A stretch of DNA of 54,756 bases from Trueperaceae bacterium (GTDB lineage: Bacteria > Deinococcota > Deinococci > Deinococcales > Trueperaceae). The DNA lies in NCBI GenBank assembly GCA_036381035.1, contig DASVDQ010000029.1, positions 1 through 54,756 on the forward strand, read 5' to 3'. Under the pieces are notes generated by a model. The model saw nothing but the letters and a program-made list of their open reading frames with translations, did no database searches and had not been told where the DNA came from. The position numbers and the translations under genes are program-made. Below, one piece after another: positions 1 through 54,756 of the stretch. The number at the start of each line of letters is the position of its first letter. Position 1 is the first letter of the stretch.

Positions 1-69
1 GACCGCTACGCCGAGTGGCTGCGCGCGTTCGTGGCCAGCCTCGAGGTGAGGGCCGCGGCGGGGGGTTAG
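1..69 (+). CDS. 3' end of an unidentified gene (partial)
   Basis: An open frame runs in from the window edge and stops at TAG 67-69, giving a 22-residue tail that begins DRYAEWLRAFVASLEVR and ends in an Ala/Gly stretch. The tail is helical and amphipathic, but nothing in it identifies a family. The next feature is on the opposite strand and convergent with it. It could be a chance open frame; the upstream sequence is needed to decide. Confidence 0.4.
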   Translation, partial: DRYAEWLRAFVASLEVRAAAGG

Positions 70-88
70 CTCCCGTTACCGCCCCCGG

Positions 89-738
89 CTAGCTCCCCGA
101 GCCGAGCCGCACGGCCGGCAGCACCTCGACGGAGTCGCTGAGCGGCCACGACTCCTCCCCCGGGTACACCACGTAGGCCGTTCGCGACATCAGGTCGGAA
201 AGCGCGTTCCAGAACCCCTTCGTCACCGTGGGGGACAGGGAGTACTTCATCTCGTAGCCCACCCGTTCCCTACGCCTCCCTTCGACCACCAGGTCCAGTT
301 CCGCGCCGGCCGCGGTCCTGTAGAACGTGGCGTCCCGGGGTGTCGTCATGTTCAGGAGCTGTTCGATGAGGAAGCCCTCCCATGACGCCCCGACGATCGG
401 ATGCCCCTGGAGCTCGTCGATGTCCGCGATGTCGAGGAGCGCGTGCAGGAGCCCGGAGTCTCGCAGGTACACCTTGGGAGCCTTCACGAGGCGCTTGCCG
501 AGGTCGGCTCGGTGCGGTTCGAGCGATCTCGCCAAGAAGGTGCCGATGAGGATGTCCCTGTAGGAGTTCGCCGTGGGCGGGCTCACCCCGAGGGTGCGCG
601 CCAGCTCGCTGGCGTTCCAGAGCTGCCCGTCGACCTGGCCAAGGTGGTCTTACCGACCTGGCGTGCCCCAAGCAGCGCCACGACCGGGAAGGACTCGAGT
701 GCCTCCTCGACCGCCGACGTCAAGCGGCGCCGAATCAT
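89..738 (-). pseudogene. AAA ATPase with DUF4143 domain, internally deleted and frameshifted
   Basis: The gene begins at an ATG (736-738) with MIRRRLTSAVEEALESFP followed by a Walker A motif, GARQVGKTTLA. Just after it the frame runs to a premature stop. In another frame, with no start of its own, the sequence resumes as QLWNASELARTLGVSPPTA and continues through KRLVKAPKVYLRDSGLLHALL and a C-terminal nuclease-like segment to TAG at 89-91. These are the two ends of the AAA_14/DUF4143 family, normally about 380-420 residues. Roughly 150-180 codons are missing, including Walker B and the rest of the ATPase core, so no functional ATPase can be made. The C-terminal 165-residue frame could in principle still be translated, but there is no sign that it is. 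The function of intact members is poorly known. The remnant was probably acquired horizontally. Confidence 0.85.
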
Positions 739-859
739 CCTTGCGTTTCGAAAGTCACACTTACATCTTGCAAGGATGCGCGTCGCGCCTGTCCATCTGG
801 CGGCCGTCGCCAGAGCGTGGTCCCGCCGCACGTTTCGCGAGCGGGCCCAGGCGGCTGCT

Positions 860-2005
860 TCAGCCCCGCTGCTCTATGGGCACGAACCTCTTGTCGCGCG
901 GTCCCTCGTAGACGAGGCGCGGGCGCATCAGCTTGTTGTCGGCGTACTGCTCGTAGAGGTGCGCCATCCAGCCGGCGATGCGCGCCACGGCGAAGATGGG
1001 CGTGTACATGGCCGCGGGGAAGCCGAGCATGCGGTAGACCGAGGCGCTGAAGAAGTCGACGTTCGGCCGCACCTGCTTGCCGCGCCGCGCCATCTCGCGC
1101 TCCATGACGCGCTCCATCTCGAGGCTCATCTCGAACCACTTGCTGTCGCCCGACTCCTCGGCCAGCTTGCGGCTGACCTCCTTGAGGACCTGGGCGCGCG
1201 GGTCGAGCACGCGGTAGACGCGGTGGCCGAAGCCCATCACGCGCCCGCCCGGCCGCGACAGGACGTCGAGGACGTAGCCCTCGACGTTCTCGACGGAGCC
1301 GATCTTCTCGAGGGCCTCCATGACGGCCTCGTTCGCGCCGCCGTGCAGCGGGCCCTTGAGGGCCGCCGTGGCCGCCGTGACGGCGCTGTAGACGTCGGTG
1401 AGGGTGCTGGCGGCGGCGCGGGCGACGAACGTGCTGGCGTTCGAGCCGTGCTCGGCGTGGAGCACGAGGGCCACGTCCATCACGTTCGTGGCGGCCTCGG
1501 TGGGCTCCTCGCCGGTGATCATGTAGAGGAAGTTGCCGGCGATGCCGAGGCCCGGGTGCGGCGCCACCGGCTCGAGGCCCTGCCGCACGCGCTGTATGCC
1601 CGCCACCACGGTGGGGAACTGCGCCAGCAGCAGCCTGCCGATGCGCTTGACGTTGTCCAGGCCCACGTCGTCGGCCTGCGGGTCGAGCGCGCCGAGGAGC
1701 GCGACGGCGGAGGTGAGGGCGTGCATCGGGTCGACGTCCCGCGGCAGGGCGACGAGCTGGTCCACGACGGCCCTGGGGAGCTCGAACGCCGTCCTCAGCT
1801 CGGCCCTGAAGGCGTCCAGCTGGGCCCTGGTGGGGAGCTCGCCCTCCCATAGCAGGTGGACGACCTCCTCGAAGCTCGCCTTGTCGGCGAGCTCCCTGAT
1901 GTCGTAGCCGCGGTAGATCAGCTCGCCCTTGGCGCCGTCGATCGAGCAGATCGAGCTGACGTCGATGTTGACGCCTTCGAGCCCGCGGTAGATCGTCTGT
2001 TCCAT
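860..2005 (-). CDS. gltA: Citrate synthase
   Basis: 381 residues, the usual size of the short dimeric bacterial citrate synthase. It condenses acetyl-CoA with oxaloacetate, the entry step of the TCA cycle, in the cytoplasm. Visible family signatures are the histidines at about 186 (LHAEHGSNAST), 221 (KGPLHGGANE) and 261 (GFGHRVYRVLDPR) and the catalytic Asp near 317 (NVDFFSASVYRMLGFP). The ATG at 2005 is chosen because MEQTIYRGLEGV matches the family N-terminus and is preceded by a purine-rich GGAAGAGAGAGA site; the frame stays open far upstream without homology. A 2-methylcitrate synthase is the main alternative, but no prpB or prpD lies nearby. It is transcribed alone, against the downstream pseudogene. 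Confidence 0.93.
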   Translation of the reverse strand: MEQTIYRGLEGVNIDVSSICSIDGAKGELIYRGYDIRELADKASFEEVVHLLWEGELPTRAQLDAFRAELRTAFELPRAVVDQLVALPRDVDPMHALTSAVALLGALDPQADDVGLDNVKRIGRLLLAQFPTVVAGIQRVRQGLEPVAPHPGLGIAGNFLYMITGEEPTEAATNVMDVALVLHAEHGSNASTFVARAAASTLTDVYSAVTAATAALKGPLHGGANEAVMEALEKIGSVENVEGYVLDVLSRPGGRVMGFGHRVYRVLDPRAQVLKEVSRKLAEESGDSKWFEMSLEMERVMEREMARRGKQVRPNVDFFSASVYRMLGFPAAMYTPIFAVARIAGWMAHLYEQYADNKLMRPRLVYEGPRDKRFVPIEQRG

Positions 2006-2220
2006 CGTCTCTCTCTTCCCCGGGCGGCCGCTGGGGCCTCCCGGGCGCGCCGCGGGAGCGGCGGCAGGCGCCGTCGGGCGCACCGGCAGTCTAAAGGACG
2101 TCGGCGGCGTCTCCGGGCCCCGGTGCGGCGGACCGGGGCACAGGTCGCCGGGTCGCCGTGTGCCTGCGCTTCGCGGGGGCCGGTCGCCGCGGCTCGCGGG
2201 GCCCGGCCGCGCCGGGGGGC

Positions 2221-2309
2221 CCTCAGCCCTCGCGCGCGACGAAGAGCGGGCCGGGGGACGCGGCGAACGTCGCCTGCGCGGCCTCAGCCCTCGCGCGCGA
2301 CGAAGAGCG
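2221..2309. repeat. 28-bp direct repeat duplicating the end of a gene
   Basis: An exact 28-bp sequence occurs at 2221-2248 and again at 2282-2309, 61 bp apart. The second copy contains the last codons and TGA of the membrane protein gene at 2284-2781 (minus strand). The first copy, just beyond that stop, still encodes the same LFVAREG-stop. The DNA between the copies diverges, so this looks like a short tandem duplication of the gene end that has since decayed. Confidence 0.85.
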
Positions 2310-2781
2310 CGACCCCGGCGGCGGCGATCGCGCCGAGCAGGACCGCCGTCACGAGGTCGGCGGCGGCGAGGCCCACGACGAGCCCGATCAGCGCCAGCGC
2401 GCCGCCCACGACGAGCGCGAGGTGCGCCGGCGGGGGGTCGAGGGCGTCGGCCATGCAGAGGGCCGCTCCGAGGCTGAGGAGGTAGGCGCCGTCCCACCCC
2501 GCGACGGCCTCGAACAGGATCCCCACGCCGGACCCGGCCAGCGCCGCGCCCAGCAGCAGCACGCCGCGGGTGCCGAACCTCCCGTAGGCCACGAGGAAGG
2601 CGCCGCCGGCGAGCGTGGCCCACAGCCACGCCGAGCTGCCGAGGAGCCGGGCGAGGACGGCTAGGCCCAGGCAGGCGGCGAGCGTCAGGGCTATGAGCGC
2701 CGCCGGCGGCAGGCCGCCCACGCGGCGGGCGAGCTCGCGGGCCAGGCCGGGCAGGGCCGAGTTACGAGCCGTGCGCTCCAC
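2284..2781 (-). CDS. Small polytopic membrane protein of unknown function
   Basis: 165 residues from a GTG at 2781. After about 25 polar residues the sequence is almost all hydrophobic, with about six helices rich in Ala, Leu, Gly and Val (for example LIALTLAACLGLAVLARLL and LALVVGGALALIGLVVGLA). The GTG is preferred over an upstream ATG at 2826 because a TATCCT box (2788-2793) sits 6 nt before it, the leaderless arrangement seen at other genes here, and because the upstream residues are Arg/Pro-rich. No motif gives a function. Its last codons lie inside a 28-bp repeat. The gap to citrate synthase (2006-2283) holds only the second copy of that repeat and GC-rich leader DNA. Confidence 0.7.
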   Translation of the reverse strand: MERTARNSALPGLARELARRVGGLPPAALIALTLAACLGLAVLARLLGSSAWLWATLAGGAFLVAYGRFGTRGVLLLGAALAGSGVGILFEAVAGWDGAYLLSLGAALCMADALDPPPAHLALVVGGALALIGLVVGLAAADLVTAVLLGAIAAAGVALFVAREG

Positions 2782-2787
2782 GACGCG

Positions 2788-2793
2788 AGGATA
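2788..2793 (-). promoter_or_regulatory. Leaderless -10 box of the small membrane protein
   Basis: TATCCT lies 6 nt before the GTG at 2781, so transcription would begin at about the first codon. No -35 hexamer is evident. Confidence 0.5.
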
Positions 2794-2834
2794 AGGCGTT
2801 CGTGAGGGCCGCCGCAGTGCCCGCACATGCCAGC

Positions 2835-2871
2835 TCCGTTACGGAAGGCGCTCTGGGGCCGGTGGTATCGT
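2835..2871 (+). promoter_or_regulatory. Promoter and palindromic operator candidate of the 2-oxoacid dehydrogenase operon
   Basis: A perfect palindrome TCCGT-T-ACGGA (2835-2845) lies about 20 bp before a TATCGT -10-like hexamer (2866-2871), itself 108 nt before the E1alpha ATG. The dyad would overlap the -35 region, as for a repressor. No good -35 hexamer is visible. No regulator gene lies next to the operon. Confidence 0.45.
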
Positions 2872-2892
2872 CGGGTCACTGACCGTCCGTGA

Positions 2893-4077
<1,185 letters not shown>

Positions 4078-4105
4078 GGGCGCCGGCGCGGGAGGCTTGC
4101 GGACC

Positions 4106-5080
4106 ATGAGCCTGCAGACGATGGCCCAGGCCATCGCCAAGACGCTCGACAGCGAGATGGCGCGCGACGAGCGCGTCGTCGTCATCGGCGAGGACGTCGG
4201 CAAGCGCGGCGGCGTGTTCCTCGCCACCGACAAGCTGTTCGAGAAGTACGGCCCCGACAGGGTCATCGACTCGCCGCTCTCGGAGGCCGCCATCATCGGC
4301 GCCGCGCTCGGCATGGCCGTCTACGGCATCAGGCCGGTGGCCGAGATCCAGTTCGCCGACTACGTGTTCCCCGGCTTCGACCAGCTGGTGTCGCAGGTGG
4401 CGAAGATCCGCTACCGCTCCGGCGGCACCTTCACGGCCCCCATGGTCGTGCGCATGCCGTCCGGCGGCGGGGTCCGCGGCGGTCACCACCACTCCCAGAA
4501 CCCCGACGCGCACTTCGTGCACACGGCCGGGCTGAAGGTCGTCTACCCGTCGACGCCGGCGGACTCGGCGGGGCTGCTGCGCGCCGCGATCCGCGACGAC
4601 GACCCGGTCGTCGTCATGGAGCCCAAGCGCCTCTACCGCGCCGTGAAGGAGGAGGTCCCCGAGGGCGAGCACCTGGTGCCGATCGGCGCCTCCGCCGTGC
4701 GGCGCGAGGGCGACGACGTCGTGCTCGTCAGCTACGGCGGCAGCATGGCCGAGACGCTCAAGGCCGCCGACGCCCTCGACGAGCAGGGCATCGGCGCCCA
4801 CGTCATCGACCTGCGCTCGCTGCAGCCGTGGGACGAGAACGCCGTGCTCGAGGCCGCAGCGCGCGTGGGCCGCGTGGTCCTGGTGAGCGAGTCGCCGCGC
4901 ACGGCCGGCTTCATGAGCGAGGTCTCCGCGACGATCGTCGAGGAGGTCATGGACAGCCTCCTCGCGCCGCCGCTGCGGGTGACGGGCTTCGACACGCCCT
5001 ACCCCTACGCCCAGGACCGCGAGTACCTGCCCAGCCCCAACCGCATCCTGCGCGCCGTCGAGCGGGTGCTCACCTACTGA
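4106..5080 (+). CDS. bkdA2: Branched-chain 2-oxoacid dehydrogenase E1 component, beta subunit
   Basis: 324 residues, full length for the transketolase-like E1 beta subunit, which pairs with E1alpha to complete the two ThDP sites. Typical stretches are [46 protein letters not shown] and the [20 protein letters not shown] active-site loop. The C-terminal transketolase domain carries [17 protein letters not shown]. The ATG at 4106 fits the family start ([10 protein letters not shown]); a TTG at 4097 is possible, and a GGGAGG lies 10 nt before the ATG. The gap to E1alpha is 28 nt. Confidence 0.92.
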
Positions 5081-5102
5081 GGCAGAGGAGGACTGGCTGA
5101 CA

Positions 5103-6521
5103 GTGCCGCGTGAGCTGCTGCTGCCCGAGCTGGCCGAGTCGGTGGTGGAGGGCGAGATCGTCAAGTGGCTGGTGCCGGAGGGCGGCAGCGTCGCCAAGGA
5201 CCAGCCGATCGTCGAGGTCATGACCGACAAGGTCACTGTCGAGCTCCCCAGCCCCTACGCCGGCGTGGTCGCGAAGCACCTGGCCGGCGAGGGCGACGTC
5301 GTGAAGGTCCACCAGGCGATCGCGCTCATCGAGGAGGAGGGCGCCGCCGCAGGAGCGGCCGCTCCCCCCGCCGCGGCGCCGGGCCACGGCGACGAGGAGC
5401 GCTCGATCGTCGAGGGCGGCGCGGGGGTCGCCGACGACCGCGGCGACGAGCTGAGCCTGTTCAAGCCCGGCGACGCCCGCGGCGAGGAGCCGCTGCACCG
5501 GGTCTCGTTCCAGCGGCGTCTCGACGGCGTCGCGTCGGTGGCCGAGCCCGCGGCCCCGCCGCCCCGGGCCGTCGCGCCCCCGCCGCCCGCGCGGGGCGCC
5601 GGACCGGTGAAGGGCCCCTACGGCCGCGTGCTGGCCGTGCCGGCGGCCCGGAAGCTCGCGCGCGAGCTCGGCGTCGACATCGAGCAGGTGGTCGGCAGCG
5701 GCCCGAACGGCCGCGTGCGCGTCGAGGACGTCCGCGCCCACGCCGAGGCCGCCGGCGCCGCGGCGTCGCCTCCCGCCCGTCCCGCCGCGGCCCACGCCTC
5801 GCCGGCGGACCTCGCCGCCCTCGAGGAGCGGGTGCCGGTGCGGGGCCTGCGGCGCCTGATCTCGCAGCAGATGGTCGCCTCGCACCTGCAGACGGTGCGC
5901 ACGCTGCACGTGGACGAGGCCGACGTGAGCGCGCTCGTCGCCATGCGCGAGCGCCTCAAGCCCGTCGCCGAGCGTCGCGGCGTGAGGCTCTCCTACCTGC
6001 CGTTCGTCATGAAGGCCGTCGTGGCCGCGCTGAAGGAGTACCCGGCGCTCAACTCGAGCCTCGACGAGGCCAAGGGGGAGATCGTCGTCAAGCGCTACTA
6101 CGACATCGGCATGGCGGTGGCCGTCGACGACGGGCTGGTCGTGCCGGTGGTCAAGGACGTGGCGGGGCGCAGCCTCATCGAGGTCGCCGCCGAGGTCCAG
6201 CGCCTGGCCGAGGCCGCCCGCGCCGGCAGGCTCGCCCCCGACGACGTGAAGGGCGGGACGTTCTCGATCACGAACATCGGCAGCCTGGGCGGCCTGTTCT
6301 CGTTCCCCATCATCAACGTGCCCGAGGTGGCGATCCTCGGTCTGCACACGATCAAGAAGCGGCCGGTGGTGCTGCCCGACGACACGATCGCCGCGCGCTC
6401 GATGGTCTACCTCAGCCTCTCGTTCGACCACCGCGTGCTCGACGGCGCCGTGGCGGCGTCGTTCACCAGCCGCCTCATCGAGCTGCTCCAGACGCCCGAG
6501 GAGCTGATGCTCGACCTCTAG
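5103..6521 (+). CDS. bkdB: 2-oxoacid dehydrogenase E2, dihydrolipoyl acyltransferase
   Basis: 472 residues from GTG 5103, which has an AGAGGAGGA site upstream. The N-terminal lipoyl domain (about 1-78) has the lipoylated lysine at 43 (VMTDKVTVEL). A long Ala/Pro-rich linker follows, then a peripheral-subunit-binding domain (about 176-211, VPAARKLARELGVDIEQV) and the catalytic domain with the active-site motif DHRVLDG (His 443, Asp 447). It transfers the acyl group from lipoamide to CoA and forms the core of the complex. It is the last gene of the operon and ends just before a hairpin terminator. The linker between the lipoyl and binding domains is long and contains an acidic segment. Confidence 0.93.
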   Translation: MPRELLLPELAESVVEGEIVKWLVPEGGSVAKDQPIVEVMTDKVTVELPSPYAGVVAKHLAGEGDVVKVHQAIALIEEEGAAAGAAAPPAAAPGHGDEERSIVEGGAGVADDRGDELSLFKPGDARGEEPLHRVSFQRRLDGVASVAEPAAPPPRAVAPPPPARGAGPVKGPYGRVLAVPAARKLARELGVDIEQVVGSGPNGRVRVEDVRAHAEAAGAAASPPARPAAAHASPADLAALEERVPVRGLRRLISQQMVASHLQTVRTLHVDEADVSALVAMRERLKPVAERRGVRLSYLPFVMKAVVAALKEYPALNSSLDEAKGEIVVKRYYDIGMAVAVDDGLVVPVVKDVAGRSLIEVAAEVQRLAEAARAGRLAPDDVKGGTFSITNIGSLGGLFSFPIINVPEVAILGLHTIKKRPVVLPDDTIAARSMVYLSLSFDHRVLDGAVAASFTSRLIELLQTPEELMLDL

Positions 6522-6540
6522 TCGGGTCGGGATACGGCGC

Positions 6541-6575
6541 AGGGCCGGCCGACTGCTCGTGAGGCGGCCGGCCCT
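6541..6575. terminator. Hairpin terminator between convergent genes
   Basis: An 11-bp perfect stem (6541-6551 with 6565-6575, arm AGGGCCGGCCG) closes a 13-nt loop between the E2 stop and the convergent FAD oxidase stop. It has a T pair on the plus side but no long T tract; it could serve both strands. Confidence 0.65.
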
Positions 6576-6618
6576 TGCCTGCCGGCGAGGCGTCGGGCGC
6601 GCGCCGGAGCGTCGCCGC

Positions 6619-7983
6619 TCAGGCCGGCGTCACGCTGAGGACCGAGCGGAACAGGTCGCCCGGGTCGTAGGCGCGCTTCACCGCGCGCAGGCGCTCCCAC
6701 GTCCCGCCGGGGTAGGCGTCCTCGACCCTGAAGCCGTCGTCGGCGAAGCTCACGAACTGCGCCGGTCCCTCTGCCAGGGCCTGGTGCGCGCGCTGCAGCC
6801 AGTCGAGCGCCGCCGGACCGCCGTCGGGCCGCATGTAGCCGGACATCAGCCACAGCGCCAGCCTCCGCCGCCTGTGGGCGAAGGCCGTGGCCCCGTCCTC
6901 CACGCGGGCGATGGCGCCGCCCATGGGCCTGAGCTGCACGCCCCTCATGCCCATCGCCGGCTCGGTCGCGAGGGCCATGACGGCCTCGGCGGCCGCCGGG
7001 TCCCACGAGTCCCTGAAGCCCGTGGCGAAGCGCATGGTGATGGGCGGCGCCGGCGGCTCCTCGAGCATCTCGGCGTAGCGCAGGGGGCGTACGGCGTCGA
7101 CGAGCGGGGCGGCCGCGGCCCGCAGCGGCGCGAAGGCGGCCTTCCCGGCGGCCTCGTCGCCCAGGTGGAAGCCGCGCACTATCGCTATGGGCTTGCCGTG
7201 CACCTCGGCCGGCAGGAACGGCATGGGCGGGGCGACCATGACCTGGACGATGACGGTGAGCTCGTCGGGGGCCTCCAGGGCGGCCTTCACGACCCCGTGC
7301 ACGACCTCGGGGGAGGCCGGCTGGATGAGCACGCCGCCGTAGCCGCCCGCCAACTCGCGCAGGGCGTAGCGCAGACGGGTCACGACGCCGAAGCCGGGTC
7401 CGCCGCCCCGCAGCGCCCAGAACAGGTCGGGCTCCGAGTCGGCGTCGGCCCACAGGACGCGCCCGTCGGCCGTGACGACCTCGGCGCCGAGGAGGCTGTC
7501 GACGGTGAGGCCCTGGGCGCGGCTGAGGAAGCCGAGGCCGCCCCCCAGCGTCAGCCCCGCGATGCCCACCGTGGGCGTGTCGCCGAAGCCCGTCGCCAGC
7601 CCGCGCTCCGCCGACGCCGCCGTGTACTCGCCCGCCGTCACGCCGGCCTGCGCGGTGGCGGTGCGCCCGGCCGCGTCGATGTCGATGCCCTTCATGCCGC
7701 GCGTGTCGATCACGAAGACGCCGTCGCCGCCGGCCGCGCCCGTGGGGTGGTGTCCGCCGCCGCGCACCGCGAACGGCACGCCCTCGCCCGCCAGCACGGT
7801 CACGGCGCTCGCGACGTCCTCGGCGTCTACGGGCCGCACCAGGGCCAGCGGCCTGGCGTCGCGCCCGGCCAGCATCAGCGCCCTCACGTCGTCGTAGTCG
7901 GCCGAGTCGGGCACGATCACGCCGCCGCGCACGTTCCTCTCCAGCAGCCCGAGCGTGCGGGTCACGCTGCTTTCTCCGATCAT
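6619..7983 (-). CDS. FAD-linked oxidase of the berberine-bridge-enzyme type
   Basis: 454 residues. The N-terminal PCMH-type FAD domain includes ALVRPVDAEDVASAV and VRGGGHHPTG, where the second His is the usual 8-alpha-histidyl FAD anchor. The second anchor of bicovalent members, a Cys in front of TVGxxG, is Thr here (GDTPTVGIAGLTLGGG), so flavin attachment is probably single. The C-terminus ends with a BBE domain (YPGGTWERLRAVKRAYDPGDLF). Such enzymes oxidise sugars, alcohols or plant-type aromatics with O2; the substrate is unknown. The ATG follows a GGAGG site. The gene is divergent from a marR regulator and has a strong promoter with an embedded palindrome, suggesting induction by the MarR ligand. 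Confidence 0.85.
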   Translation of the reverse strand: MIGESSVTRTLGLLERNVRGGVIVPDSADYDDVRALMLAGRDARPLALVRPVDAEDVASAVTVLAGEGVPFAVRGGGHHPTGAAGGDGVFVIDTRGMKGIDIDAAGRTATAQAGVTAGEYTAASAERGLATGFGDTPTVGIAGLTLGGGLGFLSRAQGLTVDSLLGAEVVTADGRVLWADADSEPDLFWALRGGGPGFGVVTRLRYALRELAGGYGGVLIQPASPEVVHGVVKAALEAPDELTVIVQVMVAPPMPFLPAEVHGKPIAIVRGFHLGDEAAGKAAFAPLRAAAAPLVDAVRPLRYAEMLEEPPAPPITMRFATGFRDSWDPAAAEAVMALATEPAMGMRGVQLRPMGGAIARVEDGATAFAHRRRRLALWLMSGYMRPDGGPAALDWLQRAHQALAEGPAQFVSFADDGFRVEDAYPGGTWERLRAVKRAYDPGDLFRSVLSVTPA

Positions 7984-8034
7984 CCCTGCCTCCTAGCGTC
8001 CGGCAGCGCCCGCCGGGCCGGACGGTCGAGGGAA

Positions 8035-8063
8035 AAGATAGAACTCTAAGCCTTAGATGTCAA
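8035..8063 (-). promoter_or_regulatory. Sigma-70-type promoter of the FAD oxidase with a palindrome in the spacer
   Basis: On the minus strand TTGACA (8058-8063) and TATCTT (8035-8040) are separated by exactly 17 bp. The spacer contains the perfect inverted repeat CTAAG-C-CTTAG (8046-8056), a natural position for a repressor. The adjacent divergent gene encodes a MarR protein, so this is the likely operator. Confidence 0.8.
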
Positions 8064-8087
8064 ATGATATGACCCCTAACGACCTGC

Positions 8088-8093
8088 TATGCT
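8088..8093 (+). promoter_or_regulatory. Leaderless -10 box of marR
   Basis: TATGCT is 6 nt before the GTG at 8100, so the transcript would start at or next to the start codon. The start choice rests on this box; no ribosome binding site is present. Confidence 0.6.
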
Positions 8094-8099
8094 CGTCCC

Positions 8100-8549
8100 G
8101 TGCGGGACAGGCGGGTAGAGCAGCCCATCGGGCGCTACCTCTGGGACGTGGTCACGGCCATGTCGAGGGAGTTCGATGCCGAGCTCGCGCGCGCGGGAGG
8201 CTCGCGGGCGCTGTGGTTCGTCCTCATCGCCCTGTGCGACCACCCGGGGGCGAGCCAGCGCGAGATCGCCGAGCGGGTGGGCGTGCAGGACGCCACGCTC
8301 ACGCACCACCTGAACGCGATGGAGGAGGCCGGGCTCATCCGCCGCTACCGACCGCCGGAGGACAGGCGCGTGCAGCGCATCGAGCTGACGGCGGAGGGCA
8401 TGGCCCTGTTCCGCCGCCTGTCCGAGACGGCCGCGGCCTTCGACAGGCGCCTGCGGCGGGGCGTGCCGGACGAGGAGATCGCTCGCCTGAGGGAGACGCT
8501 GGCGCGGCTCCTGGCGAACGCGACCGGCGGCGGCGACGACGACGGCTAG
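8100..8549 (+). CDS. MarR-family transcriptional regulator
   Basis: 149 residues, the normal MarR length. A winged helix-turn-helix is clear at about 56-105 (SQREIAERVGVQDATLTHHLNAMEEAGLIRR, then the wing PPEDRRVQRIELTAEG), flanked by the N- and C-terminal dimerisation helices. It probably binds the palindrome CTAAGCCTTAG in the divergent intergenic region and represses the FAD oxidase gene, perhaps also itself. The GTG start follows a TATGCT box directly, with no ribosome binding site. The effector is unknown; MarR proteins often sense phenolic compounds, which would fit an aromatic-oxidising flavoenzyme, but that is inference. Confidence 0.9.
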   Translation: MRDRRVEQPIGRYLWDVVTAMSREFDAELARAGGSRALWFVLIALCDHPGASQREIAERVGVQDATLTHHLNAMEEAGLIRRYRPPEDRRVQRIELTAEGMALFRRLSETAAAFDRRLRRGVPDEEIARLRETLARLLANATGGGDDDG

Positions 8550-8586
8550 CCACCGGGCGGCTACCCCGAACGGCCCGGTGGGGACG

Positions 8587-8592
8587 TAATAT
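8587..8592 (+). promoter_or_regulatory. Leaderless -10 box of uvrC
   Basis: TAATAT is 6 nt upstream of the uvrC ATG at 8599, with no ribosome binding site between. It lies 38 nt after the marR stop, so uvrC can be transcribed separately. Confidence 0.6.
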
Positions 8593-8598
8593 CCCCTG

Positions 8599-10404
8599 AT
8601 GAAGCGCACCGACCTGCCGGTGCTACCCCAGCAGCCCGGCTGCTACCTCTACCTCGACCGCGATGGCCGCGTCATCTACGTCGGCAAGGCCAAGAACCTG
8701 CGCAGCCGCGTGCGCAGCTACTTCGGCAAGCACGCCGGCCAGAAGGCGCGGCTGCTGACGCGCGACGCCAAGGCGCTCGAGTTCATCGTCACGGCCGACG
8801 AGGTCGAGGCCCTGATCCTCGAGGCGAACCTCATCAAGCGGCACAAGCCGCACTTCAACGTCCTCCTCAAGGACGACAAGTCCTACCCGTTCCTCAAGCT
8901 CACGAACGAGCGCTACCCGACCCTCGTGTTCACCCGCCGGGTGATCAAGGACGGCGGCACCTACTTCGGCCCCTACCCCAGCGCCGGCTCGGTCAGGCGC
9001 GTGATGGACCTCGTCTACAGCGTGTTCAAGCTGCGCAAGAACTCCGGCGTGCCCATGCAGCCCCGCAAGCGGCCCTGCCTGCGCTACCACATGGGCCGCT
9101 GCTTCGCGCCCTGCGCCTACCCCGTCGACGACGAGGAGTACCAGCGGGTCGTGTCGCAGGTGAAGGCGTTCCTCGAGGGCAGGGTGGGCGAGGTCATAGC
9201 CCAGATGGAGGAGGGCATGAGGTCCGCCGCCGCACGGCAGGACTTCGAGCTCGCCGCCACCTACCGCGACAGGCTCGACGCCGTGAAGCGCGTGACGGGC
9301 TACGACTCGAGCGTCGTGCACAGCGAGTCCGACGACCTCGACTTCCTCGGCCTCGCCAAGGCCGGCGACTTCGCGATGGTGCAGCTCTTCCAGATGCGGG
9401 GCGGAAGGGTCGTGGGGCGCGACAAGCGCTTCCTCCAGAACGCCGAGGGCGCGACCGACGACGAGGTCCTCGAGGCGTTCATGGCCGACTACTACGGCCG
9501 CGCCATGCAGGTGCCGCCCCTCGTGCTCGTGCCGCCGTCGGACCTCGACCTCGGCGTCTGGGCCGACTTCCTCTCGGCGCGCGCCGGACGCAGGGTGGAG
9601 GTGCGCGTGCCGCGCCGCGGCGACAAGGTCGAGCTCATGGAGATGGCCCAGCGCAACGCCGCCACCGGCCTCGAGGCCGAGATCGCGCTGCTCGAGCGCC
9701 GCGGCGAGGCGCCGGGGGTGAGCGAGCTGCAGAAGCTGCTCGCGCTGGAGAGCCCGCCGTGGCGCATCGAGGGGTTCGACATCTCGAACCTCATGGGCGA
9801 GCACACGGTGGCGAGCATCGTGACGTTCGAGGGCGGGCGCGCCAAGCGCAGCGACTACCGCCGGCTCCGCATCCGCAACCCGCAGCGCTCCGACGACTAC
9901 TACGCCATGCACCAGGCCGTGAAGAGGCGCTTCACGGGCTCCCTGGCCGACAAGATGCCAACGCCCGACCTCCTCCTGATCGACGGCGGCAAGGGCCAGA
10001 TGAGCGCGGCCAGGCGCGCGCTGCAGGAGGCCGGCCTGCAGGTGCCGCTGGTGGGCCTCGCCAAGAAGCAGGAGACGCTGATCCTCGAGGACGGCGAGGA
10101 GCTGCTCGTGCCGCTGGCGCACCCGGCGCTGAGGCTCCTCATCAACGTCCGCGACGAGGCGCACCGCGTGGCCGTGGGCTACAACAGGCAGCGCCGCGGC
10201 AGGGCGCTCACGAGGAGCGTGCTCGACGACGTGCCGGGCATCGGCCCCAAGCGCCGCGACGCGCTGCTCGCGCACTTCTCCAGCGTCGACGAGCTGCGCT
10301 CCGCCGACGTGGGCACCCTCGCCGCGATCCCCGGCGTCGGCCAGGCGGCGGCCAAGGCCGTGAAGGACTACTTCGCGAGCGAGGAGAGCCGGCAGCGGGC
10401 CTAG
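8599..10404 (+). CDS. uvrC: Excinuclease ABC subunit C
   Basis: 601 residues, full length. UvrC makes both incisions around bulky DNA lesions in nucleotide excision repair, working with UvrA and UvrB. The N-terminal GIY-YIG nuclease (about 13-90, [21 protein letters not shown]) makes the 3' cut. A cysteine cluster ([14 protein letters not shown]) follows, then a UVR motif for UvrB contact (about 200-230), the RNase H-like endonuclease domain ([34 protein letters not shown]) for the 5' cut, and a tandem helix-hairpin-helix at the end ([30 protein letters not shown]). The transcript is probably leaderless. Confidence 0.97.
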
Positions 10405-10416
10405 CGCGAGGGAGAG

Positions 10417-10471
10417 GCGAGCCGGCGGGAAGGTCGGCTGCGCCGACGGACGGGCGGCGAGGCCGGCTCGC
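10417..10471. terminator. Branched hairpin between convergent genes
   Basis: Ten-bp arms GCGAGCCGGC (10417-10426) and GCCGGCTCGC (10462-10471) enclose an inner 5-bp hairpin (10434-10446). The structure lies between the uvrC stop and the convergent GNAT stop and may terminate both. There is no T tract. Confidence 0.5.
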
Positions 10472-10498
10472 GGGCGCGGCCGGCCGGCGGCGCGGTAG

Positions 10499-11050
10499 CT
10501 AGCCCGCGGGCGCCGCCGGGCGCGCGCCCGCCTGCAGCTCGCGCCAGGCCGAGCGGGTCAGTTCCATGAAGACGTCGACGCGGCCGCTCGGGCCCACCCG
10601 GCGACGCACCTCCTGGAACCCGACCTTCCTGAAGGCGGCCTGGGCCCGCTCGTTGTCGCCGAACGTCTCGAGGCGCACGAGCTCGAGCCCGAGGTGCGAG
10701 AAGGCGTAGGTCAGCAGCGCGCGCATCGCCTCGGGTCCGTAGCCGCGCGACCAGTGGGTCTTCTCGCCGATGATGATGCCCAGCGTGGCCGAGCCGCCGT
10801 TAACGTCGTAGAGCTCGGTGGTGCCTATGAACTCGTCCCGCTCGTCGAAGATGCCGAAGGTCGCCCTGTCGTGGCGCTGCGCGTCGGCCTTCAGCAGGCG
10901 CTTGAGCAGCCACAGCGGCATGCGGTTGGGCGGCGTCCCGTTGAGGTAGGAGATCTCCGGGTCGCGGAAGTGGCTCTGCAGCCGTCGCCAGTCCTGCTCG
11001 GTGAACTCCTCGAGCGGCCGGAGCGTGACCCTGCCCCAAGCGGGCCTCAT
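10499..11050 (-). CDS. GNAT-family N-acetyltransferase (RimJ/RimL type)
   Basis: 183 residues. The fold is recognisable from FGIFDERDEFIGTTELYDVN, the acetyl-CoA loop region GIIIGEKTHWSRGYGPEAMRALLTYAF (with the R/Q-x-x-G-x-G/A element as SRGYGPEA) and the C-terminal RLETFGDNERAQAAFRKVGFQEVRRR typical of RimJ/RimL-like enzymes. It would transfer acetyl from CoA to an amine, possibly a protein N-terminus or a small molecule; the substrate is not predictable. The ATG at 11050 is chosen because TAGACT lies 7 nt upstream; a TTG two codons earlier is less likely. It is divergent from moxR, with 62 bp between the two starts. Confidence 0.82.
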   Translation of the reverse strand: MRPAWGRVTLRPLEEFTEQDWRRLQSHFRDPEISYLNGTPPNRMPLWLLKRLLKADAQRHDRATFGIFDERDEFIGTTELYDVNGGSATLGIIIGEKTHWSRGYGPEAMRALLTYAFSHLGLELVRLETFGDNERAQAAFRKVGFQEVRRRVGPSGRVDVFMELTRSAWRELQAGARPAAPAG

Positions 11051-11057
11051 GGGCAAG

Positions 11058-11063
11058 AGTCTA
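11058..11063 (-). promoter_or_regulatory. Leaderless -10 box of the GNAT gene
   Basis: TAGACT on the minus strand is 7 nt before the ATG at 11050. It shares a 62-bp divergent region with the moxR promoter. Confidence 0.55.
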
Positions 11064-11096
11064 CTCGCTGCCGGGGCCGGCGAAGCGGGTCGCCCG

Positions 11097-11102
11097 TATA
11101 CT
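11097..11102 (+). promoter_or_regulatory. -10 box of the moxR operon
   Basis: TATACT is 10 nt before the moxR ATG at 11113, giving a leaderless or few-nt leader transcript. It is probably the promoter of the six-gene operon that runs to malQ. Confidence 0.55.
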
Positions 11103-11112
11103 CCGAGTCGAC

Positions 11113-12075
<963 letters not shown>

Positions 12076-12091
12076 CCACGGCGCCCCGGCG

Positions 12092-12967
12092 ATGCTGACC
12101 GCCCGCAGCCGCGCCCTCCTCGACCGCTACTCCCTCGCCTCGCGGGCGCTGGCGGCCGTGAGCGGCGAGCGCGTCAGCCGCGAGCCGGGACAGGGCGTCG
12201 AGTTCCACGACTTCAGGCCGTACCAGCCGGGCGACGAGCTGCGGTACGCCGACTGGCGCGTCTACGCCCGCACCGGCCGGCTCTACACCCGCCTCTACCA
12301 GGCCGAGCGCGCCGTCCGGCTCCACCTCGTCCTCGACGACTCGGCGAGCATGGCCGTGGGCGGCAAGCGCGCCTACGCACGGGTCTTGGCGCAGCTCATC
12401 AGCTACGTCGCGCAGCGCGACGCCCCCACGCAGGTCCACCGCGTTTCCGGCGGCAGCAGCAGGCCGCTGCAGGGGCGCATCGCGATGAGCGCCACGTGGT
12501 CGTTCATCGACGAGTCCATCGGCGCCCGCGGCAGCGGCCCCGTGAGCGGGCTGAAGACCTTCGCGCTGTCGCTGCCGCCCCAGCGCGGCAGCGGTCTCGC
12601 CCTGGTGATCTCCGACCTGTTCGAGGACGCACCGCTGCGTCCGGGCCTCTCGGCCCTCAAGGCGCGCGGGCTGGACGCGGCGTTCCTGCAGGTCGTGGCC
12701 GCCGAGGACCTCGACCCGCCCCGCGGCGAGCTCGAGGTCGTCGACGTGGAGACGGAGGAGAGGCGGCCCGCCGGCCCCGACGAGGTGGAGGCCTACCGCC
12801 GCGAGGTGAGGCGGTTCCTCGAGCGCACCCGCGAGACCGTGCTGCGCGCGGGCTTCAGGCACCTCTTGCTGGTGGCGCCGCCGGCGGGCGCAGCGGGGGA
12901 GCACGCCGCGCTGGAGAAGGAGGCGTTCGCCGACCTGCTGAGGGCGGGGGTGCTGGTGAGGCGGTGA
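12092..12967 (+). CDS. DUF58 protein with von Willebrand A-like fold
   Basis: 291 residues. The DUF58 signature FHDFRPYQPGDELRYADWR lies at about 38-56, and a MIDAS-like metal site DDSAS at 82-86 begins the vWA-like domain. No membrane segment is predicted, unlike many DUF58 proteins, which carry two N-terminal helices. DUF58 proteins are the usual partners of MoxR ATPases and are thought to bind a client protein through the metal site. The stop overlaps the next gene by 4 nt (GTGA), implying translational coupling to the kinase. Confidence 0.88.
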   Translation: MLTARSRALLDRYSLASRALAAVSGERVSREPGQGVEFHDFRPYQPGDELRYADWRVYARTGRLYTRLYQAERAVRLHLVLDDSASMAVGGKRAYARVLAQLISYVAQRDAPTQVHRVSGGSSRPLQGRIAMSATWSFIDESIGARGSGPVSGLKTFALSLPPQRGSGLALVISDLFEDAPLRPGLSALKARGLDAAFLQVVAAEDLDPPRGELEVVDVETEERRPAGPDEVEAYRREVRRFLERTRETVLRAGFRHLLLVAPPAGAAGEHAALEKEAFADLLRAGVLVRR

Positions 12968-13767
12968 GGATCATCGGCACGCTGCTCGAGGGGGGCTTGC
13001 AGGTGCTGCGCGAGCTCGACAGGGGGGTGTCGGCGCGCGTCTACCTGGCGAGCGACGGCAGGCGCCTGGCGGCGCTGAAGCTCTTCCGCGTCGAGGACTC
13101 CTGGCGCGCCGCGCGCGAGCTGGAGGTGGGGAGCGGCCTCGACCACCCGCACCTCAACCCGATCGACGAGTCCCTCGTGGTCCTCGGCCGTCCCGCGCTG
13201 CTGATGCCGCTGGTGCTGGGCGTGAGGTACACGCGCTGGGCCGACAAGGGCGCCGACGTCGCGCAGCGGCTCGAGGCCCTGGCCGGCGTCGCCGACGCCC
13301 TGGCCTACCTCCACGCCGGCGGGGTCGTGCACCGCGACGTGAAGCCGGAGAACGTGCTCGTCGACGCCCGCGGGCACGCCAAGCTGCTCGACTTCGACCT
13401 CTCGGCGCGGCTCGGCGAGCCGCCGGGGTCCACGCCGCCCATCGCCGGCACGCTCGCCTACCTCAGCCCCGAGCAGGCGCGCGGCGCGCCCGCCACGCCC
13501 GCGTCCGACGTCTACGGGCTCGGCGTCGTCGCCTACCGGGCCGTCACCGGCCAGGCGCCCTTCACCGGCGACGTCGACGAGGTCCTCAAGGCCCACGCCG
13601 CGCTCGAGCCGACGCCGCCGTCCGACCTCGACCCCGCGCTGGCCCCGTTCGACGACCTCGTGTCCCGGCTGCTCGCCAAGGACCAGAGGGCGCGTCCGAA
13701 CGCCGCTGAGGCCGCGGAGGCGCTCCGAGCGGCGTCCCGTATGATGGCGCGCGTGAAGCCCTCATGA
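12964..13767 (+). CDS. Stand-alone Ser/Thr protein kinase (Hanks type)
   Basis: 267 residues, just a kinase domain with no membrane helix or sensor domain. The ATP lysine is K39 (LAALKLF); the catalytic loop is HRDVKPEN (123-130), the metal motif is DFD (143-145) in place of DFG, and the activation segment ends in SPEQ (168-171) followed by DVYGLGVVAYRAVTG. The glycine loop is poor: ELDRGVSARVYLA has one glycine where GxGxxG is usual. All catalytic residues remain, so activity is likely. GTG 12964 overlaps the DUF58 stop, and its own TGA overlaps the ATG of the first permease by 4 nt. The context suggests phosphorylation of a protein in this operon, which is inference. Confidence 0.88.
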   Translation: MRIIGTLLEGGLQVLRELDRGVSARVYLASDGRRLAALKLFRVEDSWRAARELEVGSGLDHPHLNPIDESLVVLGRPALLMPLVLGVRYTRWADKGADVAQRLEALAGVADALAYLHAGGVVHRDVKPENVLVDARGHAKLLDFDLSARLGEPPGSTPPIAGTLAYLSPEQARGAPATPASDVYGLGVVAYRAVTGQAPFTGDVDEVLKAHAALEPTPPSDLDPALAPFDDLVSRLLAKDQRARPNAAEAAEALRAASRMMARVKPS

Positions 13768-15992
13768 GCGACAGGATCGCCGTCTTCACGATGGCGGTCG
13801 TCACCGCGGCGGCCCTGATCCTGGCGCCGTGGGGCGCCGTGAACCGCGAGACCGGGGCCCGCAGCGCCGTGGTCCTGCTGCCGCAGCGCTACGTGGACTT
13901 CACGGGCCGCACGGCGCCCGTCGACTTCGCGGCGGGCGGGGCGGTGCTGCTGGTCACCTCCCTGGGCACGCTCCTCGCCGCCGGCGGGTCGCTCACCGGC
14001 TCCCGCGCGCGGCACGGGGCGTGGCTCGCGGCCGCGGTGCTGCTGATCGGGGCCAACGCCTGGGGCGTCTCGCGCTTCGGCGCCGCCGTCGACGAGGCGC
14101 GACGAGCGGCGGTGCGCGCCGAGGTGGAGGAGGCGATCGCCGACCCGAGCCCCCGCCAGGACCCCGCGGTGCTGCGGGAGGCGCTGGCGGCTTTCGACGA
14201 GCGGACGCTGGCCGAGAACATCGCGGCGGTCAGGGCCGGCGGGCTGAACATCAGGCGCCTGCCTTACGCGAACGTCGGCCCCGCCTGGGCGGCGTTCATC
14301 GCCGTCCTGCTCGGCCTGGTCGCCGGCGCGGCCGGGCTGCGCGCCTGGGCGGGTCCGCGGCGCGCGATCGACGCGTTCCTGAGGAGCGCGGCGGTGCCGG
14401 CGATCTCGATACTGCTCGCGCTGGCCGCCGCTGCCGTCGTCATACTGCTCCTGCAGCCCACGCCCGTCGCCGCCGGCCTGGAGCTCGGCGTGTTCGAGCG
14501 CCTCGTCGGGCGGCTCGACACGCTCTGGTACGCCTACTACACGATGTTCCGCGACGCGCTCGGCACCGTGGGCGGCTTCGCGGAGTCGCTCAAGCTGGCC
14601 ACGCCTCTCATCTTCACCGGCCTCGCCGTCGCCTTCGGCTTCCAGGCCGGGCTGTTCAACATCGGCGCGCCCGGCCAGATGGTCCTCGGCGCGATCGCCG
14701 CCGCCATGGTGGGGATCTACATGCCGGGGCCGCGCATCGTCACGCTGCCCCTGGCCGTCCTCGGCGCGTTCGCCGGCGGGGCGCTGTGGGGCGCGCTGCC
14801 CGGCTGGCTCAAGGCGCGCTTCGGCGCCAACGAGGTCATCGCGACGATCCTCCTGAACTTCGTCGCGGCCTCGGTGCTGCTGTTCATCCTCTCCTCGAGC
14901 AACGTCTTCGCGGCGGCGGCCCTGCGCATCATGGCGGCGATAGGCGTGCTGGCGCTGGTCGCCGTCGTCCTGCTGCTCGTCCCGCCCGTGAGGCGCACGG
15001 TGCGGCGGGCGCCGCGTCTGGCCCTGGCGGCCTTCGCCGTGGTCGTGCTGGCCGCCTGCGTGGTGGCCGGCCAGCCCCGGCCAGGCGACGCCCCCGTGAC
15101 CGTGCAGATGCCGTTCAAGGTGCCGGGCAACGAGCCGAAGTCGCAGCCGCTGCGCGTCGAGGCGCGGATGCCGCAGCTCCCCGAGATGGTGGGGATCGAC
15201 ACCCGCGCCTCCCCCGGCGTGAACGTCGTGCGCATCGACTACGCCCGGCTCGTCGCCCCGCTGGCGGCGCTGGCCTCGCTGTTCTTCCTCGGGCGCGTCA
15301 GGTCCCTGCGGCGCTGGCCGGCGCGGCTCGGCGCCGCGGCGCTGCTGGGCGTCGCCCTCTACCTGCTGCTGGCCCTGGTCGGCCTGAACCGCCTGCCCAC
15401 GGCGATCCCGCCCACGAACCTCAACGGCAGCTTCTTCCTCGCGCTCGTCGCCGCCGCGGTCGTCTACGTGCTGCTGTTCAAGACGCGCTTCGGCTACGAG
15501 CTGCGGGCGGTGGGCCTGGCGCCGGGGGCGGCCGAGTACGGCGGCGCGAACATCCCGCGCACGACGGTGATCACGATGGCCATCTCGGGCGGCCTCGCCG
15601 GCCTGACGGCGACGCACTACGTGCTCGGCGGCGCCCTCGAGGACTTCGCGCTGCGCCAGTCGATACCCACCAGCGACGGCTTCGACGGCATCGCCGTGGC
15701 GCTGCTGGCCGGCAACCACCCCTTCGGCATCCTGCTCTCGGCGCTGCTCTTCGGCGTCATGAAGTACGGGGGCTCGGTGCTGAACATCACCTTCCCTAAC
15801 CTCACGCGCGAGGTCGTGAGCATGATCCTCGCGCTCGTCGTGCTGTTCATCGCCGCGCGCGGCTTCCTTCCGCAGGCGTTCGTCGACCCCGCCTTCCGCC
15901 GACGCTACACCCACGCCGGTCAGCGCGACACGGTCGAGGGCGAGGAGGCGCAGCCGCTGGCGCAGCGGCCGCCGGCGGAGGAGGGGGCGTAG
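13764..15992 (+). CDS. Enlarged ABC transporter permease, nucleoside/BmpB-NupP type
   Basis: 742 residues, about twice the usual length of this BPD_transp_2 permease. The family core is seen at about 208-380 (ATPLIFTGLAVAFGFQAGLFNIGAPGQMVLG, GWLKARFGANEVIATILLNF) and again at about 553-700 (LLFKTRFGYELRAVGLAPGAAEYGGANI, DGFDGIAVALLAGNHPFGI). Two extra parts stand out: an N-terminal 200 residues with about four membrane helices and a charged helical loop (105-160), and an insertion at about 380-550 with several helices and a non-membrane segment (436-490). The protein sits in the inner membrane and would import nucleosides or purines with the second permease. No substrate-binding protein or ATPase is encoded here, so these must be elsewhere. 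It is coupled to the kinase gene by a 4-nt overlap. Confidence 0.85.
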   Translation: MSDRIAVFTMAVVTAAALILAPWGAVNRETGARSAVVLLPQRYVDFTGRTAPVDFAAGGAVLLVTSLGTLLAAGGSLTGSRARHGAWLAAAVLLIGANAWGVSRFGAAVDEARRAAVRAEVEEAIADPSPRQDPAVLREALAAFDERTLAENIAAVRAGGLNIRRLPYANVGPAWAAFIAVLLGLVAGAAGLRAWAGPRRAIDAFLRSAAVPAISILLALAAAAVVILLLQPTPVAAGLELGVFERLVGRLDTLWYAYYTMFRDALGTVGGFAESLKLATPLIFTGLAVAFGFQAGLFNIGAPGQMVLGAIAAAMVGIYMPGPRIVTLPLAVLGAFAGGALWGALPGWLKARFGANEVIATILLNFVAASVLLFILSSSNVFAAAALRIMAAIGVLALVAVVLLLVPPVRRTVRRAPRLALAAFAVVVLAACVVAGQPRPGDAPVTVQMPFKVPGNEPKSQPLRVEARMPQLPEMVGIDTRASPGVNVVRIDYARLVAPLAALASLFFLGRVRSLRRWPARLGAAALLGVALYLLLALVGLNRLPTAIPPTNLNGSFFLALVAAAVVYVLLFKTRFGYELRAVGLAPGAAEYGGANIPRTTVITMAISGGLAGLTATHYVLGGALEDFALRQSIPTSDGFDGIAVALLAGNHPFGILLSALLFGVMKYGGSVLNITFPNLTREVVSMILALVVLFIAARGFLPQAFVDPAFRRRYTHAGQRDTVEGEEAQPLAQRPPAEEGA

Positions 15993-15996
15993 CGCC

Positions 15997-16935
15997 GTGG
16001 ACGTCGTCGTGCTCCTCGCCCTGTTCTCGTCGATGGTCCGCGCGACCACGCCGCTGCTCTTCGCGGCCCTCGGCGGCCTGTTCAGCGAGCGCTCCGGCGT
16101 CGTGAACATCGCGCTGGAGGGGATCATCCTCTTCGGGGCCATGGCCGCGGCGATCACGTCCCAGCTCGTCGAGGCGCCGTTCCTCGCCGAGAACCCCGTG
16201 GCCCGCGTGCCCTTCGCGCCCTGGCTCGGCGTGCTGGCCGGGGCCGTCCTGGGCGGGTTCGTCGGCTGGATCCACGCCGTCGTGTCGATCCGCTACCGCG
16301 CCGACCAGATCATCTCCGGCACGGCGATAAACCTCATGGCCATCGGCATCCCCGCGGTCGTGTTGTCGGGGCTCTACGGCAACTCCTCCACCTCCGAGCC
16401 CATCCGCAACCGCCTGCCGCAGTGGGAGCTGTTCGGCATCGACAACCTCTCGTTCAGCCCGCTCGTCTACCTCGCGTTCCTGCTCGTGCCCCTCACCTGG
16501 CTCGTCGTCTTCCGCACGCCGTTCGGCCTGCGCCTGCGTTCGGTGGGCGAGCATCCGGCGGCGGCCGACTCGCTGGGCGTGAACGTCTTCCGCATGCGCT
16601 ACGCGGGCGTCGTCATCTCGGGCGTGCTGGCCGGCCTGGGCGGCGCCTACCTCTCGATCGGCAACCTCAACCAGTTCGTCAGCGAGATGTCGGGTGGCCG
16701 CGGGTTCATCGCGCTGGCGGCCCTGATCTTCGGCAAGTGGCACCCGTTCGGCGTGCTCGGCGCCACGCTGCTGTTCGGCGCCTTCCAGGCCACCGAGGTG
16801 CTGCTGGGCGGCGGCAACCTGCTCCCGCCCACGATCGTGCAGAGCCTGCCTTACGTCCTCACGATCCTCGTGCTGGCCGGGTTCGTGGGTCGCTCGGTCG
16901 CGCCCAAGGCCTCCGGCAAGCCGTTCGTCAAGTGA
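15997..16935 (+). CDS. ABC transporter permease, nucleoside type, second subunit
   Basis: 312 residues from GTG 15997, 4 nt after the first permease. It is a normal-sized BPD_transp_2 permease with LFSERSGVVNIALEGIILFGAMAA, RADQIISGTAINLMAIGIP, RTPFGLRLRSVGEHPAAADSLGVNVFRMRY and RGFIALAALIFGKWHPFG, all typical of the NupQ/YufQ partner of purine nucleoside importers. About eight membrane helices are expected. The stop overlaps the malQ GTG by 4 nt. Together the two permeases form the membrane channel; substrate specificity comes from a binding protein not present in the window. Confidence 0.9.
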   Translation: MDVVVLLALFSSMVRATTPLLFAALGGLFSERSGVVNIALEGIILFGAMAAAITSQLVEAPFLAENPVARVPFAPWLGVLAGAVLGGFVGWIHAVVSIRYRADQIISGTAINLMAIGIPAVVLSGLYGNSSTSEPIRNRLPQWELFGIDNLSFSPLVYLAFLLVPLTWLVVFRTPFGLRLRSVGEHPAAADSLGVNVFRMRYAGVVISGVLAGLGGAYLSIGNLNQFVSEMSGGRGFIALAALIFGKWHPFGVLGATLLFGAFQATEVLLGGGNLLPPTIVQSLPYVLTILVLAGFVGRSVAPKASGKPFVK

Positions 16936-18590
16936 GCGCGGCGCCGGAGGGCGCGCCCGCGTCTGCGCGCGCTCCGGATGGCGCGCCCGCGGCGAACGCG
17001 GCTCCGGTGCCGAGCGGGTCCCCCGCCGCGGGGTCGCCGGCGGACCGGCCCTCCCGGCCCGCCGCGCCGCGCGCGGCCGGCGTCCTGCTGCACCCCACGA
17101 GCCTCCCGGGGCCCCACGGCGTGGGCGAGCTCGGCCCGGAGGCGCTCCGCTGGCTCGACCTCCTGGCCGCCGCAGGCCAGCGGGTGTGGCAGGTGCTGCC
17201 CCTCGGCCCCACGGGCTACGGCGACAGCCCCTACCAGTCGTTCAGCACGTTCGCCGGCAACCCCTACCTCATCGACGTCGGCGACCTGGCCGCCGAGGGC
17301 CTGCTGCGGGACGACGACCTCGAGCCCCTGCGCGCGCTGCCGTCCGGCCGCGTCGACTACGGCGGCCTCTACGAGCTGAAGCTGCCGCTCCTGCGCCGCG
17401 CCGCCGACGCCTTCCTGGCGTCCGGCGGCGCCGGCGATCCCGGGTTCAGGGCGTTCGCGGAGCGCGAGGCCGCCTGGCTCGAGGACTTCGCCCTGTTCAT
17501 GGCGCTCAAGGAGGAGGCGGGGGGAGCGCCGTGGACCGCGTGGGAGCGTCCGCTCAGGCTGCGCGACCCGGCGGCGCTGGCCGACGCCGCCGAGCGCCTC
17601 GTCGCCGAGACCGCCAGGCAGCGCGTGTGGCAGTACTGGTTCTCCCGGCAGTGGTCCGCGGTCAAGGGCCGCGCGTCGGAGCGCGGCATCAGGGTGCTCG
17701 GCGACGTGCCGATCTTCGTCGCGCTCGACTCCGCCGACGTCTGGGCGAACCCGGAGCTGTTCCACCTCGGCGAGGACGGCCTGCCCACCGTGGTCGCCGG
17801 CGTGCCGCCCGACTACTTCTCCGCCACCGGCCAGCGCTGGGGCAACCCGCTCTACCGCTGGGACGTCATGAGGGAGCGCGGCTACGCCTGGTGGGTCGCG
17901 CGTCTGCGGCACGCCCTCGCCCAGGCCGACCTCGTGCGCATCGACCACTTCCGCGGCTTCGCCGCCTACTGGGAGATCCCGGCGGGCGAGCCCACGGCCG
18001 AGAGGGGCCGCTGGGTCGCGGGTCCCGGCGCCGACCTGTTCGATGCCCTGCGCCGCGAGCTCGGCGGGCTGCCCGTGGTGGCCGAGGACCTCGGCGTGAT
18101 CACGCCAGACGTCGAGGCGCTGAGGGACTCCTGCGGGCTGCCCGGCATGAAGGTGCTGCAGTTCGCGTTCGCGGGCGGCGCCGACGACCCCTACCTGCCG
18201 CACAACTACGAGCGCGACTGCGTCGTCTACACCGGCACCCACGACAACGACACGACGCGCGGCTGGTACGAGTCGGCGCCGGAGGCCGAGCGCGACCACG
18301 TGCGTCGCTACCTCGGCCGGCCCGACGAGGAGGTCGTGGACGGGCTCGTCCGCCTGGCCTACGCGTCGGTCGCCGACCTCGCCGTGGTCCCGCTGCAGGA
18401 CCACCTGGGGCTGGGTCCCGAGGCCCGCATGAACACGCCCGGCCGCGAGGTCGGCAACTGGACCTGGCGCTTCGCCTGGGACGACGTGCCGCCGTGGCTG
18501 GCGCCGCACCTGCACGGCCTGGCGTCGGTCTACGGCCGCGTGCCGGCGGGCGGTCCCGTCGACACGCCCTACCGCCGGACGGCCCTGTGA
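16932..18590 (+). CDS. malQ: 4-alpha-glucanotransferase (amylomaltase), GH77
   Basis: 552 residues from a GTG that overlaps the permease stop (GTGA). It transfers alpha-1,4-glucan chains between maltodextrins. GH77 residues are visible: the nucleophile Asp in VRIDHFRGFAAYWEIP, the acid/base Glu in VVAEDLGVITPDVEAL and the transition-state Asp in THDNDTTRGW; GDVPIFVALDSADVWANPELF is also characteristic. The catalytic domain begins at about residue 47 (AAGVLLHPTSLPGPHGVGELG). The first 45 residues are a low-complexity Ala/Pro/Ser tract not seen in normal amylomaltases (about 500 residues). A later start could remove part of it, but the overlap favours the GTG used here. Its place behind nucleoside permeases is unexpected. 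Confidence 0.93.
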   Translation: MSAAPEGAPASARAPDGAPAANAAPVPSGSPAAGSPADRPSRPAAPRAAGVLLHPTSLPGPHGVGELGPEALRWLDLLAAAGQRVWQVLPLGPTGYGDSPYQSFSTFAGNPYLIDVGDLAAEGLLRDDDLEPLRALPSGRVDYGGLYELKLPLLRRAADAFLASGGAGDPGFRAFAEREAAWLEDFALFMALKEEAGGAPWTAWERPLRLRDPAALADAAERLVAETARQRVWQYWFSRQWSAVKGRASERGIRVLGDVPIFVALDSADVWANPELFHLGEDGLPTVVAGVPPDYFSATGQRWGNPLYRWDVMRERGYAWWVARLRHALAQADLVRIDHFRGFAAYWEIPAGEPTAERGRWVAGPGADLFDALRRELGGLPVVAEDLGVITPDVEALRDSCGLPGMKVLQFAFAGGADDPYLPHNYERDCVVYTGTHDNDTTRGWYESAPEAERDHVRRYLGRPDEEVVDGLVRLAYASVADLAVVPLQDHLGLGPEARMNTPGREVGNWTWRFAWDDVPPWLAPHLHGLASVYGRVPAGGPVDTPYRRTAL

Positions 18591-18632
18591 GGCGCTGAGC
18601 CGCGCTCGTCCGTGAGAGGGGGACGAGGCGAG

Positions 18633-18656
18633 GGGCCGCGCGACGTCGCGCGGCCC
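18633..18656. terminator. Perfect 24-bp palindrome, bidirectional terminator candidate
   Basis: A gapless 24-bp perfect palindrome centred on AC/GT lies midway between the convergent malQ and natB stops. It is built almost entirely of G and C and would form a very stable hairpin in either RNA. No T tract follows. Confidence 0.6.
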
Positions 18657-18678
18657 GCTGGGGCACGGCGCGTGCCCC

Positions 18679-19905
18679 TCAGGCCCTGAAGATCACGTCC
18701 TCGCGGCTGAAGTTCCGGTGGGCGAACGCGAGCAGCAGGGCGATCACCACGGCCAGCGACGCCCAGGTGACGAGGATGGAGGAGAGCGCGGCCGTGCCCT
18801 TGACGATGTCGTCCATCACGAGCAGGGCGTTGAGCACGGGGATCATGTAGGCGCCGTCGCCGATGCCGATGAGGTCCTTGAACTGCAGGCCCACGGCCGG
18901 TATCACGAAGAGGAACGAGAGCGGCGCGATGTAGCTCTGCGCCTCCTTGAACGAGCGCGCGAACAGCGCGATCGAGAGCAGCACCGCCGCGACGACGGAG
19001 GCGAGCAGCACCGCGCTCATGAGGAGCAGGAGCACGCTGCGCGCGTCCACCGAGAGGCTGCCGCCCATCATCGCGACGATCGAGCCGCCCTCGTCGCCCA
19101 GGCGGGGCAGGAAGACGCCGCGCATGACCGCGCCGCCGAGCAGGTAGCCGCCGATCGCGGCGATCGCCGCCGTCAGGCCGAAGGTGAGCGTGGCCAGGAA
19201 CTTGCCGAACACGACCTCGGAGCGGCGCACCGGCGCCACCAGCAGCGACTCGAGCGTGCCGCGCTCCTTCTCGCCCGCGGTGGCGTCGATGGCGGTCATC
19301 TGGCCGCCCGTGAGCGTCCAGATGGCGATGAAGAACGGGATCAGCCAGGAGAGGACGCCGCTGCTGCGCTCGGCCTCCGAGCTGGCGTCGACGTCGGTCA
19401 CGGCCACCGGCTCGAGGATCGCGGGGTCGAGGCCCTCGGCGCCGAGGCGCTCCGCCACCACGCCCTGCTGGTAGGCGGAGACGGCGTTGCGCAGCTTGCC
19501 CACGTTCAGCTCGCTGCGCATGTTGCCGGCCTTGCTGTAGAGCTGGACCTCGGCCCTGCCGCCGGCGGCGATGGTGTCCTCGAAGCCCTCGGGGACGGCG
19601 ATCGCGGCGGGCACCTCGCCCTCGCGGACCGCGGCCTCCGGGTCGTCGACCGCGACGAGCGACACGTTCTGCGCCTCGATCGCCGTGCGCAGCTCCGGCG
19701 GCATGTGCTCGGCGCCGGCGACGCCCAGCTCGGTGACCGTGGTCGCCTCGCGCTCGAACAGCCCGCCGAGCAGCAGCGGCATGCCGAGCATCACCACGGG
19801 CAGCATCGCGAGGGGCAGGAGGATGTTCGAGACGATCGCGCGGCGGTCGCGGAACGTCGAGAGGACCTCCTTGTGGGCGATGTCCCAGATGCGGCTCCAC
19901 CTCAT
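18679..19905 (-). CDS. natB: ABC-2 type exporter permease, NatB-like
   Basis: 408 residues. The start at ATG 19905 has a clear AGGAGG site and overlaps the natA stop (ATGA). The topology is typical of NatB/YhaP: a first helix (about 20-45, IVSNILLPLAMLPVVMLGMPLLLGG), a large external domain (about 50-180, with TTVTELGVAGAEHMPPELRTAIEA), then five or six helices including IPFFIAIWTLTGGQMTAID and the signature AGEKERGTLESLLVAPVRRSEVVFGKF. It forms an exporter with the ATPase encoded just upstream; in Bacillus the homologous pair extrudes sodium. Substrate here is not certain. Confidence 0.88.
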   Translation of the reverse strand: MRWSRIWDIAHKEVLSTFRDRRAIVSNILLPLAMLPVVMLGMPLLLGGLFEREATTVTELGVAGAEHMPPELRTAIEAQNVSLVAVDDPEAAVREGEVPAAIAVPEGFEDTIAAGGRAEVQLYSKAGNMRSELNVGKLRNAVSAYQQGVVAERLGAEGLDPAILEPVAVTDVDASSEAERSSGVLSWLIPFFIAIWTLTGGQMTAIDATAGEKERGTLESLLVAPVRRSEVVFGKFLATLTFGLTAAIAAIGGYLLGGAVMRGVFLPRLGDEGGSIVAMMGGSLSVDARSVLLLLMSAVLLASVVAAVLLSIALFARSFKEAQSYIAPLSFLFVIPAVGLQFKDLIGIGDGAYMIPVLNALLVMDDIVKGTAALSSILVTWASLAVVIALLLAFAHRNFSREDVIFRA

Positions 19906-20678
19906 GCCGCCACCTCCTGGGCCGCGATGCCGGAGCGGGAGACGAGGCGGAAGAACGCCTCCTCGAGGCTCTGCGACTCGGTCTGCGCGTTGAGCTCGGC
20001 GACGGTACCCTCGGCGATCTTGCGCCCGCCGTAGATCACGCAGCAGCGGTCGCAGAGCTCCTCGACCTCGCTCATCACGTGGGTCGAGTAGATGACCGCG
20101 CGGTCCTCGGACGGGTACGCCTTCACGAAGTCGATCACGGCGCGCCTGGCGACGACGTCGAGGCCGCTGGTGGCCTCGTCGAAGAAGATCACCGGCGGGT
20201 CGTGGATGACGGCGCGGGCGACGACGACCTTCTGCTTCATGCCCGTGGAGAAGCCGCCGGCGCGCCTGTCGAGCGTGTCGCCGAGGGAGAGCAGCGCGTC
20301 GAGCATCTCGATGCGCTCGTCCACGGCGGACTCGTCCATGCCGTAGAGGCGCCCGAAGTAGCGGAGGATCTCGCGGCCGGTGAGGCGGTCGTAGAGCCCC
20401 ATCCCGCCGTTCACGACGCCGATGCGGGCCCTCACGGCCTCGGCGTCCCCGACGACGTCGTAGCCGGCCACCTTGGCCGTGCCGGCGTCGGGCTTGAGCA
20501 GGGTGGCGAGGACGCGGAGCGTGGTCGTCTTGCCCGCTCCGTTGGGCCCCAGCAGCCCGTACACCTCGCCGCTGGCCACGGAGAAGCCGAGGTCGTCGAC
20601 GGCGACGACCCTCTTGCCGCCCTTGCCCCCCTCGAACGTCTTCCGCAGCCCCTGTACCTCGATCATCGGAGCGTCCAT
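19902..20678 (-). CDS. natA: ABC transporter ATPase, NatA-like
   Basis: 258 residues. Walker A is LLGPNGAGKTTTLRVL, the signature is GGFSTGMKQKVVVARA (the FSTGMKQ variant typical of NatA/CcmA-like ATPases instead of LSGGQ), and Walker B is VIFFDEATSGLD, followed by the H-loop YSTHVMSEVEELCDR. It energises NatB. The start is ATG 20678, with TAGCAT 9 nt upstream; a second ATG at 20666 also fits the family. The stop overlaps the natB start. Confidence 0.92.
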   Translation of the reverse strand: MDAPMIEVQGLRKTFEGGKGGKRVVAVDDLGFSVASGEVYGLLGPNGAGKTTTLRVLATLLKPDAGTAKVAGYDVVGDAEAVRARIGVVNGGMGLYDRLTGREILRYFGRLYGMDESAVDERIEMLDALLSLGDTLDRRAGGFSTGMKQKVVVARAVIHDPPVIFFDEATSGLDVVARRAVIDFVKAYPSEDRAVIYSTHVMSEVEELCDRCCVIYGGRKIAEGTVAELNAQTESQSLEEAFFRLVSRSGIAAQEVAA

Positions 20679-20687
20679 GCGCCCCGC

Positions 20688-20693
20688 ATGCTA
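20688..20693 (-). promoter_or_regulatory. -10 box of natAB
   Basis: TAGCAT on the minus strand ends 9 nt before the natA ATG, giving a leaderless or near-leaderless mRNA. Confidence 0.5.
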
Positions 20694-20811
20694 CCCGCTG
20701 CCGGCACGGGCGCGGCCGGGCGGATGTCCCGCGGAGGGTGCCCCGCGTCGCGGCTCCGGACCGGGCGCCTCGGCGCCGCGACCGGGCGACAGCGGTGAGC
20801 GGCGGAGCGGC

Positions 20812-20817
20812 TATCAT
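20812..20817 (+). promoter_or_regulatory. -10 box of the gene upstream of ruvA
   Basis: TATCAT is 9 nt before the ATG at 20827. It probably drives the two-gene unit with ruvA. Confidence 0.5.
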
Positions 20818-20826
20818 CGCCGTCAC

Positions 20827-21639
20827 ATGCGCGAACGCGACATCGCGTCCCTCGACGACTACCAGCTGGTGCCCAAGGCGCTCCACGACGTCGAGGAGCC
20901 CGACCTCAGCGTCGAGGTGCTGGGCCTGACGCTCGAGTGGCCGCTGGTGGCGAGGCTGCCCGACGGCGCCTCCTGGCACGAGGCGCTGGCGCGCCCGGCG
21001 ACCGCCGACCTGTCGCGCCTCGGGGCCGTCGACGCCGCCGCGGTCACCGCCGAGCGCCTGAGCCAGTGCCCGCCCGGCTCCGTCGTCGCCGTGCTGCCGC
21101 CGCGCCGCATGGCCGAGCTCGTGGCCGACGTGAAGCGCCTGGCCGACCTGGGGGTGGGAGCGGTCGGGCTCGACCTGGCGCCGCTCGCCGAGGCCGCCCC
21201 CTTCGGCAAGGAGGCGTTCAGGCCGCGCACCCGTGAGGACCTGGCCGAGCTGCGGGCCGCGGCCGGGCTCCCGCTGTGGGTGTTCGGGGTGGGCGGCCCG
21301 GCCGACGCCGAGGTCGCCGCCGAGGCCGGCGCCGACGTCGTGGTCGTGAGCTCCGCGCTCGGCGCCCACCTGCGGGCGCCCGCGACCATAGACGTCCTGC
21401 CCGAGGTCGTCGACGCGGTGGCCGGCATGCTGACGATCGCCGCCGGCGGCGCCGTCCGCGACGGCGTCGACGCGTTCCGCTACCTCGCCGTGGGCGCCGA
21501 GCTGGTCGTGGTGGAGGGCGACCGCTCGCTGCCAGCGCTCGCGGCCGAGCTGGCCTACGCCTTCAGGCTCACGGGCTGCGCGACCTTCGCGGACGTCGGC
21601 TACGACGCCCTGTTCGCGCCGCTCTACACCGAGCCGTGA
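20827..21639 (+). CDS. Degenerate FMN-dependent alpha-hydroxyacid dehydrogenase-like protein
   Basis: 270 residues, compared with about 350-400 in the FMN_dh family. The N-terminus (LDDYQLVPKALHDVEEPDLSVEVLG) and C-terminal half (AEVAAEAGADVVVVSS, APATIDVLPEVVDAVAG, GGAVRDGVDAFRYLAVGAELVV, LTGCATFADV) align by eye with lactate/glycolate oxidase-type TIM barrels. The active site is not kept: the LKG lysine motif is WVFGV (151-155), and the SNHGGRQLD motif with the catalytic His and Arg is SSALGAHLR (175-183). The middle of the barrel is shortened. It is therefore probably not an oxidase; a structural or ligand-sensing role is possible. Its stop overlaps the ruvA GTG by 4 nt, so the two are co-translated. 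Confidence 0.75.
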   Translation: MRERDIASLDDYQLVPKALHDVEEPDLSVEVLGLTLEWPLVARLPDGASWHEALARPATADLSRLGAVDAAAVTAERLSQCPPGSVVAVLPPRRMAELVADVKRLADLGVGAVGLDLAPLAEAAPFGKEAFRPRTREDLAELRAAAGLPLWVFGVGGPADAEVAAEAGADVVVVSSALGAHLRAPATIDVLPEVVDAVAGMLTIAAGGAVRDGVDAFRYLAVGAELVVVEGDRSLPALAAELAYAFRLTGCATFADVGYDALFAPLYTEP

Positions 21640-22229
21640 TCGCGTTCGTCGAGGGCGAGGTCGAGGCCGTGGACGAGGCCAGCGTCGTCCTGCGGGTGGG
21701 CGGCTTCGGCGTCGAGGTGCAGGCGCCGGCGTCGACGCTGGCGCGCTGCCGCCCGGGCGAGCGCGTGCGTCTGCGCACCGCCCTGGTCGTGCGCGAGGAG
21801 CAGCCCTACCTCTACGGCTTCCACGAGCCCGACATGCTGCTGTTGTTCCGGCGCCTGCTCGAGGTCAACGGGGTGGGCCCGAAGATGGCCCTCGGCGTGC
21901 TGTCGGCCCTGCCCGTCCAGCTCATCGCCTCGGCCGTGGCGAACTCCGACCCCGGCCTGCTGACGAGCGCGCCGGGCGTGGGCAAGCGCACGGCCGAGAG
22001 GATCGTCGTGGAGCTGCGCAACAGGCTGCCCGAGCACCTCGTCTCTCAGGTGGCGGGGGCCGGCGCTCCGGGCGCCCTGGGCGCGGCCGGCCAGGACGCG
22101 GTGGACGCGCTGCTGGCGCTCGGCTACCGCGAGTCCCAGGTGAGGGGCGTCGTCGCCGAGCTGCTGCAGGACGACCCCGACGCCGCGGCCGAGACGCTGA
22201 TCCGCAAGGCCCTGTCGCGGGTCAGGTAG
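21636..22229 (+). CDS. ruvA: Holliday junction branch migration protein RuvA
   Basis: 197 residues from a GTG overlapping the preceding stop. Domain I is the OB-fold (VIAFVEGEVEAVDEASVVLRVGGFGVEV), domain II has two helix-hairpin-helix motifs (LLEVNGVGPKMALGVLSAL and LLTSAPGVGKRTAERIVVELRNRL), and the C-terminal domain III (about 150-197, DAVDALLALGYRESQVRGVV) contacts RuvB. RuvA tetramers bind four-way junctions and load the RuvB motor. ruvB and ruvC are not adjacent. Confidence 0.96.
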   Translation: MIAFVEGEVEAVDEASVVLRVGGFGVEVQAPASTLARCRPGERVRLRTALVVREEQPYLYGFHEPDMLLLFRRLLEVNGVGPKMALGVLSALPVQLIASAVANSDPGLLTSAPGVGKRTAERIVVELRNRLPEHLVSQVAGAGAPGALGAAGQDAVDALLALGYRESQVRGVVAELLQDDPDAAAETLIRKALSRVR

Positions 22230-22258
22230 GCGCCGCCGCCTACGGAGGCGTCCGGCGC
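22230..22258. terminator. Hairpin terminator candidate between ruvA and ald
   Basis: Arms GCGCCG (22230-22235) and CGGCGC (22253-22258) with an inner CGCC/GGCG pairing form an interrupted stem just after the ruvA stop, between convergent genes. No T tract. Confidence 0.5.
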
Positions 22259-22298
22259 TGCTGGCCGAGCGGTGCGGGGGCTGCGCTCCGAGGGACCC

Positions 22299-23420
22299 TC
22301 AGGCCACTGACGCCCTCAGCGCCTCCGCGGGGGGCGTCCACGGCATGTCGAACGCGCTGGCCACGCCCTCGTGGGTCAGCTGGCCGGCGCAGGCGTTGAG
22401 GCCCTTGAGGAAGGCGGGGTCCTCGGCCAGCGCCGCGAGCCCGCGGTCGGCGAGGCGCTGCACGTAGGGCAGGGTCTGGTTGGCGAGCGCGCGCGTGCTC
22501 GTGTTCGGCACGGCGCCCGGCATGTTCGCGACCCCGTAGTGCACGACGCCGTCGACGACGTAGGTGGGGTCGTCGTGCGTGGTGGGGTGGATCGTCTCGA
22601 TGCAGCCGCCCTGGTCGACGGCGACGTCGACGATCACGCTGCCCTCCTTCATCGCCCCGAGCATGTCGCGCGTGACCAGCCGCGGCGCGCGGGCGCCGGG
22701 TATCAGCACGGCGCCGATGAGGAGGTCGGCGCGCGGCAGCAGCTCCATGACGTTGCCGAGGTTGCTGGCCATCGTCTGCACCGCGCCGCGGAAGACGTCG
22801 TCGAGGTACTGGAGCCGGGCGTGGTTGACGTCGAGGAGCGTGACGCGCGCGCCCACGCCGAGGGCGACCTTGGCCGCGTTGATGCCCACGGTGCCGCCGC
22901 CCAGGATCACGACCTCGCCGGCGTGCACGCCGGGCACGCCGCCCAGCAGCACGCCGCGCCCGCCGTGGGGGCGCTCCAGCAGGTGCGCTCCGACCTGTGC
23001 GGCCATGCGGCCCGCCACCTCGCTCATCGGCGTGAGCAGCGGCAGGCTGCCGTTCGCGAGCTGTACGGTCTCGTAGGCGATGGCCGTCGTGCCGGCGCGC
23101 AGCAGCGCCTCGGCGAGCCGCTGGGCGGCGGCCAGGTGCAGGTAGGCGAAGAGGATCAGGTCGTCGCGCAGGTAGCGGAACTCGGACTCGACGGGCTCCT
23201 TGACCTTCAGGACCAGGCGCTGCGCCCACGCCTCCTCGGCGCTGACGCCGACGCGCGCGCCCGCGGAGGCGTACTGCTCGTCGGTGAAGCCGGAGCCGAG
23301 GCCGGCGTCCTTCTCGACGAACACCCGGTGGCCCGCCGCGACCAGGGCCTGCACGGTTCCCGGGGTGGCGGCCACGCGGTGCTCCTGGGGCTTGATCTCC
23401 TTGACGACGCCGATGTCCAT
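22299..23420 (-). CDS. ald: Alanine dehydrogenase
   Basis: 373 residues, the normal length. It interconverts L-alanine and pyruvate plus ammonia with NAD+. Markers are the N-terminal MDIGVVKEIKPQEHRVAATP, the substrate Lys/His region (VLKVKEPVESEFRYLRDDLILFAYLHLA), the Rossmann loop VILGGGTVGINAAKVALGVGARVTLLD, and DVAVDQGGCIETIHPTTHDDPTY. ATG 23420 matches the family start and has GGGAGA upstream. The gap before truB (23421-23646) holds only its leader and possible promoter boxes. It feeds pyruvate to the oxidative pathways encoded elsewhere in the window. Confidence 0.96.
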   Translation of the reverse strand: MDIGVVKEIKPQEHRVAATPGTVQALVAAGHRVFVEKDAGLGSGFTDEQYASAGARVGVSAEEAWAQRLVLKVKEPVESEFRYLRDDLILFAYLHLAAAQRLAEALLRAGTTAIAYETVQLANGSLPLLTPMSEVAGRMAAQVGAHLLERPHGGRGVLLGGVPGVHAGEVVILGGGTVGINAAKVALGVGARVTLLDVNHARLQYLDDVFRGAVQTMASNLGNVMELLPRADLLIGAVLIPGARAPRLVTRDMLGAMKEGSVIVDVAVDQGGCIETIHPTTHDDPTYVVDGVVHYGVANMPGAVPNTSTRALANQTLPYVQRLADRGLAALAEDPAFLKGLNACAGQLTHEGVASAFDMPWTPPAEALRASVA

Positions 23421-23646
23421 GCGTGTCTCCCGGCATACGGGCGCGACCCATGGCGGGCGCGCCCAGGTTCTCGCTAGCCGTCCTAGGGCGACTCTACCCC
23501 GGCCTCGGCCCGGCGGCCGCCGCGGACGCACCGCGGGGTAGAAGCTGGCGGCGGGGCAGGCGCGCGGGGCCGCTCGTCCTCCGGCGCCACGACGGCGGTG
23601 CGCCGGCGGCGGCGCGCGGAGCGCGTGATGGACGACCTGCGGCGCC

Positions 23647-24636
23647 TCAGGCGAAGACGCGCAGCAGCCGGTAGCCGGGTCCGCCGGCGGCCGGCTCGGC
23701 CAAGGCCACGAGCGCGCCGGACGCGTCCACGAGCGCGGCGCGCCCCGGCAAGGCGAGCGGCGGGCGCCTGCCGTGCCTCACGTCGGCGACCTCCCGGCCG
23801 TCGAGGGCGACCGTGGGCAGCATCAGCGCCGCGACGGGGTCGAGCGGGCGGGCGGAGTACAGGTCCTCGACGGCGACGGCGTCCCTCAGGTCGACTGACC
23901 CCGAGGCCGTGCGGACCAGGCCCGACAGGTAGGCGGGGAGGCCGAGCGCGTCGCCCAGGTCGCGCGCGAACGCGCGCACGTAGGTGCCGGCCCCCACCGT
24001 GAGCCGCACGAGCGCGGTGACGCGGCGCGCCGCCGCGGCCCTGGCGGCGAGCTCCTCGGGCACGGGCGGGTCGGGCGGCAGCGCGAAGCCCAGCCCGCTC
24101 GCGGCGGGCTCGTAGCGCCCCGGCGGTGCGCCCGCCGCGAGCGCGAAGGTCGCGGGCAGCTCGCCGCGGTCGGGGGCGATGGCCAGGAGGGTCACCTCGC
24201 GGTACGCGACGGGCCGCGGCGGCGGCTCCGCGGCGCGTCCCCGCCGCGCGGCGGCGTAGCTGCGCTCGCCGGCGCGCTTCACCGCCGAGTAGGCGGGCGG
24301 ACGCTGCTCGGTGACCCGCAGGAACGCGTCGAGCGCCGGCAGCAGTCGCTCGGCGGTCAGCTCCCCCGCGTCGGCCACGGCCACGACCGGGCCCTCGGCG
24401 TCGAGGGTCGGGGTGGAGGCGCCGAAGGTCACCCAGGCGAGGTAGGTCTTGTCGTGGCCGGTGAGGTAGGGCGAGAGCTTGGTCGCCTCCTCCGACAGCA
24501 CCAGCAGCACGCCGGAGGCGAGCGGGTCGAGGGTGCCGGCGTGGCCGACCCGCCTGGTGCCCAGCGCCCGCCTGGCGCGCGCGACGACGTCGTGCGACGT
24601 CAGCCCCAGGGGCTTGTCGACGGCGTGGAGCGGCAC
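23647..24636 (-). CDS. truB: tRNA pseudouridine-55 synthase
   Basis: 329 residues. TruB isomerises U55 in the T-loop of tRNAs. The catalytic Asp is D37 in HAGTLDPLASG; KTYLAWVTFGASTPTLDAEG, RPPAYSAVKRAGERSY and GAGTYVRAFARDLG are the other family motifs. It is slightly longer than average because of an Ala/Pro-rich insertion at about 170-210. The start is a GTG directly next to the stop of the upstream membrane protein (TGA-GTG with no gap), so the two are probably co-transcribed. Confidence 0.94.
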   Translation of the reverse strand: MPLHAVDKPLGLTSHDVVARARRALGTRRVGHAGTLDPLASGVLLVLSEEATKLSPYLTGHDKTYLAWVTFGASTPTLDAEGPVVAVADAGELTAERLLPALDAFLRVTEQRPPAYSAVKRAGERSYAAARRGRAAEPPPRPVAYREVTLLAIAPDRGELPATFALAAGAPPGRYEPAASGLGFALPPDPPVPEELAARAAAARRVTALVRLTVGAGTYVRAFARDLGDALGLPAYLSGLVRTASGSVDLRDAVAVEDLYSARPLDPVAALMLPTVALDGREVADVRHGRRPPLALPGRAALVDASGALVALAEPAAGGPGYRLLRVFA

Positions 24637-26289
24637 TCAGCCGAAGAAGAGGCTGCGGGCCCAGGGGCTGACGGTGACGGCGACGAGCAGGCCGACGTGG
24701 AGCGTGAGCTGGGCGATGAGGGGCTCGGTGGAGTTGGGGCGACGCCTGAAGCCGTCGGCGAGGATCAGCCCGATCACGAGCAGCAGCGCGACCGGCGTGC
24801 CGAAGGTGAGGGCGTAGAGGACGCCGGAGACGAGGGTGGCGCTGCGCTTGTCGTAGCGGCGCGCCAGCGGCGGGATCGCGAAGCCGCGGAAGAACACCTC
24901 GGCGAGCGGTACGAGGATCATCGCGGCCACCACGTAGGGCGTGAGCTGCACGAGGTCGAGGTAGAAGCCGCCCAGGGCGCCGCCCAGCGGGTCGAGGTGC
25001 AGGTAGGCGAGCAGCCCCGCCAGGAACACGATGCCGAGGCCCACGCCGGCGAGCGGCTGGCGGCTGCTGCCGACGAGCGTCTCCATGGGGTCGTGGCCGG
25101 TGATCGAGGCGCGGCGCCAGGCGAGCAGCACGAGGAAGACGCTGAACGTGATGAAGAACAGCGCCCACGCGTCGGTCGCCTGCACCGGCGTGAGGACGGC
25201 CAGGGGGTTGCCGTGCACGAACTCGCCGTAGGCGACCGCCGCCGCCAGGCCGAGCAGCGCGGAGACCAGGAGCGTGCCGTAGACGTTGCCGACGCTCCAG
25301 GGCTGGGGCCCGTCGACGACCTCGAGGCCGCTCGTCGACGGTATGCGGCTCTCGGCCACGAGGTGCACGGCGACGAGCAGCAGCAGGGCGCCGAGCCACA
25401 CCAGCGAGTTGCCGCCGAGGCGGCTGATGAGGTTGTCGCGGCGCAGCGACTCGCGCAGCGCCAGGTTGCCGGCCGCGATGTCGCCCTCGGCGTAGTAGAT
25501 GAACGCCAGCGCGCGCAGGTCTTCCGCCTGCGCGTCGACGTCGCGCGAGCCGCGGAGCTGGTGGGCCGTGGCCAGGTTGTCGGCGGCGTCCTCCAGCGCG
25601 CCCTGCGCCCACAGCGCGCGCCCGAGGAGCGAGAGGACCTCGGGGTCGAGGTCGTCGCCCGTGAGCTCGATGTAGGAGCGCAGCTGCGCGGCGGCGGCCG
25701 TCGGGTCGCCGAGCCGCAGGCGCAGACGAGCCTCGGCGAGGCGGTAGTCGACGTTCAGGGGGTCCGCGGCGATGGCGGCGCCGTAGGCGGAGAGTGCGTC
25801 GTCGTAGCGGCCCGCGAACTCGTGGATGCTGCCGTCGAGGCGCTGGAGGTAGCCCTCGAGCTCCCTGTTGCCCTGCTGCTGGAGGACCGTGCGCGCGCTG
25901 CTCAGGTAGCCCTGGGCCTCGTCCGGCCGACCGCCGGCGAGGGCGGCCTCGGCCAGGAGCACGAGCGGCTCGGCGGTGGGGATCGCGTTGCGCACGCGGC
26001 GCAGGCGGCTCTCGGCGCTGGCGTGGTCGCCCAGGCGCAGCTCGATGCGCGCGAGGGCGAGCTCGGCCTCGGCGAAGCTCGGCCGCACCTGCAGGGCGTT
26101 CTGGCAGGCCCGGCGGGCCGTCTCGAGGTCGCCGCCGGCCTCGAAGCGCAGGCACTGCTGGTAGTAGACGTTCTCGTCGAACGCCTGCGCGAACGCGTGC
26201 GAGAGGGCGGTGAGCGTCGCGAGGAGGGCCAGGGCGCCCAGTGCCTTGGCCAGCGCCGCCCCCTTCCACGCAGCAGGTCGTGCCGTCAT
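24637..26289 (-). CDS. TPR-repeat protein fused to a degenerate CPBP-type membrane domain
   Basis: 550 residues. The start at ATG 26289 has a GAGGGG site and gives a signal sequence (about 1-34) with likely cleavage after SHAFA. Residues about 40-290 are helical repeats of TPR type (for example AEAELALARIELRLGDHASAE, YDDALSAYGAAIAADPLN). Residues about 295-550 hold about seven membrane helices resembling the CPBP (CAAX protease/bacteriocin-processing) family. The CPBP EExxxR motif appears as AEVFFR (E464, R468) with one Glu missing, the FxxxH motif has no His (FGTPV), and the last His motif is only LHVGLL (H531). Proteolysis is therefore doubtful. Periplasmic TPRs on a membrane platform suggest protein binding. 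It is coupled to truB. Confidence 0.75.
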   Translation of the reverse strand: MTARPAAWKGAALAKALGALALLATLTALSHAFAQAFDENVYYQQCLRFEAGGDLETARRACQNALQVRPSFAEAELALARIELRLGDHASAESRLRRVRNAIPTAEPLVLLAEAALAGGRPDEAQGYLSSARTVLQQQGNRELEGYLQRLDGSIHEFAGRYDDALSAYGAAIAADPLNVDYRLAEARLRLRLGDPTAAAAQLRSYIELTGDDLDPEVLSLLGRALWAQGALEDAADNLATAHQLRGSRDVDAQAEDLRALAFIYYAEGDIAAGNLALRESLRRDNLISRLGGNSLVWLGALLLLVAVHLVAESRIPSTSGLEVVDGPQPWSVGNVYGTLLVSALLGLAAAVAYGEFVHGNPLAVLTPVQATDAWALFFITFSVFLVLLAWRRASITGHDPMETLVGSSRQPLAGVGLGIVFLAGLLAYLHLDPLGGALGGFYLDLVQLTPYVVAAMILVPLAEVFFRGFAIPPLARRYDKRSATLVSGVLYALTFGTPVALLLVIGLILADGFRRRPNSTEPLIAQLTLHVGLLVAVTVSPWARSLFFG

Positions 26290-26678
26290 CAGGTCCCCTC
26301 CGCCGGGTCGTGCGAGCCCGGCCACCGCGCCGCCAGGCACGGACGCGCTGCCGCAGCGGGCGAGCCTCGCTGTCGCGTGCTCGTGGCGGCCAGACTTGCA
26401 TGCGGGCCCTGCCGGCAGCGGTTAGGTCGTTCACTTCCGCGGTGCACGAATCGCCTCTGGGACGCGGCTGGCGCCGGCTCGGCCGGGCGGCTGGCGCCGG
26501 CTCCCCGGCCTCCGCCGACACGGCCCGCGCGCGCTGGGCGCGGTCCAGGAGGCGGGCAGCGCTCGGCGGACGCGGCGTCGCCGACCGCGGCGCGCCGCGA
26601 CCCGATGAAGGTTAGCTTAACCGCTCCAGGACGCTATCCTCGGGAACACGTCCTATCATCGACGACGACGGTGAGAAG
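26290..26678. other. Divergent intergenic region (389 bp) with promoter-like elements
   Basis: No gene is supported here; open frames on either strand lack start signals and homology. The part from 26605 to 26665 is much more AT-rich than the rest. It contains an inverted repeat GGTTA-GCT-TAACC (26610-26622), a TATCCT box (26635-26640) and a TATCAT box (26654-26659) upstream of the gene at 26679. The remainder, towards the TPR-CPBP gene, is GC-rich and featureless. Confidence 0.6.
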
Positions 26679-27056
26679 ATGAGCTTCCCACACTTCCTGC
26701 TGATGGGCCAGGTGCTCGCGCTCCTGCCCGCCATGACCGAGGGCACGGAGGTGCGCATCGTGTCGCCGGACCTCCTCACCGTCTACGCCAAGGCGACGGT
26801 GGAGGACGGCCGGCTCGTGTTCACCGAGTTCCCCGGGCCAGGCACGGAGGTGCGGGTCATCATCTTCCCGGCCGAGAGCTCTCCGGCCGAGCGGGTCGAC
26901 GCCATGGGAGCGCGCGCGCTCGTCGGGCGCGTCAGCCCGGACGGACGCGACGTGCTCCTCACTGAGCCGGAGGCGTTCGAGCCCCTATCCTTGAGAGCGC
27001 TCCTTTTCCGCGAGCGCGGCGTCGTGATGCGCTTCGCGTCGAACGGGGAGGAATGA
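26679..27056 (+). CDS. Small protein of unknown function upstream of a two-component system
   Basis: 125 residues. The first 18 residues are hydrophobic (MSFPHFLLMGQVLALLPA) but short for a signal; the rest looks beta-rich (EVRIVSPDLLTVYAKATV, TEVRVIIFPAE). No family was recognised. A GGTGAGAAG ribosome-binding-like site precedes the ATG. The stop is 1 nt from the GTG of the response regulator gene, so it is the first gene of a three-gene operon and may act in the same signalling pathway. Confidence 0.75.
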   Translation: MSFPHFLLMGQVLALLPAMTEGTEVRIVSPDLLTVYAKATVEDGRLVFTEFPGPGTEVRVIIFPAESSPAERVDAMGARALVGRVSPDGRDVLLTEPEAFEPLSLRALLFRERGVVMRFASNGEE

Positions 27057-27057
27057 A

Positions 27058-27723
27058 GTGGCGAAGCGGATACTCATCGTCGAGGACGACCTCGACATCC
27101 TGAGGCTGCTCAAGCGCGAGCTGGAGGAGGCCGGCTTCGAGGTGCTGGCCTTCGACTCCGGCATGCGCGGGCTCACCGCGGTGCGCGAGGAGGAACCCGA
27201 CCTCGTGATCCTCGACCTGGGCCTGCCCGACATCAGCGGCCAGGAGATCGCGCGCAGGGTGCGCCGCACCGGCGACACTCCGATACTGATACTCACGGCC
27301 GCCGACGAGGTGGGCACGAAGGTCGAGATGCTCAACGCCGGCGCCGACGACTACCTGGCCAAGCCGTTCCACGTGCAGGAGCTCCTCGCGCGCATCAACG
27401 TGCAGCTCCGCAAGCGCACGCTGGGCGCGGCGCAGAAGATCGGCGACATGACCATCGACCCGGTCAGGCGCCAGGTGCTGTGGGGCGAGGAGGAGGTCAG
27501 GCTCAGCCCCCGCGAGTACGAGCTGCTGGCCTACCTCGCCGGTCAGCCCGGACGCGTCTACAGCCGCAAGGAGATCGAGACCAACGTCTGGGGGGAGGAC
27601 CTGCCCCCGTCCTCGAACGTCGTGGACGTCCACATCGCCAACATCCGCGGCAAGCTGCGCGAGGTGGGCGGCTACGGCGTGATCCGCACCGTGCGCGGCG
27701 TGGGCTACGCGCTCAAGTCCTAG
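27058..27723 (+). CDS. OmpR/PhoB-family response regulator
   Basis: 221 residues from GTG 27058. The receiver domain (1-118) has the acidic pair at E9/D10, the phosphoacceptor D53 (VILDLGLPD), T80 (ILTAAD) and K102 (AKPF). The C-terminal winged-helix DNA-binding domain (about 125-221) ends in NVVDVHIANIRGKLREVGGYGVIRTVRGVGYAL, the PhoB-type signature. Its cognate sensor kinase follows 25 nt downstream. Confidence 0.95.
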   Translation: MAKRILIVEDDLDILRLLKRELEEAGFEVLAFDSGMRGLTAVREEEPDLVILDLGLPDISGQEIARRVRRTGDTPILILTAADEVGTKVEMLNAGADDYLAKPFHVQELLARINVQLRKRTLGAAQKIGDMTIDPVRRQVLWGEEEVRLSPREYELLAYLAGQPGRVYSRKEIETNVWGEDLPPSSNVVDVHIANIRGKLREVGGYGVIRTVRGVGYALKS

Positions 27724-27748
27724 GCGCGACGGGCGTGACCGGCCCGGC

Positions 27749-29116
27749 ATGAGCCGCGCGTCACGCAGGCGCCGGGGCCTGCCGCTCACCTGGCGCGTCG
27801 CGCTGCTCGCCGGGGCGGCCACCGCGCTGCTCGCCGGCCTGACGCTGATCGTCTCCTACGTGCTCGTCAGGAACGGCATGTACGAGGACCTGCGCCGCTC
27901 GCTGCGCGAGGACGCGGCCACGCTGGCCGCGGTCTACGCCTCGGGCGAGGGCAGCGCGGGCGGCAGCCTCTCCGGCCCGACGGGCGGGATGGTGCTGCAG
28001 GTCTACGGGCCCGGCGCGCAGCTCCTCGCGGCCTCGCGGAGCGAGTGGGAGACGGCGCAGGCGGCGATCCCGCCCGACGTCGTCGTCGGGGCGGGGCTCG
28101 TGCCCACGCCGTGGTCGGGCGAGCTGCTCGGCCGGCCCGTGGAGGCCGCGCTGGCGCCGTTCGCCGTGGGCGTGGTGGCCGTCATCGCCGACCCCGGCTA
28201 CATCCAGGAGACCCTGGCGGCGCTGTCGCGCACGCTGCTGCTCGTCGCCGCCGCCCTGGTCGTGCTCAGCCTGCTGGGCGGCTACCTCGTGGCGGCGGCA
28301 TCGCTGCGGCCCGTCACCCGGCTCGCCAGGCGCGTCTCGCGGCTCGACCCCGACAGGCTCGAGCCCCTCGAGTACGACGGACCGCGCGACGAGGTCGCCC
28401 GCCTGGCCGAGACCGTCAACGAGCTGCTCCGCCGCCTGGCGCAGGCGCGGGACGCCCAGCGCACGTTCCTGGCCGAGACGAGCCACGAGCTGAGGACGCC
28501 CCTCACGTCGCTGCGCGGCTTCCTCGACAGGGCGGCGCGCCTGGCGGGACCGGCCGCGGCCGAGGACATCGACGACGCCAGGCGCGTCACCGGCACGATG
28601 GCCAGGCTCGTCGAGGACCTGCTGCTGCTCTCGCGCGGCGAGCTGGTGCGCGAGCTCAACCCGCACCTCGTCGACCTGCTGCAGGACGTCGCGAAGCCGG
28701 TGGCGGCGGAGTTCCCCGGCGTGGCCGCCGAGGGCGCGGCGCCGCTGCTCGTGCTCGGCGACCCGCTGAGGCTGCGCCAGCTCGTGCGCAACCTCCTCGC
28801 GAACGCCGTGAGGGCCGCCAGCGGGCCGGCGGGGGTGCGCGTGCGGGTGCGCGAGGGCGACGACCGCACGGCGGTGCTGGAGGTCGAGGACGACGGGCCC
28901 GGCATACCGCCCGAGATGCAGGAGCGGATCTTCGAGAAGTTCTACAAGGGCGCGGGCGGCGGCAGCGGTCTCGGCCTGGCGATCGCCAGGCAGGTGGCCA
29001 AGCACCACGACGGCACGCTGACCGTGGAGAGCCGGCCTGGACGCACCGTCTTCACGCTGCGCCTGCCCGTGGTGCAGGAGGAGGAAGAGGAAGAGGAGCT
29101 CGAGGCCAAGGCGTAG
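27749..29116 (+). CDS. Membrane sensor histidine kinase
   Basis: 455 residues. Two membrane helices (about 15-38 and 162-183) enclose a 120-residue extracytoplasmic sensor domain; a HAMP linker follows (184-237). The H-box is ETSHELRTPLTSL (His 246), the N-box RNLLANAVRAAS (about 347-358), G1 EDDGPGIP and G2 GSGLGLAIA. It ends in a run of glutamates. It phosphorylates the preceding regulator. The sensor domain resembles no named fold that I can see, so the stimulus is unknown. Confidence 0.94.
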   Translation: MSRASRRRRGLPLTWRVALLAGAATALLAGLTLIVSYVLVRNGMYEDLRRSLREDAATLAAVYASGEGSAGGSLSGPTGGMVLQVYGPGAQLLAASRSEWETAQAAIPPDVVVGAGLVPTPWSGELLGRPVEAALAPFAVGVVAVIADPGYIQETLAALSRTLLLVAAALVVLSLLGGYLVAAASLRPVTRLARRVSRLDPDRLEPLEYDGPRDEVARLAETVNELLRRLAQARDAQRTFLAETSHELRTPLTSLRGFLDRAARLAGPAAAEDIDDARRVTGTMARLVEDLLLLSRGELVRELNPHLVDLLQDVAKPVAAEFPGVAAEGAAPLLVLGDPLRLRQLVRNLLANAVRAASGPAGVRVRVREGDDRTAVLEVEDDGPGIPPEMQERIFEKFYKGAGGGSGLGLAIARQVAKHHDGTLTVESRPGRTVFTLRLPVVQEEEEEEELEAKA

Positions 29117-29197
29117 GCGAGGCATGGCCCGGCCCCGAGTCCCTCGTGGCTCGCCCGCCTGCCCTCGACCCCGGCGCGTCTGGCTCTCGCCGGCGTC

Positions 29198-30679
29198 TCA
29201 GATCTTCGGCAGGGTGACCCCGCGCTGGCCCTGGTACTTGCCCTTGCGGTCGCGGTACGTGACCTCGGGGCGCTCGCCTTGGAAGAACAACAGCTGCACT
29301 ATGCCCTCGTTGGCGTAGACCTTCGCCGGCAGGGGCGTCGTGTTCGACAGCTCCAGCGTCACGTGCCCCTCCCAGCCGGGCTCCAAGGGCGTCACGTTCG
29401 CCACGATGCCGCAGTTCCGGACGAACACTCCGGCCTCGAGGGCGAAGTTGCCCGCCTCCGGCACCGTGAGGCAGTAGACGTCGTGGTCACCCTTGAGCTC
29501 ACGGACCTCGGCCACCTTGTGGTTGAGGTGTTGGCCCTCGCCTCCGAACGGGGCTCGCACGTCGGGGAACCGCCGGAAGACGGCTCGGTCGCGGCCGAGC
29601 AGACGCGCCGCGCCTCTCATGGAGCCCGCCTCGTCCGAGGCACGGCGCTTGGCCAGCAGCTCCTCCCGCCTCGGGGCGTACTCTGGGTCGTGCCAGAACC
29701 GTTCGGCTCGCAGCCTCTGTTGGCGGTCTCGCGCCATCCGCCAGGCAAGGTCCGTGGCGCGTCTCGCCAGGGCCCCGCGGATGGCGGCGGAGCGCTCGAC
29801 GGGATCGAAGTCGCGGCCGTGGTACTCGATGTCGTGATAGCCGATCCGGTCGCTCGCCGGCAAGCGGACGAGGTTCGTGGGCCTGTTGTCGCGCCTGTCG
29901 TGGTTCACGTGGTGGCGGTGCGTGCCTGGCGTGTCCTCGTAGATGCCGTTGCGTACGCTCCACTCGTCGGCCAGGCGATGAGTCGGGTAGAAGCTCCCCG
30001 TCAGAGGCTGATACGTCATCTCGTAGCCGCGGTGGACGGAGCGGTAGAGCGGCATCAGGGAGTCGCCCGGCTCGAGGTCGCCGGCCGCTATCCACTCGCC
30101 CAGGCGGCCCATGAAGTCGTGGTCAGGCGTGGCGTGGACCACGCTGCCATCGTCGAGCGTGATCTCGAGCAGGGTGTCGCGGCCGATCCAGCGGGGCGCG
30201 TGCAGTAGCGTGACGACGACGCGGCCGTGCTCCCCGATGGAGTACCCCCAGAACGTCTCGCCTTCCTCGTGCCTCTCCGCGAGCTCGGCTAGCGTGGGCG
30301 CCGTGCCGTCGACGAGCGCGACCCTGGTGTCGGCGCTGAAGCACCTGGCGTACGACGACTTGCCTAGCGCCACGACCATGGTGTCATCGGGTATGCGCAG
30401 GTACTCCACCGAGCGCGTGAGCACGAAGCTGTTCGGGGGGACGATGCAGGTGTCGCCCTCGTACTCCACGAGGCTGCTGGTGTCGAAGTCCTTGGGGTCC
30501 ACGACGGTGTTGAAGGCGTTGACGAAGATGCGCCACTCCGGGGCCGCGCGCAGGTCGTAACCGAAGCTCGAGAGCCCGAAGCTGATGACGCCCTCGCGGA
30601 CCAGGCGGTCCTCGAAAGGCTCGATCATCCCCTCCTCGAGGGCCTTCTGCTTGATCCAGCGGTCGGGCTTGATGCTCAT
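29198..30679 (-). CDS. dcd: dCTP deaminase precursor interrupted by an intein
   Basis: 493-residue precursor; removing residues 113-422 leaves a 183-residue protein, the size of normal dCTP deaminase (about 180-195). The enzyme deaminates dCTP to dUTP for dTTP synthesis. The joined exteins read [23 protein letters not shown], the family active-site segment (E. coli RSSLARLG), with the catalytic Glu in HVTLELSN (E443 of the precursor). The intein is therefore inside the active-site loop, directly after the conserved Arg 112, and unspliced protein should be inactive. A TAGACT box 5 nt before the ATG suggests a leaderless mRNA. The product could deaminate to dUTP only or also hydrolyse to dUMP, as in bifunctional relatives; this cannot be decided here. 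Confidence 0.93.
   Translation of the reverse strand: [493 protein letters not shown]
29414..30343 (-). mobile_element. Intein with HNH homing endonuclease, inserted in dcd
   Basis: 310 residues (precursor 113-422), in frame. The N-terminal splicing block begins with Cys 113 ([14 protein letters not shown]). Block B has the TxxH pair T184/H187 ([10 protein letters not shown]). Block F is [17 protein letters not shown] and block G is VFVRN ending in Asn 422, followed by the +1 nucleophile Cys 423. The penultimate residue is Arg 421 rather than the usual His. Between the splicing halves lies an HNH endonuclease motif (about 254-290: [17 protein letters not shown]) plus a helical Arg-rich segment that probably binds DNA. 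All core residues but the penultimate His are present, so splicing and homing look possible. Boundaries are certain to the residue from the extein alignment. Confidence 0.92.
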
Positions 30680-30684
30680 GCCGG

Positions 30685-30690
30685 AGTCTA
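30685..30690 (-). promoter_or_regulatory. Leaderless -10 box of dcd
   Basis: TAGACT on the minus strand is 5 nt before the dcd ATG at 30679. Confidence 0.5.
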
Positions 30691-30749
30691 TCAGCGCCCT
30701 CGGGGACGCTCGTGGGCCCGAGCCGAGCGCCCATGGGCAGATGCCCGGA

Positions 30750-30791
30750 GCCCGTTGACCTCACCGTGATATCATCGGGATGTCAACGGGC
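30750..30791. promoter_or_regulatory. Nested palindrome around the hydrolase -10 box
   Basis: Ten-bp perfect arms GCCCGTTGAC (30750-30759) and GTCAACGGGC (30782-30791) flank an inner 8-bp palindrome TGATATCA (30767-30774). Both share the same centre (between 30770 and 30771). The inner palindrome overlaps a TATCAT -10-like box (30770-30775). The arms are about three helical turns apart, as for a dimer-of-dimers operator. Confidence 0.55.
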
Positions 30792-30817
30792 CGAGGCCCG
30801 GGAAGGTGGAGGAGGAC

Positions 30818-32542
30818 TTGAGCAGGACCTTGAGGACCGTCATCGTGGCCGTGCTGGTCGCGGCTGGAGCCGCCGGAGCGCAGCCGGCGCGGGAGGGGGG
30901 CGAGCCGTTCGCCGGCGTCGTCTACGACCTGACGCAGGGCGGCGTCCGCCTCGGCGAGGCGTCGGTGGGCCTCATCGAGACGGACGAGGGCTTCAGGTCG
31001 CGCTCCTACGTCGACCTCCCGGGCATCGCCCGCCTCGACGACGAGCTCGTGACGCGCCCCGACGGCGCGGCGCTTTCGTACGCGGTCAGCGGGACGGTGC
31101 AGGGCGTCGCCATCGACATGCGCGTGGAGTTCGGGCCCGCGGGCGCCTCGGTGCGGCTCACGCAGGCGGGCAGGGAGTCGACGTTCACGCTGCCCTCCGA
31201 CGAGCCCCTCTACGTCGTCGACAACAACTTCCTCGACGGCCTGCAGGTCCTCGTGAGCGTCGTCCTGCGCGAGCCCGCCCAGCCGCTCGACGTGGCCGTG
31301 GTCGTCCCCCTCGGCGGCGCCGTCGGCCGTCTGTCCCTGGCGGCGCGCGAGGGCACGGAGCGAGTCGAGCTCGCCGGCGGGTCCGCGGAGGCCACGGTGC
31401 TCGACGCCTCCCTCAGCGTCGGTCCCCAGACCGTCGACTACGTGGTGTGGGCGGGCGAGGACGGCCGGATCCTGGCCGTGGAGCTGGCCGCCGCTGCCGT
31501 GCGCTACGAGCTGCGGGACGCGGCGACGGGCGCGGGCGACGAGGGCGAGGCGGCGCGCGAGACGGCGGCGGAGCTCCTGGAGCGGACCGCCGCCTGCGTG
31601 GAGACGCGCGAGCTGAGGGTCGAGTCGTCGGGCGAGACCCTCTACGGCGAGCTGTCGCTGCCCGTCGACGCGCCGGCCGCGGGCGCCCCGACGCTGCTGC
31701 TCCTGCCCGGCAGCGGCGCCGTCGACGTGGACGGCAACTCGCCGCCGGTGCTGACGAACTCCGGCTACAGGCAGCTCGCCCAGGCGCTCGGCTGCGCCGG
31801 CTACGGCGTCCTCCGGGTCGCGAAGATGGGCATCCCGCCCTCCACCGGCGACGCCAACGCCGCCACGCTCGACTCGTACGCCGCGGACACGGCCGCCTGG
31901 CTCGCGGCCCTGGCGGAGGAGAGCGGCGTCGACGCGCGCCGCCTGGGGCTCATCGGCCACTCCGAGGGCGGGCTCATCGCGCTCTACGCCGTGGCCGAGG
32001 GCTACGTCGCGCCGGACGCGCTGGTGCTCATCGCCACCGCCGGCAGGCCGCTCGCGGTACTGCTGGAGGAGCAGGTGGTGGCCTCGGCGCGCCGCGCCGG
32101 CATGAGCGGCGAGGCCCTCGAGGCCTACGCGCGCGACGCGGCCGAGCTGCTGGACGCCGTCAGGCGTAGCAGCGGACAGGCGCTGGAAGCGGAGGGCGAG
32201 CTGGCCGACAACGAGCTGGTGCCCCTGTTCGCGCACGCGGCCGGGCTGCTGCGCAGCGAGATCGACGTGGACCCCGCGGCGCTCGCCGCGAGCGTGGACG
32301 TGCCCGTGCTGGTGGTGCAGGGGCTGAAGGACATCCAGGTGCTGCAGGTCGACGGCCAGCTCCTCGCCGACGCGCTGCCGCGCGCCACGCACCTCGAGCT
32401 GCGCGACCTCACCCACGACCTCGTCGACACCCCCCTCCCCGCGGAGCAGAAGCCCTTCCCGGCTCCCACGGACGCGGTCTCGGAGACCCTCGTCGCCGCC
32501 GTGACCACGTACCTCCACGGGACCCTGAAGCTGGCGCACTGA
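30818..32542 (+). CDS. Secreted alpha/beta hydrolase with an N-terminal domain
   Basis: 574 residues from TTG 30818, chosen because GGAGGAGG lies just upstream and because it gives a compact signal peptide ([20 protein letters not shown]) with cleavage before QPA; a GTG at 30806 is the alternative. Residues about 25-230 form an unidentified beta-rich domain. Residues about 265-574 are an alpha/beta hydrolase with the nucleophile elbow [10 protein letters not shown], an oxyanion region [14 protein letters not shown] and a late His in [10 protein letters not shown]. The combination resembles exported esterases or peptidases of the BAAT/Dlh-like group. The substrate is unknown. It is followed within 2 nt by an RHH protein gene. 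Confidence 0.82.
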
Positions 32543-32544
32543 GG

Positions 32545-32754
32545 GTGGTCGGGGGCGTGCCCGAGCGCAAGCGCTTCCTCCTGCGCATCGACCCGCGGCT
32601 CTACGCCGCCCTGGAGAGGTGGGCCGCCGACGAGCTGAGGAGCGTCAACGCGCAGGTCGAGTACATCCTCACCGAGGCCGCCAGGAGGGCGGGCCGCCTG
32701 GAGCCGGGCGAGCCGGCCGAGGGGCGAGGGGGCGACGACGAGCGCGAGGGTTGA
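32545..32754 (+). CDS. Arc-like ribbon-helix-helix protein
   Basis: 69 residues. [42 protein letters not shown] is the ribbon-helix-helix pattern of the Arc family: a short beta strand, then two helices with the [10 protein letters not shown] second helix. It should dimerise and bind DNA. Similar orphans occur in many genomes without a toxin partner, and no toxin gene is adjacent. The start is GTG 32545, 2 nt after the hydrolase stop, or GTG 32557, which gives VPERKRFLL. The polar Gly/Glu-rich tail is probably disordered. It may regulate the hydrolase or the downstream dctP, which is inference. Confidence 0.8.
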
Positions 32755-32800
32755 GTGCGCCGGGCCGCGGACCAGCGGGCGTGGCCGCGCCCAAGCGCGT

Positions 32801-32806
32801 TATACT
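32801..32806 (+). promoter_or_regulatory. -10 box of dctP
   Basis: TATACT lies 41 nt before the dctP ATG. This transcript has a leader with a TGGAGGT ribosome binding site, unlike the leaderless genes nearby. No -35 hexamer is evident. Confidence 0.5.
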
Positions 32807-32847
32807 TCGCGCGTTCGACAATCCGCAGGCTTCCTGGAGGTCAATCG

Positions 32848-33933
32848 ATGAAGCGTCGTGATTTCCTCAAGAGGGCCGGCGTGGTCGCCGCCAGCGCCAG
32901 CCTCTCGCCGCTCATGTTCGCGAAGGCGCAGAGCCAGCAGGTGTTCAGGTGGGGGATGCCGACCTCGTGGCCGACGTCCCTGGACAACCTCTACGGCGGC
33001 GCCGTGAACCTCGCGAACTACCTGCGCGAGATGACCGACGGCCGCCTCGACATCGAGGTATTCCCGGCCGGCGCGCAGATAGGGGCCCTCGAGGTGTTCG
33101 ACGCCGTCGCCAGCGGCGCGTTCGAGGTCGGGCACACCGCGTCGTACTACTACATCGGCAAGGACCCGGCCCACGCGTTCTTCACCGCCGTGCCGTTCGG
33201 CATGACCGCGCCGCAGATCACCTCCTGGGTGCACTCCGGCGGCGGCCAGGAGCTGTGGGACGAGCTGAACGCGCCCAACAACATGATCGCCCTGCTGGCG
33301 GGCAACACCGGCATGCAGATGGCCGGCTGGTTCAACGTCGAGATCAACTCCCCCGACGACCTGCGCGGCATCTCGTTCCGCACCGCCGGCCTGGGCGGCC
33401 AGGTCTACGCCGACGTCGGCGTGAACGTCCAGACGCTCCCGGGCGGCGAGATCTTCCTGGCCCTCGAGCGCGGGGCTATCGACGCCGCCGAGTGGGTCGG
33501 GCCGCACGACGACGAGACGCTCGGGCTCAACAACGCTGCCCGCTACTACTACGGGCCCGGCTGGGCGGAGCCCGGCGCGGCGCTGTGCATCTACATCAAC
33601 CTCGACGCCTGGAACTCGCTGCCCGACGACCTGCAGCGGGCGGTCAGGGTCGCCGCCAAGGCCGCGAACTCTCAGATGTACTCGGACTACCTGGCCAAGG
33701 ACCCGGCCGCCTTCCAGCGGATCGTCGCCGCCGGCGCCGAACCGCGCGTCTTCAGCCAGGAGATCCTCCAGGTGTTCCGCGAGAGCTGGAACCGCATCAA
33801 CGAGGACCTGCGGCAGTCGAACGAGATGTACCGCCGCATCTCCGACGCCGTCGAGGCGTACCTCGCCGAGAACCGCCCGTTCGACGCTCGCAACCAGCAC
33901 GCCTACGAGGCCTTCCTCTACAGCGAGGGCTGA
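32848..33933 (+). CDS. dctP: TRAP transporter substrate-binding protein, TakP-like
   Basis: 361 residues. It has a twin-arginine signal (MKRRDFLKRAGVVAASASLSP) and cleavage near FAKAQS, so the protein is exported folded. The mature part matches the DctP family of the 2-oxoacid/lactate subgroup (TakP, Thermus TTHA0766): WGMPTSWP, VFPAGAQIGALEVFDAVASGAFEVGHTA, RTAGLGGQVYADVGVN, and LERGAIDAAEWVGPHDDETLGL. The Tat route fits metal-dependent substrate binding in that subgroup. The membrane subunits are encoded about 0.8-2.8 kb away on the other strand. A strong hairpin follows the stop. Confidence 0.92.
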   Translation: MKRRDFLKRAGVVAASASLSPLMFAKAQSQQVFRWGMPTSWPTSLDNLYGGAVNLANYLREMTDGRLDIEVFPAGAQIGALEVFDAVASGAFEVGHTASYYYIGKDPAHAFFTAVPFGMTAPQITSWVHSGGGQELWDELNAPNNMIALLAGNTGMQMAGWFNVEINSPDDLRGISFRTAGLGGQVYADVGVNVQTLPGGEIFLALERGAIDAAEWVGPHDDETLGLNNAARYYYGPGWAEPGAALCIYINLDAWNSLPDDLQRAVRVAAKAANSQMYSDYLAKDPAAFQRIVAAGAEPRVFSQEILQVFRESWNRINEDLRQSNEMYRRISDAVEAYLAENRPFDARNQHAYEAFLYSEG

Positions 33934-33955
33934 CCGACAGGCTGGAGCTCCACGC

Positions 33956-33992
33956 CGAGGGCGCGGTCTCGTATCCGGGGGCCGCGCCCTCG
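33956..33992 (+). terminator. Hairpin terminator after dctP
   Basis: A perfect 11-bp stem (33956-33966, CGAGGGCGCGG, with 33982-33992) and a 15-nt loop lie 22 nt after the dctP stop. No T tract follows. Confidence 0.7.
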
Positions 33993-34088
33993 CCAGTGCG
34001 ACGACGCCAAAGGCCCAGGGTGCGGGCATCCCAGGGGCGAGCCCGCACGACCTCGGCGGGACGCCCGCCCCTGTAAGAGGCGCGTCAG

Positions 34089-34119
34089 CGTCCTCCGCGT
34101 AGCGTCACCGCGGAGGACG
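34089..34119 (+). promoter_or_regulatory. Hairpin sequestering the ribosome binding site of a secreted protein gene
   Basis: CGTCCTCCGCG (34089-34099) pairs perfectly over 11 bp with 34109-34119, with a 9-nt loop. The 3' arm contains the GGAGGA Shine-Dalgarno site and ends 1 nt before the ATG at 34121. The stem would block translation unless opened. It could instead be a DNA operator. Confidence 0.6.
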
Positions 34120-34120
34120 G

Positions 34121-34624
34121 ATGAAGAAGCTCCTGCTAGCCCTATCTCTGTTGCCTTTCTCCTTCGCGTGGGCCCAGCTGCCCGTCGTGGGCGAGGTGCA
34201 GGTGGAGACCGACGAGTTCACCGGTGAGCAGACCTGCTACCAGCTCGTGGCGCTGCCCGACACCAGCCTGGCGATGTCGCTGTGGCTCGAGGACGGCGAG
34301 CTCGAGGTCTGGTTCATCCGCCGTGCCGACGACCACGAGTTCATCTACGACGGCCACGCGATCCCGTCCATGGACCGCGTCCTCGTGAAGATCGGCGACG
34401 TGGTGGAGACGCACAGCGTGGTCTTCGCCGACTACGTGTTCGACGACTGGATGGAGTACGCGGTCATCCAGCCGCCGCGCGACTTCTACGACTGGTTCCT
34501 GTCCGCCACGAGCGACGTGCGGGTGCGCTTCGAGAGCGACTACAGCGGCCTGCATCGCGACGTGACCGTGCCGCACGGGTTCGTGACGGGCTTCGCCAGC
34601 GGCTTCGCCGCCACCTGCCTGTAG
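34121..34624 (+). CDS. Secreted protein of unknown function
   Basis: 167 residues. A classical signal peptide (MKKLLLALSLLPFSFAWA) with cleavage before QLP is followed by a 149-residue mature protein with many acidic and aromatic residues. Two cysteines, one near residue 38 (EQTCYQL) and one at the second-last position (ATCL), could form a disulfide. No family was recognised. The ATG has a GGAGGA site, buried in a hairpin. It sits between the oppositely oriented dctP and dctQM parts of a TRAP transporter; whether it belongs to it is unknown. Confidence 0.75.
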   Translation: MKKLLLALSLLPFSFAWAQLPVVGEVQVETDEFTGEQTCYQLVALPDTSLAMSLWLEDGELEVWFIRRADDHEFIYDGHAIPSMDRVLVKIGDVVETHSVVFADYVFDDWMEYAVIQPPRDFYDWFLSATSDVRVRFESDYSGLHRDVTVPHGFVTGFASGFAATCL

Positions 34625-34635
34625 GCCGCGCCCCT

Positions 34636-34665
34636 GCGCCGCGGCGCGCCCGGCCGGTGCGGCGC
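34636..34665. terminator. Possible hairpin terminator between convergent genes
   Basis: Arms GCGCCGC (34636-34642) and GCGGCGC (34659-34665) with a 16-nt loop lie between the secreted protein stop and the dctM stop. In DNA this GC-rich such arms may arise by chance. Confidence 0.35.
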
Positions 34666-34694
34666 GGCGGCCCGGCTCGCCTCGGGGCGCCGCC

Positions 34695-36059
34695 TCAGCG
34701 CGCCAGGCCGGGCAGGAAGCTGACCATCCCCGGGAAGAGGATCAGCAGCAGCAGCGCCAGCACCTGGACCGCCACGAACGGCACGATGCCGCGGTAGATG
34801 TGGCTCGTCGTCACGCCCGGCGGCGCCACGCCCTTGAGGTAGAAGAGCGAGAAGCCGAAGGGCGGCGTGAGGAACGAGCTCTGCAGGTTCATGGCCACGA
34901 CGACGCCGAACCAGAGCATCATGTCGGCGCCGAAGAAGCGCGCGGCGATGGGCGCCACGAGCGGCACGACGATGAACGTGATCTCGATGAAGTCGATGAA
35001 GAACCCGAGCAGGAAGATCACGAGCATCGTGAAGAACATGAACCCGATCGCGCCGCCGGGCAGGTTGAGCAGGAACTCGTCGACGACCCTGCCGCCGCCC
35101 AGCGCCGTGAACACCATCGAGAACGCGGTGGCGCCGACGAGGATGATGAACACCATGCTCGTCAGCCGCACCGTCGAGTCCATGGTGTCGATGAGGTTGC
35201 GGCGGGTGAGGCGACGGTTCAGCGCGGCCAGCACGGTGGCGCCGGCGGCGCCGGCCGCGCCAGCCTCGGTGGGCGTGGCGACGCCCATGAAGATCGTGCC
35301 GAGCACCAGCAGGATCAGCACCAGCGGCGGCACCAGGCTCCTGAGGAGCCTCAGCGCCAGGGCCCAGCCGCTCAGCGAGCGCGCCTCCGGCGGCAGCGCG
35401 GGGGCCTCGCGGGGGCGACGCCAGGCCACGAACGCGACCCAGACGATGAACAGTCCGGAGAGCAGGAAGCCGGGGATGAAGGAGCCCAGGAACAGATCGC
35501 CGACGGACACGCCGATCTGGTCGCCGAGGATCACGAGCACGATCGACGGCGGGATGATCTGCCCCAGGGTCCCCGACGCCGCCACCACGCCCGTGGCCAG
35601 CGTCTTCGAGTAGCCGTACTTGAGCATCACGGGCAGCGCCAGCACGCCCAGCGTGACCACGGAGGCGCCCACGACCCCGGTCGAGGCGGCGAGGAGGGCG
35701 CCCACGACGACCACGGAGATCGCCAGGCCGCCGCGGAGCTTGCCGAAGAGGATGCCCATGGACTCGAGCAGCTCCTCGGCCAGGCCGCTGCGCTCGAGCA
35801 TCACGCCCATGAACACGAAGAACGGCACGGCCACGAGCGTGTAGTTGTCCATGATCGTGCCGAAGATCCGCTGCGGCAGGATGTTCAGCCGCGAGACGTG
35901 GAACACGGCGTCCCACGGCAGCGAGAAGCCGAGGTAGACCTGGGTGAGGTCGGAGCCGAGCAGCGTGAACAGCACCGCCGTGCCGCCCAGCGTGAACGCG
36001 ACCGGGAAGCCGACGAGCAGCAGCACGACGACGACGGCGAACATCCACAGCCCGAGCAT
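34695..36059 (-). CDS. dctM: TRAP transporter large permease
   Basis: 454 residues with about 12-13 membrane helices. Family sections include VPFFVFMGVMLERSGLAEELLESMG, STGVVGASVVTLGVLALPVMLKYGY, ASGTLGQIIPPSIVLVILGDQ and TPTEAGAAGAAGATVLA. It is the sodium-coupled transport subunit, and the form with 12 or more helices fits the 2-oxoacid/lactate group like the DctP here. It starts at ATG 36059, overlapping the dctQ stop by 1 nt (TGATG). Confidence 0.94.
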   Translation of the reverse strand: MLGLWMFAVVVVLLLVGFPVAFTLGGTAVLFTLLGSDLTQVYLGFSLPWDAVFHVSRLNILPQRIFGTIMDNYTLVAVPFFVFMGVMLERSGLAEELLESMGILFGKLRGGLAISVVVVGALLAASTGVVGASVVTLGVLALPVMLKYGYSKTLATGVVAASGTLGQIIPPSIVLVILGDQIGVSVGDLFLGSFIPGFLLSGLFIVWVAFVAWRRPREAPALPPEARSLSGWALALRLLRSLVPPLVLILLVLGTIFMGVATPTEAGAAGAAGATVLAALNRRLTRRNLIDTMDSTVRLTSMVFIILVGATAFSMVFTALGGGRVVDEFLLNLPGGAIGFMFFTMLVIFLLGFFIDFIEITFIVVPLVAPIAARFFGADMMLWFGVVVAMNLQSSFLTPPFGFSLFYLKGVAPPGVTTSHIYRGIVPFVAVQVLALLLLILFPGMVSFLPGLAR

Positions 36060-36739
36060 CAGGCGAGACCCTCGCCCGGCTCGGCGCCGGCTCCCTGCAC
36101 GGACCCTGTGTGCGAGCCGGCCGGGCCGCTCACTCCGCCTGCCGTGCCGTCGACCTCGCGCGGCGCCGGCGGCGCCTCGTGCACGCTGCCCGAGCCCTTC
36201 CTGCCGGCGAGGAAGGCCGCGTTGCGGATCGTCTCGGAGATGCCCTGCAGGATGAGCAGGGCGAACGCGACGACGATCACGGTCTTGATGGGGTAGCGGG
36301 GCAGCCCGCCCGGGTTCGGGCTCATCTCGAGCGTGGCCCACGAGCGCCGCACGTACGGCAGGCTGTAGAGGATCCCCATGGCGGAGAACGGCACGAGGAA
36401 GAGCCAGATGCAGACTGTGTCGACGAGCGCCTTGCGCCGCGCGGAGAGCCGCGAGTAGACGATGTCCACGCGCACGTGGCCGTCCTTGCGCAGCACGTAG
36501 GCGGCGCCGAGCAGGAAGATCAGGTCGAACGCGTACGTCTGCAGCTCGAGGTAGAAGTTGCCCGTCATCGCCGCCGCGGCGTCGCGGCCGACGAGCGCCT
36601 CCAGCGGGCCGTAGAAGTACCTGGTGATGACGTTGTAGACGCCGACGGCCACCATGAAGAGGGACACCCACCACATCAGGCGGCCGATGAGGCCGGTCAC
36701 GGCGTCCACGACACGCGCGAAGCCCAACAAGACGCTCAA
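36059..36739 (-). CDS. dctQ: TRAP transporter small permease
   Basis: 226 residues. Four membrane helices are visible (about 5-30, 65-85, 102-125 and 148-170), with the family motifs VGVYNVITRYFYG, LELQTYAFDLIFLLGAAYVLRKDGHVRVDI. A polar Pro/Gly-rich tail of about 40 residues follows. The start is a TTG at 36739, 7 nt after GGAGG; another TTG two codons upstream (36743-36745) is only 1 nt from that site. It is the first gene of dctQM and is transcribed away from mltG. No strong promoter was found in the 67-bp gap. Confidence 0.88.
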   Translation of the reverse strand: MSVLLGFARVVDAVTGLIGRLMWWVSLFMVAVGVYNVITRYFYGPLEALVGRDAAAAMTGNFYLELQTYAFDLIFLLGAAYVLRKDGHVRVDIVYSRLSARRKALVDTVCIWLFLVPFSAMGILYSLPYVRRSWATLEMSPNPGGLPRYPIKTVIVVAFALLILQGISETIRNAAFLAGRKGSGSVHEAPPAPREVDGTAGGVSGPAGSHTGSVQGAGAEPGEGLA

Positions 36740-36812
36740 GGTCAAGCCTCCGGGGCGCGTTCTCAGGCGCCCTCGCGGTTCGGGGTTACCGCGGCATCCT
36801 AACAGATGCGGC

Positions 36813-37991
36813 TCATCGCCCCCTCAGGAACTCGTCGACGTCGCGGTTGTGGGCCGGCAGGTTCGTGTTCGGCCTGAACACGGTACGGCCGCCGTCCTCG
36901 CCGTGCAGGAAGTAGAGGTAGAGGGCCCCGTCGGCGGCGTAGCGCTCCGGGGCCAGCACGGCGTCGAGGGCCTCGGCGCCCGGGTTGCCGATGGGCCCCA
37001 CGGGCAGGCCCGGCCGCGTGTAGGTGTTCCACGGCGTGTCCACCTGGAGGTCGCCGGAGGACGCGCTCAGCTCGGGCAGCGGCTTGCCGAGGCCGTAGGC
37101 GACGGTGGGGTCCGACTGCAGCGGCATGCCGAGCTCGAGCCGGTTCAGGAACACGCCCGCGATGACGGGCATCTCGCTGACGTCCGCCGCCTCGGCCTGG
37201 ACGAGGCTGGCGAGCGTCACCCACTGGTGCACGGTGAGGCCGAGGTCGCCCAGGCGGTCGGCGAGGCCCTCGCGCCGCGCGACCTCCTCCCTGAAGCGCG
37301 CGACCATCATCCCCAGCGCCTCCTCGGCCGTGGCGTGCAGCGGCACCTCGTAGACGGCGGGGAAGAGGTAGCCCTCCAGCCCCTGGCCGGCGGGCACGTA
37401 GGGCGGCGCCAGCTCCAGCCCGGGGTCCTCCACGAGGGCCGCCAGCTCCTCGCGGGTGGCGATGCCGTTCGCGGCCAGGCGCTCCACCACGGACGCGGCG
37501 CGCCAGCCCTCGGGCACCACTATCGACACGACCCGCGGGCGTCCCCCGGCGGCCAGCGCCTCGGCCACCTCCCGGGCCGTCATCGTCCGGTCGAGGTCGT
37601 AGAGGCCCTCGCCGACCCGCGTGTCGAGGCCCCGGAAGCGCAGGTAGTACTCGAAGGCCAGGGCCGAGCGCACGAGGCCGGCGGCCTCCAGCTCCTGGGC
37701 GACGCGCTTGCCGCCCCAGCCGGGCAGCACCTCGAACTCCACGCTGCCCGCGGTCGCGCTCGGCGCCGAGAGCAGGAAGGCCGCCGTCACCCCGGCGCCG
37801 CCGACCACGACGATCAGCAGCGTGAGGAGCACGGCGAACCAGCGTCCGCGCCGCCGCCGGGGCGGCTCGGGCGCGGGTGGTCGCTCCTCGGCCGGCGCGG
37901 CGGGTCGTCCGGGCGGCGGCGCGGCGGGCCGTCCGTCCGCCGGCGCGTCGGGGCGGGCCTCGACCGGAGCGCCGGGACCCTCGCCGCTCAC
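36813..37991 (-). CDS. mltG: Endolytic murein transglycosylase
   Basis: 392 residues. A 50-residue cytoplasmic Pro/Ala-rich N-terminus and one membrane helix (about 51-76) precede a LysM-like region and the YceG catalytic domain. The motif LASLVQAEAADVSEMPVIAGVFLNRLELG corresponds to the family ASIVEKE active site; the second Glu is kept, the first is Gln. DPTVAYGLG and YTRPGLPVGPIGNPG are also diagnostic. The enzyme cuts nascent glycan strands and sets their length. GTG 37991 overlaps the ruvX stop by 4 nt, placing it in the alaS operon. Confidence 0.92.
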   Translation of the reverse strand: MSGEGPGAPVEARPDAPADGRPAAPPPGRPAAPAEERPPAPEPPRRRRGRWFAVLLTLLIVVVGGAGVTAAFLLSAPSATAGSVEFEVLPGWGGKRVAQELEAAGLVRSALAFEYYLRFRGLDTRVGEGLYDLDRTMTAREVAEALAAGGRPRVVSIVVPEGWRAASVVERLAANGIATREELAALVEDPGLELAPPYVPAGQGLEGYLFPAVYEVPLHATAEEALGMMVARFREEVARREGLADRLGDLGLTVHQWVTLASLVQAEAADVSEMPVIAGVFLNRLELGMPLQSDPTVAYGLGKPLPELSASSGDLQVDTPWNTYTRPGLPVGPIGNPGAEALDAVLAPERYAADGALYLYFLHGEDGGRTVFRPNTNLPAHNRDVDEFLRGR

Positions 37992-38434
37992 GGCTCGCCC
38001 GCCCGCCTGGCCAGGTACGACTCGAGGATCAGCACGGCCGCGGCCTCGTCGAGGCGGCCCTTCTCCCGGCGCTTGCCGCGCGGCAGCGGTCCGCCCGCGA
38101 TCTGGCGCCGCGCGGCGCGCGTCGAGAGCCGCTCGTCCTCCAGCACCACGCTCACGCCGTCCTGCGCCAGCCGCGCGCTCAGCGCCGCGGCGAACGACCG
38201 CACCCGCGCCGTCTGGCGCGACTCCGTGCCGTCCATGTTGCGGGGCAGCCCCACGACGACGACCCCGGCGCCCTCGGCGGCGGCGATCCTCGCGACCGCC
38301 TCTACGTCGCGCTGCATGCCGACCCGCTGCAGCGCCCCGCGACCGAACGCGACGGAGGAGCCGGCGTCGGCGCGCGCCAGCCCGATGCGGGCGTCGCCCA
38401 CGTCGAGGCCCAGCACGGCGCCGGCGCCCTCCAT
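37988..38434 (-). CDS. ruvX: Pre-16S rRNA nuclease / Holliday-junction resolvase-like protein (YqgF)
   Basis: 148 residues with the RNase H-like fold of the YqgF family: the first acidic residue at D11 (LGLDVGDARIGLARAD), VGLPRNMDGTESRQTARVRSF, the second in VVLEDERLSTRAA and the third in KGRLDEAAAVLILESYL. In E. coli the homologue matures the 5' end of 16S rRNA. It overlaps the alaS stop by 1 nt (TGATG), so translation is coupled. Confidence 0.95.
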   Translation of the reverse strand: MEGAGAVLGLDVGDARIGLARADAGSSVAFGRGALQRVGMQRDVEAVARIAAAEGAGVVVVGLPRNMDGTESRQTARVRSFAAALSARLAQDGVSVVLEDERLSTRAARRQIAGGPLPRGKRREKGRLDEAAAVLILESYLARRAGEP

Positions 38435-41106
38435 CAGGCCGGCAGGGCCGCCAGCACCTCTGGCACCGCCGCCAGGGCCTCGCCCAGCCGCGCGGGGTCC
38501 TTGATGCCGGCCTGAGCGAGGTCGGGCTTGCCGCCCCCGCCGCCGCCGACGCGTCCGGAGACGGCGCGGACGAGCTTGCCGGCGTCGGCGCCGCGCGCGC
38601 GGGCGTCGGCGCTGGTCTTGGCGACCAAGAGCTGCCCCGAGCCCACGACGACGACGTCGGCGCCCGTGGCCTCGAGCTGCCTGTCGGCGGCGCCGCGCAG
38701 GGCCTGCGCGTCGAGGCCGTCGAAGGCGAAGGTCGCGAAGCGGAAGCCGCCGGCCTCCCGCACCTCGGCGGCCGGCGCCGCGCTGGTGAGGGCCGCGGCG
38801 AGGCGGTCGCGCAGCCTGGCGGCCTCGCGCTGGGCCTCCTTGAGGTCGGCGGTGAGCTTGGCGACGCGCGCCTCGAGCTGAGCGGGGCTCACGCCGAGGC
38901 TCTCCGCCATGCGGCGCTCGCGGGCGCGCAGCTCCTCGAGGTACTCGATCGCCGCCATGCCCACGCGCGCCTCGACGCGCCTCACGCCGGCGGACACCGC
39001 CTCCTCTGACGTGATCACGAACGCGCCGATCGTGCCGGTGCTCGCGACGTGCGTGCCCCCGCACAGCTCGATGGAGACGGGACGTTCCGCCCCGCCCACG
39101 CTGACCATGCGCACGTTCTCGCCGTACTTCTCGCCGAAGAGCATCATCGCGCCGGCCTGCCTGGCCTCGGCGATGGGCACCACGCGCCAGCTCACGGCCA
39201 GGTCCTGCTGCACCCAGCGGTTCACGAGCTCCTCGACGCGCCTCAGCTCCTCGGGCGCGAGCGCGCGTCCGTGCGTGAAGTCGAAGCGCAGGCGGTCCGG
39301 TGCGACGAGCGAGCCGGCCTGCGTGACGTGCGTGCCGAGCACCGTGCGCAGGGCGGCGTGGAGCAGGTGGGTGGCGGTGTGGTGCTTCTTCGTCTGCTCG
39401 CGCGCCGGGTCGACCTGCGCCGTGAGACGGGTGCCCGGCGCGAGCTCGCCGCGCACGACCTTCGCCTCGTGCAGGTGGAGGCCGTGGGTCGAGCGGCTGG
39501 TGCCGCTCACCAGCGCGGCCCCGCCAGCCCACTCGAGCTTGCCGACGTCGCCGACCTGGCCGCCGCCCTCGGCGTAGAACGGCGTGCGGTCGAGCACGAC
39601 GACGCCCGAGTCGCCCTCGCGCAGGACGTCGACCTCCTGGCCCTCGCGCACGAGCCCGACGACCGTCGCCTCGGCCCGCGACTCGGTGTAGCCGAGGAAC
39701 TCGGTGTCGCCGCTGCGGCCGGCGATCGCGCCGAGGGCGTCGGACTGGGCGGTGAACAGGCGGCGCTCGCCGAGGTCGCCGCGCGAGGCGCGCCTCGCCT
39801 CCTCGCGGGCGGCCTCGTAGCCGGCCCTGTCCACGTCGACGCCGCGCTCGGCGGCCAGCTCCTGCGTGAGGTCGAGAGGGAAGCCGTAGGTCTGCCACAG
39901 GTCGAACGCGACCTCGCCGGGCAGCACGTTCCCCTCCAGCTCGTCCAACAGGTTGCCAACGCGCTCGATGCCGGCCTCGAGCGTGCGGAGGAACTGCTCC
40001 TCCTCGGTCTCGATCACGCCCATGACGCGGTCGCGCCCGTCGACGATCTCGGGGTACGGCTCGCCCATCGCCGCGATGACCTGGTCGACCAGCCCGTGCA
40101 GGACGGTGTCGCGCAGCCCCAGCAGCCAGGCGTGGCGGGCGGCGCGCCGGATCAGCATCTTCACGACGTAGCCGGCGCCGTCGTTCGCGGGCAGCACGCC
40201 GTCGGTGATCGCGAACGTCACGGCGCGCACGTGGTCGGCGATCACGCGGTGGGAGAGCGACCGCGTGCCCTCGTAGGGCCGGCCCGAGAGCTCGGCCACG
40301 CGGCGGATCGTCGGCTGGAACAGCTCGGTGCCGTAGGCGTCCGGCTGGCCGGTCATCAGCGCGGCCAGGCGCTCGAAGCCGAGGCCCGTGTCGATGTTCT
40401 TCTGCGGCAGGGGCTGCAGGACGCCGCCGTCCTGCCTGTCGAACTGCGTGAAGACGAGGTTCCAGTACTCGACGAAGCGGTCGCCGGAGCCGGTGTTCGG
40501 CCCGTCCTCGTCGGGCGTGCCGTAGTCGGGCCCGCGGTCGTAGAAGACCTCGGAGCAGGGCCCGCAGGGGCCGTTGGGCCCCTGGGTCACCGCGTTGGCC
40601 GGCCAGAAGTTCTCGTCCTCGCCCCAGCGGGAGATGCGGCGCTCGGGCACCCCGACCTCGTCGCGCCAGATGCGGAAGGCCTCGTCGTCGTCCTCGTAGA
40701 CGGTGACGTAGAGCCTCTCGGGGTCGAGGCCCAGCCACTCCTCGGAGGTCGAGAACTCCCAGGCCCAGCGGCAGGCCTCGCGCTTGAAGTAGTCGCCGAA
40801 CGAGAAGTTGCCGAGCATCTCGAAGAACGAGTGGTGGCGCAGCGTGCGCCCGACGTTCTCGATGTCGTTGATGCGCAGGCACTTCTGCGCCGTCGTGACG
40901 CGGTGCCACACGCCCTCGTAGCCGGCGAACTTCGGCGTGGCGCCGAGGAAGTACGGCTTGAACTGCACCATCCCGGCGCTCGTGAACATCAGTGTCGGGT
41001 CGTCGCTCTTCAAGGACGCCGACGGGTACGCCAGGTGGCCCCTCTCCACGAAGAACTCCAGGTACCGCCTGCGCAGCTCGTTGAGCTCCTTCACACCTCG
41101 TGTCAC
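38434..41106 (-). CDS. alaS: Alanyl-tRNA synthetase
   Basis: 890 residues, full length. The class II catalytic core starts at about residue 8 (LRRRYLEFFVERGHLAYPSASL) with motif 2 (RTLRHHSFFEMLGNFSFGDYFKREA) and motif 3 (DTGLGFERLA). The editing domain has its zinc ligands in HHTATHLLHAAL and CGGTHVAST, and a C-Ala domain ends with a glycine-rich GRVGGGGGGKPDLAQAG. GTG 41106 is chosen because GGAGGAGG lies upstream and the family start aligns. It is the first gene of alaS-ruvX-mltG. The 231-bp gap to the divergent MFS gene holds its promoter, with no clear hexamers apart from the MFS box. Confidence 0.97.
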   Translation of the reverse strand: MTRGVKELNELRRRYLEFFVERGHLAYPSASLKSDDPTLMFTSAGMVQFKPYFLGATPKFAGYEGVWHRVTTAQKCLRINDIENVGRTLRHHSFFEMLGNFSFGDYFKREACRWAWEFSTSEEWLGLDPERLYVTVYEDDDEAFRIWRDEVGVPERRISRWGEDENFWPANAVTQGPNGPCGPCSEVFYDRGPDYGTPDEDGPNTGSGDRFVEYWNLVFTQFDRQDGGVLQPLPQKNIDTGLGFERLAALMTGQPDAYGTELFQPTIRRVAELSGRPYEGTRSLSHRVIADHVRAVTFAITDGVLPANDGAGYVVKMLIRRAARHAWLLGLRDTVLHGLVDQVIAAMGEPYPEIVDGRDRVMGVIETEEEQFLRTLEAGIERVGNLLDELEGNVLPGEVAFDLWQTYGFPLDLTQELAAERGVDVDRAGYEAAREEARRASRGDLGERRLFTAQSDALGAIAGRSGDTEFLGYTESRAEATVVGLVREGQEVDVLREGDSGVVVLDRTPFYAEGGGQVGDVGKLEWAGGAALVSGTSRSTHGLHLHEAKVVRGELAPGTRLTAQVDPAREQTKKHHTATHLLHAALRTVLGTHVTQAGSLVAPDRLRFDFTHGRALAPEELRRVEELVNRWVQQDLAVSWRVVPIAEARQAGAMMLFGEKYGENVRMVSVGGAERPVSIELCGGTHVASTGTIGAFVITSEEAVSAGVRRVEARVGMAAIEYLEELRARERRMAESLGVSPAQLEARVAKLTADLKEAQREAARLRDRLAAALTSAAPAAEVREAGGFRFATFAFDGLDAQALRGAADRQLEATGADVVVVGSGQLLVAKTSADARARGADAGKLVRAVSGRVGGGGGGKPDLAQAGIKDPARLGEALAAVPEVLAALPA

Positions 41107-41324
41107 GCCGCCTCCTCCAGGGCCACGAGGGACGAGTATACCGACCCGGACCGGGCTCTCCCGAAGCGCGGCGGTCTCGAGGGCGCGCGGGTACGACCGC
41201 AGGGCGGCGCGGCACGGCGCGGCGCCCCTCACCGCCCGCGCGGAGCCGCCCGCCGCCCCCGCTGCGACGTCGGCGCGTCGCCCCTCGCGGCCCCCGCGGC
41301 GCCGCCCGTGCGGGCGCCCCGGGG

Positions 41325-41330
41325 TATCTT
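41325..41330 (+). promoter_or_regulatory. Leaderless -10 box of the MFS gene
   Basis: TATCTT is 7 nt upstream of the ATG at 41338; there is no ribosome binding site. Confidence 0.55.
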
Positions 41331-41337
41331 CCGCGCC

Positions 41338-42489
41338 ATGACCGGTGCCGACGCCCCGCAGACGTCGACCCGTCGGCGGACGCTGATCGTGGCGTCGGTC
41401 GCCTTCCTGGCGCTCGGCGCCCTCGTCTCGCTCTACGGCCCGCTCTTCCCGGCGCTGCGCGAGCGCTTCGGCGTGGGCGTGGACACCGTGGGCGCCGTGG
41501 TGAGCGCGCACTTCGTGGGCTCGCTCGCCTCCGTGCTGGCCTCGGGCGAGCTGATCAGGCGCTTCGGCTACCGGAAGGTGCTCACGGCCGGCACCGCGGT
41601 GCTGGCGGCCGGCCTCGCCGGGCTCGCCCCGGCGCCGAGCTGGACGCTCTTCCTCGCCAGCGCCGCCGTGGCGGGCGTGGGCTTCGGGGTCACGGAGGTG
41701 GCGGTGAACCTCCTCGTCGCCCGCACCTTCCTGGGGGGCGCGGCGCCCGCGCTGAACGTGATCAACGCGGTCTTCGGCGCGGGCGCCGTGCTCAGCCCGC
41801 TGCTGGTGGCGGCGTTCTCGCCCCGCCCCGAGCCGCCGATGTGGTCCCTCGCCGCCCTGGCCGTCCTCGCCCTGGTGGCCGTGCTCACGCTGCGCGCGGT
41901 GCCGGCGCCCCCGGCCCGGCCCGGCGCCGGCGAGCCGGTGGCGTGGGGCGCGCTGGCGGCGTTCGTGCTCCTCTACTTCGGCTACGTCTCGGCCGAGGTG
42001 GGCGTGACCTCCTGGTCGACCGAGCACCTCACGCCCACCCTCGGACCGGCCGCGGCCGCGGCGGTGCCCGGCCTCTACTGGGGCACACTGACGGTCGGCC
42101 GCCTCGTGGCCGCCGCCGTGGCGACCAGGGTGCGTCCCGGCCGCCTGATCGTCGGCGGCCTGATCGCGGCCGTTCTCGCGCTCCTCGGCGCCCTCTACGC
42201 CCCGGCCGCGCCCTACATGTACGCGCTCGTGGGCCTGGCGCTCTCCCCGACCTTCGCGACGGGACTGGCGTGGCTCACCGAGCGCATGCCGCGCCGCGCC
42301 GAGCAGGTGTCCCCGGCGGTGTTCGCCGCGGCCTCGGTGGGGCCCATCGCCACCGCCCCGCTCATCGGCGTCGCGGTGGCGGGGTTCGGGCCCGTCGCCG
42401 TGCCGGCGTCGCTGGCGGCCATGGCCGTCCTCGCCCTCGTCAGCGCGGCGTGGCTGCGCCTGGGAGACGAGCGCCCAGAGAGGCCATGA
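41338..42489 (+). CDS. Major facilitator superfamily transporter
   Basis: 383 residues with 12 predicted helices. The loop 2-3 motif appears as GELIRRFGYRKVLTAG, and the second half starts with WGALAAFVLLYFGYVSAEVGVTSWSTEHL, which resembles the fucose-permease-like branch of the MFS. The substrate is unknown; sugars or small drugs are possible. The mRNA appears leaderless. The last 50 bp overlap, tail to tail, with the end of the convergent membrane protein gene. Confidence 0.85.
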   Translation: MTGADAPQTSTRRRTLIVASVAFLALGALVSLYGPLFPALRERFGVGVDTVGAVVSAHFVGSLASVLASGELIRRFGYRKVLTAGTAVLAAGLAGLAPAPSWTLFLASAAVAGVGFGVTEVAVNLLVARTFLGGAAPALNVINAVFGAGAVLSPLLVAAFSPRPEPPMWSLAALAVLALVAVLTLRAVPAPPARPGAGEPVAWGALAAFVLLYFGYVSAEVGVTSWSTEHLTPTLGPAAAAAVPGLYWGTLTVGRLVAAAVATRVRPGRLIVGGLIAAVLALLGALYAPAAPYMYALVGLALSPTFATGLAWLTERMPRRAEQVSPAVFAAASVGPIATAPLIGVAVAGFGPVAVPASLAAMAVLALVSAAWLRLGDERPERP

Positions 42490-43693
42490 GGGCGTAGCCG
42501 CCGAGGAGAGCGGGGCCGAGGCTCGATAGCGCCGCGGCCGGCAGCGCCCAGAAGCCCCCGAGGGTCGCGGGCCACAGGCCCGTCTGCGGCAGCAGCAGGG
42601 CCACCATCGCGGCCACGGCCACGGCGAACGCGCCCAGCCCGCGCCAGGCCACGGGTCCCAGGCGGGCGCGGCCGAACGACGCCAGCCCGAGGGTCACCGC
42701 GCCGAGCAGGTAGGCGTGCAGCAGCATCACGCGCAGGCCCTCGCGCGCCACCAGCTCCTCGCCGGCCGGCAGGGCGAGCGCGACCTCGACGGCCGCCTTC
42801 GCGGCTATGAGCGCCAGCGTGACCCTGGCCACGACCTGGCCGACGCCGGCGCCGCCGACGTCGCGGCGCCACAGGGCGTAGGCCAGCCACAGCCACGCCG
42901 CGGCCGCGATCAGGCCGCCCGCACCCTCGAGCCAGCGCAGACCGGAGGCGAGGCCGTGCTCGGCGGCCAGGCGGGCGCCGGAGCGGAGGCAGAGGCCGGC
43001 CGCCAGCGACCACGTCGCGAGGCCGAAGCCTCGCCGCGGCCCGTCGGCGAACCGCGTGCAGGCCAGGGCGCCCAGGAGGCCGAGGCCGAACCACCCGTCG
43101 GCGAAGAGCGTGAGGAAGAAGTCGGCGTTCGCGGCGACGCTGAGAGGCGTCGACGTCCCGCCCATGCCCTCGACCATCAGCAGGAGCACGCCGAAGGTCG
43201 AGACGACGAGCAGGGAGAAGGCGCCGTCGAAAAGGCGCAGCGCCGGCGTCCGCGGGGCGCCGCGCGACCCGGACGCGTACAGCGCGGCGAGGGCGTACCA
43301 GACGACGCCGTTCAGGCCGGAGGCCATCATCGACAGCGGCAGCTCGGCGTCCCCCACGGGCAGGAGCCGGTAGCCGCTGAGGAGGAACGGCACGTACGCC
43401 GCCAGACCGGCCAGCGCCGCGGCGATCGCCGTCGCCGCCCCGCCCGGCAGGCGCCGGCCGACCGTGCCGAGGGCGGCGTCGGCGGCCAGCGCCAGGGCCG
43501 GCGTGGCCCACGAGAAGAACATCAGGTGCGAGTGCGCGTGGCGCACGTCGGCGAACTGCAGTCCCCAGGGGAACCCCAGGTAGAGGCCGAAGCGCATGAA
43601 GGCGCCGGTGAGCGCCGCCAGGGTGAAGGAGGCGAGGGCCAGCCGCCAGGCGGCCAGCGAGCCCCGGTCCGCGCGTGGGGTCCCTGCCTCCAC
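42440..43693 (-). CDS. Polytopic membrane protein with a histidine-rich second helix
   Basis: 417 residues, about 12 membrane helices in regular succession. The second helix reads DVRHAHSHLMFFSWATPALALA, with three closely spaced histidines, like the heme-ligand helices of NnrS or heme-copper oxidase-like proteins, and other His (VMLLHAYLLG) lies late in the sequence. Function is unknown; heme binding is a guess. The GTG at 43693 is preferred because TACCCT lies 8 nt upstream. Its 3' end overlaps the convergent MFS gene by 50 bp. Confidence 0.7.
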   Translation of the reverse strand: MEAGTPRADRGSLAAWRLALASFTLAALTGAFMRFGLYLGFPWGLQFADVRHAHSHLMFFSWATPALALAADAALGTVGRRLPGGAATAIAAALAGLAAYVPFLLSGYRLLPVGDAELPLSMMASGLNGVVWYALAALYASGSRGAPRTPALRLFDGAFSLLVVSTFGVLLLMVEGMGGTSTPLSVAANADFFLTLFADGWFGLGLLGALACTRFADGPRRGFGLATWSLAAGLCLRSGARLAAEHGLASGLRWLEGAGGLIAAAAWLWLAYALWRRDVGGAGVGQVVARVTLALIAAKAAVEVALALPAGEELVAREGLRVMLLHAYLLGAVTLGLASFGRARLGPVAWRGLGAFAVAVAAMVALLLPQTGLWPATLGGFWALPAAALSSLGPALLGGYALMASLGARLPGAATPR

Positions 43694-43701
43694 CGACGCG
43701 C

Positions 43702-43707
43702 AGGGTA
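43702..43707 (-). promoter_or_regulatory. Leaderless -10 box of the polytopic membrane protein
   Basis: TACCCT on the minus strand is 8 nt before the GTG at 43693. Confidence 0.45.
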
Positions 43708-43749
43708 ACCCTCGCCCGGCTCGTCGCCGGGCGCCCGGGAGCGGGGCGG

Positions 43750-44565
43750 CTACACGAGCCGGCGCCTGACCGTCGAGCTGACGAAGTCGACGACGACGAT
43801 GAACGAGACGATCACGATGAGGATCATCGAGATCTCGTCCCAGCGACGGAACTGCAGCCGCTGGATCAGCGGCCCGCCGATCCCGCCGGCGCCCACCAGG
43901 CCGAGGATCGTGGCCGCGCGCAGGTTGATCTCGAAGCGGTAGAGGACGTTCGAGGCGAACTCGGGCAGCACCTGGGGCACGACGGCGTAGAGGAAGACGT
44001 GCAGCCCGTTCCCGCCGGCGGCGCGTATCGCCTCCATGGGGCCGGGGTCGATGCCCTCGATGACGTCGGAGAAGATCTTGCCGAGGAAGCCTATCGAGTG
44101 GATGCCCATCGCCATGATCCCGGCCGTGGGCCCCGGGCCGGCGGCGGCGACGAAGATGATCGCCAGGAGGATCTCGGGGAACGTCCTGATCGCGACGAGG
44201 AGCGCCTTGCCCGGCATCGCCCTGCCGGTGCCGCCCAGCAGGTTGCGGGCGGCGAGGAACGACAGCGCGAAGGCGAGGATGCCGCCCAGCAGCGTGCCGA
44301 GCACGGCCATGTAGAACGTCTCGAGCATCGCGCCGAGCGCGAGGGGGAAGAGCTCGCGGTCGGGGTGCGTGAAGCCGCGCCACAGCGGCGGCAGCGTGCG
44401 CTCCAGGCCGGTCCGCACGCGCTCCCACGCGGGCAGGTCGAGCGTGACGAGCACGACGACGAGCAGCACGACGGAGAGGACCGCGGCGGCGGCCGAGAGC
44501 GCGCGGTTGCGGCGCACCTGCGCCGGCACCGGCGGCACGGGGAAGGCGGGGGCGGCGCGGCTCAT
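43750..44565 (-). CDS. phnE: Phosphonate/phosphite-type ABC permease, second copy
   Basis: 271 residues with about six helices. The permease EAA-like loop is IEGIDPGPMEAIRAAGGNGLHVFLYAVVPQVLPEF, and the PhnE C-terminus RAATILGLVGAGGIGGPLIQRLQFRRWDEIS is clear. The ATG overlaps the stop of the other phnE by 4 nt. The two permeases probably form a heterodimer. It is the last gene of the phnDCEE operon. Confidence 0.93.
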   Translation of the reverse strand: MSRAAPAFPVPPVPAQVRRNRALSAAAAVLSVVLLVVVLVTLDLPAWERVRTGLERTLPPLWRGFTHPDRELFPLALGAMLETFYMAVLGTLLGGILAFALSFLAARNLLGGTGRAMPGKALLVAIRTFPEILLAIIFVAAAGPGPTAGIMAMGIHSIGFLGKIFSDVIEGIDPGPMEAIRAAGGNGLHVFLYAVVPQVLPEFASNVLYRFEINLRAATILGLVGAGGIGGPLIQRLQFRRWDEISMILIVIVSFIVVVDFVSSTVRRRLV

Positions 44566-45389
44566 ATGAGCTTCGACCTCGCCCACACGGAGACCGCGTC
44601 GATCGCGAGCACGACGAGGAAGATCACGACGATGATCAGGCCCACGCGGGTGTAGTTGAAGAAGTTGAGCTGCACCTGGAGGAGGAACCCGATGCCGCCC
44701 GCCCCGACGAGGCCGATGATCACCGAGGCGCGCACGTTGATCTCGAAGACGTAGAGCACGTAGCTGACCATCGTCGCGGCGATCTGCGGGACGACCGCGT
44801 AGACGATCGTCGCCAGCCGGCCGGCGCCGGCGGCGCGCAGGGCCTCGAGCGGGCCGGGGTCGATGGCCTCGACCGTCTCGGAGCCCAGCTTGGCCAGCAC
44901 GCCTATCGAGAAGAGCGTGAGCGCCACGGCGCCGGGCAGGGGGCCGACGACGAGGATGGGCACGAGGATGGCGGCCCACAGCAGGTCGGGGATGCTGCGC
45001 AGGACCGTGAGCAGCACGCGCGCGACCCACATGCTCACCCGGTCGACAGCGGTGTTGGCGGAGGCGAGGAAGATCAGCGGCACCGCCAGCAGCGTCCCGA
45101 AGAACGTGCCCACGTAGGCGATCTGCAGGGTCTCGAGGAGGGGCCCGGCGAGCTGGGGCAGGTAGGCGCCCCACTCCGAGCGCATCTCGGGCAGCGGCGG
45201 CACCAGGCGGCCGAAGAAGCGCCAGAAGTCGGCGGAGCCGGTGAACAGCGCCGCGACGTCGAAGTCGGTCTGCCAGTACGCGAGGGCGACGACGCCGAGG
45301 ACGATCGCGAGCGAGAGCAGCCCCCGCAGGCGCGCGACGAGCGGGGGAGGGGGTGCGGCCGTCGCCGCGCCGGTGAGCTCAGGACCCAC
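44562..45389 (-). CDS. phnE: Phosphonate/phosphite-type ABC permease, first copy
   Basis: 275 residues from GTG 45389, overlapping the phnC stop by 11 nt. Six helices, the coupling loop VEAIDPGPLEALRAAGAGRLATIVYAVVPQI and the end ASVIIGLVGAGGIGFLLQVQLNFFNYTRVG are typical of PhnE. It differs clearly from the following copy, so the duplication is old. It imports phosphonate, phosphite or phosphate with PhnC and PhnD. Confidence 0.93.
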   Translation of the reverse strand: MGPELTGAATAAPPPPLVARLRGLLSLAIVLGVVALAYWQTDFDVAALFTGSADFWRFFGRLVPPLPEMRSEWGAYLPQLAGPLLETLQIAYVGTFFGTLLAVPLIFLASANTAVDRVSMWVARVLLTVLRSIPDLLWAAILVPILVVGPLPGAVALTLFSIGVLAKLGSETVEAIDPGPLEALRAAGAGRLATIVYAVVPQIAATMVSYVLYVFEINVRASVIIGLVGAGGIGFLLQVQLNFFNYTRVGLIIVVIFLVVLAIDAVSVWARSKLI

Positions 45390-46152
45390 GCAGGTCCTTC
45401 TCGCGGTCGATGGGCCGCCCGTAGATGTCCTCGAACGCCTGGTCCGTGGCCTCCTCGGGCGTGCCGTCGAACACGACCTGGCCGTCGCGCATGCCGACGA
45501 TCCTGTCGGCGTACTCGCGCGCCATGTCGATGAAGTGCAGGTTCACGATCGTCGTGATGCCGTCCTCGCGAGCGATGCGCTTGAGGTCGCTCATCACGGC
45601 GTGCGACGTGGGCGGGTCGAGGCTCGCGACGGGTTCGTCGGCGAGCATCACCGACGGACGCTGGGCGAGAGCCCGCGCGATGCCCACGCGCTGCTGCTGG
45701 CCGCCCGAGAGGGCGTCGGCCCTCACGTACGCCTTCTCGGGTATCCCCACGCGGGCCAGGCACTCGTGCGCGTAGGCGACGTCGGCGCGGGGGAAGGCGC
45801 CGAGGACCCCGCGCCAGGCGGGCACGTCGCCGAGGCGCCCGGCGAGCACGTTCCGCAGCACGCTCGAGCGCTTCACGAGGTTGAACGTCTGGAAGATCAT
45901 GCCGATGTCGGAGCGCACCTGCCGCAGCCGGCGACCGCGCGCGGCGGTGACGTTCGCGCCGCCCACGTGGACGCTGCCCTGTGAGGGCACCACGAGGTTG
46001 TTCACCGTGCGGATCAGGGTCGACTTACCGGCGCCCGAGAGGCCGACCACGACGAGGAACTGGCCGCGCGGTATCGAGAGGGTCACGCCCTTGAGGGCCT
46101 TCAGGCCCGTCTTGTACGTGACCTCGACCTCGCGGAACTCGATGTGGGACAC
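45379..46152 (-). CDS. phnC: Phosphonate-type ABC transporter ATPase
   Basis: 257 residues. Walker A is VVGLSGAGKST (36-45), the Q-loop MIFQTFNLVKRSSVLRNVLAGRLG is PhnC-specific, the signature is ALSGGQQQRVGIARAL and Walker B is VMLADEPVASLDP. The GTG at 46152 is used because TACTCT is 5 nt upstream, so phnC may have its own leaderless start in addition to read-through from phnD. Confidence 0.94.
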   Translation of the reverse strand: MSHIEFREVEVTYKTGLKALKGVTLSIPRGQFLVVVGLSGAGKSTLIRTVNNLVVPSQGSVHVGGANVTAARGRRLRQVRSDIGMIFQTFNLVKRSSVLRNVLAGRLGDVPAWRGVLGAFPRADVAYAHECLARVGIPEKAYVRADALSGGQQQRVGIARALAQRPSVMLADEPVASLDPPTSHAVMSDLKRIAREDGITTIVNLHFIDMAREYADRIVGMRDGQVVFDGTPEEATDQAFEDIYGRPIDREKDLRGS

Positions 46153-46157
46153 GGACG

Positions 46158-46163
46158 AGAGTA
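46158..46163 (-). promoter_or_regulatory. Internal leaderless -10 box of phnC
   Basis: TACTCT on the minus strand is 5 nt before the GTG at 46152, downstream of the hairpin that follows phnD. Confidence 0.45.
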
Positions 46164-46218
46164 ACCCAGAGGACAGGGCCGGCGCGGGACTGTCGCCCGG
46201 CCGGCCCTGCTCCTCGGG

Positions 46219-46240
46219 AGGCGGCCTCAGGCGGCCGCCT
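46219..46240 (-). terminator. Intra-operon hairpin between phnD and phnC
   Basis: An 8-bp stem (46219-46226, AGGCGGCC, with 46233-46240) and a 6-nt loop lie just after the phnD stop. It probably gives partial termination or protects the phnD mRNA end, allowing more binding protein than transporter. Confidence 0.55.
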
Positions 46241-46249
46241 GCCCCCACG

Positions 46250-47134
46250 TCACTGCTGCTGGAAGGTGCGGCTGACCTCGCGCACGACGTCGTAGACGGA
46301 GGGGTCATCGACGCGCGCGAACTCGGTCACGTTGAAGAGGGCCTGGGTGAGCGCCTCGCCCTCGGGGGTGTCGGCGATGTCGATGAACGCCTGGGCGATC
46401 TTCTCCTTGAGCCCGTCGTCGAGGTCCGGCACCACGACCATGCCGTCGTTGGGGATGTCGGCCGAGTAGCCGAGGATGCAGACCTGCTCCTTGACGTCGG
46501 GGTAGTCGGCCTCGATCGTCTCGCGCCCGTCGGAGCCGGGGGAGCCGCCGAAGGTGACGGCCACGTCGACGTCGCCGAGGTACACGGCGAGCATGGCGGC
46601 GTCGTGCGAGCCCGCGAAGATGCCGGTCATCTCGGTGTCGGGGTCGATGCCGTACTGGTCGCGCAGGGTCACGTACGGGAACTGGTAGCCGGAGGCGGAG
46701 CCGGGGTCGACCCAGGCGATCGTCTTGCCGCGCAGGTCGTCGAACGATTCGATGCCGCTGTCGCAGCGGACGTTGAACTGCGAGCGGTAGGTGGTGCTGC
46801 CCTGGCGCACGGAGGCGAGGAGGGGCTCGGCGCCGTGGGCGTCCATCGCCTGCACGAGGCCCGCGGGGCCGAACATGCCCACGTGCACGCGGCCGGTGCC
46901 CATGGCCTCGACGAGGCCGACGAAGTTCGTGCTCACGAAGGTCTCGACGGGGATGCCGATGCGCTCGGAGAGCATGGCGGCGATCGGCTCGAGGCTGTCG
47001 ACGATGGCCTCGGCCTCGCGGCTGGGCACCATGCCGACGACGAGCGTGTCGGGCACCTCGCCTTCCTGGGCGAAGCCCACGTACATCGTGCCGGCGAGCA
47101 CCAGCGCCAGTAGGGTCTTGACGGTTCGCTTCAC
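46250..47134 (-). CDS. phnD: Phosphate/phosphite/phosphonate-binding protein
   Basis: 294 residues from GTG 47134, with GGAGG 5 nt upstream. A Sec signal (VKRTVKTLLALVLAGTMYVGFA) precedes a PhnD fold: TLVVGMVPSREAEAIVDSLEPIAAMLSERIG, HVGMFGPAGLVQAMDAHG, KTIAWVDPGSASGYQFPYVTL and GSHDAAMLAVYLGDVDVAVTFG. No lipobox Cys is present. No C-P lyase genes follow, so phosphate or phosphite may be as likely as phosphonate. The leader has a short GC hairpin (47160-47173), and a TACTCT box lies at about 47202. Confidence 0.93.
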   Translation of the reverse strand: MKRTVKTLLALVLAGTMYVGFAQEGEVPDTLVVGMVPSREAEAIVDSLEPIAAMLSERIGIPVETFVSTNFVGLVEAMGTGRVHVGMFGPAGLVQAMDAHGAEPLLASVRQGSTTYRSQFNVRCDSGIESFDDLRGKTIAWVDPGSASGYQFPYVTLRDQYGIDPDTEMTGIFAGSHDAAMLAVYLGDVDVAVTFGGSPGSDGRETIEADYPDVKEQVCILGYSADIPNDGMVVVPDLDDGLKEKIAQAFIDIADTPEGEALTQALFNVTEFARVDDPSVYDVVREVSRTFQQQ

Positions 47135-47283
47135 TTCGGCCTCCAACTTGTGGCTGTGCGCCCCCCTGGGGGCTCCACGCGGGGTGTGCCCGTGCGCGGC
47201 AAGAGTAGCACGCGATGTGAACTCTCTCACGCCCGGCTCAGCGGACGGTCGACTCGCCCTCGTGGCGGCGCGCGGCCCGCGCT

Positions 47284-48282
47284 TCAGTCCTCGAAGAGCT
47301 CCTGGTAGGCGAAGAGAGCGGGCCAGCCGCCGGTGTGGACGAAGACGACGTCGCCGTCGTCGCCCAGCTCGCCGCGGCGCACGAGGTCGATGATGCCGGC
47401 GGCGACCTTGCCGGTGTAGACGGGGTCGAGCAGCACGCCCTCGAGGCGGGCGAAGAGCTTGACGGCCTCCACCATGCCCTCGGTCGGCAGCGAGTAGCCG
47501 GGGCCGACGTAGCCGTCGACGACCTCCACGTCCTCGGGCCGGACCTCCACCCGCGAGCCGGCCAGCTCGGCCGTGCGGCGGGCGAGGTCGAGGATCTTCG
47601 CCTCCTGGGCGTCCTTCGACGCGCGCGTGCTCACGCCCAGCACGCGGACGCCGCTGCTCAGTCCGGTGAGGCCGGCCACGAGGCCCGCGTGCGTGCCGCC
47701 CGAGCCGCTGGCCACCACGACGCGGTCGATGACGAGACCCAGCTCGTCGGCCTGCGCCATCAGCTCCTTGGCGGCCGCCACGTAGCCGAGCGCCCCGAGC
47801 GGGCCGGAGCCGCCGCCCGGTATGACGTACCCGACGCGCCCGGAGGCGGCCAGGTCGTCGACCTCGGCCTGCATGGCGGCCGACAGGTCCTCGCCGGCCT
47901 TCACGACGCTGATGCGCTCGGCGCCCAGGAGGTGGAACAGGAAGTTGTTGCCCGTGGCGTGCTCGTCGTAGCTGCCCGGCACCCGCTCCTCGATGACGAG
48001 GCGGCACGCGAGGCCCTCGACTCGGGCCGCGGCGAGGGTCGAGCGGCAGTGGTTCGACTGCACCGCCCCCGTCGTGACGAGCGTGTCGGCGCCGCGCTCC
48101 AGCGCGTCGGCGACGAGGAACTCGAGCTTCCTGGCCTTGTTGCCGCCGCCCGCGAGGCCGAGCTCGTCGTCGCGCTTCAGCCAGATCGTCGGCCCTCCCA
48201 GGTGGTCGCTGAGGCGCCTCAGCGGGACGAGCGGCGTGGGGTGCTGCGTGTAGCGTCGGCGGGGGAAACGTGAGAGCTGCAT
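47284..48282 (-). CDS. dcyD: D-cysteine desulfhydrase / ACC deaminase family PLP enzyme
   Basis: 332 residues. The PLP lysine is K49 in GGGNKARKLEFLVADAL; TGAVQSNHCRSTLAAAR, GGGSGPLGALGYVAAA and GSGGTHAGLVAGL (phosphate-binding loop) are the family motifs. The group contains D-cysteine desulfhydrase, which makes pyruvate, H2S and ammonia, and ACC deaminase. I favour the first because DcyD-type annotation is usual for such sequences, but the distinguishing residues were not checked. It has its own GGAGG site and lies 149 bp upstream of phnD on the same strand. Confidence 0.85.
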   Translation of the reverse strand: MQLSRFPRRRYTQHPTPLVPLRRLSDHLGGPTIWLKRDDELGLAGGGNKARKLEFLVADALERGADTLVTTGAVQSNHCRSTLAAARVEGLACRLVIEERVPGSYDEHATGNNFLFHLLGAERISVVKAGEDLSAAMQAEVDDLAASGRVGYVIPGGGSGPLGALGYVAAAKELMAQADELGLVIDRVVVASGSGGTHAGLVAGLTGLSSGVRVLGVSTRASKDAQEAKILDLARRTAELAGSRVEVRPEDVEVVDGYVGPGYSLPTEGMVEAVKLFARLEGVLLDPVYTGKVAAGIIDLVRRGELGDDGDVVFVHTGGWPALFAYQELFED

Positions 48283-48410
48283 GCGCTAGGACCTCCGGGC
48301 CCGCGTGCCAGGGTCGGCCGCTCCGCCCGCTCGCGTCGGCGGGCGCTCCGCGGCCGTTCGCGCCGCCGAAGCTACCACGTCCTGGTCGGTAGTCTCATGC
48401 TCGCTTCGGC

Positions 48411-48416
48411 TAGCAT
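48411..48416 (+). promoter_or_regulatory. Leaderless -10 box of the ParB-like unknown
   Basis: TAGCAT is 7 nt before the GTG at 48424. The alternative ATG starts at 48397 and 48415 overlap or precede this box. Confidence 0.45.
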
Positions 48417-48423
48417 GTCCGCC

Positions 48424-49395
48424 GTGCCTGCAGTGGGCTCGAGCGAGGCCGAGCTCGCCCGCCTCTACGAGTTCGTGGAGGGGGGCTACCGCCGTCCGAC
48501 GGCGGCGGCGCGGCTGCGCCGCGGCGTCGGCAGACGGCTGCTGCGCCTGCTCGGCGTGGGCAGCGCGCAGGTCGACGCGCCCGAACGCGGCGCGGCCCCC
48601 GACCCGCTGACGGCGGTCCACATGCGCGACGCGCCCACGTTCCTCGTGCCCACCGCCTGGTGCCGCAACGTGTCGCTCTTCGGCTTCGGTCCGGGAGCCT
48701 TCGACGCCTGGGAGGCCACCGCGCGCCAGGTCGCCGAGCGGCCCGACCTCCCGGCGCAGGAGACCGTGCTGGCGCGCTTCTTCGAGCGCTTCGTGCCGCG
48801 CACCGCCGCCGAGCGTCTCTTCTCCTCCCCGGAGCGCGACGTGAGCCGGGTCTCGCCGCTGCACGAGATCGCGGCGGCCGACACGCCGTTCTTCTGGCCC
48901 TGGTCCCTGGCCGTGCCGCGTTGGCCGGCGTCGGCGCCCGAGGACCTGCGCCTGAGGAGCCACGGTCCCGTCGGCCCCCGGCTCCTGGAGCTGGAGGTGT
49001 GGCGCCTCAAGCGCCTCGTGGCCTCGGTGAGGGAGCACGGCTTCCGCCCCCCGCGCAACGACGGCGTGCGCGGGCAGCTCCTCCTCGCGAACGGGCGGAC
49101 GCTGTTCCTGATCCGCTCCGGCTTCCACAGGGTCGCGGTCCTGGCCGCCCTCGGCCACGAAGAGGTGCCCGTGAGGTTCGCGGCCGGCATGCAGCGCCTC
49201 CTGACCCTCGACCAGCTCCCCACCTGGCCGCTGGTGCGCCAGGGTCTGTTCGCGCCTCGCGAGGCCGAGCTCGTCGTCGAGAGGCTCTTCACCGAGAACG
49301 GCAGCGAGATGGCGGCGCGGCTGGGCCTGGTCGCTCACGACGCGTCGGGGCCGGCGCCGGCCCCGGGGCCGCTGGCGGCGTCGCCGCGAGGGTGA
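48424..49395 (+). CDS. Unknown protein with a ParB/sulfiredoxin-like domain
   Basis: 323 residues. The C-terminal third contains a ParB-like segment, GFRPPRNDGVRGQLLLANGR followed by LIRSGFHRVAVLAALGHEEVPVRF, matching the G-x-H-R-x-x-A-x-x-x-L-G pattern of ParB/Srx-like domains. The N-terminal two thirds (basic segment ARLRRGVGRRLLRLLG, several Trp/Phe residues) matches nothing I know. Similar domains occur in nucleotide- or ATP-dependent small enzymes and in cell-surface glycan clusters. The GTG start follows the TAGCAT box; ATG 48415 is possible. It is transcribed alone, divergent from dcyD. Confidence 0.65.
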   Translation: MPAVGSSEAELARLYEFVEGGYRRPTAAARLRRGVGRRLLRLLGVGSAQVDAPERGAAPDPLTAVHMRDAPTFLVPTAWCRNVSLFGFGPGAFDAWEATARQVAERPDLPAQETVLARFFERFVPRTAAERLFSSPERDVSRVSPLHEIAAADTPFFWPWSLAVPRWPASAPEDLRLRSHGPVGPRLLELEVWRLKRLVASVREHGFRPPRNDGVRGQLLLANGRTLFLIRSGFHRVAVLAALGHEEVPVRFAAGMQRLLTLDQLPTWPLVRQGLFAPREAELVVERLFTENGSEMAARLGLVAHDASGPAPAPGPLAASPRG

Positions 49396-49486
49396 GCCGC
49401 GGCGCCGAGGCGGCGCGGGGCGCGGTAGGCTGCGCTGTGTCGGCCGCGCGCTGAGCCGCGCTGGGGGCGGCCGAGGAGGACGGCGC

Positions 49487-50485
49487 ATGAGTGTCAGGAC
49501 CGAGACTTGGCGGGAGGGCGAGGCCCCGGTCGGCGCCCTGCCGCGCAACGAGGGCACGGAGCTGATGCTCGACTGGGTGCAGGCCGCGCGCGTGAACAGG
49601 AGCGCGGTCGAGCGCCGGGCCTCGACGCTGACCACGCGCCGCAGCATCAAGAAGCAGTGGCAGGCGGCGTGGCTGCTCAAGGCGATCACGCTCATCGACC
49701 TGACGACGCTGTCGGGCGACGACACCCCCGGGCGGGTGCGGCGCCTGTGCGCCAAGGCGCTCAACCCGGTCAGGCGCGACCTGCTCGAGGAGCTCGGCGT
49801 GGCCGACCTGGGGCTGACCGTCGGGGCGGTGTGCGTCTACCACGAGATGGTGCCGGTGGCGGTGCAGGCCCTCAAGGGCACGGGGGTGCCCGTGGCCGCG
49901 GTCTCGACAGGCTTCCCGGCGGGCCTGTCGCCGTTCGCGACGCGCGTCGAGGAGATCGTGCGCTCGGTCTCGGCCGGCGCCGCCGAGATCGACGTCGTCA
50001 TCTCGCGCCGGCTGGCGCTGACGCACGACTGGCAGGGGCTCTACGACGAGCTGAGGAGCTTCCGCGAGGCCTGCGGCGAGGCGCACATGAAGGTGATCCT
50101 GGCCACGGGCGAGCTGGGGACCCTGCGCAACGTCTACCGCGCCAGCCTCGTCGCCATGATGGCGGGCGCCGACTTCATCAAGACCTCCACGGGCAAGGAG
50201 TCGGTGAACGCGACCCTGCCCGTGAGCCTGACGATGGTCAGGGCGATCCGCGAGTACCACGAGCGCACCGGACAGGCCGTCGGCTTCAAGCCGGCGGGCG
50301 GCCTGCGCACGGCGAAGGACGCGCTGGCCTGGATGACCCTGATGCGCGAGGAGCTCGGGCGGCGCTGGCTCGAGCCCGACCTGCTGAGGTTCGGCGCCAG
50401 CTCGCTGCTGGCCGACATCGAGCGCCAGCTCGAGCACCACGTCACCGGGCGCTACTCGGCGTTCCACCGCCACCCGCTCGGGTGA
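49487..50485 (+). CDS. deoC: Deoxyribose-phosphate aldolase, long form
   Basis: 332 residues, of the longer DERA type found in animals and some bacteria (E. coli 259). It splits 2-deoxyribose 5-phosphate to acetaldehyde and glyceraldehyde 3-phosphate. The Schiff-base lysine is K232 (DFIKTSTGKESV), the relay lysine K268 (GFKPAGGLRT) and the acid Asp 169 (EIDVVIS). The ATG has GAGGAGGA upstream, and a TAGGCT box lies about 60 nt before. The next gene, an aldehyde dehydrogenase of the ALDH16 type, begins 16 nt after the stop and would remove the acetaldehyde. Confidence 0.95.
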   Translation: MSVRTETWREGEAPVGALPRNEGTELMLDWVQAARVNRSAVERRASTLTTRRSIKKQWQAAWLLKAITLIDLTTLSGDDTPGRVRRLCAKALNPVRRDLLEELGVADLGLTVGAVCVYHEMVPVAVQALKGTGVPVAAVSTGFPAGLSPFATRVEEIVRSVSAGAAEIDVVISRRLALTHDWQGLYDELRSFREACGEAHMKVILATGELGTLRNVYRASLVAMMAGADFIKTSTGKESVNATLPVSLTMVRAIREYHERTGQAVGFKPAGGLRTAKDALAWMTLMREELGRRWLEPDLLRFGASSLLADIERQLEHHVTGRYSAFHRHPLG

Positions 50486-50501
50486 GGCAGGGGGCTTAGG
50501 G

Positions 50502-52904
50502 ATGACGGTTCGCGAGATCTTCGAGACCCTCGACTACGGGCCCGCGCCGGAGGCGGCCGACCTGGCCGAGGCCTGGCTGGAGCGCCACGGGCGGAGGTTC
50601 GGGCACTTCATCGGCGGACGCTTCACGGAGCCCGGCGAGACCTTCGCCACCCACCACCCCGGCGACGCCTCCGAGCTCGCCCAGGTGACCCAGGGCACGG
50701 CTGAGGACGTGGACGCGGCGGTGAAGGCGGCGCGCGCGGCGCTGCCGCGCTGGCAGGAGCTGGGCGGCCACGGGCGCGCCCGCTACCTCTACGCCCTGGC
50801 CAGGCACGTGCAGAAGCACGCGCGCCTGCTGGCCGTCCTCGAGTCGCTCGACAACGGCAAGCCGATCCGCGAGACCCGCGACATCGACGTGCCGCTAGTG
50901 GCGCGGCACTTCTACCACCACGCCGGCTGGGCGCAGCTCTTGGAGCGCGAGTTCCCCGGCTACGAGGCGGTGGGCGTGTGCGGCCAGGTGATCCCCTGGA
51001 ACTTCCCGCTGCTGATGCTGGCCTGGAAGGTCGCGCCCGCCCTGGCCGCCGGCAACACCGTGGTCCTCAAGCCCGCCGAGTTCACGCCCTTGACGGCGCT
51101 GGCCTTCGCCGAGCTGGCGCAGGAGGTGGGCCTCCCGGAGGGCGTGCTGAACGTGATCACCGGCGACGGGCGCACCGGCGCGGCGCTGGTCGCCCACCAG
51201 GGCCTCGACAAGGTCGCGTTCACCGGCTCGACCGAGGTGGGGAGGATCATCCGCCGCGAGACGGCCGGACGCGAGCTGAAGCTCTCGCTGGAGCTGGGCG
51301 GTAAGTCGCCGTTCATCGTCTTCGACGACGCCGACCTCGACTCGGCGGTCGAGGGCGTGGTGGACGCCATCTGGTTCAACCAGGGCCAGGTCTGCTGTGC
51401 CGGCAGCCGGCTCCTCGTGCAGGAGAGCGTCGCGGCGCGCATGGAGGCGAAGCTGCGCGAGCGCATGGAGCGCCTGCGGGAGGGGCCCTCGCTGGACAAG
51501 TCGATCGACGTCGGCGCGATCATCGCGCCCGTCCAGCTCGAGAAGATCACCAGGCTCGTCGAGGAGGGCAGGGCCTCGGGGGCCACCTGCTTCCAGCCGT
51601 CGTGGGCGGCCCCGAAGGATGGCTGGTACTTCCCGCCGACCCTGTTCACGAACGTCTCGCCCGCCGCGACGATCGCGCAGGAGGAGATCTTCGGGCCCGT
51701 CATCGTCAGCCTCACCTTCCGCACGCCGGCGGAGGCCGTGGAGCTCGCCAACGACACGCGCTACGGCCTGGCCGCCAGCGTGTGGACGGAGAACGTGAAC
51801 CTGGCCCTCGACATCGCCCCGCAGCTCAAGGCCGGCGTCGTGTGGGTGAACTCGACGAACCTCTTCGACGCCGCGGCCGGCTTCGGCGGCTACCGCGAGT
51901 CCGGCTTCGGCCGCGAAGGCGGCCGCGAGGGCATGTACGAGTACCTCAGGCCCGCTTTCGAGAGGGAGCTGCCGTACTACGGCGAGGGCGAGCTCGCCGC
52001 TCCGGCCAGCGCCGCGGCGCTGGGCGAGGGCCGTCCGGCGGGCGAGGACGGCGCCCCGAGCGTGGACCGCACGGCCAAGGTGTACGTGGGCGGGGTGCAG
52101 AGGCGGCCCGACGCCGACTACAGCTACCCGGTCCTGAGCCCGAGCGGCGAGCGCGTGGGCGAGGCGCCGCTCGCGAACCGCAAGGACGTGCGCGACGCGG
52201 TGGAGGCGGCGCTCAAGGGCGACAGGTGGTCGCGGATGACCGCCCACGCCCGCGCTCAGGTCGTCTACTACGTGGCCGAGAACCTCGCGCTGCGCGCCCC
52301 CGAGTTCGAGGAGCGCATCCGCGCGATGAGCGGCGTGGGCCGCAAGGTCGCGGCGTGGGAGGTGCAGCGCTCCGTCGAGCGGCTCTTCATCTACGCCGCC
52401 TACGCCGACAAGTACGACGGCGACGTGCACCCGACGCCCTACCGGAACGTCACGCTGGCGATGAACGAGCCCTACGACGTGCTCGGCGTCGTCTGCCCCG
52501 ACGAGGCGCCGCTGCTGGCCTTCGTCTCGCTCGTCTTCCCGGGCCTGGCCATGGGCTGCCGCGTCGTGGCCGTGCCGTCGTCGCGGTGGCCGCTGGCCGC
52601 CACCGACCTCTACCAGGTGCTCGACACCTCCGACCTGCCGGCCGGGGCGCTCTCGATACTGCCCGGCGACCGCGACGAGCTGGCGCAGGTCCTGGCGCGT
52701 CACGACGGGGTCGAGGCCCTGTGGTACTTCGGCTCGCGCGAGGGCAGCGCCATGGTGGAGCGCGAGTCGGCGGGCAACCTCAAGGCGACGTGGGTGAACC
52801 ACGGGCGTCGGCGCGACTGGTTCGACCCCGAGCAGGGCGAGGGGCGCGAGTTCCTGCGCCGCGCCGTGCGGGTGAAGAACATCTGGGTCCCTTACGGGGA
52901 GTAG
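50502..52904 (+). CDS. ALDH16-type aldehyde dehydrogenase with a second, truncated domain
   Basis: 800 residues. The first 500 are a complete aldehyde dehydrogenase: VIPWNFPLLMLAWKVAPALAAGN, the general base E264 (LELGGKSP) and the nucleophile C298 (NQGQVCCAGSR). Residues about 525-800 are a second ALDH-like domain that keeps Rossmann parts (NVTLAMNEPYDVLGVVCPDEA, LPAGALSILPGD) but lacks Cys and Glu motifs. This two-domain layout with an inactive second half is that of ALDH16. Unlike the mammalian enzyme, the catalytic Cys is present. It is coupled to deoC, so acetaldehyde from deoxyribose phosphate is a probable substrate, with acetate as product. Confidence 0.9.
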   Translation: MTVREIFETLDYGPAPEAADLAEAWLERHGRRFGHFIGGRFTEPGETFATHHPGDASELAQVTQGTAEDVDAAVKAARAALPRWQELGGHGRARYLYALARHVQKHARLLAVLESLDNGKPIRETRDIDVPLVARHFYHHAGWAQLLEREFPGYEAVGVCGQVIPWNFPLLMLAWKVAPALAAGNTVVLKPAEFTPLTALAFAELAQEVGLPEGVLNVITGDGRTGAALVAHQGLDKVAFTGSTEVGRIIRRETAGRELKLSLELGGKSPFIVFDDADLDSAVEGVVDAIWFNQGQVCCAGSRLLVQESVAARMEAKLRERMERLREGPSLDKSIDVGAIIAPVQLEKITRLVEEGRASGATCFQPSWAAPKDGWYFPPTLFTNVSPAATIAQEEIFGPVIVSLTFRTPAEAVELANDTRYGLAASVWTENVNLALDIAPQLKAGVVWVNSTNLFDAAAGFGGYRESGFGREGGREGMYEYLRPAFERELPYYGEGELAAPASAAALGEGRPAGEDGAPSVDRTAKVYVGGVQRRPDADYSYPVLSPSGERVGEAPLANRKDVRDAVEAALKGDRWSRMTAHARAQVVYYVAENLALRAPEFEERIRAMSGVGRKVAAWEVQRSVERLFIYAAYADKYDGDVHPTPYRNVTLAMNEPYDVLGVVCPDEAPLLAFVSLVFPGLAMGCRVVAVPSSRWPLAATDLYQVLDTSDLPAGALSILPGDRDELAQVLARHDGVEALWYFGSREGSAMVERESAGNLKATWVNHGRRRDWFDPEQGEGREFLRRAVRVKNIWVPYGE

Positions 52905-53094
52905 CCGGCTCCCACCCCGCTCTCATTACGGTTCCGTTAACCCGACGGGCCTCGTCCCCGACGGCGCTGCTCAGGGTTCCTGGTTAGCATCTGGCCGAGT
53001 CGCGGCGGCACGGCCCTTCGGCGGGCCGGTCGCCGCGCAGGCCCGCTTGCGCCGCCCGCAGCGGCGCGCTCGTCCGGGCCGGGAAGGCAGTCTC

Positions 53095-53517
53095 ATGTCC
53101 AAGGTCCTCAGGTACGTCCTCGCCTCCATCGTCGCCCTAGCCTTCGGCGCGGGCTTCGCGCAGGACGAGCAGACCCCGACCGTCGAGTACACGCTCATGG
53201 GGCAGATCGGCACGCAGGGCTTCGAGTTCGTGGGCGTCGGCGGCGACATCGACGGCGTGCGCAACCCGCAGCTCACCGCGTCGGTCGGCGACGTCGTCCG
53301 GGTGACCGTGATCAGCTCCGACGGCATGGCGCACGACTTCGCGATCCCCGACCTCGGCGTCGACGCCGAGCTGACCACGGGCGCCGGCGAGGAGGGCGCG
53401 ACCAGCATCACCTTCGAGGTCACCGAGGCCGGCACCTTCACCTACCTGTGCACGGTCCCCGGCCACGCGGTGCCGGAGGCCGGCTTCGGCATGTTCGGCG
53501 ACTTCGTCGTCAACTAG
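53095..53517 (+). CDS. Secreted cupredoxin (plastocyanin/sulfocyanin-like)
   Basis: 140 residues. A signal peptide (SKVLRYVLASIVALAFGAGFA) ends before QDEQ. The mature part is a single cupredoxin domain with a type 1 copper site: His in DGMAHDFAIPDLGV and, near the end, Cys, His and Met in YLCTVPGHAVPEAGFGMFG. It should carry electrons outside the membrane, possibly to an oxidase or a denitrification enzyme not seen here. GGAAGG lies upstream. The 190-bp gap before it contains a TAGCAT box (52984-52989) and a GGTT-N5-AACC repeat (52930-52942). A terminator hairpin follows. Confidence 0.9.
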   Translation: MSKVLRYVLASIVALAFGAGFAQDEQTPTVEYTLMGQIGTQGFEFVGVGGDIDGVRNPQLTASVGDVVRVTVISSDGMAHDFAIPDLGVDAELTTGAGEEGATSITFEVTEAGTFTYLCTVPGHAVPEAGFGMFGDFVVN

Positions 53518-53568
53518 TGACGGCCTAGCCGAGGCGGCGGCCGGCGCCTCGCCGGCGCCGCAGGGGAG

Positions 53569-53594
53569 GGCCCGGGCGCGACCACGCCCGGGCC
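53569..53594. terminator. Hairpin terminator after the cupredoxin gene
   Basis: A 10-bp perfect stem (53569-53578, GGCCCGGGCG, with 53585-53594) and a 6-nt loop are followed by TTCT. A second GC-rich imperfect hairpin lies just upstream (53530-53560). Confidence 0.7.
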
Positions 53595-53614
53595 TTCTCG
53601 CGTGCTGGCGCTGC

Positions 53615-53620
53615 TAACCT
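53615..53620 (+). promoter_or_regulatory. Leaderless -10 box of kbl
   Basis: TAACCT is 6 nt before the kbl ATG at 53627, with no ribosome binding site. Confidence 0.55.
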
Positions 53621-53626
53621 GGCCCC

Positions 53627-54756
53627 ATGGGCGCCTACGCGCGTTTCAGGGAGCACCTGGTCGAGCAGCTCGGGGAGGTCGAGGAGGCCGGGCTGACGAA
53701 GCGGGAGCGCAGGATCGTCTCCTCGCAGGACGCCGTCGTCGAGGTCGAGCTGCCGTCTGGCGAGCGCGTGGCGGTGCTGAACCTCTGCGCGAACAACTAC
53801 CTGGGCCTCGCGAACCACCCGCGCGTGGTGGACGCGGCGCAGCGGGCCGCGGAGGAGCGCGGGTTCGGCATGGCCTCGGTGCGCTTCATCTGCGGGACCC
53901 AGGACGTCCACGTCGAGCTCGAGCGGCGCCTCGCGCGGTTCCTCGGCACCGACGACGCGATCCTCTACTCGTCGTGCTTCGACGCCAACGGCGGCCTGTT
54001 CGAGGCCCTGCTGGGCCCCGAGGACGCCGTGATCTCCGACGCCCTGAACCACGCCAGCATCATCGACGGCATCAGGCTGTGCAAGGCCCAGCGCTTCCGC
54101 TACGCCAACGACGACATGGACGACCTGCGCCGCCAGCTCGAGGCCGCCAGCGGCGCGCGCTTCAAGCTCATCGCCACCGACGGCGTCTTCTCGATGGACG
54201 GGGTCGTGGCGAACCTGGGAGCGATCTGCGACCTCGCCGACGAGTTCGGCGCGCTGGTGATGGTCGACGACAGCCACGCCGTCGGCTTCGTGGGGGAGCG
54301 CGGGCGCGGCACGCACGAGCTGCGGGGCGTGATGGGCCGGGTGGACATCATCACCGGCACGCTCGGCAAGGCACTGGGAGGCGCCTCCGGCGGCTACACC
54401 GCCGGTCGCCAGGAGATCGTCGACTGGCTCAGGCAGCGGAGCCGCCCCTACCTGTTCTCGAACTCCCTCTCGCCCATCGTGGCGGCCGCCTCCCTCGAGG
54501 TCCTCGACATGCTCGAGGGGTCAGACGACCTGAGGCGGCGCCTGCGCGAGAACAGCGACTACTTCCGCTCGGCGATGGCGTCCGCCGGGTTCACGCTGGC
54601 CGGCGCCGACCACCCGATCATCCCGGTGATGATCGGCGACGCCGCCCTGGCCGCGCGCATGGCCGACCGCCTGCTAGAGGAGGGCGTCTACGTCGTCGGG
54701 TTCTCCTACCCCGTGGTGCCGCGGGGTCAGGCGCGCATCAGGACGCAGATGTCGGC
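53627..54756 (+). CDS. kbl: Glycine C-acetyltransferase (2-amino-3-ketobutyrate CoA ligase), 3' truncated by window end
   Basis: 376 codons are present; the family length of about 398 suggests that about 20 are missing beyond the window. It is an alpha-oxoamine synthase using PLP: the lysine is K248 ([16 protein letters not shown]), with [31 protein letters not shown] and [20 protein letters not shown]. It cleaves 2-amino-3-ketobutyrate, from threonine, into glycine and acetyl-CoA. BioF-like activity is the alternative, since related enzymes in Thermus are promiscuous, but the N-terminus and [10 protein letters not shown] fit Kbl better. No tdh is seen upstream; one may follow beyond the window. 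The mRNA is probably leaderless. Confidence 0.92.

Follow-up and report, generated by a model that had tools for sequence, protein, structure and literature searches.

The systems closest to the gene reported here are the enzymes of the FMN_dh family, in which we take the flavin-side Lys and the phosphate loops (DGGVR and GR) to have the roles usually given to them under the spinach numbering, and the operons of ruvA, whose common partners are ruvB and ruvC. For lactate oxidase, the part of the literature available assigns roles to Tyr40, Tyr146, Arg181, Tyr215, His265 and Arg268 (PMC7039449). A survey of EC 1.1.3.15, in the portion of its text at hand, describes seven active-site residues as conserved across the FMN_dh family, and eight of its ten inactive proteins were without at least one of the seven (PMC8491902). 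When residue names were sought in another paper (PMC10153336) the sole match lay in its reference list, and no title listed by a literature search, mostly outside subscription journals, deals with the family that we describe.

Our subject is the gene preceding ruvA in a stretch of 54,756 nucleotides from a Trueperaceae bacterium (assembly GCA_036381035.1, contig DASVDQ010000029.1), called the window throughout (Table 1). Its Pfam match would, we expect, file it as an alpha-hydroxyacid oxidase. Comparison of the sequences of its relatives gives good support to a loss of the oxidase chemistry, and the protein, here termed a pseudo-oxidase, probably does a job other than that of an oxidase.

Table 1. 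Features of the pseudo-oxidase locus, in positions of the window
Feature	Position	Strand	Remarks
Pseudo-oxidase gene (FMN_dh-derived barrel without catalytic Lys and His)	20827..21639	+	ATG to TGA, 270 aa
GTGA, overlap of pseudo-oxidase stop and GTG start of ruvA	21636..21639	+	
ruvA, Holliday junction branch migration protein	21636..22229	+	TIGR00084, E 3.9e-52
Divergent neighbour, ABC transporter ATP-binding protein	19902..20678	-	named by eye from Walker motif
Convergent neighbour, alanine dehydrogenase (Ald)	22299..23531	-	AlaDh_PNT domains
Phe153 at the Lys position of [LIV]KG in intact enzymes (WVFG)	21283..21285	+	from the alignment
SSALGA replacing SNHGGR (catalytic His, substrate Arg)	21349..21366	+	His to A177, Arg to A180
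GGAVR replacing DGGVR (flavin-phosphate loop)	21445..21459	+	from the alignment
Asp116, at end of predicted strand 112-116	21172..21174	+	invariant, 35/35
Conserved segment GKEAFRPRTREDLAELRAAAG with family-specific Arg134, Arg136, Glu141	21205..21267	+	
Conserved C-terminal block ELAYAFRLTGCATFADVGYDALFAPLYT	21547..21630	+	Cys251, Tyr259, Pro265 each 35/35
TATCAT, -10-like box 15 nt 5' of ATG	20812..20817	+	putative promoter of pseudo-oxidase, by position also of ruvA

The locus and its FMN_dh ancestry

An earlier note on this DNA, made from the letters alone, had described an in-frame gene overlapping ruvA by four nucleotides, and the frame is indeed one of 270 codons with GTGA common to both genes; the RuvA encoded downstream is complete, a domain search finding its N-terminal, HhH and C-terminal domains. 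The same note had derived the protein from the FMN_dh barrel and had named a missing profile match as telling against this descent. The profile search gave a match: the window protein hits Pfam FMN_dh (PF01070) with 103.3 bits (E 1.8e-29; the curated cut-off is 24.9), in two stretches of which the best covers residues 125-229, and FMN_dh was likewise matched in all 26 members scanned (E <= 0.001). When the window protein was run by phmmer against the sequences of solved structures, the top matches were lactate oxidases and hydroxyacid oxidases. The same enzymes are recovered, with E down to 6.2e-33, by a profile built from the window protein and 25 relatives (26 sequences). In the window the FMN_dh match extends five codons 5' of the ATG (from 20812), an extension that we attribute to chance because the same run crosses an in-frame stop in two relatives (G001 and G017).

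A similar result comes from predicted structures. AlphaFold2 models were made for the window protein (26-sequence alignment; pLDDT 86.7, pTM 0.86) and for L031, a distant member from a second Deinococcota family (23 sequences; pLDDT 84.9, pTM 0.82), and both have the barrel fold of glycolate oxidase. The former aligns to 1al8 over 244 residues (Z 23.8, rmsd 2.9, matches within Z 1 being tied) and the latter to 6a4g over 217 residues (Z 21.4, rmsd 2.6). Among the matches listed, the structural matches of both models are FMN_dh enzymes, with glycolate and related oxidases the best for the window protein, and the prediction is thus of a barrel that forms in spite of lacking the N-terminal segment and most of loop 4. 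The statement that the protein aligns to the family along its length holds for the core and fails for these two segments, the window protein having 270 residues, and members in general 238-280, against 335-461 in the 11 intact FMN_dh paralogues compared.

The old oxidase site

For the comparison of residues, 35 of the 37 members found (G109 and G110 were left out) were aligned jointly with 11 intact paralogues. Twelve loci had been taken and 11 passed a requirement for the KG and SNHGG-type motifs (L089 did not), so the 11/11 of this set at those motifs is by construction and the set serves to place the columns. At the column of the flavin-side Lys no member has Lys (0/35), the residue being Phe, Tyr, Asp, Ile, Ala, Val or Ser; the catalytic His of SNHGGRQ and the Arg in the GR motif of the flavin phosphate are each absent from their columns in all 35 members, as is the Asp of DGGVR, the Arg of which is kept in 24. 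The phosphate-loop glycines persist more widely, Gly208 in 35/35 and Gly207 in 29/35. Searched as text patterns, SNHGGRQ, D[GS]GVR, QLY and [LIV]KG each occur in 0/35 members. The substrate Tyr motifs (the N-terminal Tyr segment and QLY) are likewise found in none, against 11/11 intact paralogues, and the loop-4 pattern in none against 10/11. A loose pattern, [LIVA]GR[PA], is present in 12/35 members, and by eye it is the AAGRP segment before W151 and not the GR column.

The earlier note had listed the Lys, the His and the substrate Arg as lost, and had named relatives with intact His and Lys as the observation that would count against it; such relatives were sought, and 0/35 aligned members have these residues. 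With the Arg the claim goes too far: the window protein has Ala180 at the substrate-Arg column of SNHGGRQ, but Arg stands there in 15/35 members, so its loss is not a trait of the family. By the known mechanism, the pseudo-oxidase cannot be an alpha-hydroxyacid oxidase.

Fourteen columns from the former active site, chosen by hand, were compared with the other well-aligned columns. Mean conservation within the family is 0.595 at the old-site columns against 0.736 elsewhere (permutation P for a value as low, 0.005), and in the 11 intact paralogues, a set partly selected by these motifs, it is 0.972 against 0.718; the old-site columns, once better conserved than the rest, are thus now less so. 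Among the residues that at least 85% of the 35 members share are His20, Asp116, Arg134, Arg136, Glu141, Asp196, Arg218, Cys251, Tyr259 and Pro265, and most of them differ from the intact enzymes. For instance, the column of the invariant Asp116 holds Thr in 11/11 intact paralogues, though the Asp may be inherited and the alignment shifted, since the intact enzymes have an Asp two residues past that Thr.

The proposal that selection maintains the gene is borne out in close relatives, where dN/dS is 0.095-0.213 in eight pairs (from four clusters, the pairs not being independent), a value that indicates purifying selection; the window gene's own pairs are too distant for this measure. In 12 distant pairs (among 20 listed of 595 computed), pairs with the window gene included, dN/dS is 0.61-0.98, values that we set aside because synonymous change looks saturated, held down by GC-rich composition. 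Across the same 22 genomes the mean pairwise distance is 0.45 for the pseudo-oxidase, 0.41 for RuvA and 0.26 for Ald. A decaying pseudogene was also considered and is ruled out by stop-free frames in 37 members, by dN/dS and by a rate near that of RuvA. The pseudo-oxidase therefore has marks of a pseudoenzyme, namely homology to an enzyme, loss of the catalytic residues and purifying selection, the last as measured in relatives. The earlier note's further step, to a non-catalytic function, is less secure, since the barrel may have taken up a new chemistry.

Distribution, linkage to ruvA and the upstream box

A family-profile search found members in 37 of 111 Deinococcota genomes, each with at least 284 bits; the match after these drops to 84 bits, and among the lower-scoring proteins the 11 translated and retained are intact FMN_dh enzymes. 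The carriers are 33 of 39 genomes in f1, the family to which the window belongs, and the four listed for a second family (f5), this 4/4 holding among the matches listed, where 22 of the 111 genomes stand without a family label. The remaining 68 genomes have none, an absence that applies to this sample, which by the genera listed is apparently without Deinococcus proper. A scan of named records with two strict peptide patterns gave 24 loci labelled Trueperaceae, Truepera, Deinococcales, Deinococci or Deinococcota, mostly the first two, and a plasmid collection gave no match to the pseudo-oxidase. In a tree of the 35 aligned members and the 11 intact paralogues, rooted at its midpoint and sampling this phylum, a branch with support 100/100 separates the family from the intact paralogues; within this sample we favour a single origin.

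Three f1 genomes without the gene (G026, G027 and G030) have no ruvA match either, and with assemblies 77-90% complete the locus may simply be missing from them. ruvA without the pseudo-oxidase is found in the f1 genomes G003, G007 and G024 and in three f2 genomes examined. The first three (L101, L092 and L096), of 1.8-2.7 Mb, have ruvA and give no pseudo-oxidase match, carriers of 2.3-2.5 Mb also existing; their lack of the gene is possibly a loss. The four f5 members (L031-L034) form a shorter subtype of 238-239 aa, in which the residues around P-x-G before the RPR segment are missing and S-A-x-E-L stands where others have T-R-E-D-L. One fast-evolving member, L035 in G009, has an end branch of 1.13 and no adjoining ruvA, and its role has possibly changed.

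Sequence downstream of the gene is available at 36 loci, one of the 37 stopping at a contig edge. At 30 of the 36, ruvA is the next gene on the same strand within 300 nt, with the 4-nt overlap at 24; the two f5 genomes that show the linkage have 216 and 287 nt between the genes. At the other six loci, ruvA lies 3.5 kb downstream (G021), about 2.8 kb downstream (G004), about 177 kb off (G012) or on other contigs (G009, G040 and G044). The divergent ABC gene recurs at three of these six (L014, L016 and L021), where no other recurring neighbours were seen by eye. The coupling to ruvA that the earlier note had emphasised is thus the usual arrangement but not an obligatory one, given the six unlinked loci and the several genomes with ruvA alone. 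Pairwise distances of the pseudo-oxidase in 22 genomes correlate with those of RuvA at r 0.914 and with those of the Ald control at 0.829 (partial 0.694), correlations that are not independent because the genomes are related and the genes neighbouring.

Upstream, every one of the 35 genes has a TAnnnT sequence with its first letter between -18 and -11 of the start codon; in the ten other 8-nt bins taken from the upstream 100 nt the count is 0-4 of 35 per bin. The exact form TATCAT occupies the -18 to -11 place in 20/35 genes and occurs nowhere else in the 100-nt upstream stretches. The extended form TGnTAnnnT is seen in 18/35 members. One report, in the part that we could consult, calls a -10 region adjoining the open reading frame, read there as a sign of leaderless mRNA, common in Deinococcus-Thermus (PMC12340547). 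From its position and conservation we infer that the TATCAT/TAnnnT box is a leaderless-type promoter, and because of where the box lies the pseudo-oxidase very likely stands first in a leaderless transcript, which would include ruvA where that gene adjoins. A wrongly chosen start codon hiding the N-terminal Tyr segment was considered and rejected, the box standing 11-18 nt before the aligned start in 35/35 genes and the segment being absent from 35/35.

Possible functions and known systems

We tentatively favour, at a probability of roughly 45%, the reading that the family is a flavin-free, non-oxidising TIM barrel, a single FMN_dh-derived lineage in this sample, whose stable fold serves to bind another protein. 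The lost residues argue against oxidase function and flavin binding, the variable face of the old active site argues against a new ligand site common to the whole family, and it is these two together that make a protein-binding scaffold the preferred reading. The pseudo-oxidase and ruvA would form one transcript, and the barrel would for that reason be made together with RuvA; it would bind no flavin, its working surface would include the RPRTREDLAEL helix and the N- and C-terminal segments, and it would act by protein contact, with RuvA as the first candidate for a partner and not the sole one. RuvA is the natural first choice because the genes are coupled and the evolutionary distances match. 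Against this partnership the linkage is loose, as seen in the unlinked loci and in the genomes that have ruvA alone, and we regard as decidedly unlikely the narrower proposal that the dead barrel is a dedicated partner or regulator of RuvA in Trueperaceae and a second Deinococcota family, made in step with it from one leaderless transcript.

The scaffold reading has to be weighed against several others that the same data suggest. TIM barrels often switch reaction, and the protein may be a new enzyme, one that gave up flavin chemistry for another reaction carried out at Asp116 and the residues around it. The invariant Asp116 could be the sign of a new site, active or ligand-binding, and so speaks against a scaffold, its presence in 35/35 members as opposed to the Thr of 11/11 intact paralogues (in this alignment) being an argument for such an enzyme; it loses force if the residue is inherited from the Asp two residues past the Thr, and the examined strand-end residues of the old-site face vary, except Asp116, Gly154 and Gly208. 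We hold a new enzyme to be unlikely, though a serious candidate. A ligand sensor, binding FMN or another phosphorylated molecule without turnover and passing a signal to RuvA or elsewhere, would fit the partly retained phosphate loop, in which Arg211 (24/35) accompanies the two glycines. The Arg kept in DGGVR and, in 15/35 members, at the substrate column count against the scaffold, as if part of the family bound a ligand. The Arg of GR, the Lys, the Asp of DGGVR and QLY, however, are all at 0/35, and a sensor of this kind seems to us quite unlikely. FMN drives the folding and tetramer formation of one lactate oxidase, according to the part of that study available (PMC7039449), so a flavin-free family must fold another way, a point that cuts both ways.

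If the gene were a cis-acting leader cistron, setting the translation of ruvA by coupling on a leaderless mRNA with its protein secondary, the 4-nt overlap at 24 of 36 loci and the box in 35/35 genes would be accounted for, but the constraint acts on the protein (dN/dS 0.095-0.213), and gene and box are kept at the six loci where ruvA is not next; this is a long shot. As a regulatory subunit the protein would pair with an intact FMN_dh paralogue in its own cell; such a paralogue exists in the genome of the window (G000:C108) and, among the four f5 carriers, in three (L038, L084 and L088). Full-length FMN_dh (above 400 bits) is, however, found in 4/39 f1 genomes (G000, G019, G029 and G036), and 29 of the 33 f1 carriers show none, some of the assemblies being incomplete. 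A heteromer of this kind was rejected as unlikely for the window's family, f5 differing with its three of four, and as an account of the whole family it is hardly credible.

The family offers a clean example of a flavoenzyme barrel that a whole lineage has turned to a different use; 37 natural variants are there for study, and its position before a DNA-repair gene offers a direct genetic test. Deinococcota are known for stress resistance; if the RuvA-partner reading were true, a metabolic enzyme would here have been remade into a lineage-specific factor of DNA repair.

Set beside known ruvA operons, the locus shares a full RuvA, here directly downstream of the pseudo-oxidase, whereas upstream of ruvA the usual partners ruvB and ruvC give way to a barrel from a different superfamily. 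With the FMN_dh family, which includes glycolate, lactate and mandelate oxidases, flavocytochrome b2 and MftD, the pseudo-oxidases share the predicted barrel with its core strands and helices, as well as a PRxL N-terminal segment, a GxDxxRxLAxGA-type segment and the C-terminal helix. Unlike that family they lack the Tyr segments, the phosphate GR at its column and most of loop 4, and have RPRTREDLAEL and LTGC...Y...P blocks of their own. In the survey of EC 1.1.3.15, eight of the ten inactive FMN_dh proteins, so far as the available text describes them (PMC8491902), are also short of at least one active-site residue; those are single sequences that were assayed, whereas the pseudo-oxidases are a whole lineage in which the site is lost and which is still under selection.
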